Origin: Burkholderia oklahomensis C6786 | GTDB taxonomy: Bacteria; Pseudomonadota; Gammaproteobacteria; Burkholderiales; Burkholderiaceae | Assembly (NCBI RefSeq): GCF_000959365.1 | Contig: NZ_CP009556.1 | Coordinates: 806,001 to 870,000 of the forward strand | Direction of reading: 5' to 3' | DNA: 64,000 nt | In this document: positions 1 to 64,000 of the stretch, one piece after another | Layout: every line of letters begins with the position of its first letter | Position numbering within the stretch: position 1 is the first letter of the stretch | Position numbers and translations under genes: made by a program | The notes under the pieces: model-generated | The model's database searches: none | What the model was told of the DNA's origin: nothing | Seen by the model: the letters and a program-made list of their open reading frames with translations, nothing else

Positions 1-884
1 TTGCTCGAATCCTGGACCTTCAGCTTCAGATCGAGCTGCACCGGCGTGCCGCCCCAGCCGACGCCCTCGATGTTCACGATCGCGACCTTGTTGTCCTTCA
101 ACTGCCCGATATAGCCTGCCGACGGGATGACCTCGACGCGAGACGTATCGACGCCGTCCTGCGCGAGCGCATTCAGCTTCGACTGCTGTTTGCTCGCGCC
201 GCGCTCGCGCAGGTTGCGAAAGTCCTCGTTGCCGCCGAAGTTCAGCTGATACGAGCTTTGCAGCGTGATGCCGCGATCGCTCAGCAGCCCGAGCAGCGCG
301 CGATGCACGACCGACGTGCCGAAGTGGCTCGCCAGATCGTCGCCGACGAGCGGCACGCCGGCCGCCTGGTATGCGTCGAGCAGCGCAGGCGTGCGCGCGA
401 CGAGCTCCGGCGTGCAGTTGACGAACGCGACGCCGGCGGCGAGCGCGGCGCGCGCATACGCTTCGGCCGCCCATTGCAAGCCGGTCGGCAGCGAATAGAG
501 CAGCACTTCGGCTTCGCTTTCGCGCAGGCGGCGCACGACTTGCTTGAACGCGGCGTCGTCGTCGCGGGCGGTCTCGGCCGTCAGACCTCGATCCACCGGA
601 AACGCGATGGCCGGCAGCGGCACGTCGAGCATCGGATAGTTGTTCGGCGGCGCGAGCACGGCCGCGTCGAACGGGCGGCCGACCTTGTTCGGATGGACGT
701 CGAATGCGGCGACGAACTCGACGTCGCTCACGCCGATGCCGCCGATGCGCGGCCGCTTGATGCCGACGAATTCGCGCTCGTCGACACCCTGGTCGCGAAG
801 CGCCCGATAGTATTCGATGCCTTGGAACAGCGCCGATATGTTGTTACCCACGCCGGCAACTGCGAGACGAATGTGCTGGGCCAT
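1..884 (-). CDS. myo-inositol-1-phosphate synthase family protein (3' part cut by window edge)
   Basis: Reading the minus strand from ATG at 884 gives an open frame to the left edge (294 residues visible), beginning MAQHIRLAVAGVGN, a Rossmann-type nucleotide-binding start. Later segments such as GLQWAAEAYARAAL, GTSVVHRALL, QLNFGGNEDF and the lysine-rich KQQSK region are typical of the inositol-3-phosphate synthase family (NAD-binding domain followed by the catalytic domain). Family members convert glucose-6-phosphate to inositol-1-phosphate, or make related polar-lipid headgroup precursors. A Shine-Dalgarno-like ACGAGGAGA sits about 10 bases before the ATG, which fixes the start. The C-terminus is outside the window, so completeness cannot be judged. 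It is preceded by an AT-rich promoter region and belongs to no visible operon. Confidence 0.85.
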   Translation of the reverse strand, partial: MAQHIRLAVAGVGNNISALFQGIEYYRALRDQGVDEREFVGIKRPRIGGIGVSDVEFVAAFDVHPNKVGRPFDAAVLAPPNNYPMLDVPLPAIAFPVDRGLTAETARDDDAAFKQVVRRLRESEAEVLLYSLPTGLQWAAEAYARAALAAGVAFVNCTPELVARTPALLDAYQAAGVPLVGDDLASHFGTSVVHRALLGLLSDRGITLQSSYQLNFGGNEDFRNLRERGASKQQSKLNALAQDGVDTSRVEVIPSAGYIGQLKDNKVAIVNIEGVGWGGTPVQLDLKLKVQDSS

Positions 885-1545
885 GTCTCGGTCTCCTCGT
901 AACGTACGCGCGTCTATTGAATCGGATCGTTTGTCGAAATGTCGCGGATTCCAATCGATCAATTGGTTTTGTTCAATATTTCAGGTTGAATCGAAAATCG
1001 AGCGGGCGAAACAGAAGGCGGCGGTTTTTATTGATGGATTGATTTTAAGACGGAACACAACCCTTCCATGTTAGTCGCCGGAATTCGATTATCAAGGCGT
1101 GAAGCGATGAGATTTCCTGGAAAATTGCGTGACGGAACCTTGAATAGACACTCCGTCTTTTTTTGAAATGGGGGGCGAAACCGTTTAATTAATATTTAAT
1201 CGAATCGCGATTGTGTTGAATTTGTTATGTGCGATTCGTGCTGTGAATTACAGCGTGGATTTTTTTGATAAATTAGGCGGTTCCGAGCGGCTTCGGAAAA
1301 CGACCCTCATTGACGGGCGGCCGGACCGTGGCGCCCGGCCATCGATTGCGACGCGAAGCGCGCGGCGTCGCGCGATCGATCGGACCCGCGCGCGCCGTGG
1401 CGAAATCACTACTTGCCGCGCGACCTGCGACAGAGATCAGCCATGCCTCAGCCTGTTCGGGATTCCGTTCATTCTGGTGCGCAGATAACGCTTCTTGACT
1501 GCCTTGCACGCAAAATTGCGGGCGGGTTCTTCCCGTCAAGTCAAT
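885..1545. other. intergenic region, AT-rich half-promoter
   Basis: No supported gene. Bases about 950-1270 are markedly AT-richer than the surroundings (runs such as TTAATTAATATTTAAT near 1185), as expected for the promoter region of the minus-strand gene that starts at 884. The rest (1280-1545) is GC-rich. A short imperfect hairpin near 1519-1536 (CGGG/CCCG arms) could end the minus-strand HAD gene, but it has no T-run and I do not call it a terminator. Confidence 0.5.
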
Positions 1546-2211
1546 CTATCGGCTTGGGGCACGCTCCAGAAATTCCCACAGCCCCCGATCCGCAAAATCC
1601 CTGATCACCGCCTTCGCTCCCGCCTCCCGGAGCCGCTCCTCGTTCAGCGCGGTCAACATGCCGAACGTAAAGATCCCCGCTGAGCTCGCCGAGTGCACCC
1701 CCGAAGCCGAATCCTCGAATGCCACCGCGTTTTCCGCCTTCGCGCCGAGCAATTCGAGCGCCGTCAAATAAGGCAACGGATGCGGCTTCCCGTGCTCCAG
1801 CTCGCCGCCGATCACGAGCGTCTCGAACCGCTCCGCGAGTCCCAGCGCCTTCAGCATCATCGTCGCGTTCTCGCGCGGCGCGTTCGTCACGACTGCAGTC
1901 TTCGTGCCGACTCGCTCCGCATACCCGAGAATATCCTCCGTCCCCGCCGTCGGCGTCAGCTTCGCGCCCAATTGCGCGCGAAACAACCGCTCCTTCTCCG
2001 CCGCCAGCTCGGTATATTCCGCCGCCGGCATCCCCGGAAACAGCCCGCCGAAGATCAGATCGTCGGAAAACCCCATCACATGTGTCTTGTAGTAATCGAT
2101 ATCGATCGACCGATCCCAGCGCGCGAGCAGCGCGTTATACGCATTCAGATGCAGCGTGTCGGTATCGACGAGCGTGCCGTCCAGATCGAACAACAGGGTG
2201 AGCGCAGTCAC
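1546..2211 (-). CDS. HAD-superfamily phosphatase (beta-phosphoglucomutase-like subclass)
   Basis: 221 residues, full length for a subclass I HAD hydrolase. Motif I is FDLDGTLVDTDT (nucleophile Asp9, acid Asp11). Motif II is VVTNAPREN, motif III is the lysine in GGELEHGKPHP, and motif IV is AFEDSASGVHSA. A helical cap lies between motifs I and II (about residues 18-85), as in phosphoglycolate phosphatase and beta-phosphoglucomutase relatives. Such enzymes hydrolyse small phosphate monoesters in the cytoplasm; the substrate cannot be read from sequence. The neighbour beyond the 5' end is a GMC oxidoreductase on the same strand, 262 bases away, so the gene probably has its own promoter. Confidence 0.9.
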   Translation of the reverse strand: MTALTLLFDLDGTLVDTDTLHLNAYNALLARWDRSIDIDYYKTHVMGFSDDLIFGGLFPGMPAAEYTELAAEKERLFRAQLGAKLTPTAGTEDILGYAERVGTKTAVVTNAPRENATMMLKALGLAERFETLVIGGELEHGKPHPLPYLTALELLGAKAENAVAFEDSASGVHSASSAGIFTFGMLTALNEERLREAGAKAVIRDFADRGLWEFLERAPSR

Positions 2212-2473
2212 TTGGCGGAGACTCCTTTTGACGCGTCTTGATGTCGTATTGTCATACGGAAGCGAACGCGCTCAACCCTAGCACAATCGACGGCATCGTG
2301 TCGTAATATGCGGCCAATGCATTGGCCGCCGTGCTCATCGCCGGACGCGGCGAATTCGCGCACGACCGACGAACCGGACGTGCCGGGCTTGCCGACAGAA
2401 CCGGTAGTGACGCTCGTTGCCGTGCCGACTCCAAAACGCCGGCATTCGCGTTGATGCAATTGGAACGAACGCA

Positions 2474-4132
2474 TCACTCGCCGCGCGCCCGCCCGTTCCC
2501 CAGCAACATGTCCGCCGCCTTCTCCGCGATCATGATCGCCGGTCCGTTCGTGTTGCCGGACGTCACGGTCGGCATCACCGAAGCGTCGATCACGCGCAGC
2601 CCCGACACGCCGCGCACCTTCAATTCCGGATCGACGACGGCCATCGCATCGACGCCCATCCGTGCGGTGCCGACCTGGTGATAGCCGGTCGCGCCCGATT
2701 GCTTCGCATAGTCGATCATCGCGGAAAGCGTCGAGACCGACGGCCCGGGTGCGACTTCGCGCGCGCCCCACGCGGCGAGCGACGGCCGCGTCGCGACGTC
2801 GCGGATGAAGAGCGCCTGCTTCGCGACCACTTCGAGATCGTGCGGATCGGCGAACAGGCGCGGGTCCATGCTCGGGTAGACGAGCGGATCGGCGCTCGTG
2901 AGCCGCACGCGCCCGCGGCTTCGCGGCGCGATCGCCGTCGGCAGCAGCGTGAAGCCGTGCTTGACGTTCGGCAGGAACGGGTTCGTCGACAGCAGGATCT
3001 GCGCGTCGGGCGTCGCGAGCGACGCATCCGTCCTCGTGAACACCGTCGCTTCCATGCCGGTCGTGAACGACCTGGCGTTCTCCCGCGTCGTCTCCCACAC
3101 CATCGAGCAAGCCGCGTGATCGTGAAGGTTCGCGCCGACGCCCGGCAGATCGACGACAGGCCGAATGCCGACGCGCTCGAGATCCGCCGCAGCGCCGATG
3201 CCCGAGTGCATCAGGATGGCCGGCGACATGATCGAGCCCGCGCACAGCAGCACTTCGCGCTCTGCGCGCACCGCGATCGCCTCGCCGCGCAGCAGGAAGC
3301 GCACGCCGAACGCGTGATGGCGGTGCAACAGCAGATTCAGCACGCGGGCGTGCGTGACGATCGTCAGGCGCGGATGCGATTTGATCGGATCGACGTAGCA
3401 GGTCCATGCGCTCGCGCGCCGGCCGTCCGGCAGGATAGTGAATTGCGACAGCGCGGCCCCGGCGCTGTCGCGGCCGTCGTTGTAGTCGCCGCGATCAGGC
3501 AGGCCGAGCTCGGTCGCGGCCGCGACGAAGTCGCGTGCAAGCGGCGTCATCGTCGGACGCCCGATGTCGAGCAAGCCGTCATGGCCGTGCACATGCAGCG
3601 GATCGTCGAGCCGGAAGCGTTCGAGCTTGCGGAAATACGGCTCGACGTCGCGCCACGCCCAGCCCGCCGCGCCGCGTTCCGCCCAGCCGTCGAAGTCCTG
3701 CGGCAGCCCGCGCACGTACACCATCCCGTTGATCGCGCTGCTGCCGCCGAGCGTCTTGCCGCGCGGCCAGTCCATGCGCTGATCGGCGGCGTATTGCTGC
3801 GGCTGCGTCGTGAACGCCCAGTCGACTGCGCTGTGATAGAGCTGCATCACGCTCGGCGGCTCGTGAATCGCGGGCAGGCTGTCGGTCGGCCCGGCTTCGA
3901 GCACGAGCACCTTGTGGCCCGCGTCGATCAGGCGTCGGACGAGCACCGAGCCCGACGAGCCCGCGCCGATCACGACGTAGTCGTAGATGCCCGCGGGCGA
4001 CGCCGCCGATGTAGCGGACGCCGTGCCAAGCAATGGCGCGGCGGCGATCGTTTTTAGCGTCTTGTCGATGAAGTCGCGGCGTTGTTGTCCATCGCGCGTC
4101 AGATCGGCGCGGCGGCAGGTCGGTGCTGGCAT
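2474..4132 (-). CDS. GMC-family FAD oxidoreductase with Tat-like leader
   Basis: 552 residues from ATG at 4132. An open extension of 60 codons upstream exists but is basic and low-complexity, so I prefer the internal start. Residues 18-22 read RRDFI, followed by a hydrophobic stretch ending [10 protein letters not shown] near residue 40, which resembles a twin-arginine export signal. The mature part opens with the FAD-binding [13 protein letters not shown] (about 50-61), then the GMC signature [14 protein letters not shown], and ends with the family's HQVGTARMG and [10 protein letters not shown] elements that carry the catalytic His and Asn. GMC enzymes oxidise primary alcohols (choline, aliphatic or polyol alcohols). 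A Tat leader would put this one in the periplasm. The substrate is unknown. It lies just downstream of the acyl-carrier-protein operon but 277 bases away, so co-transcription is possible and not shown. Confidence 0.88.
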
Positions 4133-4409
4133 AGGTTGTCCTCGAAATGGTCGTTCGATTGTTGTCGGATCGCGAACGGGTCGCGCAGAGAGTAGGCACG
4201 ATCGGCTCGCTGTGGTGAAGCCCCGTATCGGTGGAGGATGGAGAAGGAGGCGCGGCGCGCCGCGGCGGCATGGCTGGCGGCGCGTTGCCTGAAGCAGCGG
4301 CGCGCATTGCACGACGCACGCAAAATCGAACGCGCGCGCGACGCGCGGCCGCCAGACGAAGGACGGGCGCCGATCGTCGGCACCGTGTGCAGCGCGCAGC
4401 CGAACGCGC

Positions 4410-5381
4410 TCAGCCTTCTCGCTTTGCCGTCAGCCAGTCGAGCAGGAGCGTCGCGAACGCGTCGCTGTCTTCGAGCTCCGGCGAATGCCCCGCATGCTCG
4501 AAGCCCGGATGCCGAACCGCGTGCGGCACCTGCTGCGCGATCGACCATTTGTCGCTCTGCCGATGCGTGCGATCCGCCGCGCCCCACGTGAGCAGCGTCG
4601 GCTGCCGGACCTGCACGGCGCGCGGCGCGATATCGTAAAAGCGCTGCCACAGCGAGGCGAGGCAGCAGAACGCGCCGTGATCGAGCGACGTATCGAGCAT
4701 CGGCGCGAATTCGCGATAGCGGTCTTTCGCCATCGCCTGCCGGAACCAGCCGGTGCCGATCTTCCGCGCGGCGAATGCACACGCGCACTGCCCGACGACA
4801 GGCGTCGCGAGCAGGTTGCGCGCATCGACGTGCCGCGCCCACGCCACCTGTTCGTCCCATGCGGGGCTTTGCCAGAGCAGCAGCCTGCTGACGAGCGCCG
4901 GCTGCGCGGCCGCGATCTGCAACGCGATATGCGCCCATACGCACGAGAACGCGAGCAGGTAAGGCCCTTCGTTCAGATTCGCGAGCATCGCTTCGATCGC
5001 CGCAAGGTAGTCGTCGAACGAGAACGTGAAATGCCGGTTCGGCACGGAGAAGCCGAAGCCCGGCGGCTCGAAGCAGACCACGCGCGCGTGTTGCGCGACG
5101 CGCGAGAGCAACGGGTCGAAATGCTCGACGACGCTCGGCGGATCGCAGACGAGCACGATCGTCGGCCGTCCGCTCTCGCGCGGGCCGGCGGCGCGCACGC
5201 GGATCGTCGCGGCCGGCACGTCGATGAAACGCACGTCCGGCCGTGACTGCGCGGCCCAGCCGCGTTTGATCCGCGCCGCGCGCAAGCCGAGCCGCAGCGG
5301 ATCGAGCCACGTCATGTCGATGCCGTCGCGCCGCTCGCGAGCGGCCGCATGCGTCGATTCCTTCAGGCGCGGGGCGCTCAT
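4410..5381 (-). CDS. alpha/beta hydrolase, last gene of the lipid operon
   Basis: 323 residues with the alpha/beta-hydrolase fold. Hydrophobic strand IVLVCDPPS (about 75-83) leads to the oxyanion region. The nucleophile elbow reads LLAFSCVWAHIAL, so Ser146 is the expected nucleophile. The acid is in TWGAADRTH and the histidine in EHAGHSPELED. The elbow is odd: the usual small residues of GxSxG are replaced by Ala, Cys, Val and Trp, and a cysteine (Cys147) follows the serine. The start lies 6 bases after the upstream thioesterase stop, so the two are probably translated together. In this setting it could release, cleave or trim an acyl-ACP product. That role is inference. Confidence 0.85.
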   Translation of the reverse strand: MSAPRLKESTHAAARERRDGIDMTWLDPLRLGLRAARIKRGWAAQSRPDVRFIDVPAATIRVRAAGPRESGRPTIVLVCDPPSVVEHFDPLLSRVAQHARVVCFEPPGFGFSVPNRHFTFSFDDYLAAIEAMLANLNEGPYLLAFSCVWAHIALQIAAAQPALVSRLLLWQSPAWDEQVAWARHVDARNLLATPVVGQCACAFAARKIGTGWFRQAMAKDRYREFAPMLDTSLDHGAFCCLASLWQRFYDIAPRAVQVRQPTLLTWGAADRTHRQSDKWSIAQQVPHAVRHPGFEHAGHSPELEDSDAFATLLLDWLTAKREG

Positions 5382-5387
5382 CGCACT

Positions 5388-5807
5388 CTACTTCGTCGGC
5401 CAGAGGATCATCTGCGTGCAGCGGAACGTCGCGAGCAGCTTGTCCGTTTCGCGATGCCGGACGGTCGCGTCCCACACTTGCGTCATGCGGCCGCTGTGGA
5501 TCGCGCGCGCCTCGCAGACGATCGCGCCGTCGCGCGCGGTGCCCATGAAATTGCTCTTCAGTTCGAGCGTACTGAAGCTGGATGCGCCTTCCGGCAGGCT
5601 CGCGAGACATCCGTAGCCGCACGCGGTATCGGCGAGGCTCACGATCGTGCCCGCATGAAGGATGCCGTGCGCGAGCACGGCCTTGCGGATCGTCAGCTCG
5701 GCGAGCACGTGGTTTTTCTCGACCTGGTCGACGACGATGCCGAGCAGGCCCGGCAGATAGTCGGCGCCGAACCGGTTGAAGTAGTCCGCATCCAGTTTTT
5801 CTTGCAT
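5388..5807 (-). CDS. PaaI-type hotdog thioesterase
   Basis: 139 residues from ATG at 5807, chosen because GAGGAA lies about 8 bases upstream. The earlier in-frame ATG at 5840 overlaps the preceding gene and has no ribosome-binding site. The family helix-turn GILHAGTIVSLADTACGYG (about residues 48-66) carries the catalytic region of PaaI/YdiI thioesterases, which hydrolyse acyl-CoA or acyl-ACP thioesters in the cytoplasm. It begins 13 bases after the fatty acyl-AMP ligase gene and is followed 6 bases later by the alpha/beta hydrolase. This placement makes it the most likely product-release or editing enzyme for the operon's carrier protein. Confidence 0.88.
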   Translation of the reverse strand: MQEKLDADYFNRFGADYLPGLLGIVVDQVEKNHVLAELTIRKAVLAHGILHAGTIVSLADTACGYGCLASLPEGASSFSTLELKSNFMGTARDGAIVCEARAIHSGRMTQVWDATVRHRETDKLLATFRCTQMILWPTK

Positions 5808-5820
5808 GCCGCGTTCCTCG

Positions 5821-7638
5821 TCAGTTGTTCCGGGTTTCATTCGGCGCGTCGAGCTGCGCGCGCCACTGGGTGATCACCGGCAGCGTGTCGTTGAGAAACA
5901 GTTCGCGACAGGCGTGCCGCTGGACCTTTCCGCTCGTCGTCTTCGGTATCGCCGACGGCGACGTGAAGACGATGTTGTGCACCGCGATGCCGTGGTGCAG
6001 ATTGATTGCCTGACGCAGTTTGCCGAACAGCGCGTCGGGCGTATGGCCGCTTTCGCGATCGCCGTCGCCGAATGCCTTCAGATAGCGCGCCCGCAGCTCG
6101 CGCACGACGATCACTTGCGGCGCGGCGTCGGCCTCGAGCGCGAACACCGCGCATCCGCCGGGGCGAAACAGTTCGGCGTCGAGCGCCTCGATCGTCTCTT
6201 CGACGTCGTGCGGGTAATGATTGGCGCCGCGAATCAGCATCATGTCCTTCAGGCGGCCCGTGACGAAAACTTCGGGCCCCGACCGATAACCATAGTCGCC
6301 GGTGCGCAGGAATCGCCCGTCATAGCCCGGCAGCTCGGCTTCGAAAATCTGTTCGCTCAGCGCGCGATTGTTCCAGTAACCGAGCGCGACGCTCGGCCCT
6401 TGCGCCCAGATTTCGCCGACCCGGCCATCATCGCATGGAATGCGCGTATCGGGATCGACGATCCGCACTAGACTGTCGCCGGCCGCGTCGCCGCATCCGA
6501 TCGCCGTGCTCGCGCGTTGTGTTTCGGATTCTGCGCGCACCGGTTCCGCATCGCGCGGCGCGACGACGACGGGCGGCTGCGATTTCAGGCCGCCCGTCAT
6601 GAACAGCGTGTGCTCGGCCAGGCCGTAGCACGGATAGAACGCCCGCGCGTCAAAGCCGCAGCGCGCGAAGCGCTGCGAGAACGCGTGCAGCGTGCCGTGC
6701 CGGATCGGTTCGGCGCCGACGAATGCGAGGTCCCACGAGCTGAGATCGAGCTTGTCGAAATCGGCATCGGCGATGCGCATCGTCGCGAGCATCTGGTATG
6801 CGAAGTTCGGTCCGCCGCTCGTCGTCGCGCGCCGCTCGCCGATCGTGCGCAGCCAGCGCAGCGGATGCTTGAGGAAATCGACGTGCGACATCAGCGTCAC
6901 CGGAAAGCCGACGTAGAGCGGCTGCAGGATGCCGCCGATCAGCCCCATGTCGTGATACGGCGGCAGCCAGATCACGCCGCGGCTGTCAGTGTCGTGCTCG
7001 AAGCGGCTCGCGATCAGCGCGGAATTGTGCAGCAGGTTCCGGTGGCTGATCATCACGCCCTTCGGCGCGCCGGTCGAGCCGGACGTGTATTGCAGGTAGA
7101 CGGGCGATCGATGATTCACGGGCGGCGGGACGTAGCGCCCGGCGCTGTCGCCGAGCGTGTCGACCGTGATCCAGCGCAGCCCGCCGAGCGCGGGCGAGCC
7201 GGCTTCGATGCGGTGCGCGTCGTCGCGCACGATCGTCGTCGACAGGATCGCGGCCGGCGTGCAATTCTCGACGATGCCGATCAGCCGCCGCAACGTGCGC
7301 TCCGCCTGCGCGGGCTCGACCGGATACGCGGGCACCGCGACGACGCCCGCATACATGCAGCCGAACAGCGCGGCGATGTAGTCGATTCCGGGCGGAAACA
7401 GCAGCAGCACGCGGTCGCCGGGGCGGGCGACCTGGGCCAGCGCCGCCGCGACGGCGCCGGCGCGTCGGTCCAGATCGGCGCAAGTGAGATGCTGCTCCGC
7501 GCGATCGCCGCCCGTGATGAACGAATAGACTCGCAGATCGGGCTGATGCGCGGCGCGGTATCGCGTCAGTTCGACGAAATCGGCGAATGCGTCGGCGGCC
7601 AGTGCGTCGATGGGCGGCGAGTGGTCGGCATGCGTCAT
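5821..7638 (-). CDS. fatty acyl-AMP ligase (FAAL)
   Basis: 605 residues from ATG at 7638, which overlaps the upstream stop as ATGA. An AMP-binding P-loop YTSGSTGAPKG (about 184-194) is followed by WLPPYHDMGLIGGILQPL and a fixed HVDFLKHPLRWL stretch, the layout typical of FAALs rather than acyl-CoA ligases. FYPCYGLAEHTLF, the RTGDYGY element and the C-terminal lysine region TTSGKVQRH complete the adenylation domain. FAALs activate a free fatty acid as acyl-adenylate and hand it to a carrier protein instead of CoA. The acceptor is presumably the ACP encoded at 10640-10924 in the same operon. This gene and the ACP are the main reason for reading the region as a biosynthetic pathway rather than beta-oxidation. 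Confidence 0.92.
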   Translation of the reverse strand: MTHADHSPPIDALAADAFADFVELTRYRAAHQPDLRVYSFITGGDRAEQHLTCADLDRRAGAVAAALAQVARPGDRVLLLFPPGIDYIAALFGCMYAGVVAVPAYPVEPAQAERTLRRLIGIVENCTPAAILSTTIVRDDAHRIEAGSPALGGLRWITVDTLGDSAGRYVPPPVNHRSPVYLQYTSGSTGAPKGVMISHRNLLHNSALIASRFEHDTDSRGVIWLPPYHDMGLIGGILQPLYVGFPVTLMSHVDFLKHPLRWLRTIGERRATTSGGPNFAYQMLATMRIADADFDKLDLSSWDLAFVGAEPIRHGTLHAFSQRFARCGFDARAFYPCYGLAEHTLFMTGGLKSQPPVVVAPRDAEPVRAESETQRASTAIGCGDAAGDSLVRIVDPDTRIPCDDGRVGEIWAQGPSVALGYWNNRALSEQIFEAELPGYDGRFLRTGDYGYRSGPEVFVTGRLKDMMLIRGANHYPHDVEETIEALDAELFRPGGCAVFALEADAAPQVIVVRELRARYLKAFGDGDRESGHTPDALFGKLRQAINLHHGIAVHNIVFTSPSAIPKTTSGKVQRHACRELFLNDTLPVITQWRAQLDAPNETRNN

Positions 7639-8621
7639 CGTGTCGTCTCCGTCGTCGGTCCGGCTGCGAGCGTTGCGGCCGACGCGCCCGCATGCGCGCC
7701 GCCGTCGAACAGCGCGCTGGCGTTTTCCCACAGCACCTTGTGCAGCACGTCCGCGGGCAGATAGCGCTTCAACTGCTCGATTTCGAAATCCCATTCGTAC
7801 GGGATCAGCGGAAAGTCGCTGCCGTACAGAAAACGGCCGGGACGATCGCATATTTGCGGCACGAGCTGTTCGAGCGCGGGCTTCCACGGCGTCGGCAGAC
7901 GCGGATGCGCGCCGCGCGGAAAGCGCGTCTCCCGCAGCGGCCTGACGTCGGGCACGATCTCGCCCGTCGCGACGCGGTGTCCGCCGAACGCCATCGCCGT
8001 ATCGAAATGCAGGTTGGGGAACGCGTCGAGCAGATCGACGTACTCCTGAACTTCGTCATAGCCGATGTGCGGGACGACGACCTTCAGATGCGGCGTGCGC
8101 CGCATCGCGCGCCGGAAGCGATCGACGTTGCAGAAGCGGCGGATTTCATCCATCTGCGCGTTGTTCTTCGCGACGGCGCCCGAATGCAGGTTCAGCACTT
8201 TGCCCCGTTCGGCGACCGCTTCGAAAATGGGCGCGAGCGCGTCGTCGTCCGGCGCCATCTTCAGCAAGTGACAGTGGATCTTGAGGCCGGCGAAGTTCAG
8301 CTCGTCCAGGACGCGGACGGTCTCGCGCGCGCAATCGCGGTCGTGCGGATGCACGGTGCCGAACGGCACGACGAACGCCGGATGCCGCGACGCCAGTTGC
8401 GCGACGAAGTCATTGAGGAACGGCGCGATGCCCGGCTGCGCCGCATAGCAGATGCCGGCCGCGCGCGCGACGCCGCGCTCCTTCAGGAAGGCGATCGATT
8501 GCTCGGCGAGCAGTTCATGGCGAATCTTCCACGCGTCGCGCTCGTAGTTCTTCCAGACGAGCTTCGAGACGACGTCGGGCAGCATGTGCACGCGCGCATC
8601 GAAGATCTTGAGTGTCGTCAT
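7635..8621 (-). CDS. amidohydrolase-2 family metal-dependent hydrolase or decarboxylase
   Basis: 328 residues resembling the TIM-barrel amidohydrolase_2 family (ACMSD, resorcylate decarboxylase and related hydrolases). Likely metal-site features are the N-terminal FDARVHMLP, where the usual HxH is reduced to a single His, LKIHCHLLK, NLHSGAV, VVVPHIGYDE and the acid in LYGSDFPL. It overlaps the FAAL gene by 4 bases (ATGA), which implies translational coupling. Several relatives are non-oxidative decarboxylases, others cleave C-C or C-N bonds. In a fatty-acyl pathway a decarboxylation or hydrolytic tailoring step is plausible, but the substrate cannot be deduced. Confidence 0.82.
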   Translation of the reverse strand: MTTLKIFDARVHMLPDVVSKLVWKNYERDAWKIRHELLAEQSIAFLKERGVARAAGICYAAQPGIAPFLNDFVAQLASRHPAFVVPFGTVHPHDRDCARETVRVLDELNFAGLKIHCHLLKMAPDDDALAPIFEAVAERGKVLNLHSGAVAKNNAQMDEIRRFCNVDRFRRAMRRTPHLKVVVPHIGYDEVQEYVDLLDAFPNLHFDTAMAFGGHRVATGEIVPDVRPLRETRFPRGAHPRLPTPWKPALEQLVPQICDRPGRFLYGSDFPLIPYEWDFEIEQLKRYLPADVLHKVLWENASALFDGGAHAGASAATLAAGPTTETTR

Positions 8622-8660
8622 CGCGAGATCCGGTCGATTGCTGTCGAAGGAGAACGTGCG

Positions 8661-9695
8661 TCATGCATCGCCGCGACGCGCGTCAGCGAGCCGTTGGCGG
8701 ATCGCGTCCCGATCGGGATGCTGGACGTCCCACACCAGCCCCAGCCGCTCGAGCAGCGCGATCAGCGATCCGGTCACGTCGATCTGCCATCGATTGAAGC
8801 GCGTGCTCGCATATTGCGGAAATGCATGGTGGTTGTTGTGCCAGCCGGCGCCGAGCGTCAGGATCGCGAGCCACCATGCGTTGCGGCTCTGGTCGCGGCC
8901 GGGAAACGGCCGGCGGCCGCCGAGCGAATGGCCGACGGAGTTGACCGCCCAGATCGCGTTCGTCGCGAGGAAGATCCGCACGGCGCCGCCCCACAGCAGG
9001 CCGAGCAGCGCGCCCTTCCACGACAGATCGAGCAGCCCGCCGATCGCGGCCGGCAGCAGCAGGCCGAACAGCAGCCAGAAGTCGTACGCGAGATGGATGC
9101 GCAACAGCGTCGGGTCGCGGTACATGTCGTTCGCGTATTGGTTCCAGCCCTTCGGGCGCGCGGACGACGGGTCGAACAGCCAGCCGACGTGGCCGTGCAG
9201 GATGCCCTTCGCGCGGCCGACGAAGCCGCGCCCGCCCAACTGCGGCGTATGAGGATCGCCGGGCCGGTCGGCGTTCGCGTGGTGCAGCCGATGAATCGCG
9301 ACCCACCACATCAGCGGCCCCATGTAGGCGAGCGAGCCGAGGATCGCGAGCGCGATCTTCACCGGCGGCGCGGCCTTGAACGTGCGATGCGCGAAGTAGC
9401 GATGCAGTGCGAGCTCCATGCCGAGGATGTTGAGCACGTAGAAGACCGCGAGCATCGCGACGTCCTGCGCGCGCGGGGCCAGGCCGAAGCCGGCCCAGAG
9501 CGCGAGCGCGGCGACGGTGCCGACGGCCGGTATCGACGCGACGCCCAGATGGCGCGCCGACGACGCGCGCGACAGGTGCCCGGACGCGCGATCGCCGGGC
9601 GGGGACGGAGCCGCCGAACCGGTCGGCGATGCCGCGCGGTCCGGCGCTTCCGCGCGGCCTGCGCGGCCGGCGTTGTCGGCGGGCGCGTCCTTCAT
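8661..9695 (-). CDS. membrane fatty acid desaturase (second of two)
   Basis: 344 residues from ATG at 9695. The three histidine clusters of membrane di-iron desaturases are present: HRYFAH (98-103), HRLHH (135-139) and HNNHH in GWHNNHHAFP near the C-terminus, with HTP following the second box as in delta-9 (stearoyl-CoA type) desaturases. About 50 residues of Pro/Ser/Ala/Gly-rich sequence precede the first membrane segment. Its start overlaps the methyltransferase stop (ATGA). It likely introduces a cis double bond in an acyl chain at the inner membrane. The operon context suggests an ACP-bound substrate, which is inference. The amidohydrolase follows after 39 bases. Confidence 0.9.
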   Translation of the reverse strand: MKDAPADNAGRAGRAEAPDRAASPTGSAAPSPPGDRASGHLSRASSARHLGVASIPAVGTVAALALWAGFGLAPRAQDVAMLAVFYVLNILGMELALHRYFAHRTFKAAPPVKIALAILGSLAYMGPLMWWVAIHRLHHANADRPGDPHTPQLGGRGFVGRAKGILHGHVGWLFDPSSARPKGWNQYANDMYRDPTLLRIHLAYDFWLLFGLLLPAAIGGLLDLSWKGALLGLLWGGAVRIFLATNAIWAVNSVGHSLGGRRPFPGRDQSRNAWWLAILTLGAGWHNNHHAFPQYASTRFNRWQIDVTGSLIALLERLGLVWDVQHPDRDAIRQRLADARRGDA

Positions 9696-10627
9696 GCGAC
9701 GGCCGCCCGATGTTGCGAGCCGGCGTGAATCCGGTTCGGCTCGATGCGCCGGAACGTGATTCGATACAGCACGAACGCGCCGAGATCGAACGAATAGCTC
9801 ATCGTCCGGTACAGCCGCTCGTAGCGCTCGACCACCTCGAGCGGCGCGAGCTCGAGCGCCTCGCGGCGATGCGCGCGCAGGTTCTCGAACCACGCGCGCA
9901 TCGTTTTCACGTAGTCGTGGCGATCGTTGCGGACGAGCTCCACTTCGAACAGCATTTCGGATGCCCGAACGATATCCGCGAGGTACGGCAGATCCGATTC
10001 CGGAAAGACTTCGCGCGCGATGAAGAGATCCGAATGCTGGCGGTCGCGGGGCACGTCGCCGTAGCCCATCGTCTGCAGCGACAGCCGGCCGCCGGGCTTC
10101 AGGAAATCGTGGCACTTCCTGAAGAAATGCCGATACGCTTGAACCTTGTCTTCGCCGATCTTCGCGAAGTGCTCGAACGCGCCGAGCGAGATGATGCCGT
10201 CGAACGGCCGCTCGGGCTCGTAGTCCTGCCAGTTCCGCAGCAACGCGTCGATGCCCGGGTGCCGGTATCGCTCGCCGATATATTTGAGCTGCTCGTTCGA
10301 CAGCGTGAGCCCCACGACCTCCTTCACGCCGGCGGCCGTGGCGAGCCGGTCGAGCAGCGCGCCCCAGCCGCAGCCGATGTCGAGCACGCGTTCCGCGCCG
10401 CGCGCCCGGATCTGCGCGATGTGGTAATCGAGCTTGCGGATCTGCGCCTGTTCGTGCGTATCGCCTTCCTCGTACATCGCGCACGAGTAGTTGCGGCCGC
10501 TTTCCTGCGCGAGCGCGAGGAACGCATTGCCGATGTCGTAGTGATACTGGATCGCGTCGGCGGACGCGCCGTACGGCGCGCCGCGATTCGGCGCGCCGGT
10601 TTCCCGGTTCTCGAGCTGGACGGTCAT
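9692..10627 (-). CDS. cyclopropane-fatty-acyl-phospholipid synthase-like SAM methyltransferase
   Basis: 311 residues. The N-terminal YHYDIGNAFLAL is the CFA-synthase family opening. The SAM site follows as VLDIGCGWGALL (81-92), then LTLSNEQLKY and a DGIISLGAFEHF segment. It is shorter than classical CFA synthase (about 380 residues) because the N-terminal lipid-binding region is missing, resembling mycolic-acid methyltransferases that act on carrier-bound chains. The reaction would be methylene transfer to a double bond (cyclopropane) or C-methylation, using the desaturases' product. It is preceded by the ACP gene (12-base gap) and overlaps the second desaturase. Confidence 0.88.
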   Translation of the reverse strand: MTVQLENRETGAPNRGAPYGASADAIQYHYDIGNAFLALAQESGRNYSCAMYEEGDTHEQAQIRKLDYHIAQIRARGAERVLDIGCGWGALLDRLATAAGVKEVVGLTLSNEQLKYIGERYRHPGIDALLRNWQDYEPERPFDGIISLGAFEHFAKIGEDKVQAYRHFFRKCHDFLKPGGRLSLQTMGYGDVPRDRQHSDLFIAREVFPESDLPYLADIVRASEMLFEVELVRNDRHDYVKTMRAWFENLRAHRREALELAPLEVVERYERLYRTMSYSFDLGAFVLYRITFRRIEPNRIHAGSQHRAAVA

Positions 10628-10639
10628 CGTTCGGTCTCC

Positions 10640-10924
10640 CTATCGATTGGCCGACAGATCGGCGAGCGCCTGCGCGAGCGCGTCGATCGTCGGATGTTGA
10701 TAGGGCAGGCTCGGGGACAGCTCGAAGCCGAGATAGTCCTCGAGATCGCCGACCATCCGCATCGCGTCGGCCGAATCGAGGCCGTATTCGATGAACTGCT
10801 TGTTCACGTCGATCGAGCCGCTGTCGGTGCGCAGCCTGGCTGCCAGATAGCCTGTCATCCAGTCGAGGATGTCCTCGTGGCTTCTCGCGTCGATTTCCAC
10901 TGCCTTCAAGATGGCGCTCTTCAT
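10640..10924 (-). CDS. acyl carrier protein
   Basis: 94 residues with the carrier-protein core. The phosphopantetheine attachment motif is GLDSADA with Ser51, followed by the acidic recognition helix and the PTIDALA segment near the C-terminus. It has more N-terminal sequence than housekeeping AcpP and resembles stand-alone carriers paired with FAALs in polyketide and polyyne clusters. It lies between the first desaturase and the methyltransferase, which fits a pathway run on a dedicated ACP. Activation would need a phosphopantetheinyl transferase encoded elsewhere. Confidence 0.92.
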   Translation of the reverse strand: MKSAILKAVEIDARSHEDILDWMTGYLAARLRTDSGSIDVNKQFIEYGLDSADAMRMVGDLEDYLGFELSPSLPYQHPTIDALAQALADLSANR

Positions 10925-10949
10925 TTTCTGGGTTCCCGTCGAGAGTCGT

Positions 10950-11984
10950 TCATGGTGTGATGCGCTTCTTTTCGATGAGTGCTTCGGAGGGGCGATGCAC
11001 GTCGTAGACGAGGTGCAGGCGCTCCAGCACGCGTACGAACAGCCCGCCCGGATCGATCTGCCACCAATGCAGCCCGGTGAACGCGGATGCGGGAAACGCG
11101 TGATGGTTGTTGTGCCAGCCCTGGCCGAACGTCGGGATCGCGAGCAGCAGGCTGTTGCGGCTGCGGTCGTGCGCGGTGGTGTGGAAATCGCGCCGGCCGA
11201 TCACGTGGCACAGCGAGTTCAGCGCCCAGATGCAATGGCTGACCGCGAAGATCCGCACCATGTCGCCCCACAGGAAGCCGAGCAGCACGCCCGTCCACGA
11301 ACGCGACGCGAGCCCGCAAATCAGCGGCGGCAGCGCGAGGCCGATCCAGACCCAGCGGTAATACGCCATGTGCTGCTTGAAGACGAGCGGGTCCTGGTAC
11401 AGGTCGGGCACGTATTTTTCCCATCCCGCCGGCCGCGTCGACTCGCCGACGAACAGCCAGCCCATGTGGCTGTGATACAGGCCCTTGAGCCGGCCGCCGA
11501 CGCCTTCGCCCGACAGGTGCGGCGAATGGGGATCGCCGTCGCCGTCGCTCGTCGAATGATGGCGCCGGTGCGTCGACGCCCACCAGTTGACGGGGCCGTG
11601 CGCGCCCATCGAGCCGAGCGCGATCAGCGCGGCCCGCACCCACGGCTTCGCCTTGAACGCCTTGTGCGTCACGTGGCGATGAAAGCCGACTTCGAGCCCC
11701 AATGCGGTCGCGAAATAGAAGACCGCGAACACGATCAGTTCGACGGCGCCCGGCCCATGGCCGCCGACCCATAAAGCGATCGCCGCGACCGTGCCCAACG
11801 CGGGAAGCAGCGTGACGACGGCGGCGATACGGCGATCGAGACGGACGGCTGAACGGGGCAAGATGCTTGTCGGGCGAGCCAAGCCATGCGAATCGGAAGA
11901 AAAAGACGCGGGAATCGCGCTTCCGATCGCACCCTCGGGCTGGCTCGCACCTTCGCTCGGAGACGGAGGCTGGCCGGAGCTCAT
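10950..11984 (-). CDS. membrane fatty acid desaturase (first gene of the lipid operon)
   Basis: 344 residues with histidine boxes HRHVTH (102-107), HRRHH (139-143) and HNNHH (in GQGWHNNHHAFP), separated by paired hydrophobic segments as in delta-9-type membrane desaturases. A Ser/Pro/Gly-rich N-terminal extension of about 48 residues mirrors that of the second desaturase (8661-9695). The two differ enough in sequence to suggest different positions or substrates rather than recent duplication. It is the first gene after an AT-rich promoter region, and the ACP gene follows after 25 bases. Confidence 0.9.
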   Translation of the reverse strand: MSSGQPPSPSEGASQPEGAIGSAIPASFSSDSHGLARPTSILPRSAVRLDRRIAAVVTLLPALGTVAAIALWVGGHGPGAVELIVFAVFYFATALGLEVGFHRHVTHKAFKAKPWVRAALIALGSMGAHGPVNWWASTHRRHHSTSDGDGDPHSPHLSGEGVGGRLKGLYHSHMGWLFVGESTRPAGWEKYVPDLYQDPLVFKQHMAYYRWVWIGLALPPLICGLASRSWTGVLLGFLWGDMVRIFAVSHCIWALNSLCHVIGRRDFHTTAHDRSRNSLLLAIPTFGQGWHNNHHAFPASAFTGLHWWQIDPGGLFVRVLERLHLVYDVHRPSEALIEKKRITP

Positions 11985-12675
11985 CAGATATCTCTCAGTA
12001 AATTGTTTGGTACATATTTCATTGATGACATTTGAAACTCAATATGAATTTTCCTATCGTCAACGCTGAAGTGTTTGATACACCAAAGCAGCTTTTCGAG
12101 GCGGAATTAGGATTCGAATGTGTCAATCGGATAAAGATTGCCGGAAACCGTTTCCAGCGCCTCGCGCGCTTCCTAGTCCGACGTGCGTCGTTTCGATGCG
12201 GTGAACGATGGATAGCGCTGGACTTGATATCGTGACGGTGCGGCGGGGGCAGGCAGGTTTTGGAAGCGATTCCTGAAAACCGAGGAAATATTCGATGAAC
12301 GAATCGGCCAGATTTTGTCGCGATGTGGATTCGGACGGATTCAGACAGCTTGCCGGAATCGGATGTAATTTAAATGAATGGCGATAAAAAAGATCGAATT
12401 GGTGCGCGGCATATCCGCGAGCGCCATTTCGATTCAATGACGGACTGAATTGATCAGATCGCGCTGAGACGCGCTCGGCGGGCCGCGGCGTACGCCGCCG
12501 TATTCGGATGGTCGAGCGCCTTTTGATCGGGTTTGAATCGACGGCGCGCGATGTCGGCGTGCCGTCGTCCGGCGCGGGGTGCCCGCTTTGCGTCGCTGGT
12601 CGTCGCGGAAAGAAGAAGGCGCGCCGCTCGGCGCGCCTTTTGTCATCGAGCGATGCCGTGGCGAAGCGGCGCCGG
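11985..12675. other. intergenic region with promoter of the lipid operon
   Basis: No supported gene. Bases about 11995-12130 and 12340-12440 are AT-rich, unlike the surroundings, and should hold the promoter and regulatory sites of the minus-strand desaturase operon starting at 11984. Short plus-strand frames here lack ribosome-binding sites. The right end holds the transcription terminator at 12616-12639 that closes the operon to its right. Confidence 0.5.
12616..12639 (-). terminator. rho-independent terminator of the acyl-CoA ligase transcript
   Basis: A perfect 10-bp inverted repeat, AAGGCGCGCC and GGCGCGCCTT, with a 4-base loop (GCTC). Read on the minus strand it is followed by TCTTTC. 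It lies 36 bases beyond the stop of the minus-strand acyl-CoA ligase gene. Confidence 0.8.
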
Positions 12676-14337
12676 TCACGCCGCGTCGGACTCCCAGACG
12701 ACCGCCGCCCCCCGCGCGTCCCACGCCTCGAGAAACGGCGCATACCGCTCTTCGACGCGATTCCTGCGCACCTTGAACGTCGGCGTCACGAATCCGCTCG
12801 TCTCGTTCCAGATCGAATCGACGACCACGACGAAGCGCAGCTTCTCGTGATCGTCGAGGCTCGCGTTGACGCGTTCGAGATGCTCGCCGAGCGACGTCGC
12901 GAGCGCCGCGCGCCGGCCGTTGCCGTCGAGCCGGCGGCCCTCGTCGGACAGCGACACGAGCGCGCACGGCTGCGACAGCCCCGCGCCGACGACACAGCAC
13001 GCGTCGATGAACGGATGCGTCGTCAGCCGGTTCTCGATCGGCGACGGCGCGACGTACTTGCCCTTGCTCGTCTTGAAGATCTCCTTCACGCGCCCGGTGA
13101 TCTTGAGGCGGCCGGCGTCGTCGAGCTCGCCCTTGTCGCCGCTGCGCACGAAGCCGTCCGGCGTGAAGAGCGCGGCAGTCAGGTCCGGGCGCTTGTAATA
13201 GCCGATCGTGTTGCCCGGCGAGCGGATCTCGATCTCGCCGGAGTCGGCGAGGCGGCTCTCGACGCCGCGCACCGGCGTGCCGACGTAGCCGGGCCGCATG
13301 TCGTGCCGCCGGCACGAATGCGACACGCCGCAGACTTCGCTCATCCCGTAGCCTTCGAGCAGCTCGAGCCCGAGATCGCGATACCAGGTCAGCAGCGCGG
13401 GCTCGATCGCCGCGGCCGCGCTCGCGGCGAGGCGGACCTGATCGAGGCCGAGCTGCTGCAGGATCATCGGCTTCATCGCATCGGGAATCGGGCCGGGCGG
13501 CAGGCGGCTCGCGACCGCGTGCCGGAACTTCGCCCAGAGCCGCGGCACCGAGATGAAGAACGTCGGCCGCGCGCGCTGCAGATCGGCGATGAACGTATCG
13601 AGCGATTCGCTGAAGTGAACGGTGAACCCGGTGCGCACCGACAGCATCTCGACGTAGCCGCGCTCCGCGACGTGCGACAGCGGCAGGTACGAGATCATCC
13701 GGTCGTCGGGCCCGAGCGCGATCAGGTCGAAGACCGGCTCGACGCACCATGCGAGCGCGCCGAACGTCAGCATCACGCCCTTCGGATCGCCCGTCGTGCC
13801 CGACGTGTAGACGATCGTCGCGAGTTCGTCGGCGGCGCGCGTCACGTGGTCCGCGAGCGGTGCGGTGTCGCGGACGATGTCGTCCCATCGCGCGCCGTCG
13901 AATGGCGCGCCGGACAGATACGGCAGGCCGATGCATCGCACGTGCGACGGCACGCCCGCGCGGATCTGCTCCCATGCATCGAGCTTGCCGACGAACAGCG
14001 CCGCCGCTTCGCTGTGCGTCAGGACTTGCCGGATCGATTCGGCGCCGAGCGTCGGATAGAGCGGCACCGATACATGGCCGCTCAGCCAGATCGCGAAATC
14101 GGCGAGGATCCAGTGCGCGCAGTTCTTCGACAGGATCGCGATGTTCGAGCCGCGCGGCAGGTCGAGCGCGCGCAGGTGCGCGGCGATGCGGCGCGCTTCG
14201 TCGACCGCCTCGCGCCACGTGAAGCGGCGGACTTCGCCGCCGCCTGTCGGCTGGACGAGCCAGATGTCGTCGGCGCGCGCGCGTTCCCAATGCTGAAGCC
14301 GTTCGAGCGGCAGGTTGTCCGGGGCGATCGAGGTCAA
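12676..14337 (-). CDS. AMP-dependent acyl-CoA synthetase (AtuH/FadD-like)
   Basis: 553 residues from a TTG start at 14337, supported by AGGAG 7 bases upstream. The frame is open further 5' but that part is arginine-rich and unlike a ligase. The adenylation P-loop is YTSGTTGDPKGVML, followed by YLPLSHVAERGYVEM, GYGMSEVCGVSH and RSGDKGELDDAGRLKITGR, with the lysine-containing TSKGKYVAPSPIE near the C-terminus. The layout matches long-chain or bubblegum-type acyl-CoA synthetases, which make acyl-CoA from a free acid, ATP and CoA. It is the 3'-terminal gene of the Atu-like group. A ligase is also found at that place in Pseudomonas atu clusters, suggesting activation of a branched or terpenoid acid. 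Confidence 0.88.
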   Translation of the reverse strand: MTSIAPDNLPLERLQHWERARADDIWLVQPTGGGEVRRFTWREAVDEARRIAAHLRALDLPRGSNIAILSKNCAHWILADFAIWLSGHVSVPLYPTLGAESIRQVLTHSEAAALFVGKLDAWEQIRAGVPSHVRCIGLPYLSGAPFDGARWDDIVRDTAPLADHVTRAADELATIVYTSGTTGDPKGVMLTFGALAWCVEPVFDLIALGPDDRMISYLPLSHVAERGYVEMLSVRTGFTVHFSESLDTFIADLQRARPTFFISVPRLWAKFRHAVASRLPPGPIPDAMKPMILQQLGLDQVRLAASAAAAIEPALLTWYRDLGLELLEGYGMSEVCGVSHSCRRHDMRPGYVGTPVRGVESRLADSGEIEIRSPGNTIGYYKRPDLTAALFTPDGFVRSGDKGELDDAGRLKITGRVKEIFKTSKGKYVAPSPIENRLTTHPFIDACCVVGAGLSQPCALVSLSDEGRRLDGNGRRAALATSLGEHLERVNASLDDHEKLRFVVVVDSIWNETSGFVTPTFKVRRNRVEERYAPFLEAWDARGAAVVWESDAA

Positions 14338-14707
14338 TGTCGTCTCCTGGCGAGCGCCGGGCGCGCGCGGCGGCCGCGGTCTCGGTTCGTTGTGATGCGG
14401 CGGCCCGGTGCATTCGAACAGCGCCGACGTGCGCCGGTTTCGTCGGTTCGGAACGGCGTCGACGGCCTCCCGAAAATCCTCACCTTTCGTGCTCGACGCG
14501 CAGTGCGTGATGCGCGATGCATGCGCACGCATCGCGTTTCCACGCGCAGACCAAGCGCGGACGCATAGGCTTGCGTTGCAGCGGATGCAAGTCTCGCGCT
14601 CGCTACCGCGTCGCTACAACCTCCGCAGTGTCCGCGGTACGCCGGCCGCACACGCGGCCGATGCTGCCATTGCGATCAAGCATCCATCCGATCGCGTTTC
14701 CACCCGA
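14338..14707. other. intergenic spacer inside the Atu-like group
   Basis: 370 bases between the BKACE gene and the acyl-CoA ligase, both minus strand. I see no gene. The length suggests the ligase may have its own promoter here. Confidence 0.4.
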
Positions 14708-15592
14708 TCAGGCATGCGACGCCGCGTCGGCGCGCGTGCCGAGCATCCGCCGCGCTTCCTGCGGCGACGCGATCTCCCGCCCGGCTTCGCGCGCGACCGT
14801 CGCGATCGCATCGACGAGCTGCGCGTTCGACGTCGCGCGCGCGCCGTCCGGCAGATAGAACGTGTCTTCGAGACCGGTCCGCAATTGTCCGCCGAGCTCG
14901 GCCGTGCGCCGATGCAGCGCCCAGATGTTCGCGCGGCCGATCGCCGTGACTTGCCACGTCGAGTCCGGACGCAGCAGCCGGATCAGGATCGGCAGCAGCT
15001 CGGGGTCGGCGGGCATCCCCGACTCGACGCCCATCACGAAGTTGTAGTTCGCGCGTCCCGCGAACAATCCGGCGCGCGCATACATGTCGATGCAGCGGAC
15101 GATGCCGGTGTCGAAGCACTCGAACTCGGGCACCGCGCCCGTCTCGGCCATCGTCTTCAGGAACGACGCGACCTTGTCGACCGGATTGTCGAACAGCATC
15201 GGCGGCCATGCCCATGCGCCGTCGGCCTTCACCTTCAGATAGTTGAGCGAGCCCGCATTGCATGCGGCGATCTCCGGGCGGATCGACCGGATGCACGCGA
15301 GCGGGCCGTCGACGTTCGGCCCGACGATGCCCGTCGACTGATTGAAGATCACGCCCGGGCACGCGTCGCGGATCGCCTGCGCGATCTCGGCCGCGAGCCG
15401 CGGGTCCCACGACGGCAGGTGCCCCTTGTCCGGCTCCTGGCGGCGGAAGTGCACGTGCATGCACGATGCGCCGGCGTCGTACGCGCCTTTCGCTTCGCGC
15501 GCCATCTGCTCGGGCGTGACGGGCACGTTGAACTGCTTCGGGTCCGTGAAGATGCCGTTCAGCGCGCACGTGATGACGACCGGTTTGCTCAT
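14708..15592 (-). CDS. BKACE family beta-keto acid cleavage enzyme
   Basis: 294 residues of the DUF849/BKACE family. It begins VVITCALNGIFTDP, carries the zinc-binding MHVHFR (His46, His48) and has FNQSTG, EFECFDTG and AIGRANIWAL segments that line the active site. Family members condense a beta-keto acid with acetyl-CoA and split the product into acetoacetate and a shortened acyl-CoA or amine. The founding member acts on 3-keto-5-aminohexanoate. Lying directly after the biotin carboxylase subunit gene (34-base gap), it could do the carbon-carbon cleavage that HMG-CoA lyase or AtuA-linked steps do in related pathways. Substrate specificity is not readable. Confidence 0.88.
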   Translation of the reverse strand: MSKPVVITCALNGIFTDPKQFNVPVTPEQMAREAKGAYDAGASCMHVHFRRQEPDKGHLPSWDPRLAAEIAQAIRDACPGVIFNQSTGIVGPNVDGPLACIRSIRPEIAACNAGSLNYLKVKADGAWAWPPMLFDNPVDKVASFLKTMAETGAVPEFECFDTGIVRCIDMYARAGLFAGRANYNFVMGVESGMPADPELLPILIRLLRPDSTWQVTAIGRANIWALHRRTAELGGQLRTGLEDTFYLPDGARATSNAQLVDAIATVAREAGREIASPQEARRMLGTRADAASHA

Positions 15593-15626
15593 CGAAAAAT
15601 CTCCTTGTGTCGGATGCCGGCCGCGT

Positions 15627-17629
<2,003 letters not shown>

Positions 17630-17633
<4 letters not shown>

Positions 17634-18472
17634 GGCATCTCCGGCAGCGTCGGCGCGTCGCTCGCCCAGTACGGCGCGCGCTTGTCGGTCAACGCGGCGA
17701 GCCCTTCGACGGCGGCGCCCGAGCGCAGCGCGGCGGCGAATTCGTCCGCGGCCGCGTCGAGGACGGCGCCGCGCTCGCGGCGCAGCGCATCGGCGACGAT
17801 CCGCTTCGTCGCGCGCAGCGCGGCCGGTTCGCACGCAAGCACGCGCGCGAGCTCGCTGCGCAGCAGCGGATCGATGCCGTCGGCGCTCGCGGTTTCGTCG
17901 ACGAGGCCCGCATGCAGCGCGTCGGCGGCGGACAGCCTGCGGCCTGTCAGCATCAGCCAGCGGCCGCGCACCGCGCCCGCGCGTGCGACGATGAACGGCG
18001 CGATCTGCGCGGGCGGCAGTCCGAGCGACGTCTCCGGCATCGACAGATGCGCATCGTCCGCCATCAGCACGCGGTCGCACGCGGCGGCGAGCCCGCAGCC
18101 GCCGCCCATCGCCGCGCCTTCGATCACGGCGAGCGTCGGCATCGGCAGCGCCGCGAGCTTGTCGAGCAGCGCGCCGAAGCGGCGGTTCGACGCCGCGATC
18201 GGATCGATCTCGCCGGCGGGCGCCGGCTCGCGCATCATCGCCTTGAAGCCGCCGAAGTCGCCGCCCGCGCAGAACACGCCGCCCGCGCCGCGCAGCACGA
18301 ACGCGCGCACGCCGTCATCGGCGGCGACGCGCTCGCATTCGGCGTCGAGCGCCGCGACGAGATCGTCGGTCAGTGCGTTGCGCCTGGCCGGCCGGTTCAG
18401 CGTCGCGAACACGATGCCGTCCGCCTGCGCGACGTGCAGCGGCGCGAGCGTCGGGGAAGTCGTCTGGGTCAT
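17630..18472 (-). CDS. enoyl-CoA hydratase/isomerase (AtuE/LiuC-like)
   Basis: 280 residues of the crotonase fold: LNRPARRNALTDD near the N-terminus, oxyanion-hole segments GGVFCAGGDFGGF and EGAAMGGGCGLAAACD, and MPETSLGLPP carrying the catalytic-acid region. In carboxylase-dependent branched-chain pathways this enzyme hydrates the glutaconyl-type CoA made by the carboxylase. It sits between the acyl-CoA dehydrogenase (6-base gap) and the carboxylase alpha gene (4-base overlap), the same order as in atu and liu operons. Confidence 0.9.
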
Positions 18473-18478
18473 CGCGCG

Positions 18479-19630
18479 TCACTCCCGCGGCAGCGTGCCG
18501 AGCTTCTTGCAGATGATGCCGAGCATCACTTCATCGGCGCCGCCGCCGATCGAGAACAAGCGCGTGTCGCGATAGGTCCGCGAGATGCTCGATTCCCACG
18601 CGAAGCCCATGCCGCCCCAGAATTGCAGGCAGCTATCGGTGACTTCGCGCGCGAGGCGTCCCGCCTTCAGCTTCGCCATCGACGCGAGCGTCGTCACGTC
18701 GCCGCCTTGCACGTACAGCTCGGTCGCGCGATAGGTGAGCGCGCGCAGCGCCTCGACTTCGGTCTTCAGCTCGGCGAGCCGATAGTGAACGACCTGGTGA
18801 TCGAGCACGGGCCGCCCGAAGATCTTGCGCTGACGCGTGTAGTCGATCGTTTCGTCGATCGAACGATCGAGCACGACGAGCGCGGCCGCCGCGCCGTAGA
18901 GCCGCTCTTCCTGGAATTGCAGCATCTGGTACGTGAAGCCCTGGCCTTCCTCGCCGATCAGATTGCGGCGCGGCACGCGGACGTCGTCGAAGAAGATCTG
19001 CGCGGTGTCCGACGAATGCATGCCGATCTTGCGGATCTTCTTCTCGATGTGCACGCCCTTCGATTTCAGCGGCACGACGATCAGCGACTTGTTCCGATGC
19101 GGCGGGCCGTCCGACGTGTTCGCGAGGCAGCACATCCAGTCCGCCTGCGTGCCGTTCGTGATCCAGAGCTTCGTGCCGCTGATCACGTAGTCGTCGCCGT
19201 CCTTGCGCGCGGCCGTGCGGATCGACGCGACGTCGGAGCCCGCGCCCGGCTCGGATACGCCGATGCACGACACCTGCTCGCCCGCGATCGCGGGCGCGAG
19301 GTACTCGCCGCGCAATGCATCGGAGCCGAAGCGCGCGAGCGCGGGCGTCGCCATGTTGGTCTGCACGCCGATCGCGAGCGGCACGCCGCCCGCCGCGCAC
19401 ACGCCGAGCGCCTCGGCCATCACGAGTTCGTAGCTGTAGTCGAGCTCGCCGCCGCCGAACGCGGCGGGCTTGCTCAGGCCGAGCATGCCGAGCGCGCCGA
19501 GCTTCTTGAACACGTCGTGCGCGGGAAAGATGCCGGCTTCCTCCCATTCGTCGACGTGCGGATTGACCTCCTGCTCGATGAAGCGCTTGACGGTGCGCGC
19601 GATGGCGGCGTGTTCTTCGGTGAAGTGCAT
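18479..19630 (-). CDS. acyl-CoA dehydrogenase (AtuD-like)
   Basis: 383 residues, the family's normal length. The FAD/substrate segments CIGVSEPGAGSDVAS and KLWITNGTQADW are followed by KIGMHSSDTAQIFFDDVRVP, RQRKIFGRPVLDHQ and the C-terminal GGMGFAWE and SIGGGADEVM. Acyl-CoA dehydrogenases make the alpha,beta double bond and pass electrons to ETF. The carboxylase acts on the unsaturated product, so citronellyl-CoA or another 3-methyl-branched acyl-CoA is the likely substrate. It lies 12 bases after the carboxyltransferase gene. Confidence 0.9.
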   Translation of the reverse strand: MHFTEEHAAIARTVKRFIEQEVNPHVDEWEEAGIFPAHDVFKKLGALGMLGLSKPAAFGGGELDYSYELVMAEALGVCAAGGVPLAIGVQTNMATPALARFGSDALRGEYLAPAIAGEQVSCIGVSEPGAGSDVASIRTAARKDGDDYVISGTKLWITNGTQADWMCCLANTSDGPPHRNKSLIVVPLKSKGVHIEKKIRKIGMHSSDTAQIFFDDVRVPRRNLIGEEGQGFTYQMLQFQEERLYGAAAALVVLDRSIDETIDYTRQRKIFGRPVLDHQVVHYRLAELKTEVEALRALTYRATELYVQGGDVTTLASMAKLKAGRLAREVTDSCLQFWGGMGFAWESSISRTYRDTRLFSIGGGADEVMLGIICKKLGTLPRE

Positions 19631-19642
19631 GATGTCTCCGGA

Positions 19643-21259
19643 TCAGGGGCGGGCGACGCCGAACGTGAGCGGCCGGACGGTCTTGCCCCGGCCGTCGCGG
19701 CACACGGCGAGCGTCATCGCGATCACGCGGCGCGTGTCGCGCGGATCGATGACGCCGTCGTCGAGCATGCGGCCCGACGTATAGAACGCGTGGGTCTGGC
19801 GCTCGAAGTTCGCGACGATCTTCTCGCGCAGCGCGTCGATGCGCGCGCGGTCCGGCTCGACGCCTTTCGCGCGCGCCGTGCCTTCCATCACGATCGCCAT
19901 CGTGAGCGCGGCCTGCTCCGCGCCCATCACCGCGGTGCGCGCGTTGGGCCACGAGAACACGAACGCCGGATCGAAGCCGCGGCCGCACATCCCGTAATTG
20001 CCGGCGCCGAACGATGCGCCGCACAGGATCGTGATTTGCGGGACGGTCGCGTTCGATACCGCCTGGATCATCTTCGCGCCGTGCTTGATCATCCCCGCGC
20101 GTTCGGACGCCTTGCCGACGATGAAGCCCGTCGTGTTCTGCAGATAGACGAGCGCCACGTCGCTCTGGCAGCACGCCTGGATGAAGTGCGTCGCCTTCGT
20201 CGCGCCGGCCGGATCGAGCGGGCCGTTGTTCGTCACGATGCCGACGGGCATGCCGTGGATGCGCGCGTGCACGCAGATGGTGGCCGGTCCGTACGATGGT
20301 TGGAACGCCAGAAAATCCGATGCGTCGACGAGCCGCGCGATCACCTCGCGCATGTCGACGGGCTTCTTGCCGTCGCGCGGCAGGATGCCGAGCAGTCCTT
20401 GCGGATCGAGCGCGGGCTCCCCGCCGACGGGCAGCGCGGCTTCGCGCTCGCGCCAGCCGAGCTTGTCGACGAGCTCGCGCAGAATCCGGATGCCGTCGGC
20501 GTCGTCGTCCGCGACGTATTCGGCGAGCCCCGACACGCTCGCGTGCATCGTCGCGCCGCCGAGCTCCTCGTCGGTCGCGATCTCGCCCGTCGCGGCCCTC
20601 AGGAGCGGCGGGCCGGCGAGGAACGCCTTCGCGCGGTCGCGGACCATCACGACGTAGTCGGACAGCCCCGGCATGTACGCGCCGCCCGCGGTCGACGAGC
20701 CGTGCACGAGCGTGAGCACCGGGATGCCCGCCGCGGACAGCTTCGCGAGCTGGAAGAAATGACGGCCGCCGTGGATGAATTCCTCGACGCGGTATTGCAT
20801 CAGGTTCGCGCCCGCCGATTCGACGAGATGCACGAACGGCAGCCGGTTGTCGAGCGCGATCCGTTGCAGCCGCTGGAATTTCTCGAGGCCCATCGGCTGC
20901 AGCGCGCCCGCGTCGATGCCCGAATCGGCGACGACGATCATGCAGCGCGTGCCGCTCACGTAGCCGATGCCGCCGATGAGCCCCGCGCCCGGCACCGACT
21001 TGTCCGGATCGCTTTCGCCGACGAGATAGCCGGCGAGCGACGCGAGCTCGAGGAATGGCGCGCCGGCGTCGACGAGCAGCGCGAGCCGCTCGCGCGGCAG
21101 CAACTGCCCGCGCTTCTCGAAGCGCGGACCGGCCTTCGCCGATTCGTCCGCGGCGCGCGCGTGCAGCGCCTGCAATTGCGCGATCTGCGCGAGCATGTGG
21201 TCCGCGTTGTCGCGGAACGCGGCGCTTGCCGTGTCGAGGCGGGAATCGAAGATCGGCAT
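19643..21259 (-). CDS. acyl-CoA carboxylase carboxyltransferase subunit (AtuC/LiuB-like)
   Basis: 538 residues from ATG at 21259. It has the paired crotonase-like halves of biotin-dependent carboxyltransferases: KRGQLLPRERLALL near the start, HGSSTAGGAYMPG and LLRAATGEIATDEELGG in the N half, and GFIVGKASERAGMIKHGAKM and GASFGAGNYGMCGR in the C half. It transfers CO2 from biotin to the gamma position of a 3-methylenoyl-CoA. The TDEELGG form of the loop looks closer to geranyl-CoA than to methylcrotonyl-CoA carboxylases as I recall them, but I cannot align it here. It starts one base after the upstream SDR stop. Confidence 0.9.
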   Translation of the reverse strand: MPIFDSRLDTASAAFRDNADHMLAQIAQLQALHARAADESAKAGPRFEKRGQLLPRERLALLVDAGAPFLELASLAGYLVGESDPDKSVPGAGLIGGIGYVSGTRCMIVVADSGIDAGALQPMGLEKFQRLQRIALDNRLPFVHLVESAGANLMQYRVEEFIHGGRHFFQLAKLSAAGIPVLTLVHGSSTAGGAYMPGLSDYVVMVRDRAKAFLAGPPLLRAATGEIATDEELGGATMHASVSGLAEYVADDDADGIRILRELVDKLGWREREAALPVGGEPALDPQGLLGILPRDGKKPVDMREVIARLVDASDFLAFQPSYGPATICVHARIHGMPVGIVTNNGPLDPAGATKATHFIQACCQSDVALVYLQNTTGFIVGKASERAGMIKHGAKMIQAVSNATVPQITILCGASFGAGNYGMCGRGFDPAFVFSWPNARTAVMGAEQAALTMAIVMEGTARAKGVEPDRARIDALREKIVANFERQTHAFYTSGRMLDDGVIDPRDTRRVIAMTLAVCRDGRGKTVRPLTFGVARP

Positions 21260-21260
21260 G

Positions 21261-22121
21261 TCAGCGCTTGAAGAGTTCGGGCGCGATCGCGCGATGGAAG
21301 CCGTCGAACGGCGCGTTCGCATCGGCGGGCTGCATCGGGAAATGGCGGCGCGCGTTCGGTGCGCCGCCGTCGACGCGCAGGCACGCGCCGCTGATGAACG
21401 ATGCGGCGTCCGACAGCAGGAACGCGATCGCCGCCGACACTTCGGCTTCGTTGCCGATGCGGCCGAGCGGCACCATCTTCGGCAGCGCGCGCAACATCGG
21501 CTTGACCGCATCCGGATAGGTGTCCATGCCGCTCGACGCGATCCAGCCGGGCGCGACCGCGTTCACGCGAACGGGCGCCCATTCGGCGGCGGCCGTTTCC
21601 GTGAAGTTCAGCATGCCGGCGCGCGCGGCGCCGCTGTGGCCCATGCCGGTCATCCCGTGCCACATGTCGGCGATGATGTTGACGATCGCGCCCGTCTTGC
21701 GCGGCTTCATCGATTGCACGTAGCACTCGCGCGCGACGAGAAAGCCGCCGAGCAGATTCGTGTTGAGCACTGCCTGCCAGCCTTTCGCGCTGATCTGCTC
21801 GAGCGGCGCGGGGAACTGGCCGCCCGCGTTGTTGACGAGCAGATCGACGCGGCCGTGCCGCTCGACGATCTGCGCGACCGCTTGCCGCACGCCGTCTTCG
21901 TCGCGGATGTCGCATGCGATCGTGTCCGTGCGCCCGCCGTCTTCGTGGATTTCGGCCGACACGTTCGCGAGCTTGTCGGCGTTGCGTCCGAGCAGCACGA
22001 CGTGCGCGCCGAGCGACGCGAGCTCATGCGCGCAGCAGCGGCCGATGCCGCTGCCGCCGCCGGTGACGAGCGCGATCTTGCCGTCGAAGCTGCCCGCGCG
22101 AAGTTGTGAGCGATATCCCAT
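21261..22121 (-). CDS. short-chain dehydrogenase/reductase of PECR type (AtuG-like)
   Basis: 286 residues. The Rossmann motif GGGSGIG lies at about residues 21-27, and NNAGGQF follows. The position normally held by YxxxK reads HSGAARAG, so both catalytic Tyr and Lys are replaced. This same HSGAARAG motif occurs in peroxisomal trans-2-enoyl-CoA reductases (PECR), so it is a known subfamily feature and not damage. APGWIASSG and SGACLRVDGGAP follow as in that group. Family role: NADPH-dependent enoyl-CoA reduction. In atu clusters a relative is annotated as citronellol/citronellal dehydrogenase. It lies 12 bases from the next SDR upstream and 1 base from the carboxyltransferase. Confidence 0.87.
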   Translation of the reverse strand: MGYRSQLRAGSFDGKIALVTGGGSGIGRCCAHELASLGAHVVLLGRNADKLANVSAEIHEDGGRTDTIACDIRDEDGVRQAVAQIVERHGRVDLLVNNAGGQFPAPLEQISAKGWQAVLNTNLLGGFLVARECYVQSMKPRKTGAIVNIIADMWHGMTGMGHSGAARAGMLNFTETAAAEWAPVRVNAVAPGWIASSGMDTYPDAVKPMLRALPKMVPLGRIGNEAEVSAAIAFLLSDAASFISGACLRVDGGAPNARRHFPMQPADANAPFDGFHRAIAPELFKR

Positions 22122-22133
22122 GTGAATTTTCCG

Positions 22134-22967
22134 TCAGTCGAGAAACAGATCGTTCGGAAACGTCGTGGTGCCCGGCACGACCGCGTAGCGCGACAGGTCG
22201 GTGACGCCTGCGTCGGCGAGCACCTGTTCGTCGATGAGGAAGCGCCCCGTGTGCGTGCGCGCGTCGAGCGACAGCACGTGCGCGGCCGCGTCGGCGACGA
22301 TCTCGGGCGTGCGGCAGATCGCGGGGGCAATGCCGGGAATCATCTGGAGCGCCGTCGTGCGGATCACCGTGCGCGGCCACAGCGCGTTGACCGCGATGCC
22401 GTGCGTGCGGAATTCCTCCGCGTGGCCGAGCACGCACAGGCTCATCCCGTATTTCGCGATCGTGTATGCGACGTGCGGCGCGAACCACTTCGGATCGAGA
22501 TTCGGCGGCGGCGACAGCGTCAGCACGTGCGGGTTGCCGCCGCGCTGCGCGGACTGCTTCAGATAGGGCAGCGCCGCTTGCGTGCACGCGAACGTGCCGC
22601 GAACGTTGACGTCGAACATCAGGTCGAAGCGCTTCATCGGCGTGTTCGGCGTGTCGGTCAGGCTGATCGCGCTCGCGTTGTTGACGAGCGCATCGATGCC
22701 GCCGAAACGCTCGGCGGCGCGCGCGAACGCATCGGCGATCTGCGCCTCGTCGCGGATGTCGACCTGAAGCGGCAGGCATGCGCCGCCCGCCGCCTCGATC
22801 TCGGCCGCCGCGCTGTAGATCGTGCCGGGCAGCTTCGGATTCGCTTCCGCGGTCTTCGCGGCGATGACGACGTTCGCGCCGAGGCTCGCCACTCGCTTGC
22901 CGATCGCAAGCCCGATGCCGCGCGAAGCGCCGGTGATGAAAACGGTTTTTCCTTGCAGTGTGTTCAT
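22134..22967 (-). CDS. short-chain dehydrogenase, HSDL2 type (AtuB-like); first gene of the Atu-like operon
   Basis: 277 residues from ATG at 22967. TGASRGIG (about 11-18) binds NAD(P), NNASAI follows, and the catalytic pair is YTIAK. The SPPPNLDPKWFAPH and LWPRTVIRTTA segments are characteristic of the HSDL2-like branch. Its start faces the divergent acyl-CoA dehydrogenase gene across about 140 bases containing the palindrome at 23023-23046. As first gene it is likely under the control of the TetR protein encoded at 24428. Confidence 0.88.
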   Translation of the reverse strand: MNTLQGKTVFITGASRGIGLAIGKRVASLGANVVIAAKTAEANPKLPGTIYSAAAEIEAAGGACLPLQVDIRDEAQIADAFARAAERFGGIDALVNNASAISLTDTPNTPMKRFDLMFDVNVRGTFACTQAALPYLKQSAQRGGNPHVLTLSPPPNLDPKWFAPHVAYTIAKYGMSLCVLGHAEEFRTHGIAVNALWPRTVIRTTALQMIPGIAPAICRTPEIVADAAAHVLSLDARTHTGRFLIDEQVLADAGVTDLSRYAVVPGTTTFPNDLFLD

Positions 22968-23022
22968 CGGGTGTCCCGAATGTCGCCGTTGCAATGTGCG
23001 CACATCGTAGCGCCGCGAATTT

Positions 23023-23046
23023 AATAAATCAATCAGTTGATTTATT
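23023..23046. promoter_or_regulatory. perfect palindrome in divergent promoter, candidate TetR operator
   Basis: AATAAATCAA and TTGATTTATT separated by TCAG form a perfect 10-bp inverted repeat between the divergent SDR (starts 22967) and acyl-CoA dehydrogenase (starts 23111). The AT-rich sequence would also overlap promoter elements. A TetR regulator is encoded 1.4 kb downstream, making this a plausible binding site. A weak stem-loop role is possible but there is no transcription unit to end here. Confidence 0.6.
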
Positions 23047-23110
23047 TTGTCCGCATTCCTAGAATCGGCACGTATGCGGCCGGTTCCCGGCGCACCGACA
23101 GGAGACACCG

Positions 23111-24283
23111 ATGCAGCGCGCGATCCCGAACCCGGCGTACTACCGACCGGAACATATCGAATTTCAGGATACGCTGCGCCGGTTCGTCGCGCAGGAGATC
23201 GCGCCGTACGTGAACGACTGGGACGAGGCGGGCGAGTTTCCGCGCGAACTGTACGAGAAGGCGGCGCGCATCGGCCTCATCGGCATCGGCTTTCCGGACG
23301 CTTACGGCGGCGTCGAGGACGTCGACATGTTTCATCGGCTGATCTGCTCGATCGAACTCGCGCGCTGCGGCGCGGGCGGCGTCGTCAGCTCGCTGATGTC
23401 GCACACGATCGGCGCGCCGCCGATCGTGCATGCGGGCAGCGACGAACTGAAGGCGCGCGTGCTGCCCGGCATTCTCGCGGGCCGCAAGATCTCGGCGCTC
23501 GCGATCACCGAGCCGGGCGGCGGCTCGGACGTCGCCGCGCTGCGCACGCGCGCGGTGCGCGACGGCGGCCATTACGTCGTGAGCGGCGCGAAAGTGTTCA
23601 TCACGTCGGGCATCCGCGCCGACTACTACACGGTCGCGGTGCGCACCGATCCAAGCGCGCAGGGCGCGAAGGGTCTGTCGCTGCTGCTCGTCGAAGGCGA
23701 CACGCCGGGCTTGTCGAAGACGCCGCTCGAGAAGATGGGCTGGTGGGCGTCCGATACCGCGCATCTGCGTTTCGACGATTGCCGCGTGCCGGCCGCGAAT
23801 CTGATCGGCGCGGAAGGCGGCGGCTTTCCGCTCGTCATGCAGAACTTCAATCTCGAGCGCTTCAGCCTTGCCGCGTCGGCGCTCGGCTTCGCGGAAGTCT
23901 GCTACGAAGACGCGCTCGACTGGGCGCGGCAGCGCCGGACCTTCGGGCAGCGCATCGCCGATCACCAGGTGATCCGGCACAAGCTCGTCGACATGGCGAT
24001 GCGCATCGATGCGACGCGCGCGTGGCTCGAACAATGCGCATGGCAGATCGATCATCTCGACAAGCGCGCGCCGACGCTCGTCGCGTCGATCTGCATGCTG
24101 AAGAATTTCGCGACGCAGACGATGCAGTTCTGCGCGGACGCCGCCGTGCAGATTCTGGGCGGCATGGGCTACATGCGCGGCACGCGGCCCGAGCGCATCT
24201 ATCGCGAAGTGAAGGTCAACATGATCGGCGGCGGCGCGGAGGAAATCTTGAAGGATCTCGCGGCGCGGCAGCTCGAATATTAG
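23111..24283 (+). CDS. acyl-CoA dehydrogenase, divergent member of the Atu-like cluster
   Basis: 390 residues with ALAITEPGGGSDVAALRT, KVFITSGIRADYY, KMGWWASDTAHLRFDD, RQRRTFGQRIADHQ and the closing GGMGYMRGTRPERIYREVK. An AGGAG ribosome-binding site lies about 8 bases before the ATG. It differs clearly from the 18479 dehydrogenase, so the cluster has two dehydrogenases, as expected when a chain is oxidised both before carboxylation and after shortening. It is transcribed away from the main operon with the TetR gene following after 144 bases. Confidence 0.9.
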   Translation: MQRAIPNPAYYRPEHIEFQDTLRRFVAQEIAPYVNDWDEAGEFPRELYEKAARIGLIGIGFPDAYGGVEDVDMFHRLICSIELARCGAGGVVSSLMSHTIGAPPIVHAGSDELKARVLPGILAGRKISALAITEPGGGSDVAALRTRAVRDGGHYVVSGAKVFITSGIRADYYTVAVRTDPSAQGAKGLSLLLVEGDTPGLSKTPLEKMGWWASDTAHLRFDDCRVPAANLIGAEGGGFPLVMQNFNLERFSLAASALGFAEVCYEDALDWARQRRTFGQRIADHQVIRHKLVDMAMRIDATRAWLEQCAWQIDHLDKRAPTLVASICMLKNFATQTMQFCADAAVQILGGMGYMRGTRPERIYREVKVNMIGGGAEEILKDLAARQLEY

Positions 24284-24427
24284 GGCGGGGCGCTCGGGGA
24301 ACGGGCGGCGCATGCGGGCGGATCGGCTTTCCAAGCGTTTGAAACTCGCCGATAATCGTTCGAATTTCCGGCTTCGCGGCGGCTTTGCGGCGGCGAATGC
24401 CGGTTCGAAACATCGCATTGTGATTCT

Positions 24428-25093
24428 ATGAGCGCCATACCCCAGGCCACGCGCAAACGCGGGCGTCCCGTGAAGGGCGAGAGCGCGACGCTGCGCGACG
24501 AGCTGATCCTCAAGTCCGCGAAGCTGTTCCGCACGCAGGGATACGAACGAACGACGGTTCGCGACATCGCCGCGGCGGCGGGCGTGCAGGCGGGAAGCTG
24601 GTTCTACTACTTCAAGACGAAACAGGACATTCTCGTCGCGGTGATGGAGCAGGGGATGTTGAACGCGCTTGCGCGGATCGAGGCGCTCGACGTCGAGAAC
24701 CAACCCGCGCGCGACGCGTTCCGCGCGCTCGTGCATACGCACCTGAAGACGCTGGTGTCTCCGGATCACGATTTCATTCCGGTGCTGCTGTACGAGTGGA
24801 AGTCGCTCGACGAAGCGATGCAGGCGAAGGTGCTGAAGCTGAAGGACCGCTACGAGGCGGTGTGGGACGGCGTGATCGAGCGCTTGCAGGCCGCCGGCGA
24901 GTGGCCCGCGCCGACGCCGATCGATCGGCTGCTGATGTTCGGCGCGCTGAACTGGGTCGCGCAATGGTACAAGCCGGACGGGCCGCTCGGCTTCGACGCG
25001 CTCGCCGATTATGCGGTGCAGTTCCTGTTGCGGCACGAGACGGCGCGGCCGCCCGCAGCGAAGAGGAAGCGGGAGGAAGGTCGCTCGACGTGA
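24428..25093 (+). CDS. TetR-family transcriptional regulator
   Basis: 221 residues. An N-terminal helix-turn-helix covers about residues 19-65, with TTVRDIAAAAGVQAGSWFYY and the FKTKQDIL continuation typical of TetR. The C-terminal helical domain (FIPVLLYEWKSL and following) would bind an acyl-CoA-like effector. It starts with basic residues (RKRGRPVK) as many FadR/PsrA-like TetRs do. Its position beside a fatty-acyl catabolic cluster and the palindrome at 23023-23046 suggest it represses both divergent promoters. Effector unknown. Confidence 0.88.
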   Translation: MSAIPQATRKRGRPVKGESATLRDELILKSAKLFRTQGYERTTVRDIAAAAGVQAGSWFYYFKTKQDILVAVMEQGMLNALARIEALDVENQPARDAFRALVHTHLKTLVSPDHDFIPVLLYEWKSLDEAMQAKVLKLKDRYEAVWDGVIERLQAAGEWPAPTPIDRLLMFGALNWVAQWYKPDGPLGFDALADYAVQFLLRHETARPPAAKRKREEGRST

Positions 25094-25558
25094 TGGCGTG
25101 TCGCATCGGTTGATCGAGCGTCGCCTCGATCGACGGCCGCCGCGCGGCACGTATTGTTTCGAACGCGGCCATTTCAACGCGGCTTCTCGTTCAATCGGCT
25201 ATTTCGACTGCGCGCTCCGGCGAACGCGCAGTGGCTCGATCGTCCGATGATTCCCTTGCGTGCATGGCCAGTCGCGCCATCATCGTTTTCCGTTTTTCAC
25301 TCGACCGCGCGTCCGGTCGATCGAACCGGATCGTTCCATTGCCATTGGCTTTCGTCGCTGCATTCCGATGCGGTCGGCGCGATCCGCCGCGCGGATTTCC
25401 GGCTACCCGGCCTGCTCGACGCGCTGTTCGTCTCGCGAGTCTCCGTTCCAAATCCTCCATTCAGCTTCGGCCGTCGCGCAAAGCATCACGCCGGCGCGCC
25501 GGTTCGCCTATTCTTCAGACGTTAAGCGCGGCATCCCATCCGCCACGACGGAGGCGTC
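25094..25558. other. intergenic region
   Basis: No supported gene. An 8-bp inverted repeat, ACTGCGCG at 25207-25214 and CGCGCAGT at 25225-25232, may form a hairpin downstream of the TetR gene but lacks a T-run. Confidence 0.4.
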
Positions 25559-27130
25559 ATGACGAAGACGGAACCTTGCGTGCTTGCGATCGATCTCGGG
25601 ACGAGCGGCCCCAAGGCCGCCGTCGTGTCGCTCGACGGGCGAGTCGTCGCGGCGGCGCGCGCGGCCGTCGCGACGCTGCATGCGCCGGGCGGTGGCGCGG
25701 AACAGGACCCGCTCGAAGTCTGGCGCGCGGTCAGGCATGCGTGCAGCCTCGCGCTGCATGCGTCGGGCGTCGCGCCGCGCAGCGTGCTTGCGGTCGCATG
25801 CAGCAGCCAGTATTCGTCGATCGTGCCGATCGGCGCCGACGGCGCGCCCGTCGCGAACATGATGCTCTGGCTCGACCGGCGCGGCGCGCCGCACGCGATG
25901 CGCGACATGGCGAATTATCCGAAGCGGGCCGATTCGCTGCTTCGGCAATGGCACTGGCTGCGCGTGCATGGGCTGCCGCCTGTCGAAGGCGGGATTTCGC
26001 TCACGCACATGCGCTATCTGAAGTACGCGAAGCCCGACGTCTACGCGCGCACCGCGACGTTTCTCGAGCCGATGGACTATCTGAATCTGCGCTTCACGGG
26101 GCGCGCGTGCGCGAATCAGTGCACGGCGTTCATGTCGCTCGCGATCGACAACCGCAACCTGAACGCGACGCGCTACGATCCGCGGCTCGTCCATTACTCG
26201 CGCATCGACGCCGGCAAGCTGCCCGAGCTGCTGCCGGTCGACGCGATCGTCGGCCGCGTGCTGCCCGGCGTCGCGGACGAACTCGGCTTGCCGCGCGATA
26301 CGCCGGTGGTCGCCGGGCTGAACGACACGCAAGCGGGCGGCATGGGCGCGCGCGCGTTCGCGGGCGAGCACGCGGCGCTGTCGATCGGCAGTTCGAGCGT
26401 GATGATCGCGCACGTGCGCTTCAAGCGAACCGACATCCGTCACGCGATTCTCAGCATGCCGAGTCCCGTGCCGGACACGTATTTCGTGATGGCGGAAAAC
26501 GGCGTCGGCGGCGCGGCGTTGAAGCACTTCATCGAGCAGCAGGTCTACGCGGACGATCCGTTCGGCGCGCTGCCGCGCGACGATTGCTTCGCACGCCTGC
26601 AAACGGCGATCGACGCGACGCCGCCCGGCAGCGGCGGCGTGATGTTCATGCCATGGCTTGCCGGATCGCTCGCGCCGTACGCGGATGCGTCGATGCGCGG
26701 CGGCTTCGTCAACGTCGGGCTCGACGCGACGCGCAGCCATCTCGCGCGCGCGGTGCTCGAAGGCGTCGCGATGAATCTGCGCTGGCTGCGCGGCCCCGTC
26801 GAAGCGTTCGCGAAACGGCGCTTCTCGCACTTCGTGTTCTATGGCGGCGGCGCGGAATCGGATGCGTGGTCGCAGATCGTCGCGGACGTGTTGAACGCGC
26901 CGGTTCATCGGGTCGAGCAGCCGCAATACACGACGTGCGTCGGGACCGCGCTACTCGCGTTCCAGCGGCTCGGCTTGCTCGATTTCGACGAGTTCGGCGC
27001 ACGCGTGCGGATTCGCAGCATCCATGAGCCGAATCGCGTGAACGCGGCGATCTACGCGGAGATGTCGGCGCAATTCGTCGAGGCGTTCAAGCGCAATCGG
27101 CCGATTTTCCATGCATTGCAGCGCGCTTAG
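25559..27130 (+). CDS. FGGY-family carbohydrate kinase
   Basis: 523 residues. The N-terminal phosphate-binding loop is LAIDLGTSGPKAAVVS, followed by CSSQYSSIVPIG and MLWLDRRG, the sugar-binding part of the FGGY fold. The C-terminal half carries VVAGLNDTQAGGMGA, the ATP-site AALSIGSSSVMI and YGGGAESDAWSQI. These kinases phosphorylate xylulose, gluconate, glycerol or similar polyols. No transporter or sugar-processing gene adjoins it, so the substrate is open. It stands alone between the TetR gene and the convergent lectin gene. Confidence 0.88.
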   Translation: MTKTEPCVLAIDLGTSGPKAAVVSLDGRVVAAARAAVATLHAPGGGAEQDPLEVWRAVRHACSLALHASGVAPRSVLAVACSSQYSSIVPIGADGAPVANMMLWLDRRGAPHAMRDMANYPKRADSLLRQWHWLRVHGLPPVEGGISLTHMRYLKYAKPDVYARTATFLEPMDYLNLRFTGRACANQCTAFMSLAIDNRNLNATRYDPRLVHYSRIDAGKLPELLPVDAIVGRVLPGVADELGLPRDTPVVAGLNDTQAGGMGARAFAGEHAALSIGSSSVMIAHVRFKRTDIRHAILSMPSPVPDTYFVMAENGVGGAALKHFIEQQVYADDPFGALPRDDCFARLQTAIDATPPGSGGVMFMPWLAGSLAPYADASMRGGFVNVGLDATRSHLARAVLEGVAMNLRWLRGPVEAFAKRRFSHFVFYGGGAESDAWSQIVADVLNAPVHRVEQPQYTTCVGTALLAFQRLGLLDFDEFGARVRIRSIHEPNRVNAAIYAEMSAQFVEAFKRNRPIFHALQRA

Positions 27131-27229
27131 GCAAACGAACCAATCGGCCGGCGGCGCGGCCCGTCGCCTGCGGCGCGCATGGCCGCTTCGCCGGCGGCGC
27201 GCGGCCGCCGATGCGCGATCGGACGTCGT

Positions 27230-28135
27230 TCAGCCGGGTGCGTAGCACACGAGCCAGTCCTTGACGTAATAGCACTTCCAGCTCGCGTTGATCGGCAGAT
27301 TGAGCGAAGGAGGCGGCGGCGTGCCCGGCTTCGGCTTCGGATCGTTCGGGCCGCTGGCGCGGCTCGATTGATCGACGGACACCGGATACGGCACGTTCGC
27401 GAGAATGCCGCTGTATTGCTTGCCGAGCACGAATCCGACGGGCGTCAACAGCATGTAGGCGCCCGGATTGCCCGACGTTCCCGTCGACCAGACGGCCTGC
27501 CCCTTGTTGTAGACGACGAGATTGCCGTCGGGCTGCATCGCGACGCTGTCCGACGCGAAGCTCTTGTTCCACAGGTAATAGGTGACGTTGTTGAAGATCT
27601 GCAGCGACTGACGCCCGTTGAGCACCGGAAAATTCATGCCGAACGAATAGCCGACGACCGTACTGACCGCGCCGTCGTTCGGCGTGATGTGTGCGAACGG
27701 CCACACGAACGACGGGTAGCCGCCTTGAGGCGGATAGATCGCGACGACGCCGAAATCCTCGACGACCGCATACGAGCCCGGGGTCGGCGCGGGACCGGAA
27801 TACCAGTTGCTCCAGACGACGTCGTTCCCGGAATAGAACACGAGCCTGCCGTCGGTCTGCATGACGAGCCGATCGCCTTTGCCCACGTAGAGCGCGCCTT
27901 CCGGCTTCGTGCCGAAGAGTTGCGACGCCGAGCTCGCGCCCCACGCCCGCGTCGGGAACTTGTAGTGGAAATAGAGTTTGCCGGTGGCCGCGTCGATGCC
28001 GAATGCGAAATTGCCGTTGTTCGACATCACGTATTGCCCGGCGACCAATGTGCCGCCCGACGGAATGATTGCTCCCGCCATTGCCGATATCGATGAAAAC
28101 AGCATCAACAAGAAAGCCAATGCGTATTTTTTCAT
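27230..28135 (-). CDS. secreted tandem mannose-type (B-lectin) protein, possible LlpA-like bacteriocin
   Basis: 301 residues. MKKYALAFLLMLFSSISAMA is a clear Sec signal, with cleavage expected after residue 20. The mature protein holds two monocot-mannose-binding-lectin modules. One carries a degenerate site QTDGRLVFY (93-101), the other a canonical QxDxNxVxY site, QPDGNLVVY (201-209), followed by AVWSTGT. A Pro-rich linker (about 266-277) leads to a short tail with two cysteines (288 and 297). Two such modules plus a tail in about 280 mature residues is the build of LlpA lectin-like bacteriocins of Pseudomonas and Burkholderia, which kill relatives by binding D-rhamnose-rich LPS. A host or matrix lectin is the alternative. 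No immunity gene is visible, which is usual for LlpA. The upstream region is AT-rich. Confidence 0.82.
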   Translation of the reverse strand: MKKYALAFLLMLFSSISAMAGAIIPSGGTLVAGQYVMSNNGNFAFGIDAATGKLYFHYKFPTRAWGASSASQLFGTKPEGALYVGKGDRLVMQTDGRLVFYSGNDVVWSNWYSGPAPTPGSYAVVEDFGVVAIYPPQGGYPSFVWPFAHITPNDGAVSTVVGYSFGMNFPVLNGRQSLQIFNNVTYYLWNKSFASDSVAMQPDGNLVVYNKGQAVWSTGTSGNPGAYMLLTPVGFVLGKQYSGILANVPYPVSVDQSSRASGPNDPKPKPGTPPPPSLNLPINASWKCYYVKDWLVCYAPG

Positions 28136-28318
28136 GACATGTCCCGATTGTTATTAGGATGTAAGTCGAAGAATAGCGTGATTGAATCGAACGTCCAGAA
28201 AATTTTTAAGCTGTTAATTAGGCAGCCTTAATTCGAACGGCAATGCGTGAGCCTGGAAAATTCGATCGGCATCGGCGAGTTTTCGCATGTCGATGCCGGC
28301 ATCGCACAGGAGGACGTC

Positions 28319-29740
28319 ATGGATCTCGAAGAAGGCATCAAGCAGCTTTATCCGTACGCCGCCGAATTCGGCGCGATGCATGGATTTCCGGAACACGGGA
28401 TGCCGCGCGAGCGGCTGCTCGAGCAGCTGCGATCGATGGCCGTGCGTGAAGACCGCAAATGGGAGAACGGCCGCTGCTCGGGCACGATGTATTGCGGCGA
28501 TCACGAACATTATGCGTTCCTGAACGAAGCGTACGGACTATTCAGTCACGTCAACGCGCTGCAGCGCGACCTGTGTCCGAGCATGAACCGGATGGAAAGC
28601 GAGATCGTCGCGATGACGGTCGCGCTGTTGCACGGCGAGGCGGTGACCGAGCACGACGCCGCGCATCGCGCATGCGGCGTGCTGAGCCTCGGCGGCACGG
28701 AGAGCATTCTGAATGCGACGCTCGCCTATCGCGAGAAAGCGCGCGCCGAGCGCGGGATCGTGCGGCCGCGGATGATCTGGCCCGCGTCCGCGCATCCGGC
28801 GTTTCGCAAGGCCGCCCATCTGTTCGGCTTCGACGTGATCGTCGCGCCGATCGATTCGCAGACGATGCGGGTCGATGTCGATTTCGTACGCGATGCGATC
28901 GACGCCGACACCGTGATGATCGTCGGCTCGGCGTGCAATTATCCGTACGGGACGATCGATCCGATCGCCGCGCTGTCGGACGTCGCGATCGACAAGCACG
29001 TGTGGCTGCACGTCGACGGCTGTCTCGGCGGCTGGATCCTGCCTTGGGGCGAAGCGCTTGGTTATCCTGACATTCCGGCTTTCGATTTCCGCTTGCCGGG
29101 CGTCACGTCGATCTCGGCCGACACGCACAAATACGGCTACGGACCGAAGGGCGGCTCGGTGCTCGCGTGGCGCGACGCGAGCTTTCGCCGCCATCAGTAC
29201 TACCTGATGACCGACTGGGCGGGCGGCGTGTACGGCTCGCCCGGCCTGTCCGGCAGCCGCTCGGGCGGCCTGATCGCCGCGACGTGGGCGGCGCTGCGCA
29301 GCCTCGGGCGCGAAGGGTATCTGGCCCGCGCGCAGCCGATATTCGACACGGCGTTCGACATGCAGGCCGCCGTTCTTGCGATCCCGGAGCTGCGCGTGCT
29401 CGGCAAGCCGACGTTCTGCTTCGCATTCACGTCGGATGCGTTCGACATCTATCACGTGAACGACTGCATGCGGCGGCACGGCTGGCGCTTCAACGGGCTC
29501 CAGCATCCGGACGCGCTGCACCTGTGCGTGACCGGACCGCAGACGCAGCCGGGCGTCGTCGAGCGGTTTCGGGACGATCTCGGCGAAGCGGCCGAATATG
29601 CGAGACGCCACGCGAATGCGCGTCCGAAGTCGAGCGGCGTGTACGGCGGCGATTCGGCCGGGCTCGATTTGCGCGACGACGCTCAGGCGAGGGCGTTCTT
29701 CACGCAGGTGCTCGATCTGTTTACCGATTGCCCGCTCTAG
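28319..29740 (+). CDS. sphingosine-1-phosphate-lyase-like PLP decarboxylase
   Basis: 473 residues from ATG at 28319, chosen for a perfect AGGAGG 5 bases upstream. A GTG at 28247 would add 24 residues without a binding site. It is a group II PLP enzyme with GVLSLGGTESILNA, VGSACNYPYGTIDPI, VDGCLGGW with the cofactor-binding Asp233, and ISADTHKYGYGPKG with the Schiff-base Lys271. The NYPYGTIDPI and HKYGYGPKG elements match sphingosine-phosphate lyases more than glutamate decarboxylases. B. pseudomallei is known to encode active S1P-lyase homologues, and this gene fits that description. It would cleave long-chain base phosphates to a fatty aldehyde and ethanolamine phosphate, acting on host or self sphingoid bases. 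No N-terminal membrane anchor is present. Confidence 0.88.
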   Translation: MDLEEGIKQLYPYAAEFGAMHGFPEHGMPRERLLEQLRSMAVREDRKWENGRCSGTMYCGDHEHYAFLNEAYGLFSHVNALQRDLCPSMNRMESEIVAMTVALLHGEAVTEHDAAHRACGVLSLGGTESILNATLAYREKARAERGIVRPRMIWPASAHPAFRKAAHLFGFDVIVAPIDSQTMRVDVDFVRDAIDADTVMIVGSACNYPYGTIDPIAALSDVAIDKHVWLHVDGCLGGWILPWGEALGYPDIPAFDFRLPGVTSISADTHKYGYGPKGGSVLAWRDASFRRHQYYLMTDWAGGVYGSPGLSGSRSGGLIAATWAALRSLGREGYLARAQPIFDTAFDMQAAVLAIPELRVLGKPTFCFAFTSDAFDIYHVNDCMRRHGWRFNGLQHPDALHLCVTGPQTQPGVVERFRDDLGEAAEYARRHANARPKSSGVYGGDSAGLDLRDDAQARAFFTQVLDLFTDCPL

Positions 29741-29769
29741 ATCAGGTCGCGCCGCGCGTCATGCGTCGT

Positions 29770-30198
29770 TCACGCGTCGTCGGTCGGCCCATCCCAGCCG
29801 TCGAGATATTTCGGCAGATCGTCGCGTACGTCGACGATCCGATGCCGATAAAACAGATGCATCGTCGGCCGCAGGCTGTCGGGCAGCTCGCCGCCCGCGG
29901 CGCGCGCGACGATCGCATTCGGCACGACGCGCATCCCGAGCCGGTTCGTGCCGAACATGGTCTCGCCGCATGCGGGGCAGAACGCGCGCGATAGTTGCCG
30001 GGTCGGATGCGCGAACGTCGCGATGACGCCTTCGACGACGGCGACCTGCTCGGCCGGCCACGCGGTCGCCGACAGCATCGACGCGCCGTAGAAATCCCGG
30101 CACGGCGAACAGTGGCAGTTGGCGCGTGCGGCCGGTTCGCCCGTCAGCTTCACGGCGACGGCGCCACACAGACATCGAATGGAACGCGTTGCGGTCAT
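29770..30198 (-). CDS. GFA/CENP-V family zinc protein
   Basis: 142 residues with the family's cysteine pattern: CLCGAVAV near the N-terminus, CHCSPC in the middle and FCPACGETMFG later, binding structural and catalytic zinc. The family is named for glutathione-dependent formaldehyde activation, though most members are untested. It is convergent with the S1P-lyase-like gene (29-base gap). No formaldehyde pathway genes adjoin it. Confidence 0.88.
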   Translation of the reverse strand: MTATRSIRCLCGAVAVKLTGEPAARANCHCSPCRDFYGASMLSATAWPAEQVAVVEGVIATFAHPTRQLSRAFCPACGETMFGTNRLGMRVVPNAIVARAAGGELPDSLRPTMHLFYRHRIVDVRDDLPKYLDGWDGPTDDA

Positions 30199-30417
30199 TT
30201 CGTCTCCAGCGGTGAGGGGGCGGTATAAGGCAGGGGCTTGTGCGCTTCGCTGTGAAGGACGCCCGAACGCCTATCGCGTGCGTTCGTCGCGGATTGGATC
30301 GCGTGGAGAAGGATCGCGCGAAGAGCGGACGGGACGGCGCCGGCGGCGCATCGCTGCGTCGCCGGCATCGTCCGCTCGACATCACCCGCTCGAAACACGC
30401 CGATACCGACGCCAGCC

Positions 30418-30741
30418 TCAGTCGAAATCGAACATATCGAACAGCGATTTCTTCTTCCGATACCCGCCGTGCTGCGACCGGTAATGCTCGTCGCGCTTGT
30501 GGCCGTCGTGTCGCCAGCGATCGCGACCGTCATGCTCGCCGCGCGCGGGCGGCGCGTCGCGGCCGACATCGCGCGCCGAATCGCGCCGTCGCTCATTCGC
30601 GTCGTCATCGGCCCGGGCGATCAGCTTGTCGAGTTCGCCGCGATCGAGCCATACGCCGCGGCACGTCGGGCAGTAGTCGATCTCGATCGATTGCCGTTCG
30701 GTCATCAGCAGATCGGGCGTCACGCAAACAGGGCATTTCAT
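30418..30741 (-). CDS. TFIIB-type zinc-ribbon protein
   Basis: 107 residues from ATG at 30741, with AAGGAG 8 bases upstream. The N-terminal CPVC (4-7) and CPTCRGVWLDRGELDKLI form the zinc ribbon of the zf-TFIIB domain family. The rest is a highly charged, histidine- and arginine-rich region (about 45-95) ending KKKSLFDMFDFD. Function is unknown. Such proteins are common small neighbours of membrane or stress genes, and terC starts upstream on the same strand with a 152-base gap. The charged middle may bind nucleic acid or metal, which is speculation. Confidence 0.8.
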   Translation of the reverse strand: MKCPVCVTPDLLMTERQSIEIDYCPTCRGVWLDRGELDKLIARADDDANERRRDSARDVGRDAPPARGEHDGRDRWRHDGHKRDEHYRSQHGGYRKKKSLFDMFDFD

Positions 30742-30893
30742 CGTTCCACTCCTTTCGAGGGCGCGCGGACGAGCCGCGCTTCGTTTCCCGTCGCGACCCG
30801 GCCGAACCGGGGCGCGCGACGTTTCGCATCGCGCGGCCCGAACGAGCCGAACCGCGCAACCGTTCACATCACATCGCATCGCGCCGCGGCGCG

Positions 30894-31649
30894 TCACTCC
30901 GCGGCGATTCGCTTCGCATGTTTCGCCTTCGCGCGCCGCGCCAGCATGTTCATCCCTTCGACGAACGCGGAGAACGCCATCGCCGCATAGATGTAGCCCT
31001 TCGGCACGTGCGAGCCGAAGCCTTCCGCGATCAGCGTCATGCCGATCACCATCAGGAAGCTCAGCGCGAGCATCACGATCGTCGGATTGCGGTCGATGAA
31101 GCGCGACAGCGGACCGGCCGCGAACAGCATCGCCGTGACGGCCGCGATCACCGCGACGAACATGATCGGGATGTGGGTCGTCATGCCGACCGCGGTGACG
31201 ATGCTGTCGATCGAGAACACGATGTCGAGCACGAGGATCTGGCTGACGGCGGCCCACATCGTCAGGCCGACGGCGTTCGTCGAGCCGGCTTCGTGCGCGC
31301 CGTCACGCGACACGTGGTGGTGCATCTCCTTCGTCGCTTTCCAGACGAGGAACAGGCCGCCCGAAATCAGGATCAGATCGCGCCACGAGAACGCATGGTC
31401 GAACAGCGTGAACACCGGTTCGGTGAGCCGCGCGATCCACGCGACCGTGCCGAGCAGCGCGAGACGGAGAATCAGCGCGAGGCCGATGCCGAGGCGCTGC
31501 GTGCGCGCGCGCTGCGCTTCCGGCAGCTTGTTGCTCAGGATCGAGATGAAGATCAGGTTGTCGATGCCGAGCACGATTTCCATCGCGACGAGCGTCACGA
31601 GCGCGGCCCAGACGGCGGGATCGGCGGCGAGGGTCAGCAGGTAGTCCAT
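30894..31649 (-). CDS. TerC-family integral membrane protein
   Basis: 251 residues, about seven hydrophobic segments. The two acidic membrane motifs of TerC proteins are [16 protein letters not shown] (about 22-38) and [16 protein letters not shown] (about 138-155), with a central cytoplasmic stretch rich in His (MHHHVS). TerC proteins export Mn2+ or aid metal loading of exported proteins. An NhaR-like regulator is divergently encoded with an inverted repeat in the shared promoter, suggesting ion- or envelope-stress-linked control. Confidence 0.9.
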
Positions 31650-31711
31650 GATTGTTGTCGGATCGGGTCGTCAATCGAATGTCGAAGCCATGATGATCGG
31701 CGTTTTCGTGT

Positions 31712-31758
31712 TTCGTAAAAACCAGTAGAAATCTGATTTATAGTTCGGTTTTTACGAA
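31712..31758. promoter_or_regulatory. 12-bp inverted repeat between terC-like and nhaR-like genes
   Basis: TTCGTAAAAACC (31712-31723) and GGTTTTTACGAA (31747-31758) are perfect inverted copies 23 bases apart, in the short divergent promoter region. The spacing, about 3.3 helical turns between half-site centres, fits a dimeric or tetrameric LysR-type protein. The nhaR-like product is the obvious candidate. Confidence 0.65.
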
Positions 31759-31785
31759 GTTTCGATGACAACGCAAGAGGGCGCG

Positions 31786-32670
31786 ATGCTGAACTTTCGC
31801 CATCTGTATTACTTCTGGGTCGTCGTGAAGGAAGGCGGCTTCGCCCGCGCGGCCGAGCGGCTCGACATGGCGGTGCAGACGATCAGCGCGCAGGTGCGCG
31901 AGCTGGAAAAATCGATCGGGCACCAGTTGCTGAAGCCGGCAGGGCGCGGCGTGACGATGACGGACGCGGGGCAGGCCGCGTTCGCGCGCGCCGAGGAGAT
32001 TTTCCGGATCGGGCAGCTCATCGAGGACGAGGTGCGCGAAGCGGCGCGCGGCGAGGGGGCGCGGCTCGCGGTCGGGCTCACCGACGGCATCTCGAAGCTC
32101 ACCGCGCACGCGGTGCTCGAGCCCGCGCTCGCGGCGCCGTCGCTGCGGCTGCTTTGTCACGACGGCGAGTACGAGGAGCTGCTCGCCGAGCTCGCGCTGC
32201 ATCGCCTCGATCTCGTGCTCGCGGGCGAGCCGGCGCCGCGCCGCGCGAACCTGCGGCTCGCGAGCGAGCGGATCGTTGCGTCGCCCGTCGACTGGCACGG
32301 GCCGACGGCGATCGTGTCGCCGGCGGCGCGCGGCCGCTTTCCGCAGTGCCTGGCCGACTTGCCGGTGCTGCTGCCGACCGCGCATGCGGCGCTGCGCTCG
32401 CGGCTCGACCGCTGGTTCGACGCGCACGGCATTCGGCCGCGGATCGTCGGCGAGTTCGAGGACAGCGCGCTGATGGCCGTGTTCGCCGCGCGCGGCCTCG
32501 GCGTGTTTCCGCTGAGCGAGCCGGGCGCGGGCGACGTCGCGCTGCTGCGCGGGTTGCGGCGGCTCGGGCGCGCGGAAGGCGTGACGGAGGAGATCTATGC
32601 GATCCGGTCGCATCGCGGGCAGCATCATCCGCTGGTGGCGCAGGTGCTGGCCGCGGCGGAGCGGGGCTGA
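31786..32670 (+). CDS. NhaR-like LysR-family regulator
   Basis: 294 residues from ATG at 31786 (GAGGG 5 bases upstream). An ATG 7 codons earlier lacks a binding site and abuts the inverted repeat. The start MLNFRHLYYFWVVVKEG is typical of NhaR, the Na+-responsive activator of the antiporter NhaA, and the helix-turn-helix covers residues about 20-42. The effector domain follows. No nhaA gene is in the window, so its likely target is the divergent terC-like gene and itself. Confidence 0.85.
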   Translation: MLNFRHLYYFWVVVKEGGFARAAERLDMAVQTISAQVRELEKSIGHQLLKPAGRGVTMTDAGQAAFARAEEIFRIGQLIEDEVREAARGEGARLAVGLTDGISKLTAHAVLEPALAAPSLRLLCHDGEYEELLAELALHRLDLVLAGEPAPRRANLRLASERIVASPVDWHGPTAIVSPAARGRFPQCLADLPVLLPTAHAALRSRLDRWFDAHGIRPRIVGEFEDSALMAVFAARGLGVFPLSEPGAGDVALLRGLRRLGRAEGVTEEIYAIRSHRGQHHPLVAQVLAAAERG

Positions 32671-32698
32671 GCCGCACGCGCTCGCCGGAGCCGCGGCG

Positions 32699-33241
32699 TC
32701 AGCCTGCCGGCCGCGCGACGCGATGAAACGAGCGGCCGAAATAGATGAGGCCGTCGCCGTCGTCGCGCACGCGGATGGCGGTCGCTTCGACGAACATCAC
32801 CGCATGCGAGCCGACCTCCTTCGATTCGACGATCACGCCCTGCAGGCTCGCGAGCGCGTCGCGCAGCACCGGCACGCCGTGCGCGCCTTCGTCCCATAAA
32901 GGCAGGCTGAAGCGCGCGTCCATCGGCAGGCCGGTGAAGCCCGCGAAATGGCGCGCGAGCAGTTCGTGCTCGCTCGGCAGCACGTTGACGCACACGTTGC
33001 GATTGCGCGCGAACGCCGCGTGCATCGCACTCGACCGGTTGACGCAGACGAGAACCGTCGGCGGCGCGTCCGTCACCGAGCACACGGCGCTCGCGGTGAT
33101 GCCGCAACGGCCGTGCGGCCCCGCGGTGGTCACGATGTTCACCGCCGCGCCGAGATGCGCCATCGCCTGACGGAACTGCCGGCGCGCGTCGTCGGCGTCG
33201 ATGGCGGCGCTTACTGCCGGTGCGTTCGAAAGGCCTGACAT
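32699..33241 (-). CDS. iacG: flavin reductase, IacG-like (HpaC family)
   Basis: 180 residues of the short FMN/FAD-reductase family. HLGAAVNIVTTAG and GITASAVCSVTDAPPTVLVCVN are hallmark strands, and a GSHAVMFVEA segment closes the fold. It supplies reduced flavin to a partner monooxygenase. In iac loci the flavin reductase IacG feeds the IacA hydroxylase that attacks indole-3-acetate. It is placed at the edge of the cluster on the same strand as the other iac enzymes, with the response regulator gene divergent. An HpaC for hydroxyphenylacetate is the alternative, but no hpaB adjoins it. Confidence 0.82.
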   Translation of the reverse strand: MSGLSNAPAVSAAIDADDARRQFRQAMAHLGAAVNIVTTAGPHGRCGITASAVCSVTDAPPTVLVCVNRSSAMHAAFARNRNVCVNVLPSEHELLARHFAGFTGLPMDARFSLPLWDEGAHGVPVLRDALASLQGVIVESKEVGSHAVMFVEATAIRVRDDGDGLIYFGRSFHRVARPAG

Positions 33242-33605
33242 GTTGTCTCCTGCGATGGATGGGCGAAGCGGAAAACGTCGAAGCGCGGATCTCGTTGCGA
33301 TCGTTCGCCGGCCGGATGAACGAAGCGTACGGCACGCCGCATCGGAAGAAAATTCGCGCGATTGACACGCGCGCTGGCGTTGCCGCCACGTGCGCTAAAG
33401 ATTTCACCTAGTCGCGCGGGGATTGTCGGCAAGCACGTCCGTATCGGCGAAGCAAGGGGTTTTCATCAAGAATTGCGCTGGTTATGATGTGTTTCGTCGA
33501 GAACGTTGACGGTCGTCACGGTCGTCGCGAAACACACGAAACACACGGAAGACGCTGCACCGCGCGCAGTCGATACCCGTCCCCTTTCCGCGCACAGAGG
33601 CAGTC
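33242..33605. other. divergent promoter region of iacG and the response regulator gene
   Basis: 364 bases without a gene. It must hold the promoters for iacG (minus) and the FixJ-type regulator (plus). I see no clear operator. CGAAACACACGAAACACACGG near 33530 is a short direct repeat (ACACACGAA) of unknown meaning. Confidence 0.4.
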
Positions 33606-34238
33606 ATGACATCACCCGCTCCGATCGTATATATCGTCGACGACGACAGCGGGATGCGCACATCGTTGTCGTGGCTGCTCGAATCGGTCGGCGCGAAGTC
33701 GGAGGGCTTTGCGAGCGCGGCCGATTTCCTCGCGCACTTCGATCCCGACGTTCCCGCGTGCCTCGTGCTCGACGTGCGCATGCCCGAAAGCAGCGGCTTC
33801 GACGTGCAGGCCGAGCTCAACGCGCGCGGCGCGACGCTGCCGATCATCTTCGTCAGCGGGCACGGCGACATTCCGATGTCGGTGCGCGCGCTGCAGAACG
33901 GCGCGATCGATTTCGTCGAGAAGCCGTACAACTCGCAGCAGATGCTCGAGCGCGTGCAGCGTGCGATAAAGCTCGCGACGCAGCGCCATGCGGCCGACTG
34001 CAGGCGGCGCGAGCTGCGCCGGCGCATCGATGCGCTGACGGCGCGCGAGAAGGAGGTGCTGCGCGGCGTCGTCGACGGCAAGGGCAGCAAGCAGATCGCG
34101 TCCGATCTGTCGATCAGCGTGAAGACGGTCGACGTGCATCGCGCGAGCATCAAGGAAAAGCTCGGCGCGACGTCGATCGCGGCGCTCGTGCGCGACGTGA
34201 TCGGCGTGTGGGACGCCGCCGCGCCGCCGCGCCGCTGA
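33606..34238 (+). CDS. FixJ/LuxR-type response regulator of the iac locus
   Basis: 210 residues. The receiver domain (about 6-120) has VYIVDDDSGMR, the phospho-acceptor in LVLDVRMP (Asp56) and VEKPY with the conserved Lys. The C-terminal LuxR-type helix-turn-helix (about 145-205) shows LTAREKEVLRGVVDGKGSKQIA and VKTVDVHRASIKEKL. The cognate kinase is probably the PAS kinase encoded at 40688-42154. In Paraburkholderia iac loci a two-component pair called IacR1/IacS together with a LysR protein controls auxin degradation. This gene fits IacR1 by type and place. Confidence 0.87.
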   Translation: MTSPAPIVYIVDDDSGMRTSLSWLLESVGAKSEGFASAADFLAHFDPDVPACLVLDVRMPESSGFDVQAELNARGATLPIIFVSGHGDIPMSVRALQNGAIDFVEKPYNSQQMLERVQRAIKLATQRHAADCRRRELRRRIDALTAREKEVLRGVVDGKGSKQIASDLSISVKTVDVHRASIKEKLGATSIAALVRDVIGVWDAAAPPRR

Positions 34239-34304
34239 GCGGGCCGTCGGCCGCGTTCGCGCGATGCCGGCAGCCGCCGCGCGGCCGGCCGGCGATGCGC
34301 ATCG

Positions 34305-35780
34305 TCACGTCGACGACGGCCGCTCGAGCGGGATGCTCAAGTCGTGTCTGAACAGGTTCTCCGGGTCGTATCGATTCTTGATCGAGATGAGACGATCCAG
34401 ATTCTTGCCGTAGTAGCTGTCGAACAGATTGCGGCCGTGCGCCCATTCGTCCAGATCGTCGTCGCCGATATAGCCGCCGACCGTGAAGGGATGGAACAGT
34501 TCGTAGCACTCGTCGAGCCAGGCCAGACGGTTGACGCCTTGTTTGGCGGCGACGGATGCGGCCCGCAGGCTTTTTCCTTCGCTTTCGATCCAGACCGACA
34601 TGCCCATCAGGAGCGGGCAACCGCGCGCCTTGATCGACGCGCTTTCGGCGTCGGATGCGTTGTGCCTGGGGTCGAGGCTCAGAATCTGAAAGCGCGCCCC
34701 GCGCTTGTTCTGCCTCGCGGCGATGTCGGCGAGCCGTTCGATCGCCTCGTCGGGCAGCCCGTCCTTCATGAAGCCGGCCTTGATCTTCATGAATCGCAAA
34801 TGCTCGTCCCGCTCGCGCCGGATCTTGGTCAAGTCGTCGTACCACGGCGCGGAAGTCTGGGTGAGGCCGATGTTCTTGACGATGTCGATGTAGTCGATCT
34901 TCAGGATCTCGATCTTGTCGGAATCGTCGAATTCGGTTTCGATCTCCCGGATCAGCGCGGCGAGCTCGTCGCTGTTGCGCGCGACGATCGTTCCGGTGAT
35001 TTCGAGAAATCCCTGCCAGCCGACGATCATCGTCGTGAAATTCTCTTTGGATTGCAGACTGAAGTTCTGCATTCTCTTGAACACGGCGGGAAAGTCGATC
35101 TTGTCGAGCGCGTAGTCGAACGTGAATTTCGCCGCGTGCGCGGGCGCGTCGCTCAGCCGGAAGCGGTAGCGGGTGACGATGCCGAACGATCCCGTGCCCG
35201 ATCCCTTGAGCGCCCACAGCAGATCGGCATGTTGCGACGCGTTCGCCACGACGACGGTTCCGTCGGCGAGAACCACTTCGGCTTCGATGATCCGGTCGGT
35301 CATGTTGCCGTAGCCCTTCGCGAACATGCCGTATCCGCCGCAACTTGCCTGGCCTCCGATGCCGACACTGACGCAGATGCCGGTCGGCAGCATTTTCCTG
35401 CCTTGATCCCAGGCTTGCTGGGCGACATGGCCAAGCAGCGCGCCCGTTTCCACGACCGCTTCGTTTTTCGCGGAATCGATGTGGACCGACCGCATGTTGA
35501 CGAGATCGACGACGAGCCCGCCGCCGTCGATGCCGCCGAGGCTAGTGCCTTCGAACGAATGGCCGCCGCTTCGGGCGTTGATCTTGCGGATGCCGTATGC
35601 GTTGGCGAGCTTCACGATCTCCGACACTTGCCGCGTGTCGTTTGGCTGGACGACGCAGGCCGGCTCGAATTGCGTCATGATGTTCCAGGAAGCGCTCAAC
35701 GCCGCGAAATCGTCGTCGCCGGGTTTCGAAACGACGATTGCCGGGTAAGCGGATTTCACGGCATGGTAGAAGTGGGTCAT
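34305..35780 (-). CDS. berberine-bridge-enzyme-like FAD oxidase
   Basis: 491 residues from ATG at 35780 (GAGGG upstream); an earlier ATG exists 33 codons 5'. The FAD-binding PCMH domain has INARSGGHSFEG with the histidyl-FAD candidate His74 and LPTGICVSVGIGG with Cys136. The spacing of 62 residues is that of bicovalent FAD enzymes. The C-terminal BBE domain ends SYYGKNLDRLISIKNRYDPE. Such oxidases use O2 to oxidise sugars, alcohols or amines in alkaloid and antibiotic pathways. It is not a known iac gene. It may process a side intermediate or derive from insertion into the locus. Confidence 0.87.
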   Translation of the reverse strand: MTHFYHAVKSAYPAIVVSKPGDDDFAALSASWNIMTQFEPACVVQPNDTRQVSEIVKLANAYGIRKINARSGGHSFEGTSLGGIDGGGLVVDLVNMRSVHIDSAKNEAVVETGALLGHVAQQAWDQGRKMLPTGICVSVGIGGQASCGGYGMFAKGYGNMTDRIIEAEVVLADGTVVVANASQHADLLWALKGSGTGSFGIVTRYRFRLSDAPAHAAKFTFDYALDKIDFPAVFKRMQNFSLQSKENFTTMIVGWQGFLEITGTIVARNSDELAALIREIETEFDDSDKIEILKIDYIDIVKNIGLTQTSAPWYDDLTKIRRERDEHLRFMKIKAGFMKDGLPDEAIERLADIAARQNKRGARFQILSLDPRHNASDAESASIKARGCPLLMGMSVWIESEGKSLRAASVAAKQGVNRLAWLDECYELFHPFTVGGYIGDDDLDEWAHGRNLFDSYYGKNLDRLISIKNRYDPENLFRHDLSIPLERPSST

Positions 35781-36036
35781 CGTGCCCTCGCTTGCATTGA
35801 TGAGTTCGGGAATGCGCCGACCGGTTCGACGGGCGGTTGCGTATCCGTCGCGAATGATCGTTTGATGGCGCGATTTCATTGTGCGATGCGGGGCGGCCGG
35901 CCGAAAGACGGGCGACTGCCATATGCGGCGGCGTTATCTTCCGGCATGCTGAAGATTTTCCCTAGAACGGCGCGTGCATATGGCAATCGGGCACGGGCGC
36001 AGGCGCGCGATGTGACGCTGGCCGCGCGGTTCGCCG

Positions 36037-36780
36037 TCAGCGCATATACAGCCCACCGTTGATATCCCAGCACGCGCCGTTCGCGAAGTACGCATCGCCC
36101 GACGCGAGCAGCACGGCCGCGTCCGCGACGAACGCCGCGGAGCCGAGCTTGCCGCCCGGCAGCGTAGACAGGATCTGCGCGAGCTTGTCCGGCGCGACGC
36201 TCTCATGAACGATCGGCAGATCGAGCGGCCCCGGCGAGATCGCGTTGACCGTCACGCCGTGCGCGGCGAGATCGCGCGCGAACACCTTCGTCAGCGTGAT
36301 CGCGCCGCCCTTCGCGGCCGCGTAGTGCGCGCCCGTCGCGGAGCCGCCGTTCTGGCCCGCGAGCGATGCGATGTTGACGATCCGGCCCGCACCGCGCGTC
36401 GCGAAGTATTGGCCGAAGATCTGGCAGCCGAACAGCACGCTGCGCAGATTCACTTCGATCACCTGATCGAACTGCTCGGCGGTGATTTCCATCGACGGCA
36501 CGACCTTCGACGCGCCCGCGTTGTTGACGAGCGCGTCGACATGTCCCCAGCGCGCGACCAGCGCATCGCGCGCGGTCTCGAAATCCGCCTTGATGGTCAC
36601 GTCGAGCTTCAGCGCGCATGCGGTGTCCGCATCGGCGCCGAGCTCGCGCGCGAGCGCCGTCGCCGCGTCGATCGCGACGTCGGCGAGCGCGACGCGGTAG
36701 CCCGCCGCATGAAACTTCTTCGCGACGACGGCGCCGAGGCCGCGCGCCGCGCCGGTAATCAGAACCACTCGATTCGACAT
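36037..36780 (-). CDS. iacE: short-chain dehydrogenase, IacE-like
   Basis: 247 residues, standard SDR length. The nucleotide motif is TGAARGLG (9-16), NNAG follows, and the catalytic segment has IASLAG and YAAAK. The closing DINGGLYM is typical. In iac clusters IacE is an SDR acting early in indole-3-acetate breakdown, after the first hydroxylation. It lies downstream of the amidase IacH with 76 bases between, all minus strand. Confidence 0.83.
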   Translation of the reverse strand: MSNRVVLITGAARGLGAVVAKKFHAAGYRVALADVAIDAATALARELGADADTACALKLDVTIKADFETARDALVARWGHVDALVNNAGASKVVPSMEITAEQFDQVIEVNLRSVLFGCQIFGQYFATRGAGRIVNIASLAGQNGGSATGAHYAAAKGGAITLTKVFARDLAAHGVTVNAISPGPLDLPIVHESVAPDKLAQILSTLPGGKLGSAAFVADAAVLLASGDAYFANGACWDINGGLYMR

Positions 36781-36856
36781 GAACGTTTTTTCCTTGAATG
36801 CGTGAATGAATCGGTGCGCCTGTTTCGTGCGCGATCGTCGTGTCGCGGCCGCCGCG

Positions 36857-37984
36857 TCAGCGCGCGGCGAGCGCCGCCTCGAAACGCGCGGCGACTGCGC
36901 AGACCTGCTCGTCGGCGCCTTTGCGTCCGACGATCTGCAAACCCGCCTTCAGCGGCGAGCCGGCGAGCGGCAGCGGCAGGCTGAGCGCCGGATGACCGCT
37001 CAGGTTGAACGGCCGGATCAGCGACGACATCGCAATCACCGATGCGCCGCCGCGCGCTTCGTCGAGCGTGATCGGCAGCGCGGGCAGCGTCGGCAGCACG
37101 AGCACGTCGGCGGTGCCGAGCGCGCGGTCGACCTGAGCGGTGAAGCGCGCGCGCACGCGTTCCGCGGTGTCGAGCTGGTCGGCCGTCGTCGTCGCGGCGA
37201 CGCGCAGCCGCGCGTCGATATCCGCGCCGAGCTTGCCGCTGCCGACGAAGCGGCCGAACGCGCGCGACGTTTCCGCGTTGATCACGGCGAGGCCCGCATC
37301 GAACGCCGCCGCGAGATCGTCGAGGCGCAACGGCGTGGCCGCGCAATCGGCTTGCCCGGCCGCGCGCTCGACGGCCGCGCGAATCGCCGCGTCCGAATCG
37401 GTTTCGACGATCGCGACGCGACACGCGGCGAGCTGCGGCGATGCGACGGACGCGTCGAAGCCCGGCGCGAGCGCGGCCATCACCGCGACGAGCGTCGCGA
37501 CGTCGCGTGCGAACGGACCGACGCAGTCGAGCGTCGTGTCGACGGGCGCGACGCCGCGTCGCGACACGCGGCCGAAGGTCGGCTTGAGGCCGATCACGCC
37601 GCAGCACGCGGCGGGGCCGCGGATCGAGCCGCCGGTGTCGGTGCCGAGCGCGGCGTCGACGCGCCCGAGACCGACCAGCGACGCCGAGCCGCTCGACGAG
37701 CCGCCCGGTATCCGCGCCGGGTCCTGTGGGTTGACGGGCGTGCCCGTGTAGTCGTTGATGCCCGTCATGCCGAATGCGAGCTCGTGCATGTTCGCCTTGC
37801 CGGCGATCCGCCAACCCGCGTCGAGCACGCGCTCGACGACTTCCGCGTGGCGCTCGGCGGGCGGCGCGTCGGCGAGCGCGCGGCTCGCGCCCGTCGTGCG
37901 GTGGCCCGCGATGTCGATCGTGTCCTTGATCGCGATCGTCGGTCCGGGGCCGCCCAGGGAAAACGTTTCGATGAATCCGGTCAT
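36857..37984 (-). CDS. iacH: amidase-signature hydrolase, IacH-like
   Basis: 375 residues, shorter than most amidase-signature enzymes. The catalytic triad region is complete: IAIKDTID (Lys20), PGGSSSGSASLVG (cis-Ser) and GTDTGGSIRGPA (nucleophile Ser). IacH is the amidase of auxin-degradation loci and is thought to open an oxidised indole ring or hydrolyse an amide intermediate on the way to catechol. It sits 22 bases after the SnoaL-like gene on the same strand. Confidence 0.85.
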   Translation of the reverse strand: MTGFIETFSLGGPGPTIAIKDTIDIAGHRTTGASRALADAPPAERHAEVVERVLDAGWRIAGKANMHELAFGMTGINDYTGTPVNPQDPARIPGGSSSGSASLVGLGRVDAALGTDTGGSIRGPAACCGVIGLKPTFGRVSRRGVAPVDTTLDCVGPFARDVATLVAVMAALAPGFDASVASPQLAACRVAIVETDSDAAIRAAVERAAGQADCAATPLRLDDLAAAFDAGLAVINAETSRAFGRFVGSGKLGADIDARLRVAATTTADQLDTAERVRARFTAQVDRALGTADVLVLPTLPALPITLDEARGGASVIAMSSLIRPFNLSGHPALSLPLPLAGSPLKAGLQIVGRKGADEQVCAVAARFEAALAAR

Positions 37985-38006
37985 GGTGCGCTCGTTGCGG
38001 GATCGA

Positions 38007-38741
38007 TCAGGCTGGAGAGCGGCGATTGACGCGCCACGGCGCGTCGAACAGCCGTTCGGTGCGGAAATGTCGGATCAGCCACGCGTCGCCGGCCGCGCTC
38101 GGCGCGAAGTCCACCGTCAGGCGCGCGGCGATCAGCTCGGCCGGCGCGTCGACGTAGTCGGACGCCTGCAGCATGATCCAGCAGCCTCGGCCCGCCGCGC
38201 CATCGACGACGATCGTCTCCGACGTCAGGAAGTGGACGTTCGTCGCGAAATGCGGCGTCGGCGGCAGATAGCGCAGCAGCATCGCGACGATCTCGCCGGG
38301 GCCGCGCAGGCGGCCGAACTGGTGCGCGTACTGCGGGCCGACGCCTTCCCAGATCGCGTCGGCGGTGAAGAGCGCCGCGAGCGACGCGCGGTCCGCGGCG
38401 TCCGCCGGCACGTCGCAGAGCGACATGTAGCGCGTCATCGTCGCGCGGATCGCGCGCTCGGCTTCGAGCATCGCGACGCGGCGCGCGAGCGCGGCGAGCG
38501 TCGGCGGCGCGGCCACGGGCGTGTCGTGCACGGCGTGCGCATCGTGCGTGTCGCGCGCGATGGTTCCGCCGCACGATGCGCTTGCGCGATCCGTTCGCGC
38601 CGCGTCGGCGTCGATGTCGGCATTGGCCTTGGTCTCGCCGCGCAGCCTCGTCGCGCGCATTGCGCTCGCCGCATCCGGCGCGCGCGGCTCGCCCGCATCG
38701 CCGTTCGTGCGCCGGCCTCGCCGGCTCGTCGCGGCGCTCAC
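38007..38741 (-). CDS. iacI: SnoaL/NTF2-like protein, IacI-like
   Basis: 244 residues from a GTG at 38741 that overlaps the upstream stop as GTGA. An ATG at 38660 (217 residues) is an alternative. The first 80 residues are low-complexity Arg/Ala-rich. The conserved part starts at about ARRVAMLEAERAI and continues MTRYMSLCDVP, with WEGVGPQYAHQFGR and the SDYVDAP region of the cone-shaped SnoaL-like fold. These folds serve as isomerases, dehydratases or small-molecule binders. Position between IacB and IacH genes identifies it with the uncharacterised IacI of other iac loci. The identification rests on context. Confidence 0.72.
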   Translation of the reverse strand: MSAATSRRGRRTNGDAGEPRAPDAASAMRATRLRGETKANADIDADAARTDRASASCGGTIARDTHDAHAVHDTPVAAPPTLAALARRVAMLEAERAIRATMTRYMSLCDVPADAADRASLAALFTADAIWEGVGPQYAHQFGRLRGPGEIVAMLLRYLPPTPHFATNVHFLTSETIVVDGAAGRGCWIMLQASDYVDAPAELIAARLTVDFAPSAAGDAWLIRHFRTERLFDAPWRVNRRSPA

Positions 38742-39121
38742 GACGCGGCAGCCTGCGCAGCGGCCGGCGGCACGGCGAGCGGCCGGCCGACGCGCGCCTC
38801 GATCTTGCCGTACCGCCACAGGTTGTATTCGCCGACGGGCGTTGTGCGATACAGGTTGCAGACTGCGGCGACGGTGTCGAAGTCGACGACGTCGGCCATG
38901 ATGTAGAACGTCCACGGCGCGCCGTCGGACTGTCCGACGACGAGCCGGTCGTCGTCCATCACGCCGAGCACGCGCACGCCGTCCATCGCTTCGACGGCGG
39001 CGAGCATCTTGCCGTACGCCTGCCAGACTTCGCCGATGCGGTCGCGCGGGAGGTCGAAGAAATTCTGCGTGACGCCGCAGCAGAACAGCACGCGCAGCGG
39101 CAACGGGCGTTGGTCGGACAT
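38738..39121 (-). CDS. iacB: small conserved protein, IacB-like
   Basis: 127 residues from ATG at 39121, supported by AGGAG 8 bases upstream; an earlier in-frame ATG lacks one. The sequence PLRVLFCCGVTQNFFDLP, DGVRVLGVMDDDRLVVG and WTFYIMADVVDFDTV suggests a ferredoxin-like alpha+beta fold, such as dimeric barrel proteins. No catalytic motif is seen. IacB has no assigned activity. The adjoining genes (iacA upstream, iacI overlapping downstream) give the identification. Confidence 0.75.
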   Translation of the reverse strand: MSDQRPLPLRVLFCCGVTQNFFDLPRDRIGEVWQAYGKMLAAVEAMDGVRVLGVMDDDRLVVGQSDGAPWTFYIMADVVDFDTVAAVCNLYRTTPVGEYNLWRYGKIEARVGRPLAVPPAAAQAAAS

Positions 39122-39242
39122 GTAAGGGCTCCTGTCGGTTCGGGTTGAATTCAAGATGGTTGATCGCGCCGCGCGCAGCGGCGCTCAGTGCATGAGTTCC
39201 GCGCGGCGGCGCGCCGGGCGCCGGCGCGCGGCACGCGTCGGA

Positions 39243-40442
39243 TCACAAATAGCCGGGAAACGGCGCGACGCCGGTGAATACCGCGCCGGCGCCGTCGAGA
39301 TTGCCTTCGCCGAGAAACGCGTGCTGCGTGACGACCATCGCATCGCGCAGCAGCCGCTGCAGCGGATGCGCGCGATAGATCGCGGGCGTGCCGCCGAGGC
39401 GATACGCGCGCTCGACGACGCTTGCGCCTTCGCGCGCGGCGTGCGTCGCCGCGAGCCGCAGCAGGCTCACGTGCTCGGGCGTCACGTCGCGGCCGGCGAC
39501 GATTGCCTGCCACACTTCGTCGGTCGCTTCGTAGAAGAACGCGCGCGCCGCGCGCAACTGCGCCTCGGCCTTCGCGAGCTCGATCCGGAAGTACGCGCGG
39601 TCGGCGAGGCGCGGCGCGCCCGTCGTCGTCTTGCGGCCGCCCGACATCCGGTTCACCGTGTCGAGCGCCGCGCGCGCGAGGCCGAGATTGACGACCGCGA
39701 GCACCTGCGCCGCGTACGCAATGGTCGGATAGCGATAGAGCGGCTCGTCGACGGTCGGCGCGCCGCCGCGCACGAAGGTCCAGGGCTCGGCGACGAACTG
39801 GTCGACGACGCGCAGATCGTGGCTGCCGGTGCCCTGCATGCCGACCACGTCCCAGTTTTCGACGATCTCGACCTGCTCGGGCCGGAACACCGCGGTGCGC
39901 GGCTTGCCGGGCGCTTCACCGTCGGCGCCCGGAATCGCGATGCCGACGCCGAGCCAGTCCGCGCCCTTGCAGCCGCTCGCGAACTTCCACGTGCCGTCGA
40001 CGCGCCAGCCGCCCGGCGCTTGCCGCGCGGGCTGCACGGGGAAGAGGCCGCCCGCGAACACCTGATCGGGCCCCGTCGCGTAGACGGCTTCCTGCGTCGC
40101 GAGCGGCAGCGCCGCGAGATAGACGTTCGCGGAGCCGAAGCTCGCGACCCACGCGGCCGAGCCGTCGGCGGTCGCGATGCGCTCGATCATCCCGAGAAAC
40201 TCGGCGGGCGGGCGCGCGTCGCCGCCGAAGCGGGTCGGCGTGCCGGCGCGGTAGAGGCCGGCGCGCTTGAACAGCTCGACGACGTCGCGCGGCACGTGCG
40301 ACAGCCGGTCGAATTCGTCGCGGCGCGCGGCCACCACGGCGATCACGTCGTCGAGCGGCAGCGCATCGAGCCCGCATGCCGGCGCGACGCGCGGCTGAGC
40401 GGAGCGGGCGGCGCCGACGGCGGCGGCGGCGGTTTCTGACAT
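39243..40442 (-). CDS. iacA: acyl-CoA-dehydrogenase-like flavin monooxygenase, IacA-like
   Basis: 399 residues from ATG at 40442 (AGGAG 8 bases upstream). It has the acyl-CoA dehydrogenase fold but lacks the usual substrate motifs. FASGCKGADWLGVGIAI, VVGMQGTGSHDLRVVD and the C-terminal RAHPLQRLLRDAMVVTQH resemble the HsaA/DszC group of reduced-flavin hydroxylases. IacA performs the first hydroxylation of indole-3-acetate, using reduced flavin from a reductase such as that at 32699. It is first in a minus-strand run iacA-iacB-iacI-iacH-iacE and faces the divergent histidine kinase gene. Confidence 0.86.
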   Translation of the reverse strand: MSETAAAAVGAARSAQPRVAPACGLDALPLDDVIAVVAARRDEFDRLSHVPRDVVELFKRAGLYRAGTPTRFGGDARPPAEFLGMIERIATADGSAAWVASFGSANVYLAALPLATQEAVYATGPDQVFAGGLFPVQPARQAPGGWRVDGTWKFASGCKGADWLGVGIAIPGADGEAPGKPRTAVFRPEQVEIVENWDVVGMQGTGSHDLRVVDQFVAEPWTFVRGGAPTVDEPLYRYPTIAYAAQVLAVVNLGLARAALDTVNRMSGGRKTTTGAPRLADRAYFRIELAKAEAQLRAARAFFYEATDEVWQAIVAGRDVTPEHVSLLRLAATHAAREGASVVERAYRLGGTPAIYRAHPLQRLLRDAMVVTQHAFLGEGNLDGAGAVFTGVAPFPGYL

Positions 40443-40687
40443 GGCGGGTCTCCTGAATATGGGATCGACTGAGGAAGAAAAAGGGCGCGTAGGCGCATCG
40501 GCGCGGACGAGCATCGCTGGAATCCAGTCTAGGAATGCAATAAGGACGCTTCAATTGGGACGATGGACGCGCGACCTGGGGACGAGCCGTGTCTCCGTAA
40601 AGAATTCTTCAGATGCGGCGCGTCGGCACGGGTGTTAATGTGAACATCCACGCGCGCCGCGCCGTGCCGCCCCCGCAGAACCGAGCC

Positions 40688-42154
40688 ATGACCTTTCCCG
40701 CCGAAGACGATTTCCGCCGCCTGCTCGATGCGCTGTCGCTGTGCGTGCTGCTGCACGACGCGAAGACGAAGGCGATCGTCTGGGCGAACCGCGCGGCGTG
40801 CGACGTGCTCGGCTTTACCGTCGCGGAGCTGCTGCCGCTGAAGGCGCCTGACATGACGCGGCCCGGGCCGAAGTACCAGCGCGAGATCGGCGTCGGCGCG
40901 ATGGACCGCTCGATCACCGACGGTCCGCAGGTGTACGAATGGTGCTACCGGTCGCGCACGGGCGTCGACATGCTGTCGGAGGCCACCGCGACGCACGTGC
41001 GGCTGCGCGAGCGCGACGTCGTGATGGTGCAGTTTCGCGACATCAGCGCGGAGGAGGCGACGCGCCAGGCGCTGCGGCGCTACGAGGCGAGGCTGCGCGA
41101 GTTCATGCAGGACCTCGACGAAGGCGTCGCGGTGCTGACGCCGCACGGCGGCGTGCAGTTCATCAGCGAATCGGGGCGGCGCGTGCTCGGCATCGCGGCG
41201 GGCGAGCCGCTCGGCGACGTGCTCGACTACTGCACGGTCGCCGATCGCGACCGTCTGATCGCGCAACTGCGCGACGCGCCCGCGTGCCGTCCGTCCGAGC
41301 CGCAGCGCTACCGGATCGCGCGCCGCGACGGCACGCCGCGCTGGGTGCGGATCACGTGCCGGCGCGTCGACATCGAAGGCGACCTGAGCGGTTTGCTGAT
41401 CCACTTCCGCGACGTGACCGACGAGGTGGCGATCGAGGAGACGCGGCGCATCGAGGCGCGGATGCTCGAATACGCGGGACGCTACAACGCGATGGGCGAG
41501 ATGGCGGCCGTGATCGCGCACGAGCTGAGCCAGCCGCTCGCGGCGGTGCGCAACTTCATCGAAGGCGCGATCCAGCGGCTCGGCCAGCCGGGCTCGACGG
41601 ACGATGTCGTCTGGGGGTTGCGCGGCGCCGACCGGCAGGCGGAGCACGCGGCGCTCATCATCAAGAGCGTGCGCGAATACGTCGTGCGGCGCGAGTCCGT
41701 CGAGGCGGTCGTCGATCTGCGCGACATTCTGGCGGACGTGTCGTATTTCATCGATCTGCGCGCGAAGGAAGCCGGCGTCGCGGTGGCGATCGTGCAGGCG
41801 GACGCGCCGCTGCCGGTGCGCTGCGAGCGCGTGCTGATCGGGCAGGTGATCCTGAATCTCGCATTCAACGCGATCGAGGCGCTGACCGACGTCGTTCCGC
41901 CGGCGCGCGCGCTGATGCTCGGCATCGGCGAGCACGCGGGGCGCGCGGTGCTGCACGTCGTCGACAACGGGCCCGGCGTGCCCGACGGCGTGCACGCTCG
42001 ACTGTTCGACGGCTTCTCGTCGTCGAAAGTCAGCGGCAACGGGATCGGGTTGTCGCTGTGCAAGAACATCGTCACGCGGCACGGCGGCAGGATCTGGGCG
42101 CAGCCGGCGCCGGGCGGCGGGCTCGAATGCCGCTTCTCGCTGCCGCTCGCGTAA
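40688..42154 (+). CDS. soluble PAS-domain sensor histidine kinase, IacS-like
   Basis: 488 residues from ATG at 40688. Two PAS domains cover about 10-118 and 138-245, with no membrane segment, so it senses a cytoplasmic signal. The dimerisation helix carries MAAVIAHELSQPLAAVRNF with the phosphorylated His278. The ATPase part has VILNLAFNAIEAL (N box), VVDNGPGVPDG and GNGIGLSLCKNIV. The FixL-like layout fits phosphotransfer to the FixJ-type regulator at 33606-34238. In iac loci with IacR1/IacS the kinase responds to auxin or a breakdown product. The ligand of the first PAS domain is unknown. No heme-binding motif is evident. Confidence 0.87.
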   Translation: MTFPAEDDFRRLLDALSLCVLLHDAKTKAIVWANRAACDVLGFTVAELLPLKAPDMTRPGPKYQREIGVGAMDRSITDGPQVYEWCYRSRTGVDMLSEATATHVRLRERDVVMVQFRDISAEEATRQALRRYEARLREFMQDLDEGVAVLTPHGGVQFISESGRRVLGIAAGEPLGDVLDYCTVADRDRLIAQLRDAPACRPSEPQRYRIARRDGTPRWVRITCRRVDIEGDLSGLLIHFRDVTDEVAIEETRRIEARMLEYAGRYNAMGEMAAVIAHELSQPLAAVRNFIEGAIQRLGQPGSTDDVVWGLRGADRQAEHAALIIKSVREYVVRRESVEAVVDLRDILADVSYFIDLRAKEAGVAVAIVQADAPLPVRCERVLIGQVILNLAFNAIEALTDVVPPARALMLGIGEHAGRAVLHVVDNGPGVPDGVHARLFDGFSSSKVSGNGIGLSLCKNIVTRHGGRIWAQPAPGGGLECRFSLPLA

Positions 42155-42198
42155 CGCAGCGGGACGGCGTCCGACGCGCGGGACGAGCGTGTGCATCG

Positions 42199-42585
42199 TC
42201 AGCGGCCGAGCGCGTGCGCCGTCTTGCCGCCGATCCCGAAATCGGTCGTCGGGATGTCCTTGACGATCACGCGAATCGCCTGCAACGGCGCATCGAGCAC
42301 GGCCGCGCTCGCATCGGACAGCGCGGCGATCAGCGCGCGCTTCTGCTCGTCGGCGCGCCCGGAGATCAGGATCGCGACGATCACGGGCAGCGCGGGCGGC
42401 GCGCCGTCGGCCGCGCTGCGACCGCCGAGCCCGATGTGCGTCGCGGGCAGCTCGCTCAACAGGATTCGCACCGATTCGGCGGGCGCGCCAATCGCGGCGA
42501 CGGTCGCCGCGGTCAGCCGGTCGATCAGCTCGGCCTTCCGTGCGTCTCGATGGCCGGCCGGCAAATACACTTCGAGTGTCGGCAT
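42199..42585 (-). CDS. tandem 4-oxalocrotonate-tautomerase-like protein
   Basis: 128 residues consisting of two 4-OT-like beta-alpha-beta units. The first begins right after the initiator with PTLEVYLPAG and ends PATHIGLGG. The second begins LPVIVAILISG and ends IPTTDFGIGGKTA. The N-terminal catalytic proline (Pro1 after Met removal) is kept. Such enzymes tautomerise or isomerise keto-enol intermediates of aromatic breakdown. The gene lies between the kinase (convergent) and iacD, and could act on a late intermediate. Confidence 0.83.
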   Translation of the reverse strand: MPTLEVYLPAGHRDARKAELIDRLTAATVAAIGAPAESVRILLSELPATHIGLGGRSAADGAPPALPVIVAILISGRADEQKRALIAALSDASAAVLDAPLQAIRVIVKDIPTTDFGIGGKTAHALGR

Positions 42586-42671
42586 GATGAGATGAAAGAG
42601 AAAACGTCGACGAAAAGGCGCGCTCGCCGCGCACGCGCTTGCATGCGCGCCGCGACGAGGGCGCCGCGGCG

Positions 42672-43172
42672 TCACAGCAGGAAGCCGATCGCGCTCAGCG
42701 CATCGGTCGAGTCGATCAGGCGGATCACCTTCCCGGCCAGACGCACGTCGCCGTCGCGCAGGTCGAGCTTGTGCGTGACGTCCGCCGCGAACAGCGTCGC
42801 GACGCCGCGCTTGTATGCGACGACGACCTGCGCGGACTTCACTTCGATCGTCTCCGCGCTTTCGCTCTCGAGCGTGAAGCGCGACACGGTGCGCACCGTG
42901 CGCGCCGCGTCGGACGCCGACGCCGAATAGCCGGACAGCATTCGCTGCGTGCGCTTCTCGCGCATCTCGTGATCGTCGTACACATAGTTGAGCGTGGCTT
43001 CGAAGTCGGTCGCGGCGGGATCGATCGGGACGACGTAACGACCGGCCGGCTCCCACAGATCGAGCCAGCCGCGATAGTCGCGGCGATCGAGCAGCTCGGC
43101 CTCGCGCCAGATGAACTCGACGGCACGCGCGAACGTGCGCGTGGAAAAAAGGGCGTTGCGGTCGTCCATCAT
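42672..43172 (-). CDS. iacD: aromatic-ring-hydroxylating dioxygenase beta subunit, IacD-like
   Basis: 166 residues from the ATG at 43172 that overlaps the IacC stop (ATGA). An ATG 8 codons earlier lies inside iacC. The NTF2-like beta-subunit fold shows VEFIWREAELLDRRDYRGWLDL, YVVPID and VYDDHEMREKR, standard for this family. It pairs with the catalytic alpha subunit encoded next to it. In iac clusters the IacCD oxygenase works after the first hydroxylation and leads toward catechol. Confidence 0.87.
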   Translation of the reverse strand: MMDDRNALFSTRTFARAVEFIWREAELLDRRDYRGWLDLWEPAGRYVVPIDPAATDFEATLNYVYDDHEMREKRTQRMLSGYSASASDAARTVRTVSRFTLESESAETIEVKSAQVVVAYKRGVATLFAADVTHKLDLRDGDVRLAGKVIRLIDSTDALSAIGFLL

Positions 43173-44452
43173 GCTTGCTCCATCATCTTGCGCCATTGCC
43201 GGTATGCTTCGCGCATGCCGGTCTCGTCGGTCGCATGCGCGGTCTTTTCGCCGTTCGGCGCGGTCGTTTCGCGGTTCAGCCCGCGGTTCACGAGAATCGG
43301 CACGTCGGGCCCCGCATGCGCGCCGCGCTGCACGCGCTCCCAGGCTTCCGCGTCGTCCGGGCTACCGAAGCCGAACGGCCCCTGGAAATGCTCGTGGATC
43401 CGCAGCCGGACCTGATTCGCCTCGTCCGGGCCGCCATCCATCGCGAGCGCGACGTGGCGGATCTCGGTCTCCTCCGCCGAAATCGGCCGCAGCACGCGAA
43501 AGAACGCCATCGACAGCGCGAGGTTCGGAAACAGATTGAGGTTGAAGCCGACGCCCATCAGCGAGCGCACGATACGCCGCACTTCGTCGGGCGCATGCCG
43601 CTCGGCGAGCTGCGCGGCGAGCGCGTCGAAGCGTTGTGGCAGCGGCGCGCCGTCGTCTTCGTCGAGATCGATCAGCTCGGGCATCAGCACGGCGAGGCTG
43701 TGGCCGTTGCCGAGCGCGCGGCAGAACGCGGCGTCGCTCGTCATGAAGCTCGTGATCGCGGCGGCCGTCTCGTCGTCGATCGATTTCATCCACGATTTGT
43801 GGACGACCGGGAAGTGGTAAAGGTCGGTCGTGTTCTCGAGCTGGATCTTCCAGTTGCCCTTGAACTTGAACTTGTGCTCGCCGTTCGACTTGATCGGGTA
43901 GCCCGCGCCCTGCTTCATGAACAGGTCGATCCACGGCTTCGCCGCGCCGAGGAAATCGTCGAGCGGTTCGACATCCTGATTGAAGCTCGCGAACACGAGG
44001 CCCTGGTAGGTGCCGACGCGCAGCTTCACGAGCGGCAGATCGTTTTTGTCGCATACGCCTTCGTAGCCGTCGCCGTACGGCAGTGCGCGCAGCGTGCCGT
44101 CGAGCGCGTACGACCAGCTGTGGTACGGGCACGTGAAGCCTTTCGCGTTCCCGCGGTGCGCTTCGCAGACAGTCGCGCCGCGATGGCGGCAGCGGTTCTG
44201 CAGCACGTTCACGTCGCCGTTCCTGTCGCGCACGACGATGACCGGCTGGCGGCCGATCGTCGTCGTCACGAAGTCGCCGGGATTCGGCAGCTCGCTGTCG
44301 TGCGCGACCCAGATCCAGGTGCGATAGAAGATGCGCTCGAGCTCGGCCTCGAACAGCTCGGGGTCGTAGTACATCGACGGGGCGATGCGATCGGACTCCA
44401 CGCGCCGGGCGAGCGCGCGCGTGTCGATGGTCTGATAAGGAGATTCGCTCAT
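43169..44452 (-). CDS. iacC: aromatic-ring-hydroxylating dioxygenase alpha subunit, IacC-like
   Basis: 427 residues from ATG at 44452; an in-frame ATG at 44512 would add 20 residues and neither has a strong binding site. The Rieske cluster is CRHRG (Cys88, His90) and CPYH (Cys108, His111). The mononuclear iron site is NTTDLYHFPVVH, with Asp210 bridging and His213/His218 as ligands. This is a two-component Rieske oxygenase fed by the reductase at 45894. It resembles anthranilate and 3-phenylpropionate oxygenases, but the neighbours point to IacC. A LysR gene is divergent, and CAAATTGAT at 44550 recurs upstream of iacF. Confidence 0.88.
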   Translation of the reverse strand: MSESPYQTIDTRALARRVESDRIAPSMYYDPELFEAELERIFYRTWIWVAHDSELPNPGDFVTTTIGRQPVIVVRDRNGDVNVLQNRCRHRGATVCEAHRGNAKGFTCPYHSWSYALDGTLRALPYGDGYEGVCDKNDLPLVKLRVGTYQGLVFASFNQDVEPLDDFLGAAKPWIDLFMKQGAGYPIKSNGEHKFKFKGNWKIQLENTTDLYHFPVVHKSWMKSIDDETAAAITSFMTSDAAFCRALGNGHSLAVLMPELIDLDEDDGAPLPQRFDALAAQLAERHAPDEVRRIVRSLMGVGFNLNLFPNLALSMAFFRVLRPISAEETEIRHVALAMDGGPDEANQVRLRIHEHFQGPFGFGSPDDAEAWERVQRGAHAGPDVPILVNRGLNRETTAPNGEKTAHATDETGMREAYRQWRKMMEQA

Positions 44453-44605
44453 CGTGGTCGGAAGGAAATTCGCGATGTCGTCGCGAGGTTGCGGGGCTGG
44501 CATGTTTGCCATGTCGTCCGGCCAGTGTCGCGGCGCGCTTGATATCCGTCAAATTGATCTAAAATCTATCTATTCATAAATGCGATGAATTTTCAGGAGG
44601 CGGCC

Positions 44606-45526
44606 GTGACGTCCATCGATCATCTCGATCTGAACCTGCTGCGCGTGTTCCAGGCGATCGTCGAGGAGCGCAGCCTGACGAAGGCGGGCGAGCGGCTCGC
44701 GCTGTCGCAGCCGGCCGTCAGCTATTCGCTCGGCCGCCTGCGCACGCTGTTCGACGATCCGCTCTTCATCCGCACGCGCGCGGGCATGCAGCCGACGCCG
44801 ATCGCGCTCGAACTCGCGACCATCGTCGGGCGCGCGCTCGACACGGTGCGCGAGGCGCTGCGCTATGCGGAGAGCTTCGATCCCGCCGTCAGCACGCGCA
44901 CGTTCCGGGTGTCGCTGTCCGACGCGGGCGAGATGGCGTATCTGCCTGCGATCTGCCGCGCGCTGCACGAGCGTGCGCCGCGCGTGAAGCTTGCCGTGCG
45001 GCCGATGCCCGTCGACGAGATCGAGGACGCGCTGCGATCGAGCCGGCTCGACTTCGCGATCGGCAATCTGCCGGCGCTGATGCCGCGCACCCGGCACCGG
45101 CTGCTGTTCGAAGAGACCTACGTGTGCATGACGGGGCGGCGGCGCGGCCTGCCGAAGGCCGCCGCGCTCGGCCTCGAGCAGTTCCTGCAGGCGTCGCACG
45201 TACAGGTAATGTCGGTCGAGCACAGCCATCACGCGCTCGACGATGCGCTGCGCGCGCAAGGCGTCGGCCGCAACATCGCGCTCGAAGTGCCGCACTTCGT
45301 CGCGCTGCCGGGCATCCTGAGCGTCACGGATCTGTACGCGACGCTGCCGAAGCGGCTCGCGCAGATCCTCAATCGCGGCGACGCGTTCCGGATCTATGCG
45401 CTGCCGGTGCCGCTGCCCGCGGTGCCGGTGACGATGCACTGGCACGAGCATTTCGACGACGACGCGGGCATCGCGTGGATGCGCGATCTGATGGCGGGGA
45501 TCGTCGAGCATTTCGACGAGGCTTGA
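44606..45526 (+). CDS. LysR-family regulator of the iac locus (IacR2-like)
   Basis: 306 residues from GTG at 44606, chosen because a perfect AGGAGG lies 5 bases upstream. The ATG at 44585 would place that site inside the gene. The N-terminal helix-turn-helix reads LDLNLLRVFQAIVEERSLTKAG followed by LSQPAVSYSLGRLR. The effector domain is typical of NodD/NahR-type activators of aromatic catabolism. It is divergent from iacC, so it likely controls iacCD. In Paraburkholderia the LysR IacR2 acts with the two-component pair on this pathway. Confidence 0.88.
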   Translation: MTSIDHLDLNLLRVFQAIVEERSLTKAGERLALSQPAVSYSLGRLRTLFDDPLFIRTRAGMQPTPIALELATIVGRALDTVREALRYAESFDPAVSTRTFRVSLSDAGEMAYLPAICRALHERAPRVKLAVRPMPVDEIEDALRSSRLDFAIGNLPALMPRTRHRLLFEETYVCMTGRRRGLPKAAALGLEQFLQASHVQVMSVEHSHHALDDALRAQGVGRNIALEVPHFVALPGILSVTDLYATLPKRLAQILNRGDAFRIYALPVPLPAVPVTMHWHEHFDDDAGIAWMRDLMAGIVEHFDEA

Positions 45527-45893
45527 GGGGGGGCGGCAGTGTTGGGCGGGGGCGCGGTCGAGCGGCTGGGCGGTTTGGGTCGCGTGCGGTTGCGTGCCGG
45601 CTCGGCGCGGACGACTGGTCCGAGTGCGTAGCGCTCGTCGAGCGGTGTTTGACCGGCGGCGTTTTTCAATTCAGCGGACCAAACCGCTTGTATTCGATCG
45701 CCGATGCGCGATGGAGGGTGCGCGGGCATCGACTGGACGTGCGGCGGAGGCGCGCGTGTTCGGGATGTCGGGCGGGCGCAGATCGGCAGTCCGATGCAAT
45801 TCGATATCGCGCGACGTCACGCGAGCTGGACAACCGAAGCGACGCGAACGGCGCGAACGATGCAAAAAACGAAGGCCCCCTGAACAAGCGGCG
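45527..45893. other. intergenic region
   Basis: No supported gene or site. It is the convergent gap between the LysR gene and iacF. Confidence 0.4.
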
Positions 45894-46859
45894 TCAAAGA
45901 TCGAGCACGAGCACCGGCGACCGCGAGCGCGACACGCAGCAGCAAATCACCTTGTTGCTCGCGCGCTCCGCCCTGCTCAGGCAGTGGTCGCGATGATCGG
46001 GCTCGCCGCTCACGACGGGCACCATGCAGGTGCCGCACACGCCTTCGCCGCACGACGTGTCGACCTCGACGCCGATCGACGCGAGCGCGTCGACGATCGA
46101 CGTCCTGTCGTCGACGCGAATCGATCGTCCGCTGCGCTGCAGCCGCATTTCGAATGCGTCGCCTTCAGCGACGGGCAGCGGCGGCTCGGCCGCGAAGCGT
46201 TCGAGATGGATCGCGGTTTCGTCGATGCGCACGGCCGCGCGCGCGACGACCTGATCCATGAACGGCGCGGGGCCGCACGTATAGAGATGCGTGCCGGGGG
46301 CGGCGTCGGTGACGCACGCGTCGAGCGCCGCGGCGAGATCGGGCGGCTCGATGCCGACGTGCAGCGCGACGTGCGGCGCGAACGGCTCGCTCGACAGCCG
46401 CTCGAAAAACGCCGCATGCGCGCGACTGCGCACGAAGTAATGCAGCCGGAACGGCGCGCGCCGCTCGACGAGCCGGTAGGCCATCGACAACAGCGGCGTC
46501 ACGCCGATGCCGGCGGCGATCAGGAGGTGCGCGCGCGCATCGTCGGCGATCCGAAACAAATTGCGCGGCGTGCCGACCGCGAGCTCGGTGCCGACGCGAA
46601 CGTCGTCGTGCAGCGAGCGTGAGCCGCCGCGCGAGCGCAACTCCTTCTTTACTGCGAACTGATACGAGGCGCGCTGCGCGGGGTCGCCGCACAGCGAATA
46701 TTGGCGGGTGACGCCGGATGGGCTCGTCACGTCGATGTGCGCGCCGGGCTCGTATGCGTCGAACGGCAGGCCGTCGACGCGCGAGATGCGAAAGGAGCGG
46801 ATGTCCTGCGCCTCGTCCTGGAGCGCATCGACCCGGGCTAGATGGAAACTCGCTTGCAT
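45894..46859 (-). CDS. iacF: Rieske oxygenase reductase with C-terminal 2Fe-2S domain, IacF-like
   Basis: 321 residues of the phthalate-dioxygenase-reductase type: FMN domain with RQYSLCGDP (52-60), NAD domain with LLIAAGIGVTPLLSMA (112-127) and YTCGP, and a plant-type ferredoxin domain with Cys270, Cys275, Cys278 and Cys308. It passes NADH electrons to the IacCD oxygenase. It is separated from iacC by the plus-strand LysR gene and has its own AT-rich upstream region sharing CAAATTGAT with the iacC promoter. Confidence 0.88.
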   Translation of the reverse strand: MQASFHLARVDALQDEAQDIRSFRISRVDGLPFDAYEPGAHIDVTSPSGVTRQYSLCGDPAQRASYQFAVKKELRSRGGSRSLHDDVRVGTELAVGTPRNLFRIADDARAHLLIAAGIGVTPLLSMAYRLVERRAPFRLHYFVRSRAHAAFFERLSSEPFAPHVALHVGIEPPDLAAALDACVTDAAPGTHLYTCGPAPFMDQVVARAAVRIDETAIHLERFAAEPPLPVAEGDAFEMRLQRSGRSIRVDDRTSIVDALASIGVEVDTSCGEGVCGTCMVPVVSGEPDHRDHCLSRAERASNKVICCCVSRSRSPVLVLDL

Positions 46860-47233
46860 GGGGAATCCGTTGATGGAGTGAGACGCGCGCCGCACGTGCG
46901 GCGAAGCCGCGCGATTCGGCAAAAGCAGGATAAGCTGCGTAATTGAATCAGGCAAATTGATGAAAAACGGTTGAATGGATAAGTGCCACTGATTTAATCT
47001 GGGCTCGAGTGATTGCCGGATCGGGTGCGCGTTGGCGGCTGTCCGGGTTCGGAAGGTGAAGGGCGCAAGCGCGGCCGTCGCCGCCGGAAACGAGGCGGCG
47101 TGCGAGGCGACGAGAAGCGGCGCAGGAAGGGCGAGGTGGGCAAAAGGAACGAAAAGGACGAAGCTCGCGCGCGAGCCGGGCCGTCCCGTGCGCGCCGCTT
47201 CGGCGCGGCGTCGCGCGGCAACCGGCCGCCGCG
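46860..47233. other. intergenic region with iacF promoter
   Basis: Bases about 46915-46990 are AT-rich and should hold the iacF promoter, including CAAATTGAT at 46953-46961 and a near repeat AATTGAATCA just before it. The remainder (47000-47233) is GC-rich and I see no gene. Confidence 0.45.
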
Positions 47234-48721
47234 TCAGTAGCGGATCATGACGGACTTCAATTCCGTGTAGTCGTGGATGAACGCACTGCCGAACTCGCGT
47301 CCGAGCCCAGACGATTTGACGCCGCCGAACGGCACGGCCGGATCGAGGAACGTGTGCATGTTGACCCACAGCGTGCCCGCTTCGATCCGGGGAATCAGCC
47401 GTAGCGCCTTCGAGAGATTGTTGGTCCACAGGCTTGCGGTCAGGCCGAACGGCGTGTCGTTGAACAGGCTGACGAGCTCGTCGTCGGTGTCGTACGGCAG
47501 AAAGCTGATGACGGGGCCGAACGTTTCCTCATGCAGCAGCCGGTCGTCGCGATGCTTCGCGAGCACGGCCGTCGGCTCGACGAAATAACCGGGGCGGTCG
47601 ACGCGGCGGCCGCCGAATACGACCTCGCCGTTTTCCCGCGCCCAGTCGAAATAGCCGAGGATCTTGTCGAGGTGCGGCTTGTTCGCGAGCGGCCCGAACG
47701 CCACGGATTCATCGAGCGGCGAGCCCACGCGGATCGCCTGCAATCCCGTCTTGACCTTCTCGAGCACTTCGTCGAGCTTCGAACGATGCACGTACACGCG
47801 TTCCGGCGACGCGCAGATCTGCCCTTGATGCGTATACCCCGCCGTCAGCAGTCCGCTCACCGCGTCGTCGACGTCGACGTCCTCGAGAAAGCCGGCCGCA
47901 TTCTTTCCGCCTAGTTCGAGCGTCGCGCGGGTCAGATTGGCGCCGATCGCCTGCGTGCCGACGCGAATGCCGGTCGCCACCGAGCCGGTGAACGACACTT
48001 TGGCGACGTCCGCGTGGTCGATCAGCATGCGGCCGACGTTGCCGTCGCCGTTGACGACGTTCAGCGCGCCGGGCGGCACGCCGGCCTCGGTCGCGAGCTC
48101 GGCAAGACGCAGCAGCGTCAGCGGGCTGAATTCGCTCGGCTTGATGACGACCGTGCAACCCGTGACGAGGGCGGACGCGATCTTCCAGATGGCGATCATC
48201 ACCGAGAAATTCCACGGAACGATGCCGGCCACGACGCCGACCGGCTCGCGAAACGTCAGCGCCGTGTAGCGCTCGCCCGCGCGGGACGGCAGCGACGGCG
48301 CGATCGTCTCGCCGTTGATCTTGGTCGCCCAGCTGGCGTAATAGCGGAGAAACGTCGCGCTTTGCGCGACTTCGATCGCGCGCGATACGTGGATGTGCTT
48401 GCCCGAGCAGAGCGTTTCGAGTTGGGCGATTTCCTCGCCGTGTTGTTCGATGAGATCGGCGAGCCGGTTCAGGATCTCGGCGCGCCGGCCCGCAGACGTA
48501 TCGCGCCAGGCGCCGTGGAACGCCGCCTTCGCGGCGGCGACGGCGGCGTCGACATCGGCCGCGTCCGCGTTGCGCACGTGGGCGATCGTCTGCTCGGTCG
48601 CCGGGTTGGTTATCGCGATACGATGGTCCGATGCGCCGGCGCGAGATGCGCCGCCGACGAAATGCGCATGATCCTGCGTGAGGAACCGGAACACCTCGGG
48701 AAGAAGTGGGATGTCGCTCAT
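47234..48721 (-). CDS. aldehyde dehydrogenase, phenylacetaldehyde/betaine-type
   Basis: 495 residues, full length for the NAD(P)-dependent superfamily. Residues include VVAGIVPWNFSVMIAIWKI, the cofactor loop SFTGSVATG, the glutamate in LELGGKNAAGF and the nucleophile in HQGQICASPERV. It ends with the GGVKSSGLGREFG segment typical of phenylacetaldehyde and betaine aldehyde dehydrogenases. It oxidises an aldehyde to an acid in the cytoplasm. It lies 48 bases after the GMC gene on the same strand, forming an alcohol-to-acid pair. The substrate is unknown. Indole-3-acetaldehyde would fit the neighbourhood, but that is speculation. Confidence 0.88.
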   Translation of the reverse strand: MSDIPLLPEVFRFLTQDHAHFVGGASRAGASDHRIAITNPATEQTIAHVRNADAADVDAAVAAAKAAFHGAWRDTSAGRRAEILNRLADLIEQHGEEIAQLETLCSGKHIHVSRAIEVAQSATFLRYYASWATKINGETIAPSLPSRAGERYTALTFREPVGVVAGIVPWNFSVMIAIWKIASALVTGCTVVIKPSEFSPLTLLRLAELATEAGVPPGALNVVNGDGNVGRMLIDHADVAKVSFTGSVATGIRVGTQAIGANLTRATLELGGKNAAGFLEDVDVDDAVSGLLTAGYTHQGQICASPERVYVHRSKLDEVLEKVKTGLQAIRVGSPLDESVAFGPLANKPHLDKILGYFDWARENGEVVFGGRRVDRPGYFVEPTAVLAKHRDDRLLHEETFGPVISFLPYDTDDELVSLFNDTPFGLTASLWTNNLSKALRLIPRIEAGTLWVNMHTFLDPAVPFGGVKSSGLGREFGSAFIHDYTELKSVMIRY

Positions 48722-48769
48722 GTCGATCGAGTCCTGTTCAGTGATTGGAGGGGGGGAAGCGGCGCACGC

Positions 48770-50413
48770 TCAGCCGACGCACTCGGCGGACGGAGAAGGC
48801 GCCTTGTGGCCGAGCAGCAGATCGGCGCCGCGCTCTCCGATCATGATCGAAGGCGCGTTGGTGTTGCCGCTCGGCACCTGCGGGCAAATCGAGCAATCGA
48901 CGACGCGCAGGTTGGCGACGCCATGCACGCGCAGCGCCTGGTCGACGACCGACGATGCGGGGTCCGTGCCCATCCGGCAGGAACCGGCGGGGTGATAGAC
49001 AGTCTTGACGTTCTGTCGAACGAACGCTTCGAGCGCTCGATCGTCGTCGCGCTCGAGCCGCGACGGCGCGACGATTTCGCGGACGTGGGCGCCGAGCGCC
49101 GGCGCGGCCAGTATGTCCAGCCCCGCCCGGACAGCGCGTATCTGCCCGGACAGGTCGTCGGGATGACTGAGGAAATTCGCGTCGATTCGCGGCAGATCGG
49201 CCGGATCGGTGCTGCGCAGCAGGACGCGACCGCGCGATTTCGGCTGAAGATGTCCTGCTTTCACGGTGATGCCGTGTTCGCTCGCAGGCGGTTTTTCGCC
49301 GGGCGTATTGTCGAAATTGTCGAGAAGCGGCAGGAAGTGCAACTGAATGTCGGGGCGGCCCGTGCCGAGACTGTCGATGAACGCGCCGCCTTCGAGGATG
49401 TTGCTCGTCAGCAGGCCGCTGCGGAAGCACCGCCACTGAAGGAAGTGACCGAGCGCCGCGAGTCCCTGGTCCGCGCCGAGCAAGCTGGTTTTCGTGCGGA
49501 TCGACGCCTGGACCGACAGGTGCAGGTGATCGTGAAAATTCTTGCCGACCGGCAGATCGGCGATCGTCTCGATGCCGAGGTCGGACAGATGGTCATGCGG
49601 GCCGATTCCGGACAGCATCAGCACCTTCGGGCTGCCGATCGCGCCGGCGCTCAGCACGACTTCCTTGCGCGCGCCGATCGTGATCGGCGCCGAGCCGCGC
49701 TCGCCGAACGCGACGCCGACCGCGCGTCCCTGCTCGACGAGAATGCGGTGAACGAGCGCGCCGGTCGCGATCGTCAGGCGCGCGTCGTCGCGGACCGATT
49801 TCAGGTAGGTGCGCGCGGTGCTCGCGCGCTCGCCGTTGTGCGTCGTCGTCTGGTAATAGCCGATGCCCCGCTGAGACGCGCCGTTGAAATCGTTGACGTA
49901 AGGCAGCCCGATTTCCTGGCCGGCGCGCACGAAGGCGCCCGTCAGCGGATGGCGGTAGCGGTTCTCGCTGACGGGCAGCGGCCCTTGCTGGCCATGAAAT
50001 TCCGTGCCGAGGCTTTCGTTGGCTTCCGCGTTGCGGAAGTAGGGCAGCACGTCGCGGTAGCGCCAATCGGTGCAGCCCCATTCGGTTGCCCAGTCGTCGT
50101 AGTCCGCGGCTTGTCCGCGGATGTAGATCATGCCGTTCACCGAACTGCCGCCGCCCAGCACGCGTCCTTGCGCGATGATCAGCGAGCGGTCGTTCGCGTG
50201 GCGCTGCGGCTCGGTCATGTACGGCCACGATTTCCGCTGGAACACCTTGACGACGGCGCCGGGGATCGCGTGAAACGGATTGCTGTCGGCGCCGCCCGCT
50301 TCCAGCAGCAGGACGGTTCCCGCTTTCTGCTGGATCAGACGAGCCGCGACCACGCAGCCTGCCGAGCCGCCGCCGATCACGATGTAGTCGTAGGAGGGTT
50401 GCAGAGTTTTCAT
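48770..50413 (-). CDS. GMC-family alcohol/choline dehydrogenase
   Basis: 547 residues from ATG at 50413. The FAD-binding start YDYIVIGGGSAGCVVAARL is followed by GRVLGGGSSVNGMIYIRGQ and SGIGPHDHLSDLGI. The C-terminus has VYHPAGSCRMGTD with the catalytic His and QVPSGNTNAPSIMIGERGAD. It has no export signal, unlike the GMC enzyme at 2474. It oxidises an alcohol to an aldehyde, passed to the adjoining aldehyde dehydrogenase. A choline-to-betaine pair is possible, but other primary alcohols fit as well. Confidence 0.88.
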   Translation of the reverse strand: MKTLQPSYDYIVIGGGSAGCVVAARLIQQKAGTVLLLEAGGADSNPFHAIPGAVVKVFQRKSWPYMTEPQRHANDRSLIIAQGRVLGGGSSVNGMIYIRGQAADYDDWATEWGCTDWRYRDVLPYFRNAEANESLGTEFHGQQGPLPVSENRYRHPLTGAFVRAGQEIGLPYVNDFNGASQRGIGYYQTTTHNGERASTARTYLKSVRDDARLTIATGALVHRILVEQGRAVGVAFGERGSAPITIGARKEVVLSAGAIGSPKVLMLSGIGPHDHLSDLGIETIADLPVGKNFHDHLHLSVQASIRTKTSLLGADQGLAALGHFLQWRCFRSGLLTSNILEGGAFIDSLGTGRPDIQLHFLPLLDNFDNTPGEKPPASEHGITVKAGHLQPKSRGRVLLRSTDPADLPRIDANFLSHPDDLSGQIRAVRAGLDILAAPALGAHVREIVAPSRLERDDDRALEAFVRQNVKTVYHPAGSCRMGTDPASSVVDQALRVHGVANLRVVDCSICPQVPSGNTNAPSIMIGERGADLLLGHKAPSPSAECVG

Positions 50414-50810
50414 GTCACTCGATGAACGTGAACGGTTGATGAGAAGGACTGAACGATTGCTCCGAACGCCGGAGGATTCGCCGGCGACGCGCGCGGAGGG
50501 TTCGTCATGGCCACGCGTGCGGCGTGGACGCCCGGGCGTGACCGTGGAATCGGCCCATCCGGCGTTCGGCATTCGCACTGCGCACTCGCACTTCGCACGC
50601 GCGGAGTCGCATCGGATCGATCGCCGCGCGACGCGATTGCGTATCGCGCGGCGCACCCGGCATGGCGTTGCGAAGCAGGATCGGCGAATTGGATAAATAA
50701 GACAAATCAATAGAAATCACGATGATGAATAAATGGTGCGGATATCTCGACGGCGTCGCGATGCGCATGCCGAGTTCCCCGCGCTCGCGCCGCCGTCCGG
50801 ATGTTGCGCA
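50414..50810. other. intergenic region with promoter of the GMC/ALDH pair
   Basis: 397 bases between minus-strand genes. Bases 50697-50740 are AT-rich (ATAAATAAGACAAATCAATA). No gene is supported; small frames here lack ribosome-binding sites. Confidence 0.4.
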
Positions 50811-52226
50811 TCAACCCGCCGGCGAACCCGGCGTCGTCGTCATCGCCGCGGCTTCGCTCGGCGCCTCGCGCATCGCCGCGAGCCGCGTCGCGCGCTCGCG
50901 TTCGAGACTCGCGCGATACCGCCGGCAGCCGATCCCGAGCAGGCCCGCCGCGAGCGTCGCGGCCGCGAGATTGACGATCGCCATCGAATCGCCGACCGCG
51001 AGCGGCGTGCGATACACCTTGTCGGTGATCAGCGCGACGATCGTCGTGCCGATCCCGAGCGCGATCAGATTCGACACGAGCAGGAACAGCGCGGAGATCT
51101 GCGCGCGCAGCTGGTTCGGCGCGAGCGTCTGCATCGCGGCGGTCGACGTCGGCATCGGAAACGACGCGAAGAACATCGCGACGACGAGCAGCGCGAGCGA
51201 CGTGCCGAGATGGTCGACCTGCGTGAACGCGGCGGCGGGCGCGAGCATGCACAGCGCGCCGATGCAGCCCGCCCGCATCGGCGCATCGGCATAGCCGCGC
51301 CGCAGCAGCCAGTCGTTGAGCCAGCCGCCGCAGAACACGCCCGTCGTGTTCGCGACGAGCAGCACCGTGCCGAGCGTGTAGCCCGCCTCGACCGGCGTGA
51401 GGCCGAAATGGCGGATGTAGAACGCGGGCGTCCAGCTCAACAGGCAGTAGAGCGCCATCGCATAGAACGAAAACCCGGCGTAATGGCAGAAGAAGGTCGC
51501 GCGGTGCTTGCCGACGAAGCGCAGCGCATCCGCAGTCGACAGCCGCATCACGACGCCCGAGCGATCGTGCGCGAGCTCCTTGCGCTGAGGGTCGCGCACG
51601 GTGAGCGCGAACAGGAGCGCGACGGCGAGCCCGGGCAGGCCGACGATCAGGAACGTGACCTGCCACGCGTGCACGTCGCCGACGAGCGGCAGCGTGAACG
51701 CCGACGCATGCTTGAGGAGCGCGATCACATAACCGCCGACGAGAAACGCGACGCCGCCGCCGATGAACGAACCGAGCGAGTAGACGGCCACCGCGCGGCC
51801 GAGTTTCTCTTTCGGAAAATAGTCGGCGAGCATCGAGTATGTGCCGGGCGACAGCGCCGCTTCGCCGACACCGACGCCCATCCGCGCGACGAACATGTGC
51901 AGGAAGTGCCGGCTGAGGCCGCACGTGGCGGTCGCGAGGCTCCACAGCGCGATGCCGGCCGCGATGATGCGCGGCCGCGCGTAGCGATCCGCGAGGTAGG
52001 CGATCGGCATCCCCATGAACGCGTAGAACAGCGAAAACGCGAAGCCGTTCAGCAGGCTGAACTGCGTGTCGGTGAGCTGCAGGTCGCGCTTGATCGGTTC
52101 GATCATCAGCACGAGCACCTGGCGGTCGACGAACGAGAACACGTACGCGAGCATGCAGATCACGACGACGTACCACTCGTACGTATAGCGTCGTGCGATC
52201 GAAGGGGCGGCGGGGGGAGCGGTCAT
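50811..52226 (-). CDS. MFS transporter
   Basis: 471 residues from ATG at 52226 (GGAGA upstream), with about 12 hydrophobic segments. WYVVVICMLAYVFSFVDRQ and the loop YLADRYARPR between helices 2 and 3 are major-facilitator signatures, and ARMGVGVGEAALSP follows as in spinster-like and organic-acid transporters. It is likely an uptake system for the substrate of the neighbouring alcohol/aldehyde dehydrogenases or for an aromatic acid. It is divergent from the porin gene (362 bases), as in many Burkholderia catabolic islands. Confidence 0.88.
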   Translation of the reverse strand: MTAPPAAPSIARRYTYEWYVVVICMLAYVFSFVDRQVLVLMIEPIKRDLQLTDTQFSLLNGFAFSLFYAFMGMPIAYLADRYARPRIIAAGIALWSLATATCGLSRHFLHMFVARMGVGVGEAALSPGTYSMLADYFPKEKLGRAVAVYSLGSFIGGGVAFLVGGYVIALLKHASAFTLPLVGDVHAWQVTFLIVGLPGLAVALLFALTVRDPQRKELAHDRSGVVMRLSTADALRFVGKHRATFFCHYAGFSFYAMALYCLLSWTPAFYIRHFGLTPVEAGYTLGTVLLVANTTGVFCGGWLNDWLLRRGYADAPMRAGCIGALCMLAPAAAFTQVDHLGTSLALLVVAMFFASFPMPTSTAAMQTLAPNQLRAQISALFLLVSNLIALGIGTTIVALITDKVYRTPLAVGDSMAIVNLAAATLAAGLLGIGCRRYRASLERERATRLAAMREAPSEAAAMTTTPGSPAG

Positions 52227-52588
52227 GCGGTTTCTCCGGAGACGAATGGACGGAATCCCGCGCTGTGTGCCGCGCGATCGGAGGGCAGCGTAGTCAACCA
52301 AATTCCGCGCACCTAGCCGGAGTGACAGCCGCACGACACGGACATTTACCGATCCGCCTAAAGAAATTCCCAGGCCCCGCCCCGCCGGCCGCGCGCCCAC
52401 GCCCCGCGCGGCGGGCCGGGCGCCGCGTCATGAGCCGCATCTATAAAGCTTATAAAGCCCGTTCGATCGACGCCGGATATTGGCCTTCCTAGACTCGCCC
52501 CCGGCTTGGCATTCCTCGTTCGCGCGCACTCGCGGCGAACGCTCGGCGCGCGGCGCGCGCCTCGGACAATCTCTACGGGACGGCACGA
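52227..52588. other. divergent promoter region of the MFS and porin genes
   Basis: 362 bases without a gene. It holds the upstream region of the MFS gene and the porin leader. CTATAAAGCTTATAAAG near 52440-52456 is a short AT-rich direct repeat that could be a promoter element. Confidence 0.4.
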
Positions 52589-53686
52589 ATGAACAACTGG
52601 AAATGGCTTGCGTCGTTGTTGAGCGCGGCCGCGGCGATGCCCGCGTTCGCGCAATCGAGCGTGGTGCTGTACGGTCGCATCGATACCGCGATCGAATTCG
52701 CGAACATGGGGCCGCGACACGTGACGCGCATGGGCAGCGGCAATCTGTTCGCGTCGCAATGGGGCCTCAAGGGCGTCGAGGATCTCGGCGGCGGCTACTC
52801 GGCGATCTTCAAGCTCGAGAACGGCTTCAACTCGGCGAACGGTACGCTCGGCAACGGCGGCGCGCTGTTCGGCCGCGAAGCGTGGGTCGGCGTCATCGGT
52901 CCGTTCGGCGGGCTGCAGGCGGGCGAGCTCTACACGATCGTGCACACGACGTTCGTCACGTACAGCCTGCCCGGATACGCGGCGGGACTCGCGTGGGGCA
53001 ATGCGTCGAACAATTTCGTCGGGCCGGCGTTCCTGCGCACGCACAACGGACTGCGCTACACGTCGCCGCGCATCGGCGACTTCCTGCTGCGCGCGACCGC
53101 GTCGCGCGGGGCGAGCGGCGCGTCGGGCCAACCGTCGTCGCTCGGCGATACGTACGGCGCCGGGATCAATTACGCGCGAGGGCCGCTGTCGATCGACGTC
53201 GACTACATGGTGCAGCGCTTCAGTCCGGCGAGCGCGGCGTCGCTGTCCGCGACAAGTCCCGTCGCGGCAGGCAACTACGCGCTCGGCGCAGTCTCGTACG
53301 ACTTCGCGTTCATGAAGCTCGCGTTCCTCTACATGCGGCATCGCGGCGGGCCGGACGTGCCCGCCGTCGTCGACGGTGCGAGCGCGTATCCGCACCACGA
53401 CCTGTATGAGCTCGACGCGACGATCCCGCTCGGCCGCGCGTCGCTGCTCGTCAGCTACGGCCATTACCGGAAGGCCGCCGACAGCGAGGGCAACGCCGAT
53501 TCGTACGGAGTCCGACTCGACTATCCGTTGTCGAAGCGGACCGTGCTTTATACGGGCGCGGCGATGGTGCGCAACGGCGCGCACGCGACGTTCACCATCA
53601 ACGGCGCGGCGGGCGGCGGCGTGCCCGTCGCGAAGCCGGGCGCGACCGCGAGCTCGATCGTCGCGGGTGTGATGACGTCGTTCTAA
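52589..53686 (+). CDS. Gram-negative general porin
   Basis: 365 residues. The first 21 form a Sec signal ending MPAFA, followed by QSSVVLYGRIDTAIE, the start of Burkholderia OmpC-like porins. KGVEDLGGGYSAIFKLENGF and FGREAWVGVIG are conserved early strands and the protein ends with a terminal Phe (TSF), the outer-membrane assembly signal. It allows passive uptake of small solutes. It lies between the MFS gene and the LysR gene, whose stop overlaps its own (convergent, 4 bases). Confidence 0.9.
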   Translation: MNNWKWLASLLSAAAAMPAFAQSSVVLYGRIDTAIEFANMGPRHVTRMGSGNLFASQWGLKGVEDLGGGYSAIFKLENGFNSANGTLGNGGALFGREAWVGVIGPFGGLQAGELYTIVHTTFVTYSLPGYAAGLAWGNASNNFVGPAFLRTHNGLRYTSPRIGDFLLRATASRGASGASGQPSSLGDTYGAGINYARGPLSIDVDYMVQRFSPASAASLSATSPVAAGNYALGAVSYDFAFMKLAFLYMRHRGGPDVPAVVDGASAYPHHDLYELDATIPLGRASLLVSYGHYRKAADSEGNADSYGVRLDYPLSKRTVLYTGAAMVRNGAHATFTINGAAGGGVPVAKPGATASSIVAGVMTSF

Positions 53687-54738
53687 TCGCAGTCCGCGTG
53701 CGGCGCACACGAGGCGGACGACGCGACGGGCGCGAGCCACGCGTCAAAAGGCTCGCGCGCGCCGATGTCGAACAGCTCGGACAGCAGCGCGCGCAGCCAC
53801 CGATGGCCGGGGTCGGCGTCGAAGCGACGATGCCAGTACGCGTTGACGGTCCACGCCTGCGCGCCGGCGATCGGATAGATCGCGCACGCATCGCGCGCCG
53901 CGAACGTGCGCGCGATCGTGCGCGGCACGATCACCGCATAGTCGCAATCGAGCAGGATCGCGGGAATCACCATGAAGTCGGGCAGCGCGGCGCGTACGCG
54001 CGGCATCAGCCCGAGCCGGTCGAGGAGCCGCATCGATTGCGAATGCGACGTGACGGCGACGAGCCGCAGATGCGGCGGCGCATCGGCATCGAGCACGAAA
54101 TCGTCGCCGAGCGCGAGACGCGCGGCCGCGCGGCGCGACATCAGCAGCACGCAGCGTTCCTGCAGCAGCGCGGTGCGCTGGAAGTGGCTCGACGCGTCGC
54201 TATAGTGGCCGAGCGCAAAATCGATCCGGCCCGACTCGAGCGCGACGTTGAGCTGCGGCTCGTCGACGTGCAGCGTCTCGATGACCGCGCCGGGCGCGCG
54301 CGCGTCGAGCACCTGCAGGAGCGTCGGCAGGAACGCGCTCGCCGCGAAGTCGCTCATGTGCAGCCGGAATACGCGCTGCGTGGTGTCGGGCAGAAAGCGC
54401 GTGCCTTCGTCGAGCACGTCCTGCAGGATCGCGAGCGCCTTGTCGACCGACGCGGCGAGACGGCGCGCGCGCGGCGTCGGCTCGACGCCGGTGCCGGTGC
54501 GCACGAACAGCGCGTCGCGGAACATCAGGCGCAGCCGGCCGAGCCCGTAGCTGACCGACGGCTGCGTGACGCCGAGCCGCAGCGCCGCGCGGCCGACATG
54601 CCGCTCGACGTACACCGCGCGGAATGTCTTCAGCAGATTGAGATCGAGGTCCTGCACGCGCAGCGAATCGGTGGCGTCGGCGGCGGGCGCGGCGGACGGG
54701 ATCGATTCGAGCGTTGCCGTGGCGATGGGGCGGTTCAT
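53683..54738 (-). CDS. LysR-family transcriptional regulator
   Basis: 351 residues. The DNA-binding part is LDLNLLKTFRAVYVERHVGRAA with LGVTQPSVSYGLGRLR. About 28 residues of extension precede it. The effector domain starts near FRLHMSDF. Its start overlaps the stop of the AraC gene (ATGA), so the two regulators are probably one transcript. Likely targets are the convergent porin/MFS block or the opine-like genes divergent from the AraC gene. Confidence 0.87.
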   Translation of the reverse strand: MNRPIATATLESIPSAAPAADATDSLRVQDLDLNLLKTFRAVYVERHVGRAALRLGVTQPSVSYGLGRLRLMFRDALFVRTGTGVEPTPRARRLAASVDKALAILQDVLDEGTRFLPDTTQRVFRLHMSDFAASAFLPTLLQVLDARAPGAVIETLHVDEPQLNVALESGRIDFALGHYSDASSHFQRTALLQERCVLLMSRRAAARLALGDDFVLDADAPPHLRLVAVTSHSQSMRLLDRLGLMPRVRAALPDFMVIPAILLDCDYAVIVPRTIARTFAARDACAIYPIAGAQAWTVNAYWHRRFDADPGHRWLRALLSELFDIGAREPFDAWLAPVASSASCAPHADCD

Positions 54739-55802
54739 GGCTGCCGCCCGCGGGATGCGTGGCGGCCGGGCTCGGCGGCCGCGGGCTTCGACGGGCCGGT
54801 TGCCGGGGCGTCGGCTCTGGGCGCGCCACCCGCACCCACACCGGTCTCCGACGGCGGATGCCCGAAGCGCCGCGCATACGCTTTCGCGAAGTGCCCGAAG
54901 CTATGCACCCCGTGCTCGATCAGTACGTCCGCGACGGAGCGCCCGGGCGCGCGCAGCAACGCGTCGTGGACCGCCGACAATCGCTGCTCGCGCACATAGG
55001 CGGCGGGCGATGTCTGCAGGAACTGCGCGAAGCCGTTCTGCAGCGTGCGCGGCGACACGCCGGCCGCGCGCGCGAGCGCAGCGAGCGGCAACGGCTCGCC
55101 GAGGTGCGCATCGGCATGGTCGCGCGCGCGGCGCACGTGCGCGGGCAGCGGGCGGCGAACGCCGCGCGCGAGCGCGTCGCTATACGAATGCGGCAGCAGG
55201 GTCAGCAGCATCGTCATCAGCCATTGCGTGAGGTCGGGCCCGAGCATCGATCGCGCGGCGGTCGTATCGGGCTCCGCGCACCATCGGCACAGTTGGCCGA
55301 GCATGTCGCGCACGACGCCCGCGCCGCGGTGCGCGGCGTCGACCGACAGCTCGAACAACAGCGGCGCGCGCGGCGTCGCCTGAAGCAGGTTGGCGAGCTT
55401 GAGTTCCAGCGCCGCGCGATCGAGCCGCAGCAGCAGACTGCGGCAATCGCGACTCGTTTCGATGCGGCTTGCCCGAGCGGGCGACGAGACGCTCAACCCG
55501 CCGCGCGTGACGGCCGTGCGTTCGCGGCCTGCCCGCAGTTCGCAGTGCCCCGCGAGCGTCAGCCGGAACAGGAACTGGGCGGCGTCGCCGTCGATGTCGA
55601 TGCGCGCTGCATCGCCGTAGCAGAGCTCGAGCAGGCCGCCGCGATCGAGCGCGATGTCGAACAGCTCCGCGCGCGGCAGATCGCGCGCGGCCGCTTCCAT
55701 CCGATGCGGCCCGAGCAGCCGCGACACTTCGCGCTCGACGTCTTCGCGCGCGCGCAATGCGCGGAGCCGGTTGCCGTTGCTGCGGGGAATCGCGATATCC
55801 AT
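54735..55802 (-). CDS. AraC-family transcriptional regulator
   Basis: 355 residues from ATG at 55802. An N-terminal cupin-like ligand domain with ELCYGDAARIDIDGD is followed by the two helix-turn-helices of AraC, RDHADAHLGEPLPLAALARAAG and the second motif ADVLIEHGVHSFGHFAKAYARRFG. A Pro/Ala-rich tail follows. It is divergent from the opine-dehydrogenase-like gene (186 bases), which is the likeliest target. Pairing of AraC and LysR genes in one transcript is unusual. Confidence 0.88.
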   Translation of the reverse strand: MDIAIPRSNGNRLRALRAREDVEREVSRLLGPHRMEAAARDLPRAELFDIALDRGGLLELCYGDAARIDIDGDAAQFLFRLTLAGHCELRAGRERTAVTRGGLSVSSPARASRIETSRDCRSLLLRLDRAALELKLANLLQATPRAPLLFELSVDAAHRGAGVVRDMLGQLCRWCAEPDTTAARSMLGPDLTQWLMTMLLTLLPHSYSDALARGVRRPLPAHVRRARDHADAHLGEPLPLAALARAAGVSPRTLQNGFAQFLQTSPAAYVREQRLSAVHDALLRAPGRSVADVLIEHGVHSFGHFAKAYARRFGHPPSETGVGAGGAPRADAPATGPSKPAAAEPGRHASRGRQP

Positions 55803-55987
55803 GGCGGGCCTCGTGACGAAGGGCGTCAAGCGGGAGACGATGATCGGCGGGACAATTTGCCGTGACAACCGGCGCGACGCCGTGCGCGGCACGTGCTTGC
55901 CGGAATCGTATTGCCGTTGCGCGCATCGAAGCGACGGCGTGCGGCGTTGCGCGTAACTTCGACTGCATTGCACATCCGGAGGTGGAC

Positions 55988-57094
55988 ATGAAGGTATGCG
56001 TACTGGGCGGAGGTCACGGCTGCCATGCAGCGGCAATCGATCTGCTCGAAAAAGGGCACGACGTGACGTGGTGGCGCCGCGACGCGGAGGCGGCCGCGAG
56101 GTTGCGCGCACTGGGCGGACTGAACGTGAGGGACTGGCACGGCGAGCGCACGATCGCGCTCGGCGACGCGCGCGACGCGATCCGCGTCGTCGGCGATCTC
56201 GCCGATGCGCTGCGCGACGCGCGCCTTATCGTGATCCCGCTGCCCGCGACGACGCACGACGCGCTGTCCGCGGAGATCGCGCCGCTGCTCGCGGACGGCC
56301 AGGTCGTCTATCTGCCGCCCGGCACGTTCGGCAGCTGCGTGTTCGCGCAGGCGCTCGCATCGGCGGGCAATCGCAGCCGCGTCGCGTTCGCGGAGACGGG
56401 CACGCTCCCTTATCTCGTGCGCAAGCACGGCGAGCGCGACGTCGTGATCAGCGCCTACGCGACGCGGCTGCCGACGGGCGTGCTCCCGGCGAGCGCGGCC
56501 GACTGGGCGTTCGACGTGCTGAAGGCCGGCTATCCGTCGATCGAGCCCGTCGAGGACGCGCTGTCGGCCGCGCTGACGAACGCGGGGCCGGTGATTCATC
56601 CGCCGCTCATCATGATGAACGCGGGGCCGCTCGAACACTTCGACGCGTGGGACATCCACAACGAAGGCACGCAGCCGTCGATCCGGCGCGTGACGAACGC
56701 GCTCGATGCCGAGCGGATCGCGTTGCGCTCGGCGCTCGGCTATCGCGCGCCGCATTTCCCGCTCGCGGATCACTACGCGGCCGACGGCGACGAATGGATG
56801 TACGGCCGCGGCGCGCACGGCAAGCTGACGGACAGCGGCGACTGGCGGGAGGCGATCGATCTGAGGACGCATCGTTACATGCTCGAAGACACGCGGCTCG
56901 GCTTGTCGTTCATCGTGTCGTGCGGGCGCTGGGCCGGCGTGCCGACGCCTGTCGCGCAGGGCCTGCTGAGCATCGCGAGCGTGGTCGCGGAACGCGACCT
57001 GTATCGCGAGGGCCGCACGCTCGAGCGACTCGGGCTCGCGGATGCGACGCGCGATGCGCTTGCCGCGCGGCTGCGCGACGGGTGGTCGGCATGA
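55988..57094 (+). CDS. opine (octopine/nopaline) dehydrogenase-like protein
   Basis: 368 residues. The NAD(P)-binding start is MKVCVLGGGHGCHAAAIDLLEKGHDV. NAGPVIHPPLIMMNAG and IHNEGTQPSIRRV match the alpha-helical domain shared by octopine/nopaline dehydrogenases, with the catalytic His near HPP. These enzymes reductively couple an amino acid with a keto acid, or run the reverse. Relatives with different substrates also exist in metallophore pathways (staphylopine), but no partner biosynthetic genes adjoin it here. An AraC regulator is divergent and a hydroxyacyl-CoA-dehydrogenase-like gene overlaps its end. Confidence 0.87.
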   Translation: MKVCVLGGGHGCHAAAIDLLEKGHDVTWWRRDAEAAARLRALGGLNVRDWHGERTIALGDARDAIRVVGDLADALRDARLIVIPLPATTHDALSAEIAPLLADGQVVYLPPGTFGSCVFAQALASAGNRSRVAFAETGTLPYLVRKHGERDVVISAYATRLPTGVLPASAADWAFDVLKAGYPSIEPVEDALSAALTNAGPVIHPPLIMMNAGPLEHFDAWDIHNEGTQPSIRRVTNALDAERIALRSALGYRAPHFPLADHYAADGDEWMYGRGAHGKLTDSGDWREAIDLRTHRYMLEDTRLGLSFIVSCGRWAGVPTPVAQGLLSIASVVAERDLYREGRTLERLGLADATRDALAARLRDGWSA

Positions 57095-58098
57095 ATGCCG
57101 CCGACGTGTCGCGCGTGCACGTGCTGGGCGCCGGACGCATGGGGCAGGGCATCGCGCTTGCTTTCGCGTTCGCCGGCCTGCATGTGACGCTGATCGACTT
57201 CAAGGCACGCGACGCGGCGGCGCGGGTGGCGTTCGCCGCCGCCGCGCGCACGGCCATCGGCTGCCAACTGGATGCGTTGACCGCGCTGTGCGGGCTCACG
57301 CCGCAGCAGACGGCGCAAGTGCTCGCGCGCATCGACGTCGTCGATCGCGCCGCCGCGAGCGCGGGGCTCTCGACCTGCGATGTGCTGTTCGAAGCGGTGC
57401 CGGAAGTGCTCGACGGGAAGTCCGCCGCGCTGGAATGGGCCGACGCGCATCTGCGCGCGGACGCGGTGATCGCATCCACGACGTCGACGTTTCTCGTCAC
57501 CGACTTGCAGCGATGCGTTGCGCATCCGGCGCGCCTCTTGAACGCGCACTGGCTGAATCCGGCGCATCTGATGCCGCTTGTCGAGATCAGTCGCGGCGAC
57601 GCGACCGACTCCGCGGCCGTCGCGCTGCTGAGCGCGCTGCTCGAGCGGATCGGCAAGCGGCCGGTCGTCTGCGGGCCGTCGCCAGGCTACATCGTGCCGC
57701 GCATCCAGGTGCTCGCGATGAACGAGGCGGCGCGGATGGTCGAAGAGGGCGTCGCGAGCGCGGACGCGATCGATCAGGCGATCCGGACCGGTTTCGGCCT
57801 GCGGTTCGCGGTGCTGGGGCTGCTCGAGTTCATCGATTGGGGCGGCTGCGACATTCTCTATTACGCGTCGCATTACCTCGCGCGCGAGATCGGTCCGCGC
57901 TTCGAGCCGGCCGACGTCGTGAGCCGCCACATGGAGACCGGGCGCGACGGCATCCGGTCGGGCGCGGGCTTCTACGATTACGCGGCGGTCGACGTGCCCG
58001 CTTATGTCCGGCGGCGCTTGAGCGAGTTCGGCGCGCTGCTCGTGCATCTCGGGCTCGCGCCGGTGCTCGACGGCGCGCTCGGTGTGAAGCGCGAGTGA
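57091..58098 (+). CDS. 3-hydroxyacyl-CoA/L-carnitine dehydrogenase-like protein
   Basis: 335 residues from ATG at 57091, overlapping the opine-dehydrogenase-like stop (ATGA). The NAD-binding start VLGAGRMGQGIALAFAFAG is followed by FEAVPEVLDGKSAALEW, STTSTFLVTDLQ and HWLNPAHLMPLVEI with the catalytic His, then GPSPGYIVPRIQ and the C-terminal helical domain. Single-domain proteins of this size include 3-hydroxybutyryl-CoA and L-carnitine dehydrogenases; HWLNPAHLMPLVEI suits hydroxy-acid substrates. It may oxidise a hydroxy group of the compound handled by the upstream enzyme. The pairing is uncommon to me. Confidence 0.87.
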   Translation: MNAADVSRVHVLGAGRMGQGIALAFAFAGLHVTLIDFKARDAAARVAFAAAARTAIGCQLDALTALCGLTPQQTAQVLARIDVVDRAAASAGLSTCDVLFEAVPEVLDGKSAALEWADAHLRADAVIASTTSTFLVTDLQRCVAHPARLLNAHWLNPAHLMPLVEISRGDATDSAAVALLSALLERIGKRPVVCGPSPGYIVPRIQVLAMNEAARMVEEGVASADAIDQAIRTGFGLRFAVLGLLEFIDWGGCDILYYASHYLAREIGPRFEPADVVSRHMETGRDGIRSGAGFYDYAAVDVPAYVRRRLSEFGALLVHLGLAPVLDGALGVKRE

Positions 58099-58126
58099 CG
58101 AGCGCATGAATGACGAGCGCGCGCAT

Positions 58127-58246
58127 GACGAAGGCGCGAGTAGCGAAGGCGCGAGTAACGAAGACGCGAACGACGAAGGTACGAACGACGAAGGCGCAAA
58201 CGACGAAGGCGCGAACATCGAAGGCGCGAACATCGAAGGCGCGAGC
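58127..58246. repeat. 15-bp tandem repeat, eight units
   Basis: Eight head-to-tail copies of a 15-base unit close to GACGAAGGCGCGAAC lie between two convergent genes. Units differ at a few positions (for example AGT versus AAC ends, and ATC in units seven and eight). Because the unit is a multiple of three, all frames through it stay open: the plus strand reads NDEGA-like pentapeptides in one frame and TTKAR-like ones in another. No ribosome-binding site or homologous protein supports coding, so I call it a minisatellite. Confidence 0.85.
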
Positions 58247-58340
58247 GCCGCACACCCGCGCCTTCTGCGAGCATGCGCGCGCCGCGCGCCCGACCGCGCA
58301 TCGGCCGGACGCGACATGCTGCGCGCGCGCCGGACGGCCA

Positions 58341-59690
58341 TCATGCGGTTTCCGGCTTCGCGTCGGCCGTGCGTCGCGGCACGTGGCGCGTCTCGCGAAC
58401 GAAAGCGAGCGTGACGAGCGTGATGCCGCCCATCGCGACGAGCAGCAGCGAGACCGGCCATGCGGCGTGATAGCGGGCGAGTAGCGCGGTCGCGACGACG
58501 GGCGACAGCCCGCCCGCGAAGATCGAAGCGACCTCGTGGCCGAGCGCGACGCCCGAATAGCGGACTTCGGTGCTGAACAGCTCGCCGACGAGCGCGGGCA
58601 GTGTGCCGATCATCGCGCCGTGGCTGACGGCCGCGCCGAGCGTGAGCGCGAGATAGACGAAGCGCGGCTCGCGCGTGTCGATCAGCCAGAAGAACGGAAA
58701 CGCGGCCGCGACGAGGCCCGCCGCGCCGATCAGATAGACGGGCTTGCGGCCGATGCGATCGGACAGACGGCCCCAGCCGAGCATCGCGGCCATCTCGACG
58801 ACCATTGCGCACATCACGCCCGTCAGCATCACCTGATTCGGGATGCCGATGAATTTGCCGTAGACGAGCGAGAACGCGAGGAACACGTATGCGCTGCCGT
58901 TTTCGGCGACGCGCAGCCCCATCGCGAGCAGCACTTCCTTCGGATGACGCTTCAGCACCTCGACGACGGGCAGGTGCGGCGGCGCGCGCCGATCGCTCGC
59001 GCGTTCGAAGTCCTTCGTCTCGGGCAAGCTGCGGCGCACGTAGAGACCGAACGCGAAGATCGCGACGCTCGCGGCGAACGGCAGGCGCCAGCCCCAGCGC
59101 ACGAACGCATCGTGCGGCAGCGCCTGCGCGGCGAGAAACGCGGCCGACGACAGCACGAAGCCGGCGCCGACGCCCAGTTGGCTCCACGCCGCGTAATAGC
59201 CTCGGCGATCGGCAGGCGCGCTTTCGCTGATCATCAGCACGCCGCCGCCCCATTCGCCGCCTGACGCGACGCCCTGCAGCAGCCGCAGCGCGACGAGCGC
59301 GGCAGGCGACCAGAAGCCCGCCTGCGCGTAGGTGGGGAGCAGGCCGATTGCGAACGTCGACGCACCCATCAGCATCAGCGTCCAGACGAGCGACGTCTTG
59401 CGGCCGTAGCGATCGCCGACGTGTCCGAACACGACGCCGCCGAACGGCCGTGCGACGAAGCCGAGCGCGAACGCCGCGAATGCGGCGAGCGTCGCGACGA
59501 GCGGTGGCGCATCCGGGGGGAAGAACAGCTTGCCGAACACGAGCGCGGCGGCGGTGCCGTAGACGAAGAAGTCGTACCACTCCATCGCGTTGCCTGTCAC
59601 GGATGCGACGACGATCTTCCTGAAACTCGGGTTCGCGCGCGGCGGCGCACTCGCGGCGCCGCGCGCGCGGGCGTTTTCGATGGACGGCAT
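58341..59690 (-). CDS. MHS-type MFS transporter
   Basis: 449 residues from ATG at 59690. MEWYDFFVYGTAAALVFGKLFF opens the membrane part, followed by GHVGDRYGRKTSLV between helices 2 and 3 and RLLQGVASGGEWGGG, all signatures of the metabolite:H+ symporter family (citrate, shikimate, alpha-ketoglutarate, proline/betaine). It imports a small organic acid or zwitterion with protons. It is convergent with the opine-like pair across the tandem repeat. The cargo is unknown. Confidence 0.9.
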   Translation of the reverse strand: MPSIENARARGAASAPPRANPSFRKIVVASVTGNAMEWYDFFVYGTAAALVFGKLFFPPDAPPLVATLAAFAAFALGFVARPFGGVVFGHVGDRYGRKTSLVWTLMLMGASTFAIGLLPTYAQAGFWSPAALVALRLLQGVASGGEWGGGVLMISESAPADRRGYYAAWSQLGVGAGFVLSSAAFLAAQALPHDAFVRWGWRLPFAASVAIFAFGLYVRRSLPETKDFERASDRRAPPHLPVVEVLKRHPKEVLLAMGLRVAENGSAYVFLAFSLVYGKFIGIPNQVMLTGVMCAMVVEMAAMLGWGRLSDRIGRKPVYLIGAAGLVAAAFPFFWLIDTREPRFVYLALTLGAAVSHGAMIGTLPALVGELFSTEVRYSGVALGHEVASIFAGGLSPVVATALLARYHAAWPVSLLLVAMGGITLVTLAFVRETRHVPRRTADAKPETA

Positions 59691-59924
59691 GAAGACTCCG
59701 GTTGGGGCAAAGGCGGTGCCGTCTGAGCGCGACACGCTGCGCGTTCTAGTGTTGATGTGCGCTGCGGGCAGGTCAAATCCACCGAAATTGGGCCGGCCCA
59801 TAATCGACGTCGATAAAACGAGGGGCTTCGTGGGGCCGGCGGGGCGCGTTGCGGTTGCGTGGCGCACGCGCGCACGGCCGCCGTCGCGACACGCGATCGA
59901 TCGAAGAATTTTTACAAAAGGGGC

Positions 59925-59953
59925 TTGTGCGTCCGCGAGAGGCTCTCTATAAT
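59925..59953 (+). promoter_or_regulatory. sigma-70 promoter of tRNA-Val
   Basis: TTGTGC at 59925-59930 and a consensus TATAAT at 59948-59953 are 17 bases apart, ending 13 bases before the tRNA gene. Confidence 0.75.
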
Positions 59954-59966
59954 TCGCGCCTCACAC

Positions 59967-60043
59967 AGGCTCGTAGCTCAGTTGGTTAGAGCACCACCTT
60001 GACATGGTGGGGGTCGTTGGTTCGAATCCAATCGAGCCTACCA
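59967..60043 (+). tRNA. tRNA-Val(GAC)
   Basis: 77 nt folding as a full cloverleaf. The acceptor AGGCTCG pairs with CGAGCCT. The D arm is GCTC/GAGC. The anticodon stem is CCACC/GGTGG with loop TTGACAT (anticodon GAC, reading GUC). The T arm is GTTGG/CCAAT with loop TTCGAAT. The 3' CCA is encoded. Strand and ends are set by the acceptor pairing. Confidence 0.97.
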
Positions 60044-60054
60044 ACGCACATCGG

Positions 60055-60107
60055 ACGCGGATGAACAGCGCAGCAACGCCCTCGCGGGCGGGCGCTTTCA
60101 TCCGCGT
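60055..60107 (+). terminator. hairpin after tRNA-Val, likely terminator
   Basis: ACGCGGATGAA at 60055-60065 pairs perfectly with TTCATCCGCGT at 60097-60107, with further pairing inside (AGCGC/GCGCT and GCCC/GGGC). It is followed by TCTTCTTC. It starts 11 bases after the tRNA, so it should end that transcript. Confidence 0.65.
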
Positions 60108-60578
60108 TCTTCTTCATGCGGCGCTTGTCGCTCGTCCGGCGCAACGGACGGGACGTCGGCGAATTTTCCCTCGTCTTTCGGCGTTTCGTTCGGCATCCAT
60201 GCGTATGCACGATCACGCGTGGGATCGCGTTTGCGTCGCGTCGAGCCGCCCAATCGCCAAATCACCCAATCACCCAATCACTGAATCGCTGCGTCAAGCG
60301 ATACGCGGCGCGTCACGACACATCGCACCGCGCCTCGCGCATCCCCCTCTCACGCGTCCCGCATCACCGCTGCCGGCAACACCGCCCCGCCGGACATTGC
60401 GTCGTGCGCGGCCCATGCCCGCAGCAGCATCCGCAGCATCCGCCGCCGATCCGTCCGGGCAGCGACGCGATCCGCCGCCGCCCGATCACCGGATGGCAGC
60501 CGCGTGCGCACGCGCAGACCTCGCCCGCCCGGGCGCTCGCGCAGACGCCGCGGCCCGCGTGCCGCCAGACGATCACGT
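60108..60578. other. intergenic region between tRNA-Val and the epimerase gene
   Basis: No supported gene. Short direct repeats ATCACCCAATCACCC at 60260-60280 are visible. The rest is GC-rich and cysteine/arginine-coding frames here have no binding sites. Confidence 0.4.
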
Positions 60579-61793
60579 TCACGCGGACCTCAGTGCGTGC
60601 AGGCCGAGCGCGAGCGCATTGCACGGCGCCTCGATGGCGGCGAGCGGGAAGCGTGTCGTCGCGGTCGCGTACGGCATGTTCAGCAGCGCATGGACGATCC
60701 GCTCGCTCGCATGGCCGTCGCCGTACGGATTCGTCGCGCGCGACATCTCGTCGTATGCGTCGTCGTCGTCGAGAAGCCGCGACGCCTCGCCGACGATCCG
60801 CTCGGTATTCGTGCCGACGAGCCGCGCGGTGCCCGCCTGGATCGCCTCCGGCCGCTCGGTCGTCTCGCGCGTGACGAGCACGGGCTTGCCGAGCGCGGGC
60901 CCTTCTTCCTGGATGCCGCCCGAATCGGTGATGATGAAATGCGCGCGCGACATCAGGAACACGAACGACAGATATTCCTGCGGCGCGATCAGATGAACGT
61001 TCGACAGGCCGTCGAGCAGCGAATGCGCGGGTCTCTGCACGTTCGGATTCAGATGCAGCGGATAGATGAAGCGCACGTCCGGATAGCGGAGCGCGAGCGT
61101 GCGCAGCGCGCCGCAGAAATGCGCGAACGGCTCGCCGAAGCTCTCGCGCCGATGGCCGGTGATCAGCACGACGCGCTCGTCTCGGCCGAGAAACGGAAAC
61201 TGCGTGGCGATCTCGCGTGCGAGCGGCGCGTCGGCGTCGAGCATGTGCTTCACGTCGTGCAGCGCATCGATCACCGTATTGCCGGTCAGCACGACGCCTT
61301 CCGTCGGCACGCCTTCGCTGAACAGGTTGTGCTGCGCGCGCTCGGTCGGCGCGAAGTGCCAGGACGACACCGCATCCGTCACGCGCCGGTTCAATTCCTC
61401 GGGCCACGGCGACCAGATGTCGCCGCTGCGCAGCCCCGCCTCGACGTGGCCGATCGGCAAGTAGCGGTAGAAAGCGGCGAGGCTCACCGCGAGCGTCGTC
61501 GTCGTATCGCCGTGCACGAGCACGATATCCGGATCGAAATCATCGAACACGGTGCCGATCGTCTGAAGGATGCCCGTCGTCACGTCGGTCAGCGTCTGGC
61601 TCTGCCGCATCAGGTTCAGGTCGTACGCGGGCGCGATGTCGAACAGCTGGAGCACCTGGTCGAGCATCTGACGGTGCTGCGCGGTCACGCACACTTTCGC
61701 GTCGACGTCGGCTCGCGCCTGCAGCGCACGCACGAGCGGCGCCATCTTGATGGCCTCAGGACGAGTGCCGAACGCAAGCAAGATTTTCTTCAT
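60579..61793 (-). CDS. wecB: UDP-N-acetylglucosamine 2-epimerase
   Basis: 404 residues, slightly longer than typical WecB. The N-terminal [48 protein letters not shown] and [12 protein letters not shown] segments are all diagnostic. It interconverts UDP-GlcNAc and UDP-ManNAc in the cytoplasm, supplying ManNAc or ManNAcA for surface polysaccharide. It faces away from the glycosyltransferase gene at 63050 across a 1.26-kb gap. The two may serve one exopolysaccharide. Confidence 0.93.
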
Positions 61794-63049
61794 CTTGGTC
61801 CCCGATTCGCGGTTGTTCCAGTCGATCCGGCGCGCGGCGAAGCGGCCGCGTGCCGCAAAGCTTGAGTACGAGCGAGCGGCGCGCGCGGACCGTGTCGTGC
61901 CGTCAGGCTCGAGCCGGCGGTCCGCCGCGCGACGCGACGGTGTTTCGACGTCCGCGCACAGCGTGTCCGCAACGATTCGTCATGCGAATCGCGTCGCGGC
62001 CGGCTGGCTGGTCCGTGGCGATTGGGCGGTCACGTCATGAATCGCTCCTCGTGATGTCAGGGATCGGCGTCGAGCGCCGCGCACGTCTGCGACGTCTGCG
62101 CGCGCCGCATGCGACGCGCTGCGTCGCTCACCATTCAGCAATATTCAAACCAGCGTCGTCGCAGCCATGCCGGGCGGCGCGATGCGTCGTTCCGACGCGC
62201 CGGAACGTCTCGCCGCTGTTACGGCGTCCGGTCGCGTTGCGCAGCGCGGCGCGCGCGCGTTGTGCGCCGCGTCGAAGCGGCGTGTACGTGCGGCTGCGGT
62301 GCGCTGTGCGCGCATGGGTGGCGGCGTCCGTCGAAAACCTATGAGCCGCTTGGATCCGGCGCTCGCGCACGAGCGTCGAGCGTGGCGGCGGCGCGCTTGT
62401 CGCGCGGCGTATTTCGTCAGGGATTTCCCGGCCATGGCCGGCCGAAAGCGGGCCGTCGCCGCCGTCGTCGCGAAATGTTGCGATTCTGAAACGCTGCCGT
62501 GCGGCGGCTCGCGCGGATGCGGGAGACGCGCGCCGGGCGCGCATAGGCGCCAATCGATTGCGGTGGCGGCGAAGCCCGCGCGCACGGCGAAGTCGATTCG
62601 CGCACGAGCATTGCCATGGCGGCGCGCGGACGCTTGCGAGCGCACGCACGCGACCTTTGCCGAGCGATGCGCGAGGCGGTGCCGGCCGGCGGCTGCCCCG
62701 ACGTTGATTCGTCGGTGAATCAAAACGCTGCGCCCGAGCCGGCGCGCGGCCCCCGACTTCGCCGCGAAACCATTGCTGTGCGGTCGTTCCCGCGCGATGG
62801 CTCGTCCTTTGCTTTGAACCACCACAGACCCGTTCCGACGCGAATCGACAACAGCACACCAAAGGAACGGCCGATGTGACGAAACCGGAAACCGGAAATC
62901 CGGCGTCGCGGCGCATGTTCCGCGATGCGACGCGGCGCGACGGGCGCCGGCGCGCGACACGCGCGCGGCACTCGGCGCCGGTTTCCTTTTGCAAGTCCGT
63001 GAGGGGGGCGAGCGCGAGCCGCTGCCGACGCGGGCACGGGGACACGAGC
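61794..63049. other. long intergenic region upstream of epimerase and glycosyltransferase genes
   Basis: No convincing gene. Several short frames exist on both strands but are arginine-rich shadows without ribosome-binding sites. It must hold two divergent promoters. The right end has the terminator-like hairpin at 62943-62990. The length is large for this region and may hide a regulatory RNA or extended operator. Confidence 0.45.
62943..62990 (+). terminator. strong hairpin plus T-run in the leader of the glycosyltransferase gene
   Basis: GGCGCCG (62943) pairs with CGGCGCC (62973-62979), and inside it GCGCGCG pairs with CGCGCGC around an ACA loop. TTTCCTTTT follows. The layout is a rho-independent terminator on the plus strand, only 60 bases before the ATG at 63050, where it could end an unseen upstream transcript or attenuate the glycosyltransferase gene. 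Confidence 0.65.
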
Positions 63050-64000
63050 ATGAAGAACAGGCGGGCGATATCGTTGTGCGTGGAATGCGTGCTGCTGCTG
63101 ATCGTGTTCGCGTGCTCGTTGACCGTGCGCGATACCGCCATGCGGCCGGCGTCCGCATCGCTCGCGTCGGTTCCGCTCATGCGCGCGGCAGAGGCAGCCA
63201 TGCATGTCCGCGCGTTCGCCGAGCCGAGCCGGCCGAACGCGGAGGCGGTCGCGTTTTCGCCCGCCGAGCCCGCGTCGTTCGACGCTGCGCGACCGCCGTT
63301 CGCGGCCGTCCGGCCGCCTGCCGCCGGCGCGCGGTCCGAGTCCGGCAGCGGCATCGCCGTCGCGTTGTGCACGGCCTATCTGTGGGTGTTCGCGCTGCTG
63401 ACCTGCCTCTACGCGGCGCGCCACTACGTGTTCAGTCTCGATCGCCTGTTCAAGCCGCAGCAGGCGCCGTACTGCGCGATCACGCACGCGGACTGGCCGG
63501 AGATCACCGTGTTCGTCGCCGCGCACAACGAGGAGGCGGTCGTCGTCGATTGCCTGATGGCGCTGCTCGCGACGACCTACCCGCGCGACCGGCTGACGAT
63601 CGTCCCGGTCAACGACCGCTCGACCGACGGCACGCGCGCGCTGATCGACGCAGTGCAGCCGCTCGCGCCCGAGCTCATCAAGCCGTTTCACCGCGAGAGC
63701 GGCAAGCCGGGCAAGGCGGCGGCGCTGAAGGACGCGCTGCGCGAGATCCGCGGCGACATCATGGTCGTGTTCGACGCCGACTATCTGCCGCGCCCGGGCC
63801 TGCTCAAGGAACTGGTCGCGCCGTTCTTCGATCCGGAAGTGGGCGCGGTGATGGGCCGCGTCGTGCCGCAGAACGCCGATCGCAATCTGCTGGCGCGCCT
63901 CCTCGATCTGGAGCGCGCAGGCGGCTACCAGGTCAATCAACAGGCGCGCAACAACCTCGGCCTCGTGCCGCAGTACGGCGGCACGGTCGGCGGGATCCGC
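63050..64000 (+). CDS. membrane family-2 glycosyltransferase (5' part; cut by window edge)
   Basis: 317 residues visible, open to the right edge. A first membrane segment (about 6-24) is followed by a Pro/Ala-rich, probably periplasmic loop (about 28-100), then a second segment (101-122). The GT-A domain follows with TVFVAAHNEE (153-162), VNDRSTDGT (187-195) and the metal-binding FDADY (241-245), and reaches GGTVGGIR at the edge. This is a processive beta-glycosyltransferase of the cellulose/hyaluronan/PNAG synthase type, polymerising and exporting a polysaccharide. The sugar is not readable. The wecB gene nearby suggests a HexNAc polymer. No ribosome-binding site stronger than GGGGACACGAG is seen before the ATG. 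Confidence 0.88.
   Translation, partial: MKNRRAISLCVECVLLLIVFACSLTVRDTAMRPASASLASVPLMRAAEAAMHVRAFAEPSRPNAEAVAFSPAEPASFDAARPPFAAVRPPAAGARSESGSGIAVALCTAYLWVFALLTCLYAARHYVFSLDRLFKPQQAPYCAITHADWPEITVFVAAHNEEAVVVDCLMALLATTYPRDRLTIVPVNDRSTDGTRALIDAVQPLAPELIKPFHRESGKPGKAAALKDALREIRGDIMVVFDADYLPRPGLLKELVAPFFDPEVGAVMGRVVPQNADRNLLARLLDLERAGGYQVNQQARNNLGLVPQYGGTVGGIR

What the first reader, a model, noticed from the sequence alone, without database searches (positions are those of the whole stretch)
4410..11984. Dedicated acyl-ACP operon: FAAL, own ACP, two desaturases, CFA-type methyltransferase, amidohydrolase, thioesterase, hydrolase
Eight minus-strand genes are packed with 4-base overlaps or short gaps (gaps 25, 12, ATGA, 39, ATGA, 13, 6 bases). 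A FAAL and a stand-alone ACP imply that a free fatty acid is loaded on a carrier outside housekeeping metabolism, as in polyyne and other lipid-derived natural-product pathways. Here, though, the core is two desaturases plus a short CFA-synthase-like enzyme and a possible decarboxylase. The logical product is a cyclopropane, methyl-branched or otherwise modified unsaturated fatty acid released by the thioesterase or hydrolase. I do not recognise the combination as a described cluster.
Basis: partly seen in the sequence, partly recalled or inferred. Interest (0 to 1): 0.85.

Follow-up and report, generated by a model that had tools for sequence, protein, structure and literature searches.

The report
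Carrier-bound fatty-acid desaturation and methylation operon
Eight linked bacterial genes probably load a fatty acid onto a dedicated carrier protein, unsaturate it, add one carbon and release it: a variant of known alkyne-making gene sets whose product has not been identified.

Summary
In detail: eight minus-strand genes (4410-11984), with the stated gaps, encode two membrane desaturases, a stand-alone ACP, a CFA-type methyltransferase (MT), an amidohydrolase-fold protein (AMH), a FAAL, a hotdog thioesterase and an alpha/beta hydrolase. The order is kept in 7 Burkholderia genomes (an eighth is cut by a contig end); the MT orthologue occurs in 8 of 65 Burkholderia genomes, in differing surroundings. 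The FAAL/desaturase/ACP core is of the published jamABC 'alkyne' type; a 2021 phylogeny lists B. pseudomallei, thailandensis and ubonensis in its largest clade. It is not a polyyne cluster: no third desaturase type, no rubredoxin. The least known part is the MT. It lacks the N-terminal domain of housekeeping CFA synthases and has Gln at the bicarbonate-binding His in 135 of 135 aligned homologues. In 14 of 15 distant loci it lies beside an ACP gene with a FAAL within 8 kb; 0 of 10 chosen control CFA-synthase loci have these. Best reading: an ACP-tethered pathway to a one-carbon-branched (perhaps cyclopropane) unsaturated fatty acid. Product, chain length and the AMH step are inferred. New variant of a known kind; none of ten searches of the held open-access library found the combination described.

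The parts
10950..11984 (-). DES1, membrane fatty-acid desaturase (344 aa)
   Evidence: PF00487; own clade of 10 rows, separate from DES2 and from polyyne desaturases
10640..10924 (-). ACP, stand-alone acyl carrier protein (94 aa)
   Evidence: PF00550; GLDS motif in the translation; PDB matches Asl1650 and Pks13 ACP
9692..10627 (-). MT, CFA/mycolic-acid-type methyltransferase without the N-terminal domain, Gln185 at the His position
   Evidence: PF02353
8661..9695 (-). DES2, membrane fatty-acid desaturase (344 aa), overlaps MT by ATGA
   Evidence: PF00487; nearest solved structures are acyl-CoA desaturases; clade of 10 rows
7635..8621 (-). AMH, amidohydrolase-2 TIM barrel (328 aa) with RxH in place of HxH
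   Evidence: PF04909; model pLDDT 85.3; nearest folds; motif counts
5821..7638 (-). FAAL, fatty acyl-AMP ligase (605 aa), overlaps AMH by ATGA
   Evidence: PF00501; FAAL models and FAAL structures; FAAL tree
5388..5840 (-). hotdog (4HBT/PaaI-type) thioesterase; likely start at 5807
   Evidence: PF03061; orthologue starts
4410..5381 (-). alpha/beta hydrolase (323 aa)
   Evidence: PF00561; S146, D270 and H299, the presumed triad, invariant in 9 of 9
12616..12639 (-). terminator-like hairpin between the upstream acyl-CoA ligase (12676-14532) and the operon
   Evidence: 10 pairs, 8 G-C; 3 such sites found in 851 bases against 1.3 +/- 1.2 in shuffles, so a consensus match only

Best explanation
The eight genes form one operon for a carrier-bound fatty-acid tailoring pathway. 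Shown by sequence: the gene set, its order, its conservation and the MT's unusual active site. Inferred: the FAAL activates a free medium- or long-chain fatty acid as acyl-AMP and loads it on the dedicated ACP. DES1 and DES2 put one or more unsaturations into the ACP-bound chain. [quoted passage not shown] Because the bicarbonate-binding His is Gln, I expect proton loss to a methyl- or methylene-branched unsaturated chain slightly more often (about 55:45) than ring closure to cyclopropane. The AMH then acts on the polar end or on an oxidised group; I give a decarboxylase or hydrolase role about 50%. The thioesterase and/or the hydrolase release a small modified fatty acid or a product of it.
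For: Order kept in 7 genomes and MAG core. FAAL, ACP, desaturase and CMAS family matches. MT lacks the extra N-terminal domain (at most 22 residues before the core against at least 111 in 14 housekeeping enzymes) and its best PDB matches are mycolic-acid methyltransferases. ACP gene beside MT and FAAL within 8 kb in 14 of 15 distant loci, desaturase in 12 of 15; 0 of 10 chosen control CFA-synthase loci have any of the three. Gln185 in 135 of 135 rows; PMC9821293 passages say the bicarbonate-binding residues, H167 of CmaA1 among them, are essential for ring formation. CFA-like UfaM gives methyl-branched olefins (PMC7380195 abstract and passages).
Against: No metabolite, expression or enzyme data. 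The AMH has no place in known FAAL/desaturase pathways and its metal site is altered. Gln at the His position is not confined to ACP-linked genes: L073 (33% identity) has Gln, a weak ligase and a weak desaturase match, and no ACP match. Two release enzymes are more than one pathway needs. Some of the 15 distant loci are close pairs (L051/L052, L058/L062), so they are not all independent.
Confidence: 0.62

Rival explanations
1. A terminal-alkyne pathway in the strict JamABC sense: one desaturase is a desaturase/acetylenase, the product is an alkynyl fatty acid, and MT and AMH are secondary tailoring.
For: FAAL/desaturase/ACP gene set; PMC8406139 counts B. pseudomallei, thailandensis and ubonensis homologues as alkyne cassettes and cites a characterised B. 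pseudomallei alkyne locus. A DES2 relative in B. gladioli is named JamB by UniRef (P0179).
Against: That paper infers alkyne capacity from gene content for this clade. DES1 and DES2 form clades apart from the polyyne desaturases, with deep branching open. Characterised JamB and TtuB were not in the tree. What Zhu 2015 measured was not available.
Confidence: 0.25
2. Cyclopropane variant of the best explanation: the MT closes a cyclopropane on the ACP-bound chain, Gln185 or another group standing in for the His.
For: CMAS family match; Glu152 and Tyr239 kept in 135 of 135 rows and Cys49 in 115 of 135. Cyclopropane fatty-acid natural products exist, for example imidacins (PMC11301661, parts 1-2 of 3 read).
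Against: Gln in place of the bicarbonate-binding His in 135 of 135, against His in 14 of 14 housekeeping enzymes and in 10 of 10 controls.
Confidence: 0.28
3. A membrane- or envelope-lipid modification system analogous to mycolate modification rather than a diffusible metabolite.
For: MT nearest to mycolic-acid methyltransferases, ACP matches Pks13, FAAL also matches FadD32.
Against: No acyltransferase or glycerolipid gene among the eight; patchy distribution (MT orthologue in 8 of 65 genomes); a thioesterase and a hydrolase suggest release of the chain.
Confidence: 0.12

Closest known systems
jamABC-type FAAL/desaturase/ACP 'alkyne' cassette (PMC8406139, section 5 read; Zhu 2015 not held)
   Same: FAAL, membrane desaturase and ACP together; the paper's largest clade includes species of this group, and its remark that the genuine FAAL of the B. 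pseudomallei locus lies downstream of the first-named ligase fits this layout.
   Different: Second desaturase, CFA-type MT and AMH; the word 'methyltransferase' does not occur in that paper's main text.
Bacterial polyyne clusters (PMC8406139; six polyyne-type loci L066-L071 compared)
   Same: FAAL, desaturases, ACP, a hydrolase
   Different: All six have three desaturases and a rubredoxin and no MT match; this locus has two desaturases, the MT and AMH, and no rubredoxin match.
Uncharacterised FAAL-desaturase-ACP-MT clusters with P450 (L048, L049, L057, L059, L060)
   Same: Desaturase-ACP-MT order, FAAL and an alpha/beta hydrolase; a PaaI-type thioesterase near in L048, L057, L059 and L060, weak match only in L049.
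   Different: P450 in place of DES2 and AMH; MT only 41-47% identical.
Mycolic-acid methyltransferases (CmaA, MmaA, PcaA)
   Same: Best solved-structure matches of the MT; no added N-terminal domain; MmaA4/Hma shares Gln at the His position.
   Different: Hma residues Glu146 and Ser178, which hold a water in fragment-bound structures (PMC8708032 passages), align with Gly149 and Met187 here (my count of the offset); 'acts on AcpM-bound chains' is recalled, not from a call.

Membership tests
jamABC-type cassette | co-located FAAL, membrane desaturase and stand-alone ACP | tested here: met
jamABC-type cassette | desaturase forms a terminal alkyne on the ACP-bound chain | not testable with these tools
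   needs reconstitution; characterised JamB/TtuB sequences not fetched
bacterial polyyne cluster | three desaturases and a rubredoxin | tested here: not met
   two desaturases; no match to the third type or to rubredoxin in the 64 kb at E<=0.01
FAAL | closest to fatty acyl-AMP ligases rather than acyl-CoA ligases | tested here: met
   top NCBIfam and PDB matches; the upstream ligase falls on a separate long branch (quick tree)
phospholipid-type CFA synthase | CMAS catalytic domain | tested here: met
   PF02353, E 8.3e-57
phospholipid-type CFA synthase | extra N-terminal domain before the catalytic core | tested here: not met
   20 residues before the core against at least 111 in 14 housekeeping enzymes
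phospholipid-type CFA synthase | bicarbonate-binding His, Glu and Tyr | tested here: not met
   Glu152 and Tyr239 kept, His replaced by Gln185
Hma/MmaA4 hydroxylating type | Gln at the His position, with Glu146 and Ser178 equivalents | tested here: not met
   Gln shared; the other two align with Gly149 and Met187
amidohydrolase-2 decarboxylases (LigW, resorcylate decarboxylase, ACMSD) | amidohydrolase TIM-barrel fold | tested here: met
   a shared fold shows no function
amidohydrolase-2 decarboxylases (LigW, resorcylate decarboxylase, ACMSD) | HxH (ExH in LigW, recalled) metal motif on strand 1 | tested here: not met
   RxH in the window and in 26 of 49 covered rows; HxH in 23

The most novel reading that the evidence does not exclude
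The MT belongs to a carrier-protein-dependent, bicarbonate-independent branch of the CFA-synthase superfamily that puts methyl or methylene branches on ACP-bound unsaturated acyl chains in FAAL cassettes of Pseudomonadota and Actinomycetota (close relatives also in Myxococcota, context unseen); in Sphingobium it would feed an AHL synthase and so make branched-acyl signals.
Probability: 0.35. Interest if true: 0.75.

Novelty: new variant of a known kind. Interest (0 to 1): 0.55.

Why it matters
If right, one operon type joins FAAL loading, desaturation and one-carbon branching on a dedicated carrier protein, a combination that none of ten searches of the held open-access library found described. 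It makes a clean question testable: do CFA-type enzymes that lack the bicarbonate His branch their substrate instead of closing a cyclopropane? It marks an unassigned metabolite locus in the B. pseudomallei complex and B. ubonensis, and supports the downstream FAAL, not the upstream acyl-CoA ligase, as the loading enzyme.

Tried and rejected
Rejected. Polyyne cluster. The upstream acyl-CoA ligase (12676-14532) as loading enzyme: on a separate long branch of the FAAL tree, present beside the block only in L040-L042, and separated by a terminator-like hairpin. Imidacin-type pathway: urocanate-primed PKS, no FAAL described in the parts read (PMC11301661, parts 1-2 of 3). AFC-BC11 pathway: no amidohydrolase in the main text and a different assembly logic (PMC12186527 passages). 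Furan fatty acid pathway: a chemical precedent, but on phospholipids (PMC7380195 abstract and passages).

Led nowhere. The plasmids collection held no AMH relative at E<=1e-30. A phylum-wide MT search did not complete, so Myxococcota contexts were not seen. Ten paper searches listed no paper that I could see describing such a methyltransferase in such a cassette; of the listed papers I opened nine, mostly passages. Zhu 2015 (PMC4684755) is not held. The second structure job and the viral fold library were not used. Of the pairs of desaturases I fetched five Burkholderia loci as polyyne comparisons; other such pairs in that list were not fetched. The 10 control loci were chosen by me from the 34-38% identity matches.

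Full report
OBSERVATION. The eight genes are present as described. In transcription order: DES1, ACP, MT, DES2, AMH, FAAL, thioesterase, alpha/beta hydrolase; gaps 25, 12, -4, 39, -4, 13 (with the thioesterase start used by most orthologues), 6. dN/dS against up to six relatives is 0.03-0.44 for seven genes and 0.15-0.83 for the 94-aa ACP.

ORIGIN. The window's own assembly is not held; the nearest held genome, G001, shares 20% of its sampled 31-letter words. An AMH named B. pseudomallei (P0002) is 83% identical to the window's by local alignment and 86% in alignment A1; G001's is 91%. I therefore read the window as a member of the B. pseudomallei complex, probably not B. pseudomallei itself; the species is not established.

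DISTRIBUTION AND SYNTENY. In 65 Burkholderia genomes the MT has an orthologue of 80-96% identity in 8. In 398 genomes of the family, AMH has a relative at E<=1e-30 in 7, all in this genus. The genome-contig scan confirmed two loci: B. ubonensis LMG 20358 and a Burkholderiales MAG. All eight genes are in the same order in L040-L046; L047 lacks only the hydrolase, at a contig end; the MAG has DES1-ACP-MT-DES2-AMH-FAAL contiguous, the hydrolase about 4.5 kb away and no thioesterase match. The acyl-CoA ligase flanks the block only in L040-L042, and the neighbours in L043-L047 and L032 differ, so the block appears to travel as a unit. In protein searches 12 of the 23 AMH relatives of at least 53% identity share the exact longest-contig length with a listed DES2 relative, 6 of the 12 also with a listed MT relative (the MT and DES2 lists are capped at 120); this is indirect evidence of co-location.

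THE METHYLTRANSFERASE. It is of CMAS type, its best PDB matches are mycolic-acid methyltransferases, and it aligns from position 117 of the E. coli-type CFA model. In 14 correctly read housekeeping-type CFA synthases of Burkholderia at least 111 residues precede the core, here at most 22. PMC9821293 (passages) states that H167, E140 and Y232 of CmaA1 form the bicarbonate site and that these residues are essential for ring formation. In the MT family the Glu (152) and Tyr (239) are kept and the His is Gln185 in 135 of 135 aligned rows; position 49 is C in 115, S in 10, A in 5, G in 4 and a gap in 1 (window, 14 loci and the 120 listed proteins, some of them near-identical). The 14 housekeeping-type enzymes have His, E. 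coli Cfa has LLHTIG, and the ten control loci have His. Hma/MmaA4 also has Gln; it converts the olefin to a hydroxylated, methylated product (PMC8708032 passages). Its Glu146 and Ser178, which hold a water in fragment-bound structures, align with Gly149 and Met187 here, so hydration is not specifically predicted. Ring closure is in doubt, not excluded.

ASSOCIATION WITH A CARRIER PROTEIN. I took the non-orthologous MT matches of 40-60% identity (5 loci), the further matches at E<=1e-55 in 399 genomes of the order (3) and the 7 plasmid records at E<=1e-50. An ACP gene lies beside the MT gene, and a FAAL within 8 kb, in 14 of these 15; a desaturase in 12 of 15. The exception, L065, is a contig of 9.8 kb. 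Annotation agrees in four plasmid records and in part in L062; L060 and L061 carry no annotation and rest on tblastn. L051/L052 and L058/L062 are close pairs, so fewer than 14 events are independent. Control: 10 CFA-synthase loci with His, chosen, 17-18 kb each, same queries: no ACP, FAAL or desaturase match. Against: L073, a 33% identical gene with Gln, has a weak ligase and a weak desaturase match but no ACP match.

CASSETTE TYPE. PMC8406139 (section 5 read; passages) describes jamABC (FAAL, desaturase, ACP), places 4,013 of 4,990 JamA sequences in a basal Burkholderia clade that includes pseudomallei, thailandensis and ubonensis, and says the genuine FAAL of the earlier B. pseudomallei alkyne locus lies downstream of the protein first taken as JamA. 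That fits this layout, but the figure and the 2015 paper were not available, so the identity of the two loci is not shown. Polyyne membership fails: six polyyne-type loci (five Burkholderia, one Streptomyces plasmid) all have a third desaturase type and a rubredoxin and no MT match, and the window has neither of the first two. In the desaturase tree (56 rows) DES1 and DES2 form two separate fully supported clades of 10, with deeper branching open. The upstream ligases of L040-L042 fall on a separate long branch of the FAAL tree (quick method).

KNOWN AND NEW. Ten searches of the held open-access library found no description of a CFA-type methyltransferase in a FAAL/desaturase/ACP cassette. PMC11837247, a FAAL review, has no occurrence of 'cyclopropan' or 'amidohydrolase' in its main text (passages seen only). 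Subscription literature is not covered. Verdict: a known cassette core with an unreported methylating branch and an unknown product, that is, a new variant of a known kind.

Noticed in passing
L058 5887-9767 and L062 7881-11642: On two Sphingobium plasmids the ACP, CFA-type MT and FAAL genes follow a LuxI-type acyl-homoserine-lactone synthase gene (so annotated in L058; 79% identical protein in L062) instead of a desaturase, which suggests signal molecules with a methylated acyl chain.
   Followed up: partly
window 11985-12675; L040 4599-6352; L041 11559-13313; L042 5070-6815: A regulator-like gene (name by eye) and an isochorismatase-like gene (name by eye) lie between the ligase and DES1 in G001, G036 and G018, but give no tblastn hit anywhere in the 64-kb window.
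   Followed up: partly
P0008 and P0179, longest contig 403,586 bases: B. gladioli carries AMH and DES2 relatives with the same longest-contig length, so probably on one replicon; UniRef names the desaturase JamB.
   Followed up: no
P0053-P0058: Five named myxobacterial proteins (Stigmatella, Vitiosangium, Archangium, Cystobacter) and one unnamed protein are 78-79% identical to the MT, and carry Ser at position 49; their gene neighbourhoods were not seen.
   Followed up: no
L050, L056, L063, L064: In four distant loci ketosynthase/PKS-like genes lie in the same block as FAAL, desaturase, ACP and MT, so the modified acyl chain may prime a polyketide there.
   Followed up: no
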